DNA from: Spraguea lophii
Lineage: Eukaryota; Microsporidia; Spragueidae
Reading direction: 5' to 3'
Length of the DNA: 11,817 nucleotides
Assembly: GCA_001887945.1 (NCBI GenBank)
Contig: LDOQ01000044.1
Location: forward strand, 1-11,817
In this document: positions 1 through 11,817 of the stretch, piece after piece
Layout: each line of letters opens with the position of its first letter
Numbering within the stretch: the first letter of the stretch is position 1
The notes under the pieces: generated by a model
Told to the model about the DNA's origin: nothing
Seen by the model: only the letters and a program-made list of their open reading frames with translations
The model's database searches: none
Made by a program: the position numbers and the translations under genes

Positions 1-528
1 GAAATATATATCAATACATATTTAAGCATTAAAGCAGGAAATGGGTCTACTGGTGCCAAAGAAAAGATAACAGAAATAATTACAAAATTGAAGGATAATA
101 TACTTAGAGATATTACTGCAAACGGAAACGAAGAAGAAGAAGTGGAAACCTTTATAAAATGGAAATGTTTATTATCAGAAGAGCTTGGTTTTCAAAAAGA
201 AACATACTTATTTGCTGATCTTGATATGTCAAATAAAGATAAGCTTTACGATAAAAAATATATAATCGAGCAATTTTTTAGAAAATTTACTTTCCAGACC
301 ATAACAGATGAAATTAATAAATATCTGAAGATTGAAAAATTAGGTAACGAATTATATAATCAATTGAGTGGATATATCACTTATATTCACGGAGAAAACG
401 AAGAATTTAGTAAAATATTTGAAATTACTGACGATGGTAATTTCTTCCAACTACAGGATGAAGGTGCTCGTAAACTTTTAAGGTCAATGGGTTATCTTTA
501 TGAAGAAGAAAAGAATAATAACGAGTAA
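1..528 (+). CDS. Hypothetical protein, C-terminal part (5' end outside window)
   Basis: The frame is open from the first base of the window to a TAA at 526-528, giving 175 residues with no start seen, so this is the C-terminal end of a longer protein. I do not recognise the family. The chain is hydrophilic and mainly helical in character. It has an acidic EEEE run near residue 45 and ends in a Glu/Asn-rich tail (YEEEKNNNE). No membrane segment, zinc motif or known catalytic signature is visible. Reading frame and codon use are clean (TGG for Trp, no stops), which marks it as a real, probably expressed gene, in contrast to the eroded frames further right. A short AT-rich spacer follows it, then the Merlin element. 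An ordinary intracellular housekeeping or lineage-specific protein is possible; the sequence does not decide. Confidence 0.75.
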   Translation, partial: EIYINTYLSIKAGNGSTGAKEKITEIITKLKDNILRDITANGNEEEEVETFIKWKCLLSEELGFQKETYLFADLDMSNKDKLYDKKYIIEQFFRKFTFQTITDEINKYLKIEKLGNELYNQLSGYITYIHGENEEFSKIFEITDDGNFFQLQDEGARKLLRSMGYLYEEEKNNNE

Positions 529-775
529 TTCAATAATGATAGAGCGGAACACGATGGTTTTAAAAAATATGTTTGCATTAATCGAAAAATTTTTTTTTAA
601 TTGTTACGAATAAGATTAAAATAAGATATTAAAAATAAAATTTTTTAAACCTATTAATTAATGAAAACATATGATTAAATCACAGATAACTTTTTATATT
701 ATATATTCTCCTAAATCTTTTTAAATTTTTATTATATACTATTAATAATAGATAATGATATTATTATAATTGTTA

Positions 776-783
776 TTCTTTTC
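776..783. repeat. Left 8-bp target site duplication of the Merlin-like element
   Basis: TTCTTTTC lies immediately outside the left inverted terminus and is repeated exactly at 1774-1781 outside the right one. Merlin/IS1016-type elements typically duplicate 8-9 bp, so the length fits. Confidence 0.9.
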
Positions 784-825
784 GGTAAAAGTTGCTTTGA
801 GGACCCCCTTTTTTGCGTTTATATA
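784..825 (+). repeat. Left terminal inverted repeat of Merlin-like element
   Basis: This 42-bp end begins GGTAAAAGTTGC and carries the run GAGGACCCCC then six T. It pairs with 1732-1773 except for one G/C difference at the eighth base and one C/T difference in the C-T run. Confidence 0.92.
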
Positions 826-900
826 GATAAAAAAAGATTTAATTAGTGTTTATTTGTTTGATCTTTCCCTTTTGATCGTGTAAAATTTTCTTAAATGGGC

Positions 901-1702
901 TCATATGAAATTTAAGAAATTTAAATTCCGAAATATGCCATAAAAGATTTTTTTAACATTAGTTCCTCGTGTTTTAACATATATCTTTAGTTTACACCAC
1001 AGATTTTCAATGTTTTGAGTGTGTATCTCTTTGTTTTCCGGGGACGCAAAATTTATTTTATGATTTACCCAAAACTGTTTAAATCCTATATTTTTAAGGC
1101 TAAGATACCCTTTCCAACCATCTGTCATTATCGTAGAATTCTTTTTTATATTTTTTAAAAGTATATTTTCAATGGGTTCACGGTTTCTTGTATGTACCAT
1201 TTCAAAAAACCATCGCCTAGAGGTTCGTGATATTCCACCAATGCACCATAATTGTTTAAAACATCGGCCAACATTTTACGTTCTTCTGCTAAAGCAACTT
1301 TCATCAACCTCCACTATGTCTTTATACCCACCTATTTTTTCATATTCAGTTTTATTAATAACAAGTTTTATAAGACCCATAACTTTGTTAATTAGTTTGC
1401 AGTCGACTTCAAGTTCATGTTTAATGTCTTTTATTCATGTTTCACGGGACCATTCATATATTATAAAAATTATATTTTTTTAGTGAGGTCCGTATACCTG
1501 AAAATACAGAACCATCTCGTATCAAAATAGATGTTTTATTACATCTTTTGGTTTGACAAACCCAGATTAATCCATACGATACCTTTTTACTCTTTAAATA
1601 CATCTCTTTTTTGCATTTTTTACATCTTCTTATTTTATAAATTACTCCTACATTGGAGGAGAAAGTAAAAAACTTATACGATAAATTAAGTTGTTCGTAC
1701 AA
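901..1702 (-). pseudogene. Merlin-like transposase, decayed (frameshift plus two in-frame stops)
   Basis: Read on the minus strand, the N-terminal piece (1702 to about 1454) has a zinc ribbon (CKKC, then C-x4-C near QTKRC) followed by IRDGSVFSG, typical of IS1016/ISXO2 transposases. A one-base shift in the A/T-rich stretch around 1465-1485 moves the reading to the frame used from about 1470 to 901. That frame holds the first catalytic Asp in VEVDESCF (about 1300), the second in MTDGWKGY (about 1117) and the third acidic position in HTQNIENLW (about 1005). It is crossed by TGA at 1435-1437 and TAA at 1276-1278 and ends at TGA 901-903. No ATG is seen at the N-terminus: the earliest readable start in that frame is a TTG at 1702, so the true start was lost or lies upstream of a further lesion. 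The catalytic acidic residues survive but a full protein cannot be made. Confidence 0.88.
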
Positions 1703-1731
1703 TGTTAATCTTGTAAACCTGTGTTATGTTT

Positions 1732-1773
1732 TATATAAACGCAAAAAGGGGGGTCCTCAAAGCAAGTTTTACC
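1732..1773 (-). repeat. Right terminal inverted repeat of Merlin-like element
   Basis: This is the reverse complement of the left terminus at 40 of 42 positions. Read inward from the element edge it starts GGTAAAACTTGC. Confidence 0.92.
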
Positions 1774-1781
1774 TTCTTTTC
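1774..1781. repeat. Right 8-bp target site duplication of the Merlin-like element
   Basis: TTCTTTTC is identical to 776-783 and directly adjacent to the right inverted terminus. Confidence 0.9.
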
Positions 1782-2097
1782 TGTAATTAAACTTTATTTT
1801 ACATAGTTTATATTATGAGTTAAAATAAACATAAGCATATAGAAAATATATAAAATATTATAAATTTTTAAAATCTAATATATTTATTCCATTATTTAAA
1901 GTTATATTCACTATTATTTGAATATACTTTTTATAAAATTTTTTTATTTCTTATTCCATACCAACTGCTATGATTTTAATAAAAACTATTTATAATAATA
2001 AAGTACTGAATATATAAAGATAAATAACCTATTATAATATCAGTAAATATAAATATAATATTTTTAAAAATTACATATTTTTCAATATTCTATCTCT
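1782..2097. other. AT-rich spacer without recognisable gene
   Basis: This stretch between the Merlin-like element and SINE copy A is AT-rich with dense stops in all frames. I see no RNA gene, repeat or protein motif in it. Confidence 0.6.
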
Positions 2098-2109
2098 ATT
2101 TTTTTTACC
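2098..2109. repeat. Probable target site duplication left of SINE copy A
   Basis: ATTTTTTTTACC matches 2599-2610 exactly (12 bp) and borders the 3' end of the minus-strand SINE copy. The eight T make a chance match easier than usual, so this is less certain than the duplication around copy B. Confidence 0.55.
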
Positions 2110-2520
2110 AATGAAACTTTTATTTATCAAAGTCCCCTGGCCGGTTGCGGTTTACCATGGTTTGTGACCTTCGGTTCCTCGAGTGAATTTAAGCTTGTAC
2201 TAACTGGTTTCGCTACAGATATACATTAATCTCATCTTACCTTATGCCCAGAGTGTTAGGATTTTGCGTATGATGCGCGTCGCCCCCACTTTCAGCTCTT
2301 AAGGAATTCCCAGCCTCTTTCGTTGCATAATATTGGCCGAGTCACAAATCAATACAGGGATTGCAACTACATCAGCTAAACACTACTTTAATCTAGTAGC
2401 GGGCCGTCATACAAGGCACAGCTATGCTGCGCTATCGAAACCTCACCCACTCAACAACCTTTTTCTTCTCTTCTGCGTTTATTATTATTATTTTTTTGTT
2501 GTGAAATTTTTCTGGATGAG

Positions 2521-2531
2521 GGATTCAAACC
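2521..2531 (-). promoter_or_regulatory. RNA polymerase III B box, SINE copy A
   Basis: On the minus strand this reads GGTTTGAATCC. It differs from the canonical GGTTCGAATCC of copy B by one C-to-T change at a CpG, so this copy may be a weaker promoter. Confidence 0.7.
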
Positions 2532-2559
2532 CGCCAGGCTCGGGGTTTGGTTACCACGA

Positions 2560-2570
2560 CCACTGGGCCA
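2560..2570 (-). promoter_or_regulatory. RNA polymerase III A box, SINE copy A
   Basis: On the minus strand this reads TGGCCCAGTGG, fitting the tRNA D-arm consensus TRGYNNARNNG. It begins 10 bases into the shared element, where an internal A box is expected. Confidence 0.72.
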
Positions 2571-2598
2571 GGCGGGACTTCTTTTGATATCATAAAGA

Positions 2599-2610
2599 AT
2601 TTTTTTTACC
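2599..2610. repeat. Probable target site duplication right of SINE copy A
   Basis: ATTTTTTTTACC equals 2098-2109. It sits 19 bases beyond the point where homology to copy B ends. Confidence 0.5.
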
Positions 2611-3024
2611 CAAATATTATATCCTTTTATACAGATTAAAAATCATTACCATTCATAAGAATCATATAATCTTAGGTTTAGCTAACTAACTTATAAATCC
2701 TTTACACGATAGACAAAGATACTCGGTTTTAATCAATCGATATTCAATTAAAAAACCAATCGTTTTCATCTCATTCGACATGATATTTTCCAAGTAATTT
2801 TCTGTAATATTTAAAATTTAAAATTATTTATTTGTTAAGAAGATTAAAATTTTTAATAACGTTTTAATTTTCATCTGGTCTTTTTTGATTGTATATATAA
2901 CCAAGATTAGGATATTTGACATCTTAAAATACGAAAAACTTGTATTAAAAGGGTTGCTACATATATGTTAATATTAATTTATCTTATATTCCCAAAAATT
3001 CGAGCTTTACATATGGTGTAATCA
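2611..3024. other. AT-rich spacer without recognisable gene
   Basis: Stops are frequent in all six frames. I found no tRNA, repeat or protein motif here. Confidence 0.55.
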
Positions 3025-3262
3025 TAATTCCATCACACATAATGAGATTCTGATTTACATTTTGGTATTGTGACAGAGTCCCTCATCAATACAAAGATTG
3101 CATCATAACAATTAAATATTTTTTTTTGACATGACAATGGGATTATCGTACAAATTATAACCACGTTATGCTATTGAACCTTTACTCACAAAACTCGTAT
3201 TTTCTCATATTTTACCCTGTTCTAGGGGTTTCCGACTTGAAATTTCCTGTGTGGGATCCAAA
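3025..3262 (-). mobile_element. Ancient, heavily diverged SINE copy C
   Basis: Several blocks occur in the same order and orientation as in copy A. GAGTC, a four-base gap and ATCAATACA-xx-GATTGCA lie around 3076-3102. TCGTACAA lies around 3146-3153. TATGCTATTGAACCT and ACTCACAAAACTC lie around 3167-3196. GAAATTTCCTG and GGGATCCAAA lie around 3239-3262 and correspond to the B-box side. Between blocks the match is poor and small insertions or deletions occur. Neither end is clear and no target duplication can be seen. The A-box end (right side) has eroded away. The copy is far older than A and B, showing that the family has been active over a long period. Confidence 0.62.
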
Positions 3263-4054
3263 TTGTATAATTTAAAATTTATTATTACATAATTATATCA
3301 TATCGAATAACTTTATTATTGCCAATTAAATATTTTTAAAAAACTTTTGGTGGTAATGCTTTAATTAAAATTAACTCTATTTGATTGGTTAAATATACTT
3401 TGATCTACGAATGGAGAGTTTTAAAAAGATGTAATATGCGTGTAGACTGTAATTTATACACATATATATTATTCTTTTCTATGCTTATCACATGGTATGG
3501 TCTGATTATAATTTATACAAAAACTTATTTATGCATTTAAAAATAATTGGCCTTTTTTTCTTATAAAACCTTTATTTCCCTATAACCAGGTTCGGCATTA
3601 TCACAAAAAATTTTACTTATTATTGTTTAAAAACATTACAACGGTTTTATTAAAAGAGGTTAAATTAAATTATAACTATGTCGATAAATAACTACACATG
3701 CAACTTTAACACTATTAAAATAAATACAAGTCGAGACTCGTATATTTATGTTTATCATTGGTTCATATAATCATCTTTCTACAATATAAGTAATATTAAA
3801 TATATATTTATGTGTTTCAAAGTTTCTTTTCCTAATGAACCCAATTCTATTTACGTCGGAGGAAAGTTGAGTTTTAGATAAATACACAGTGGCGGTTAAC
3901 GTAATATTTTCTAGAAATATCATTTGGTTGTTAATCATATGCTTTTGTATTTTATATAACTTGAGAACCAAGTATTATTTATTCAAAGATCTATATATAG
4001 AATGATAATATATCGAATATTTCTTATATTATCAACTTATAAATTTAGTTGTAA
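3263..4054. other. AT-rich region, no gene supported
   Basis: Only short open frames occur: about 51 codons at 3385-3540 on plus, and 66 codons at 3771-3971 on minus starting from TTG. At this base composition such lengths are expected by chance. The minus frame continues to about 3660 with a single TGA, so a very old coding relic is conceivable but not supported. Confidence 0.5.
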
Positions 4055-5288
4055 ATTACCAATTATCAAAATGTCATTAAGGATATGTTATAACAACTTT
4101 TAATGAAAATATATTTATTTGCTATTTAATAAATTATACGAAAACGATCAAAATTTGCAACAAAAATAAAACAAGTGAAAGATGGTTTAATCGTAAAAAT
4201 AACCTCAAACTAAAGTAAATTATGAAAGTATGTCTGGAAATTATTTTTTTTACATTTAAAAACAAGTAAAATAATCCGAGAAAATACTGCTTTCAGATAT
4301 GCTCTATTTAAAACAACAATAATTATATGACCAGAATAAAGAAGATACGTTACAAATTTTTATATGATTATAAATGATTTTGGTGGAAGACCTATAATTG
4401 AATTACAAATAAAAAAAAAATTTCAAATGTACCCACCCCCAAGAAAATTTTACATGGAAATTAATTTACGAAATGTGAAAAGAAATAAAAATACCTTTCT
4501 ATCAAGCTATTAAATAGTTATACATAATTGATTTAAAAGTTAAAAAAGAAATATTTTATAGTAAAAAATATTCTAAAATTAGAAATCATCTAATAAATTA
4601 TCACACGTTTAAAAATAATTTTATGGCAAAAGGTGAGAATTATAAATATATTGATATTTATATAATTTCATATAGAAAATCAGTAGATTATATTTTTTCA
4701 TTACTTTTTAAAAGTGTAAGATACTCATGACAATGGATTATTACATATAAACATACAGACAGGAGGAATAAATGATTTATTAAAAATACGGATGATTTAG
4801 TTTCAATTTTAAAAGTTGTTATCAGGGATTTATATTTTTATTTGAATAAGCATTTGTTTATAAATGGAAAGTTTTTTAAAATTATGATAATGAACATTTT
4901 GAAAATTTATAACAAAATATTAATGTTATGTAAAAAAGGAGAAGAACAAGATTTAGGAATAGAAAAATTTCGAAACACACATGGAAATGTTAGAAATTAT
5001 GTCAATGATTATATTTTAAGAACTTTAATTTCCTTTCTGCTTTACAATGAAATTTCTTGTATAATTTATTCCAAGAAAAATGACAATAGAATATATTCGA
5101 TTGAAAAAAGAACATTCGTTTGTAAAATTTTAATAAAAAAATATTCGAGATGATTTAACGATGAAGAATTATAAAAAGAGGATAAAATCAAAGATGCAAT
5201 ATTTGTTCATATTCAATATTTACAGGCGCTGTTTGAGTTTTAAAAACGCTGTAAAAATGTGTTTAAAAAATCCGAATTATTTTTTTAG
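4055..5288 (+). pseudogene. Eroded gene relic 1, unknown family
   Basis: A coding-like reading can be followed for about 410 codons. It runs in one frame from about 4055 to 4485, then after a shift in the A-rich stretch near 4480-4491 in a second frame to TAG 5286-5288. The second frame is crossed by TGA at 4728, 4773 and 5151 plus TAA and TAG codons. The best-preserved part, 4776-5153, is open for 125 codons. Stops from 4623 to 5288 number about six in 222 codons, whereas roughly one codon in ten would be a stop in non-coding DNA of this composition. Readable pieces include NDFGGRPIIELQ (about 4370), YKYIDIYIISYRKSVDY (about 4640) and NTHGNVRNYVNDYILRTL (about 4975). The family is not recognised. 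The last readable segment has the pattern F-E-F-stop-K-x-C-x4-K-x-S-E-L, echoed at the end of relic 3. The upstream third is very decayed and its start is unknown. Confidence 0.6.
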
Positions 5289-5520
5289 ATGTTATTTTTT
5301 TTAAAAATAAAATAAAATTATTTCTATATTCGTTTAATTTAAAGAAATTTTTCTTCTATAAAAGATGTATGATAAAATATAATGGCATTATTTATTTTAT
5401 TCGATTATTCCTTTTTTAAATATATATTTTCTTTATTTCTTATTTTAGTATTTTCTAATAATATATTTTAAGAAACTACCAAACATAAAACTATAAATAT
5501 CATTTATATTTTAGAACATA
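5289..5520. other. Upstream spacer of the 5521 gene
   Basis: Very AT-rich sequence. ACTATAAAT around 5490 could act as a TATA-like element for the start at 5521, but in DNA this AT-rich it has little weight. There is no GGG- or CCC-type motif directly before the ATG. Confidence 0.35.
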
Positions 5521-5891
5521 ATGAATAATAAAATAAAATATATTTTAATAACAATTATAACAATATTTTGTATTCTAAATTGTATTTACATAGGATATTG
5601 TTGTTTTTCTAAAGATAATAGGAATAAAGAGAATGATAAATGTGATATGGATAGTAACGTAGAAGGAACTAAGACGGGAAATAGTTTAGATTTAACTGAG
5701 ATTGGAGAAGAAAAAGAAAATAAGTTGCATCCTGTTATAACTAAAAACACTATATTAAAAGAAGACAGTGTTATTAAACATAAAGATGACGAAGTAGGAC
5801 AACAAAAAATAAATGAGGAAATGAAAAAATCAAATGATGATGATAATTTTGTTGATGGTAAAAAAATTATTTTTGATGAGAAAATACACAA

Positions 5892-5904
5892 AACAAATAT
5901 TCTT
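5892..5904. repeat. Left 13-bp target site duplication of SINE copy B
   Basis: AACAAATATTCTT is identical to 6397-6409. It lies inside the reading frame of the 5521 gene and ends exactly at a codon boundary. Confidence 0.93.
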
Positions 5905-5913
5905 AGTCCCGCC

Positions 5914-5924
5914 TGGCCCAGTGG
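5914..5924 (+). promoter_or_regulatory. RNA polymerase III A box, SINE copy B
   Basis: TGGCCCAGTGG matches the A-box consensus TRGYNNARNNG at the position of a tRNA D arm, 10 bases from the element's 5' end. Transcription would start near 5905. Confidence 0.8.
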
Positions 5925-5957
5925 TCGTGGGGTGGTAACCAAACCCCAAGCCTGGCG

Positions 5958-5968
5958 GGTTCGAATCC
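5958..5968 (+). promoter_or_regulatory. RNA polymerase III B box, SINE copy B
   Basis: GGTTCGAATCC is a perfect B box (consensus GGTTCGANNCC). It begins 44 bases after the A box begins, within the usual tRNA spacing. Confidence 0.85.
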
Positions 5969-6396
5969 CTCATCCAGAAAAATTTTCAAAACAAAAAAAC
6001 AATAATAATAAACGGAGAAGAGAAGAAAAAGGTTGTTGAGTGGGTGAGGTTTCGATAGCGCAGCATAGCTGTGCCTTGTATGACGGCCCCGCTACTAGAT
6101 TAAAGTAGTGTTTAGCTGATGTAGTTGCAATCCCTGTATTGATTTGTGACTCGGCCAATACTATGCTATGCAACGAAAGAGGCTGGGAATTCCTTAAGAG
6201 CTGGAAGTGGGGGCGGCGACGCGCACCAGACGCAAAATCCTAACACTCTGGAGCATAAGGTAAGATGAGATTAATGCATATCTGTAGCGAAACCAGTTAG
6301 TACAAGTTTAATTTCGCTCGAGGAACCGAAGGTCTCAGACCATGGTAGGCCGCAACCGGCCAGGAAGCTTTGATAAATAAAAGTTTCATTCGTAAT

Positions 6397-6409
6397 AACA
6401 AATATTCTT
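6397..6409. repeat. Right 13-bp target site duplication of SINE copy B
   Basis: AACAAATATTCTT is an exact copy of 5892-5904. The former gene's codons resume directly after it. Confidence 0.93.
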
Positions 6410-7217
6410 CATCAAGAATTCTTAAATTTTTTAAAACAGGATAATAAAATAAATACCAATGAAGAAAATAACGATAAAGAAAAAACTTTCAAAGAAAAAG
6501 TCAAATTTTTCGAAGATATAAATAAGAATTAAATCAAAAATATAGACATAGACAACAATAAGAAAGCGAAGTTAATACCAGATAAAAAAGGAGAGGGATA
6601 TTATAAACAATAAAATTAAAACAGATTCTTCAAATAAAATATCTGCCGAATAAGCACAAAATATATCAGAGTATAAACCTAGTTTCTATGAAAGATTATT
6701 TCAGTATATTCCAATGACTAACTTTAATAAAGATAATCGAACCAAGACATATAAAGAAATAAAATATAAAAACGAGACAGATAACGATAACAAACAAAAT
6801 ATTATAGTTAAACCACATTTTACTCGAAGAATACTTGGACTAGTATTTGATTATATTGCAAGCTTATATACTTTATACATTCAAAAGTCAGTATTATAAA
6901 ATATAATTCAAAAGAAAATCATAAATAATCTGAAAGAGATACATTTATGAATAGAGGTTATTTAGAAATAATTGAAAAATACTCAACATTGAAAGATAAG
7001 GATGATAAAATAAAAATTTTAAAACCTCTTGAAAATGAAGATATATCTGATAAATTTAATTCACCACGTAGGAATAAAATGGTAATATGAAAAAGTAAAA
7101 TATAAGAACGATTCGCTTGGAAGAAAAGTTGTTATTTATAACTTAAAAAAAAATAAACGATGTTTAACAAATTTTAAAATCATTTTTTTAATTTTGGAAA
7201 ATATTTTTATACATTAG

Positions 7218-7697
7218 CCTATTATTTTTATCAAAAGTTATTTCTAAATATTTTATAATTATTTTACTTTTGAATTATTATAAAACAAAATAGGATACGA
7301 ATCAATCAATATTAAGATGTTTTTAATGCTATATTAATATTTGTTATAAGATAATTTTTATTTTCACGTAATTTTTTTATAATAATATATTTTTTAAACA
7401 CCAAAATAAAGATGTTTTCATATACTTATGTTAAATTCAAAATACTTGTAGATATATATTAGTTTATATTCAGACATTTCAATCACCACCATTAAAGTTA
7501 AAGTTGTGACATAACTCAAAAATATTCTAATGCTTTTGAAAATTGAGTGATATATCATAGAAATAATAAAAATAGATTTGATTTTATCAAAATTTCTACT
7601 TTCAACTCACGATCTTTGGACTTTGACATTAAAATAATGAAATTCTATATTCCGTTAATAGAAAATTTTTGTGTATATAATTTTCTTGGAATAATTA
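7218..7697. other. AT-rich spacer between gene relics 2 and 3
   Basis: No gene, RNA or repeat is seen. The open frame at 7547-7744 begins with GTG and has the composition of chance ORFs here. Confidence 0.5.
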
Positions 7698-8845
7698 ATG
7701 TATGTTTTTATTTATTTAATAACAATTCTTTGTTCAACGAATAAATACTTAGAAGAAAAAGAATTATTTGAAGAAAACTATATAACTCAGGCCTACACGT
7801 CACAAGAGGGTCTTTAATAAATATACTTACAAATTCAGATTCATAGAAGTTGGGAAATAACAATAAAAAACCGGGAAAGAATAAAGAAAAAATCGATACA
7901 AATATAATTAAAGAAGGATTACATAAAAAACAAAGGCTTAATTTCAAGTATCCTTTTGGAATTTCTAGTTCAAAAACATACACAATGGAAGACGAATCAA
8001 CAAGAGAAGGAAGAAAACATCATGAAACAAAGCCTGACGACACACGGAAGTTGGCTAACTTTTTATCTTTTTTTACAAAAGGTCAATATATAAATAGACC
8101 TCTAGATTTTAATGAATAAGTATTATCTGATCCAATAAACATCTTGAAAACCCAGAAAAAGTATTAGTAGATTATAATACACCATAATACATTGAAAAAT
8201 ATGAAATACAATTTAACTCTGCAATAGTGAATGGCAAAGTATTAATTAATTTTATTTGATATTTTTTTAAGATGGAAGATTTCTTAATATTCAATGAATT
8301 TTATGCAATGTTATTTCAAGAGAATATAGAAATTTCATCTATTTTTAATCGGATGCAAGATATACAGACGGGCATCAGTACTCGAGATAAAAATTTTATG
8401 GATATTTCTTTTATTAGTATAAGTGAATATTATTTAAATATATTTGCAGTAATCGAAAAAAAGCAGAATTTTACAACTAAATATAATGCTTATAAGATTA
8501 ATAACAGAAAAAACATGTAAAATATAATCAAAATGTTTATCTGACATGGTAAAATATTATTTAAAAATATTAAATAATAGTTGAAAAGATAAACCAATGA
8601 ATTTTATCAGATATTTTTCAGATTTAGTTTATTGTATTGCAATGGTGCAATATTTACAATCTATAAAAAATTTATTGGGGATAGAAAAACAAAATTTATA
8701 CAAAAGTGAAAGAAAGAACATTAAAAAAGAAACTAAGGCCGTAAGAATGATAAAAAAGGAGTATTTTAAAACAATGTATAAAATATACGAGATTTTTAAA
8801 CCATGTCCTCAACTTATGAAGCAATCGGAAATTATAAAAATATGA
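7698..8845 (+). pseudogene. Eroded gene relic 3, paralogue of relic 2, secreted or membrane protein
   Basis: ATG 7698 opens with a signal-like hydrophobic N-terminus (MYVFIYLITILCSTNKY) and then Glu/Lys-rich sequence. Two stops at 7815-7820 end that frame. Reading resumes in another frame at about 7850-8119 (basic, with FLSFFTKGQYINRPLDFNE). It shifts near 8130 into a third frame, running about 8137-8520 with stops at about 8185 and 8254. A last frame, about 8530-8845, has one stop before 8597. The piece HLENPEKVLVDYNTP, followed by IEKYEIQFN, KVLIN and FKMEDFLIFNEF (about 8140-8310), lines up with relic 2 at about 7040-7205, which reads LEN, D-x-F-N-S-P, YEKVKYKN, KVVIYN and FKIIFLILENIF. 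The C-terminus YEIFKPCPQLMKQSEI (about 8790-8838) resembles the end of relic 1. The family is not recognised. Several lesions make expression of a full protein impossible. Confidence 0.65.
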
Positions 8846-9018
8846 TTTTAAAAATTAAAACCCGTGTTATTAAAAATTTATACATAAAAAAGTTTTAAAT
8901 TCAATTATTGTTTATTGTTTTTATTTCTTATATATTTTAAATATTACTTTAATAAAATTTATAAAATGTTTAATTTTATTATTTCCTTATAAAAAAAATA
9001 GTTATAATAATAATTGAT
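8846..9018. other. Short intergenic region before the RING gene
   Basis: Very AT-rich sequence that would contain the 3' end of relic 3 and the promoter of the RING gene. No further structure is recognised. Confidence 0.4.
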
Positions 9019-9020
9019 AT

Positions 9021-9025
9021 GGGGG
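9021..9025 (+). promoter_or_regulatory. GGG-type motif directly upstream of the RING gene start
   Basis: A run of five G stands out in almost pure A/T sequence and ends six bases before ATG 9032. Microsporidian genes are known to carry CCC- or GGG-like motifs a few bases before the start codon, linked to very short 5' leaders. An out-of-frame ATG at 9019 overlaps the motif. It would be avoided if transcription starts within or after the G run. Confidence 0.45.
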
Positions 9026-9031
9026 TTATAA

Positions 9032-9976
9032 ATGTTTTCTATAAAAATATTTTTAACATATATATTTTATAAGTTATTTTCACAGGGGGAATCTTATATC
9101 AAATTACATAATTATGGAAATAGAGAAACATTATGGTTAGATGTAATAAATATTTGTGAGAGGCATGTATATGATCTCGATATAGAGGAAATTAACAATT
9201 TGAATGCTATATACCATCATAATAAGTATTTATCAGATAAAATATTTATTTATAAAAATTATAAAAAGGATGAAATAATATTTTTTGTAAATTATCCTTC
9301 AATTGCTGAGATAAAAGAATTTACAGATATATTTAATTTATACAAAACAAAGAGTGTCATTATATTACCCAAGAAGAATGAACACATGTTACTTTATAAT
9401 ACATTAAGAGAGTATATCGAGAATAAAGAATATCGTTTTAATGTTATGATAGCAAACGAGAAAGATCATAAAAAAATATTAAAATTCATGAATATAAAAG
9501 ATGTAGGTAAATATTATTATTTAGATCGTATGGAAGAGATAGTTGAATTAGAAAACAAAGAAATTATTGATAGATTATCAATAAACAGTACATATGTAAA
9601 AAGAAAAAAATTAAATATAAGAAAAATAGAAATCGGGGTTTCGGATACACTTGAAGGATACTTAAGTTTATCGGGATATATTATGGTTACAGGATTGATA
9701 ATCATGACATTAATACAGATGACGAAAAAGATATCTAGGATTTATAATCCTAAAAAGAAAATTACGAAAAAAAAATTAAAAGAAATCAAGACCATTGAAT
9801 ATCAGAAAATAATAGATCCAAAATTTCTTAATTGCTCAATTTGTTTAAGAGATTTTGATTCTAAAGATTTGATAAGAATTTTACCGTGTGCTCATTTCTT
9901 TCATAGAAAATGTATTGATCCGTGGTTAATACATTTATCTACATTATGCCCATACTGTAAAAAAACTGTAATTTAA
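9032..9976 (+). CDS. Membrane-anchored RING-H2 protein, probable E3 ubiquitin ligase
   Basis: The protein has 314 residues. It starts with a hydrophobic, signal-peptide-like N-terminus (1-18, MFSIKIFLTYIFYKLFSQG) and continues with a region of about 190 residues. One membrane span follows (about 209-230, SLSGYIMVTGLIIMTLIQM), then a basic juxtamembrane stretch (231-250) and a C-terminal RING-H2 finger. The zinc ligands are C268, C271, C286, H288, H291, C294, C306 and C309 (C-x2-C-x14-C-x-H-x2-H-x2-C-x11-C-x2-C). The E2-contact positions I270, W298 and P307 are all present, so an active ligase is likely. The positive residues after the span predict a luminal N-terminus and a cytosolic RING. 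The layout matches PA-TM-RING ligases (GRAIL/RNF13 type) of the endomembrane system. The luminal region (about 80-150, FFVNYP and SVIILP) could be a diverged PA domain, which is inference only. ATG 9032 is chosen because the earlier ATG 9019 is out of frame. It is the only intact complete gene in the window. Confidence 0.9.
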   Translation: MFSIKIFLTYIFYKLFSQGESYIKLHNYGNRETLWLDVINICERHVYDLDIEEINNLNAIYHHNKYLSDKIFIYKNYKKDEIIFFVNYPSIAEIKEFTDIFNLYKTKSVIILPKKNEHMLLYNTLREYIENKEYRFNVMIANEKDHKKILKFMNIKDVGKYYYLDRMEEIVELENKEIIDRLSINSTYVKRKKLNIRKIEIGVSDTLEGYLSLSGYIMVTGLIIMTLIQMTKKISRIYNPKKKITKKKLKEIKTIEYQKIIDPKFLNCSICLRDFDSKDLIRILPCAHFFHRKCIDPWLIHLSTLCPYCKKTVI

Positions 9977-11301
9977 AAAATAAATTTTCATGTAAAGAAT
10001 AATTAAATAAATTAATACAAGTTTTTATTGTTATTTATATACTTTTTATATTTATTCCTGTATATAAAAATCATATTTGTATAGAGATATACAAAAACAG
10101 GAAAAAAGCGCTTAATAACTCTAAAATTATAATCTTGATAAATACAATACTTTTTATTTCTGAAAGTAAATATTCTTTTTCATCTTTATAAATAAACTTT
10201 GACAAGATGTATAATGAGAAGAAGGTATATTACGAAACCATGTTAAAATTATATAAATTAATATAACTATCTTTTAATTAATTTACAAGTATATTACAAA
10301 TATTTTTAATAATAAAGATATTCTTAAATAAATTATTATATTTTTATTATTTTATATGTTTATTACCCCGATGTTATTTGTATGTACTTAAAATTTTCAA
10401 ATTATTAAAATATAAATTATGGTTAAATATAAATACATATAAGCCATAAATAAATATAACTTCTTAACGTAGTTGAATATATTATTTGTTTTTTTTACAA
10501 ATTTAAAATTTATTTATTTCAAATATAATTTCTTCTCATCCCTTTTTATTATTGTATAAATGTTTTTATAGTTTGTTTATATTTGTTGTAACAAGATATA
10601 CCATAAGTCTTATTTGTTTTAACATTTAATCAGAAATACAATAATAAATATCAAACCGTATTATAATATAAATTATAAAATCTTCTACATTCTACTTAAA
10701 CAACCGATGTCATATTTTCCCTTCTCATTTATTTCAAAATAATAAATAATAGTTAAAACTGTATTGATACATTATAATTCTAAAACTTATTTAATTGAAA
10801 TTCTTATAAATTATATTTTTTTAAAACTTTGTTTGTAAGATTGGAAAATAAACTATTTTCATAAATTGAAAATGTTTGTCTTATTCCCTTTTAAGTTATA
10901 GTTGTTAATAAATTAACGGAAAAAGTAAAATATTTAAATATTTGTTTATTTTTCAAGTATGTTCTATTGTTTATATTAAATATATATATATTATTAGTCA
11001 TTGAAAAGATATCTTAAAAGTTATTAATTTTTATTCTTTTAGAAGATTTTCTTCTAATATTTTGAATACTGTTTTTGACAATTTCAAATTCCATCCTAAA
11101 ATATTAATTTTCAATTTATTTTGACGTAAAATTTAAATCTTCTTTAATTTCTCATATTATATCCATGAATTTATTCTCTATATGTATAATATACAACAAT
11201 TAACAAAAATTAAATAAATACAATTTTGACATAAAAAAAATAAAGTTAACTGTCAAAAAAATTGGTAAAAAACTATATAAGAAAAAGAAACTCGTGTTTT
11301 T
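9977..11301. other. 1.3-kb AT-rich intergenic region
   Basis: Nothing is convincing on either strand. The minus strand between about 11170 and 10500 is purine-enriched and shows short readable pieces, for example 26 residues from ATG 11094 to TAA 11014 (EFEIVKNSIQNIRRKSSKR) and INEKGKYDIGCLSRM near 10725. These may be remains of a very old gene, or chance. ACTATATAA at 11272-11280 is a possible TATA-like element for the LRR gene at 11302. Confidence 0.5.
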
Positions 11302-11817
11302 ATGAATTTTTTATTAGCATTTTTCCCATTATTGATAAACTGTAATATATATAAAATAACACACAGTGATTATGATACTATTAAGGAGTTAATACCCAAA
11401 CCAGACGAGGTTGGTTTATACGATGAGATTATAAACAACCCAGATTTTTCTTGTTATTTTAAAGTATACAGAGAAAATGAATATAATAAAGAAATTGAAA
11501 TTATAAACTTAGATAATGTTGATCCAAAAACAGGGAATAATATATTTCCTGAAATATTTTGTGAAATCTGTGATATTAAATGTTTAATACTTACTAGATT
11601 AAAATTATCTAAATTACCTAATCAATTTAAAAATATTAAAAAATTAGAAAAGTTATATTTAAGTGATAATAAATTTAAAGAATTTCCCCGAGTTCTATTT
11701 TTATCGCCAAAACTAAGAGTTCTTCATTTAAACCTCAATGAATTTAATACAATGCCTTCTGAAATTATTAAAATGAACAATCTTGAGACATTAAATATTG
11801 GGTATTGTTCTGATTTG
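11302..11817 (+). CDS. Secreted leucine-rich-repeat protein, N-terminal part (runs off window)
   Basis: From ATG 11302 the frame is open to the last base (172 codons, no stop yet), so the 3' end is missing. Residues 1-16 form a short hydrophobic signal peptide (FLLAFFPLLINC). A unique region follows to about residue 88 and contains several Cys (51, 87, 90). From about residue 94, leucine-rich repeats of about 23 residues begin: LILTRLKLSKLPNQFKNI, LEKLYLSDNKFKEFP, LRVLHLNLNEFNTMPSEI and LETLNIGYCS. The L-x-x-L-x-L-S-x-N-x-F-x-x-(F/M)-P pattern is of the typical or plant-intracellular Ras-group LRR type. LRRs are protein-binding folds. With a signal peptide, this protein probably acts outside the parasite cell or on its surface, and such families are expanded in several microsporidia. 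No GGG or CCC motif precedes the ATG. ATG 11302 is the first in frame and gives the signal peptide. Confidence 0.9.
   Translation, partial: MNFLLAFFPLLINCNIYKITHSDYDTIKELIPKPDEVGLYDEIINNPDFSCYFKVYRENEYNKEIEIINLDNVDPKTGNNIFPEIFCEICDIKCLILTRLKLSKLPNQFKNIKKLEKLYLSDNKFKEFPRVLFLSPKLRVLHLNLNEFNTMPSEIIKMNNLETLNIGYCSDL

Follow-up and report, generated by a model that had tools for sequence, protein, structure and literature searches.

The window, 11,817 nucleotides long, is an entire contig (C65) of the 5.27-Mb Spraguea lophii assembly, which comprises 73 contigs. It carries a near-full-length SINE copy, which we call copy B, and two older relatives in the opposite orientation, with the following features.

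2105..2579, minus strand: SINE copy A, older, 92% identical to copy B
2936..3260, minus strand: ancient partial SINE copy, profile positions 58-399, E 7.2e-17
5892..5904, plus strand: left 13-bp target site duplication of copy B, AACAAATATTCTT
5905..6396, plus strand: SINE copy B, near full length
5914..5924, plus strand: A-box-like Pol III sequence TGGCCCAGTGG, exact in 42 of 44 copies
5958..5968, plus strand: B-box-like Pol III sequence GGTTCGAATCC, exact in 42 of 44 copies
5977..6030, plus strand: A-rich linker from head to body, placed by eye
6031..6316, plus strand: central body, GC-richer in sequence, with no Rfam match at E<=1
6317..6365, plus strand: block common to the SINE and the 3' untranslated region (3'UTR) of a LINE, 86% identical over 49 bp, E 2.4e-11 for the window alone
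6317..6365, plus strand: double hairpin predicted in the consensus by folding
6364..6387, plus strand: terminal hairpin with stems GAAGCTTT/AAAGTTTC and loop region GATAAATA, resembling the final LINE bases
6397..6409, plus strand: right 13-bp target site duplication of copy B, AACAAATATTCTT

An earlier sequence-only reading of the window had described A and B boxes, an A-rich linker, a GC-richer body and exact 13-bp duplications in copy B, as well as a second near-full copy and an ancient third one, and we recovered all of them. Copy B differs from the majority consensus by 0.4% substitutions and five gap columns, and copy A by 4.2% substitutions. The A tail is almost absent from copy B, which ends in CGTAAT, and the terminal hairpin includes AATAAA immediately 5' of the A tail. 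A target duplication was sought around copy A, and none was clear. A profile derived from 12 copies detected the ancient copy and gave no matches in the reversed-sequence control. Rfam searches of the window returned no match at E<=1.

Two other features of the window were noted. A Merlin/IS1595-like DNA transposon at 784-1773 is bounded by 42-bp inverted repeats (784-825 and 1732-1773) and contains an ISXO2-like transposase fragment on the minus strand (901-1200). An open frame at 5521-6039 contains the start of copy B, its final ~44 residues being encoded by the SINE; its N-terminus appears hydrophobic, and none of 19 candidate protein relatives reached E<=0.001.

The element is very probably a non-autonomous tRNA-type SINE of the Spraguea genome, about 487 bp long plus an A tail. 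A search of the whole assembly, as the sequence-only reading had proposed, uncovered a dispersed family. It gave 455 first-look candidates, the best 40 of which were scored; all 40 were near full length with 97-100% identity, and four older pieces (73-82%) lay beside some of them. Copies are found on many contigs, and their consensus of 486 bp falls within the range of about 100-700 bp that is typical of SINEs. Motifs were also counted by pattern search allowing up to three mismatches, with reversed-sequence controls. The head 18-mer matched 198 times (control 0), although some of these matches may be real tRNA genes, the body 25-mer 123 times (control 0) and the tail 19-mer 541 times (control 64). 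The tail count may exceed the others both because AT-rich sequence is slower to erode in an AT-rich genome and because the tail motif is also present outside SINEs. The exact body 25-mer was absent from viral and prokaryote contigs, a result uninformative for other microsporidia.

The tail motif was observed without a SINE body at 498-516 of one locus (L124, C1:75100-75660). A 162-bp query around it matched itself and 22 other places at 72-97% identity; at least some of these are SINE tails, and others continue beyond the tail on both sides. The L124-type sequence is possibly another small repeat.

Fifteen profile hits, two of which may represent one broken copy, were obtained in 158 kb made up of 8 reverse transcriptase loci and 30 tRNA loci, which corresponds to ~500 copies per genome (Poisson range about 280-820, from a non-random sample). 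With the window included, SINE hits occupy 4.3% of this likewise non-random sample of 170 kb. The reverse transcriptase loci (67 kb) contributed three hits and the tRNA loci (91 kb) 12 hits in nine loci, compared with ~8 expected from 455 copies; this difference indicates no clear preference for tRNA genes, though some targeting of them may occur. Seven contigs (C3, C19, C35, C46, C36, C22 and C15) appear to begin inside a SINE copy, with the body motif at exactly 76-100 in the first four. The assembly therefore breaks on the SINE, and its copy number is probably underestimated.

The 44 near-full copies that we examined are copies A and B of the window, 39 further scored copies and three from the reverse transcriptase loci. 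Their substitutions from the majority consensus range from 0.4% to 4.2%, with a median pairwise difference of 1.8%; 40 of them lie less than 2% from the consensus, most having been chosen by similarity to copy B. Copies found without such a choice have identities to the consensus down to about 69%, so that the family as a whole spans about 69% to over 99% and its members differ widely in age. The element has a GC content of 46%, compared with 18% for its flanks (44 copies).

The same 44 copies served to test for target duplications; partial copies and L018, a duplicate of copy B, were excluded. Of the 44, 36 are flanked by an exact duplication, 9-17 bp long and adjoining the 5' edge, compared with 50 of 2000 mismatched-flank controls, and 32 of these 36 duplications are 12-15 bp long. 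They abut the 5' end of the element, the partner duplication following the A tail. No clear duplication was present in 8 of the 44 copies. The 3' A run, including the element's own last two A, is 6-18 nucleotides long in 41 copies and 2-3 in the remaining three, copy B included. The target-site motif is weak, with a T preceding the cut in 21 of 36 cases. Duplications and A tails of this kind are the marks that a non-LTR element leaves when it inserts by target-primed reverse transcription. Two findings that would have spoken against a retroposon family in the sequence-only reading did not materialize. The copies of the window are not the only ones, as many exist and 36 of 44 have their own duplications, nor do they correspond to a known coding or rRNA locus, with no Rfam match at E<=1 and no stop-free stretch longer than 72 codons in the consensus.

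The head of the element was compared with the tRNAs of the same genome. We take TGGCCCAGTGG at 5914-5924 and GGTTCGAATCC at 5958-5968 to match the Pol III A-box and B-box consensus sequences, and together they form a putative internal Pol III promoter. ARAGORN called no tRNA in the head, and Rfam gave no tRNA there at E<=1. Running ARAGORN on the 30 tRNA loci and on 24 of 27 other tRNA places yielded 46 distinct tRNA sequences. Against these, the best local score of the consensus head was 21.5 (Arg-UCG), compared with a maximum of 15.5 for 100 shuffles, and that of the copy A head was 18.5, barely above its shuffles (17.0). No source tRNA was found among the 46 sequences, and the predicted fold of the head showed no cloverleaf and was no better than those of shuffles. 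The head is thus tRNA-like chiefly at its promoter boxes. The description of the element as tRNA-headed, made in the sequence-only reading, holds in the sense that its A and B boxes are spaced as in a tRNA; the head is not scored as a tRNA, and the 46 sequences offered no source for it. The only run of four T in the 486-base consensus is at position 79, and none is located near the 3' end. The lack of T runs was considered as a Pol III signature and dropped, one T4 in 486 bases being uninformative.

Many SINEs, though not all, have a 3' region in common with a LINE of the same genome. Searches for reverse transcriptases in the assembly identified a telomerase, an LTR-type element and a LINE. 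The LTR-type element, on C73, has a protease, a reverse transcriptase and an RNase H, and elements on C44 and C48 resemble it by eye. The reading frame of the LINE, on C72, is cut by the contig end. Its reverse transcriptase matches LINE-1 ORF2 chains (E about 1e-9), and Pfam searches gave two matches that do not reach the Pfam cut-off, Exo_endo_phos_2 (E 0.0019) and RVT_1 (E 0.0018). In an APE-type non-LTR element, an AP-like endonuclease and a reverse transcriptase would share one ORF. The LINE fragment matched 20 proteins at E<=0.001, none of them informative as to its clade. A search for LINE C-termini gave 13 matches in the genome. The two on C63 are both in open frames of 232 amino acids near the two ends of that contig, a single stop interrupts each of those on C11 and C61, and the others are mostly short or broken. 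No complete LINE was found in the assembly, most pieces lying near contig ends or containing stops; the open frames near contig ends make it possible that an intact LINE was cut by assembly breaks. On C1, a C72-type reverse transcriptase fragment (66%) is located ~200 bp upstream of a C-terminus of the type found on C21, on the same strand, and this adjacency suggests that the two types belong to one LINE lineage.

Some additional observations were made on these contigs. Near the start of C21 (L066, about 482-3586), 5'-truncated, GC-rich LINE copies with A tails appear to be nested, with a short (TTAGG)3 stretch near 3070; this cluster is possibly subtelomeric. The telomerase frame (C2, L060:3725-7441, minus strand) encodes 1239 amino acids with RNA-binding and reverse transcriptase domains and very Asn-rich stretches. 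It adjoins a Sec61 alpha gene that is 100% identical to that of Spraguea lophii 42_110 over its length and whose named next relatives are those of microsporidia. A microsporidian SSU rRNA model gave no match in the assembly.

The comparison of the SINE 3' end with LINE 3' ends, also proposed in the sequence-only reading, revealed a common block. On C21, the LINE C-terminal frame is followed by a stop, ~40 bases and then 49 bp that are 86% identical to SINE positions 408-456 (E 8e-10). Overall, the 3' part of the SINE and the LINE 3'UTR have 49-55 bp in common at 84-86% identity (E about 1e-9). A genome search with the LINE 3' end gave 108 first-look candidates, and scoring 40 of them yielded 41 matches, 16 of LINE type and 25 at SINE copies. 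The latter cover only positions 159-214 of the query (84-86%, E 1.7e-9 to 6e-9). Thirteen of the 16 LINE-type matches reach the A tail, six of those starting at query position 162 or beyond. In the 13 aligned LINE ends, the common block is followed by ~100 bases that are missing from the SINE and then by a SINE-like terminal stretch, ATAAATAAAA-TTTC, ahead of the A tail. The LINE ends run into A tails, and two have duplications of at least 7 and 9 bp.

The resemblance between the very ends of the SINE and the LINE is only moderate, as tested with 10 LINE ends against 1013 A-run contexts. The three best LINE ends are equalled or beaten by two contexts and the next four by 5 and 12, and 108 contexts score as high as the three poorest; a common AATAAA signal could explain part of this resemblance. 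Folding predictions give the SINE consensus and one LINE piece the same double hairpin. Three bases differ within it, two of them unpaired and the third replacing a G-U with an A-U pair. Of 200 shuffles, 199 fold less well than the last 84 bases of the SINE (z -3.35); the LINE piece is unremarkable beside its own shuffles (z -1.12). For an old SINE copy (75% identical; z -0.44), the terminal hairpin is predicted and the double hairpin is not.

One alternative to a selfish SINE is that the LINE copied a functional non-coding RNA gene of the host and that the family consists of its retropseudogenes. No relative of the central body is known, and A and B boxes with A tails would suit any Pol III retropseudogene. 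Nevertheless, the 3' part in common with a LINE 3'UTR is the usual mark of a SINE, and identities from about 69% to over 99% reflect a long amplification history, making a host RNA origin very unlikely. It is even more improbable that the copies are LINE derivatives, 5'-truncated or internally deleted and devoid of a promoter of their own. Such an origin would account for the LINE-like 3' block, and the LINE copies on C8 and C6 are truncated near the same place; however, only about 50-80 of the 487 bases are LINE-like, and the near-full copies begin within a few bases of one point, with A and B boxes, a uniform 5' end that contradicts LINE truncation. Finally, a DNA-type MITE, a TRIM or LTR derivative, a satellite or a segmental duplication can practically be dismissed, since the duplications vary in length (9-17 bp), the copies have A tails and unrelated flanks, and no terminal inverted repeats were seen by eye, even though the element is non-autonomous and dispersed in a genome that harbors a Merlin-like transposon and an LTR-type element.

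The retroposon reading first made from the window is thus borne out by the many copies, their individual target duplications, their A tails and their LINE-related 3' part, and a mobilization pathway for the SINE may be proposed. RNA polymerase III would start near the 5' end of the element, driven by the internal A and B boxes, and the transcript would end with the LINE-like double hairpin, the terminal hairpin and the A tail. The reverse transcriptase/endonuclease of the resident LINE would recognize this 3' end, nick the target and, by target-primed reverse transcription, copy the SINE into the nicked site; duplications of 9-17 bp, most often 12-15, would result. The SINE may still be active at present. 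Its birth may have involved the same structure, with reverse transcription of a LINE RNA stopping at the double hairpin and switching to a Pol III transcript. Two truncated LINE copies, on C8 and C6, start at query positions 162 and 166, nearly coinciding with the start of the LINE part of the SINE. Because these truncations and the LINE part of the SINE start at almost the same base, the SINE may have originated by template switching at the double hairpin, a proposal resting on two cases.

The general class of tRNA-derived SINEs with LINE-derived 3' ends (PMC7245038, PMC3747384) is among the closest known systems. Members of this class likewise combine an A/B-box head with an unrelated body, a 3' part in common with a LINE of the same genome, an A-rich tail and target duplications. 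The Spraguea SINE differs from this class in its lack of an identifiable source tRNA, in its microsporidian host and in the absence of the ~100 bases that separate the two LINE-like blocks in the LINE. The AfuSINE2 families of Aspergillus fumigatus, as far as the accessible text describes them (PMC5063351), are tRNA-related fungal SINEs with short target duplications (4-14 bp); they are similar by description and belong to a host of another phylum. As in mammalian SINEs, according to the portion available of PMC8466645, AATAAA shortly precedes the A tail, but the Spraguea SINE has no run of four T near its 3' end. For S. lophii, the available text of PMC3749934 reports four non-LTR elements among the transcripts and an expanded LRR family. 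The non-LTR retrotransposons of S. lophii and Trachipleistophora hominis (PMC3749934, PMC3486916, PMC4202319, as presented in the parts available) are of the LINE class and could supply the enzyme. They are autonomous and protein-coding, unlike the Spraguea SINE.

The main texts, as available, of the reports on the S. lophii genome (PMC3749934) and Spraguea populations (PMC4948709) contain no mention of SINEs. The same is true of the available main texts of microsporidian transposon surveys (PMC4202319, PMC7313128), of the T. hominis report (PMC3486916) and of reports on newer assemblies (PMC12449221, PMC10542269, PMC13174016, PMC12558613). No microsporidian or Nosema SINE appeared among the literature titles and abstracts listed, PMC6416283 included. 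Within that same scope of main texts, titles and abstracts, the statement in the sequence-only reading that SINEs are not standard in microsporidia agrees with the literature. The family is possibly the first SINE of the phylum Microsporidia, and its LINE-related 3' block is newly recognized here. We lean, with some reservation, towards the full picture of a first microsporidian SINE family, mobile or recently silenced, riding the resident LINE and perhaps born by template switch.

Microsporidia are a textbook case of genome reduction. In this microsporidian, nevertheless, a parasitic element without any protein product has reached hundreds of copies. The SINE accounts for some of the breaks in the assembly, several contigs beginning inside copies, and it may make up much of the repeat fraction of Spraguea genomes, given as roughly 4% in the available text of PMC4948709. 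Its copies would serve as presence/absence markers for Spraguea populations, and the SINE and LINE form a compact pair for studying the RNA structure recognized by a LINE enzyme.
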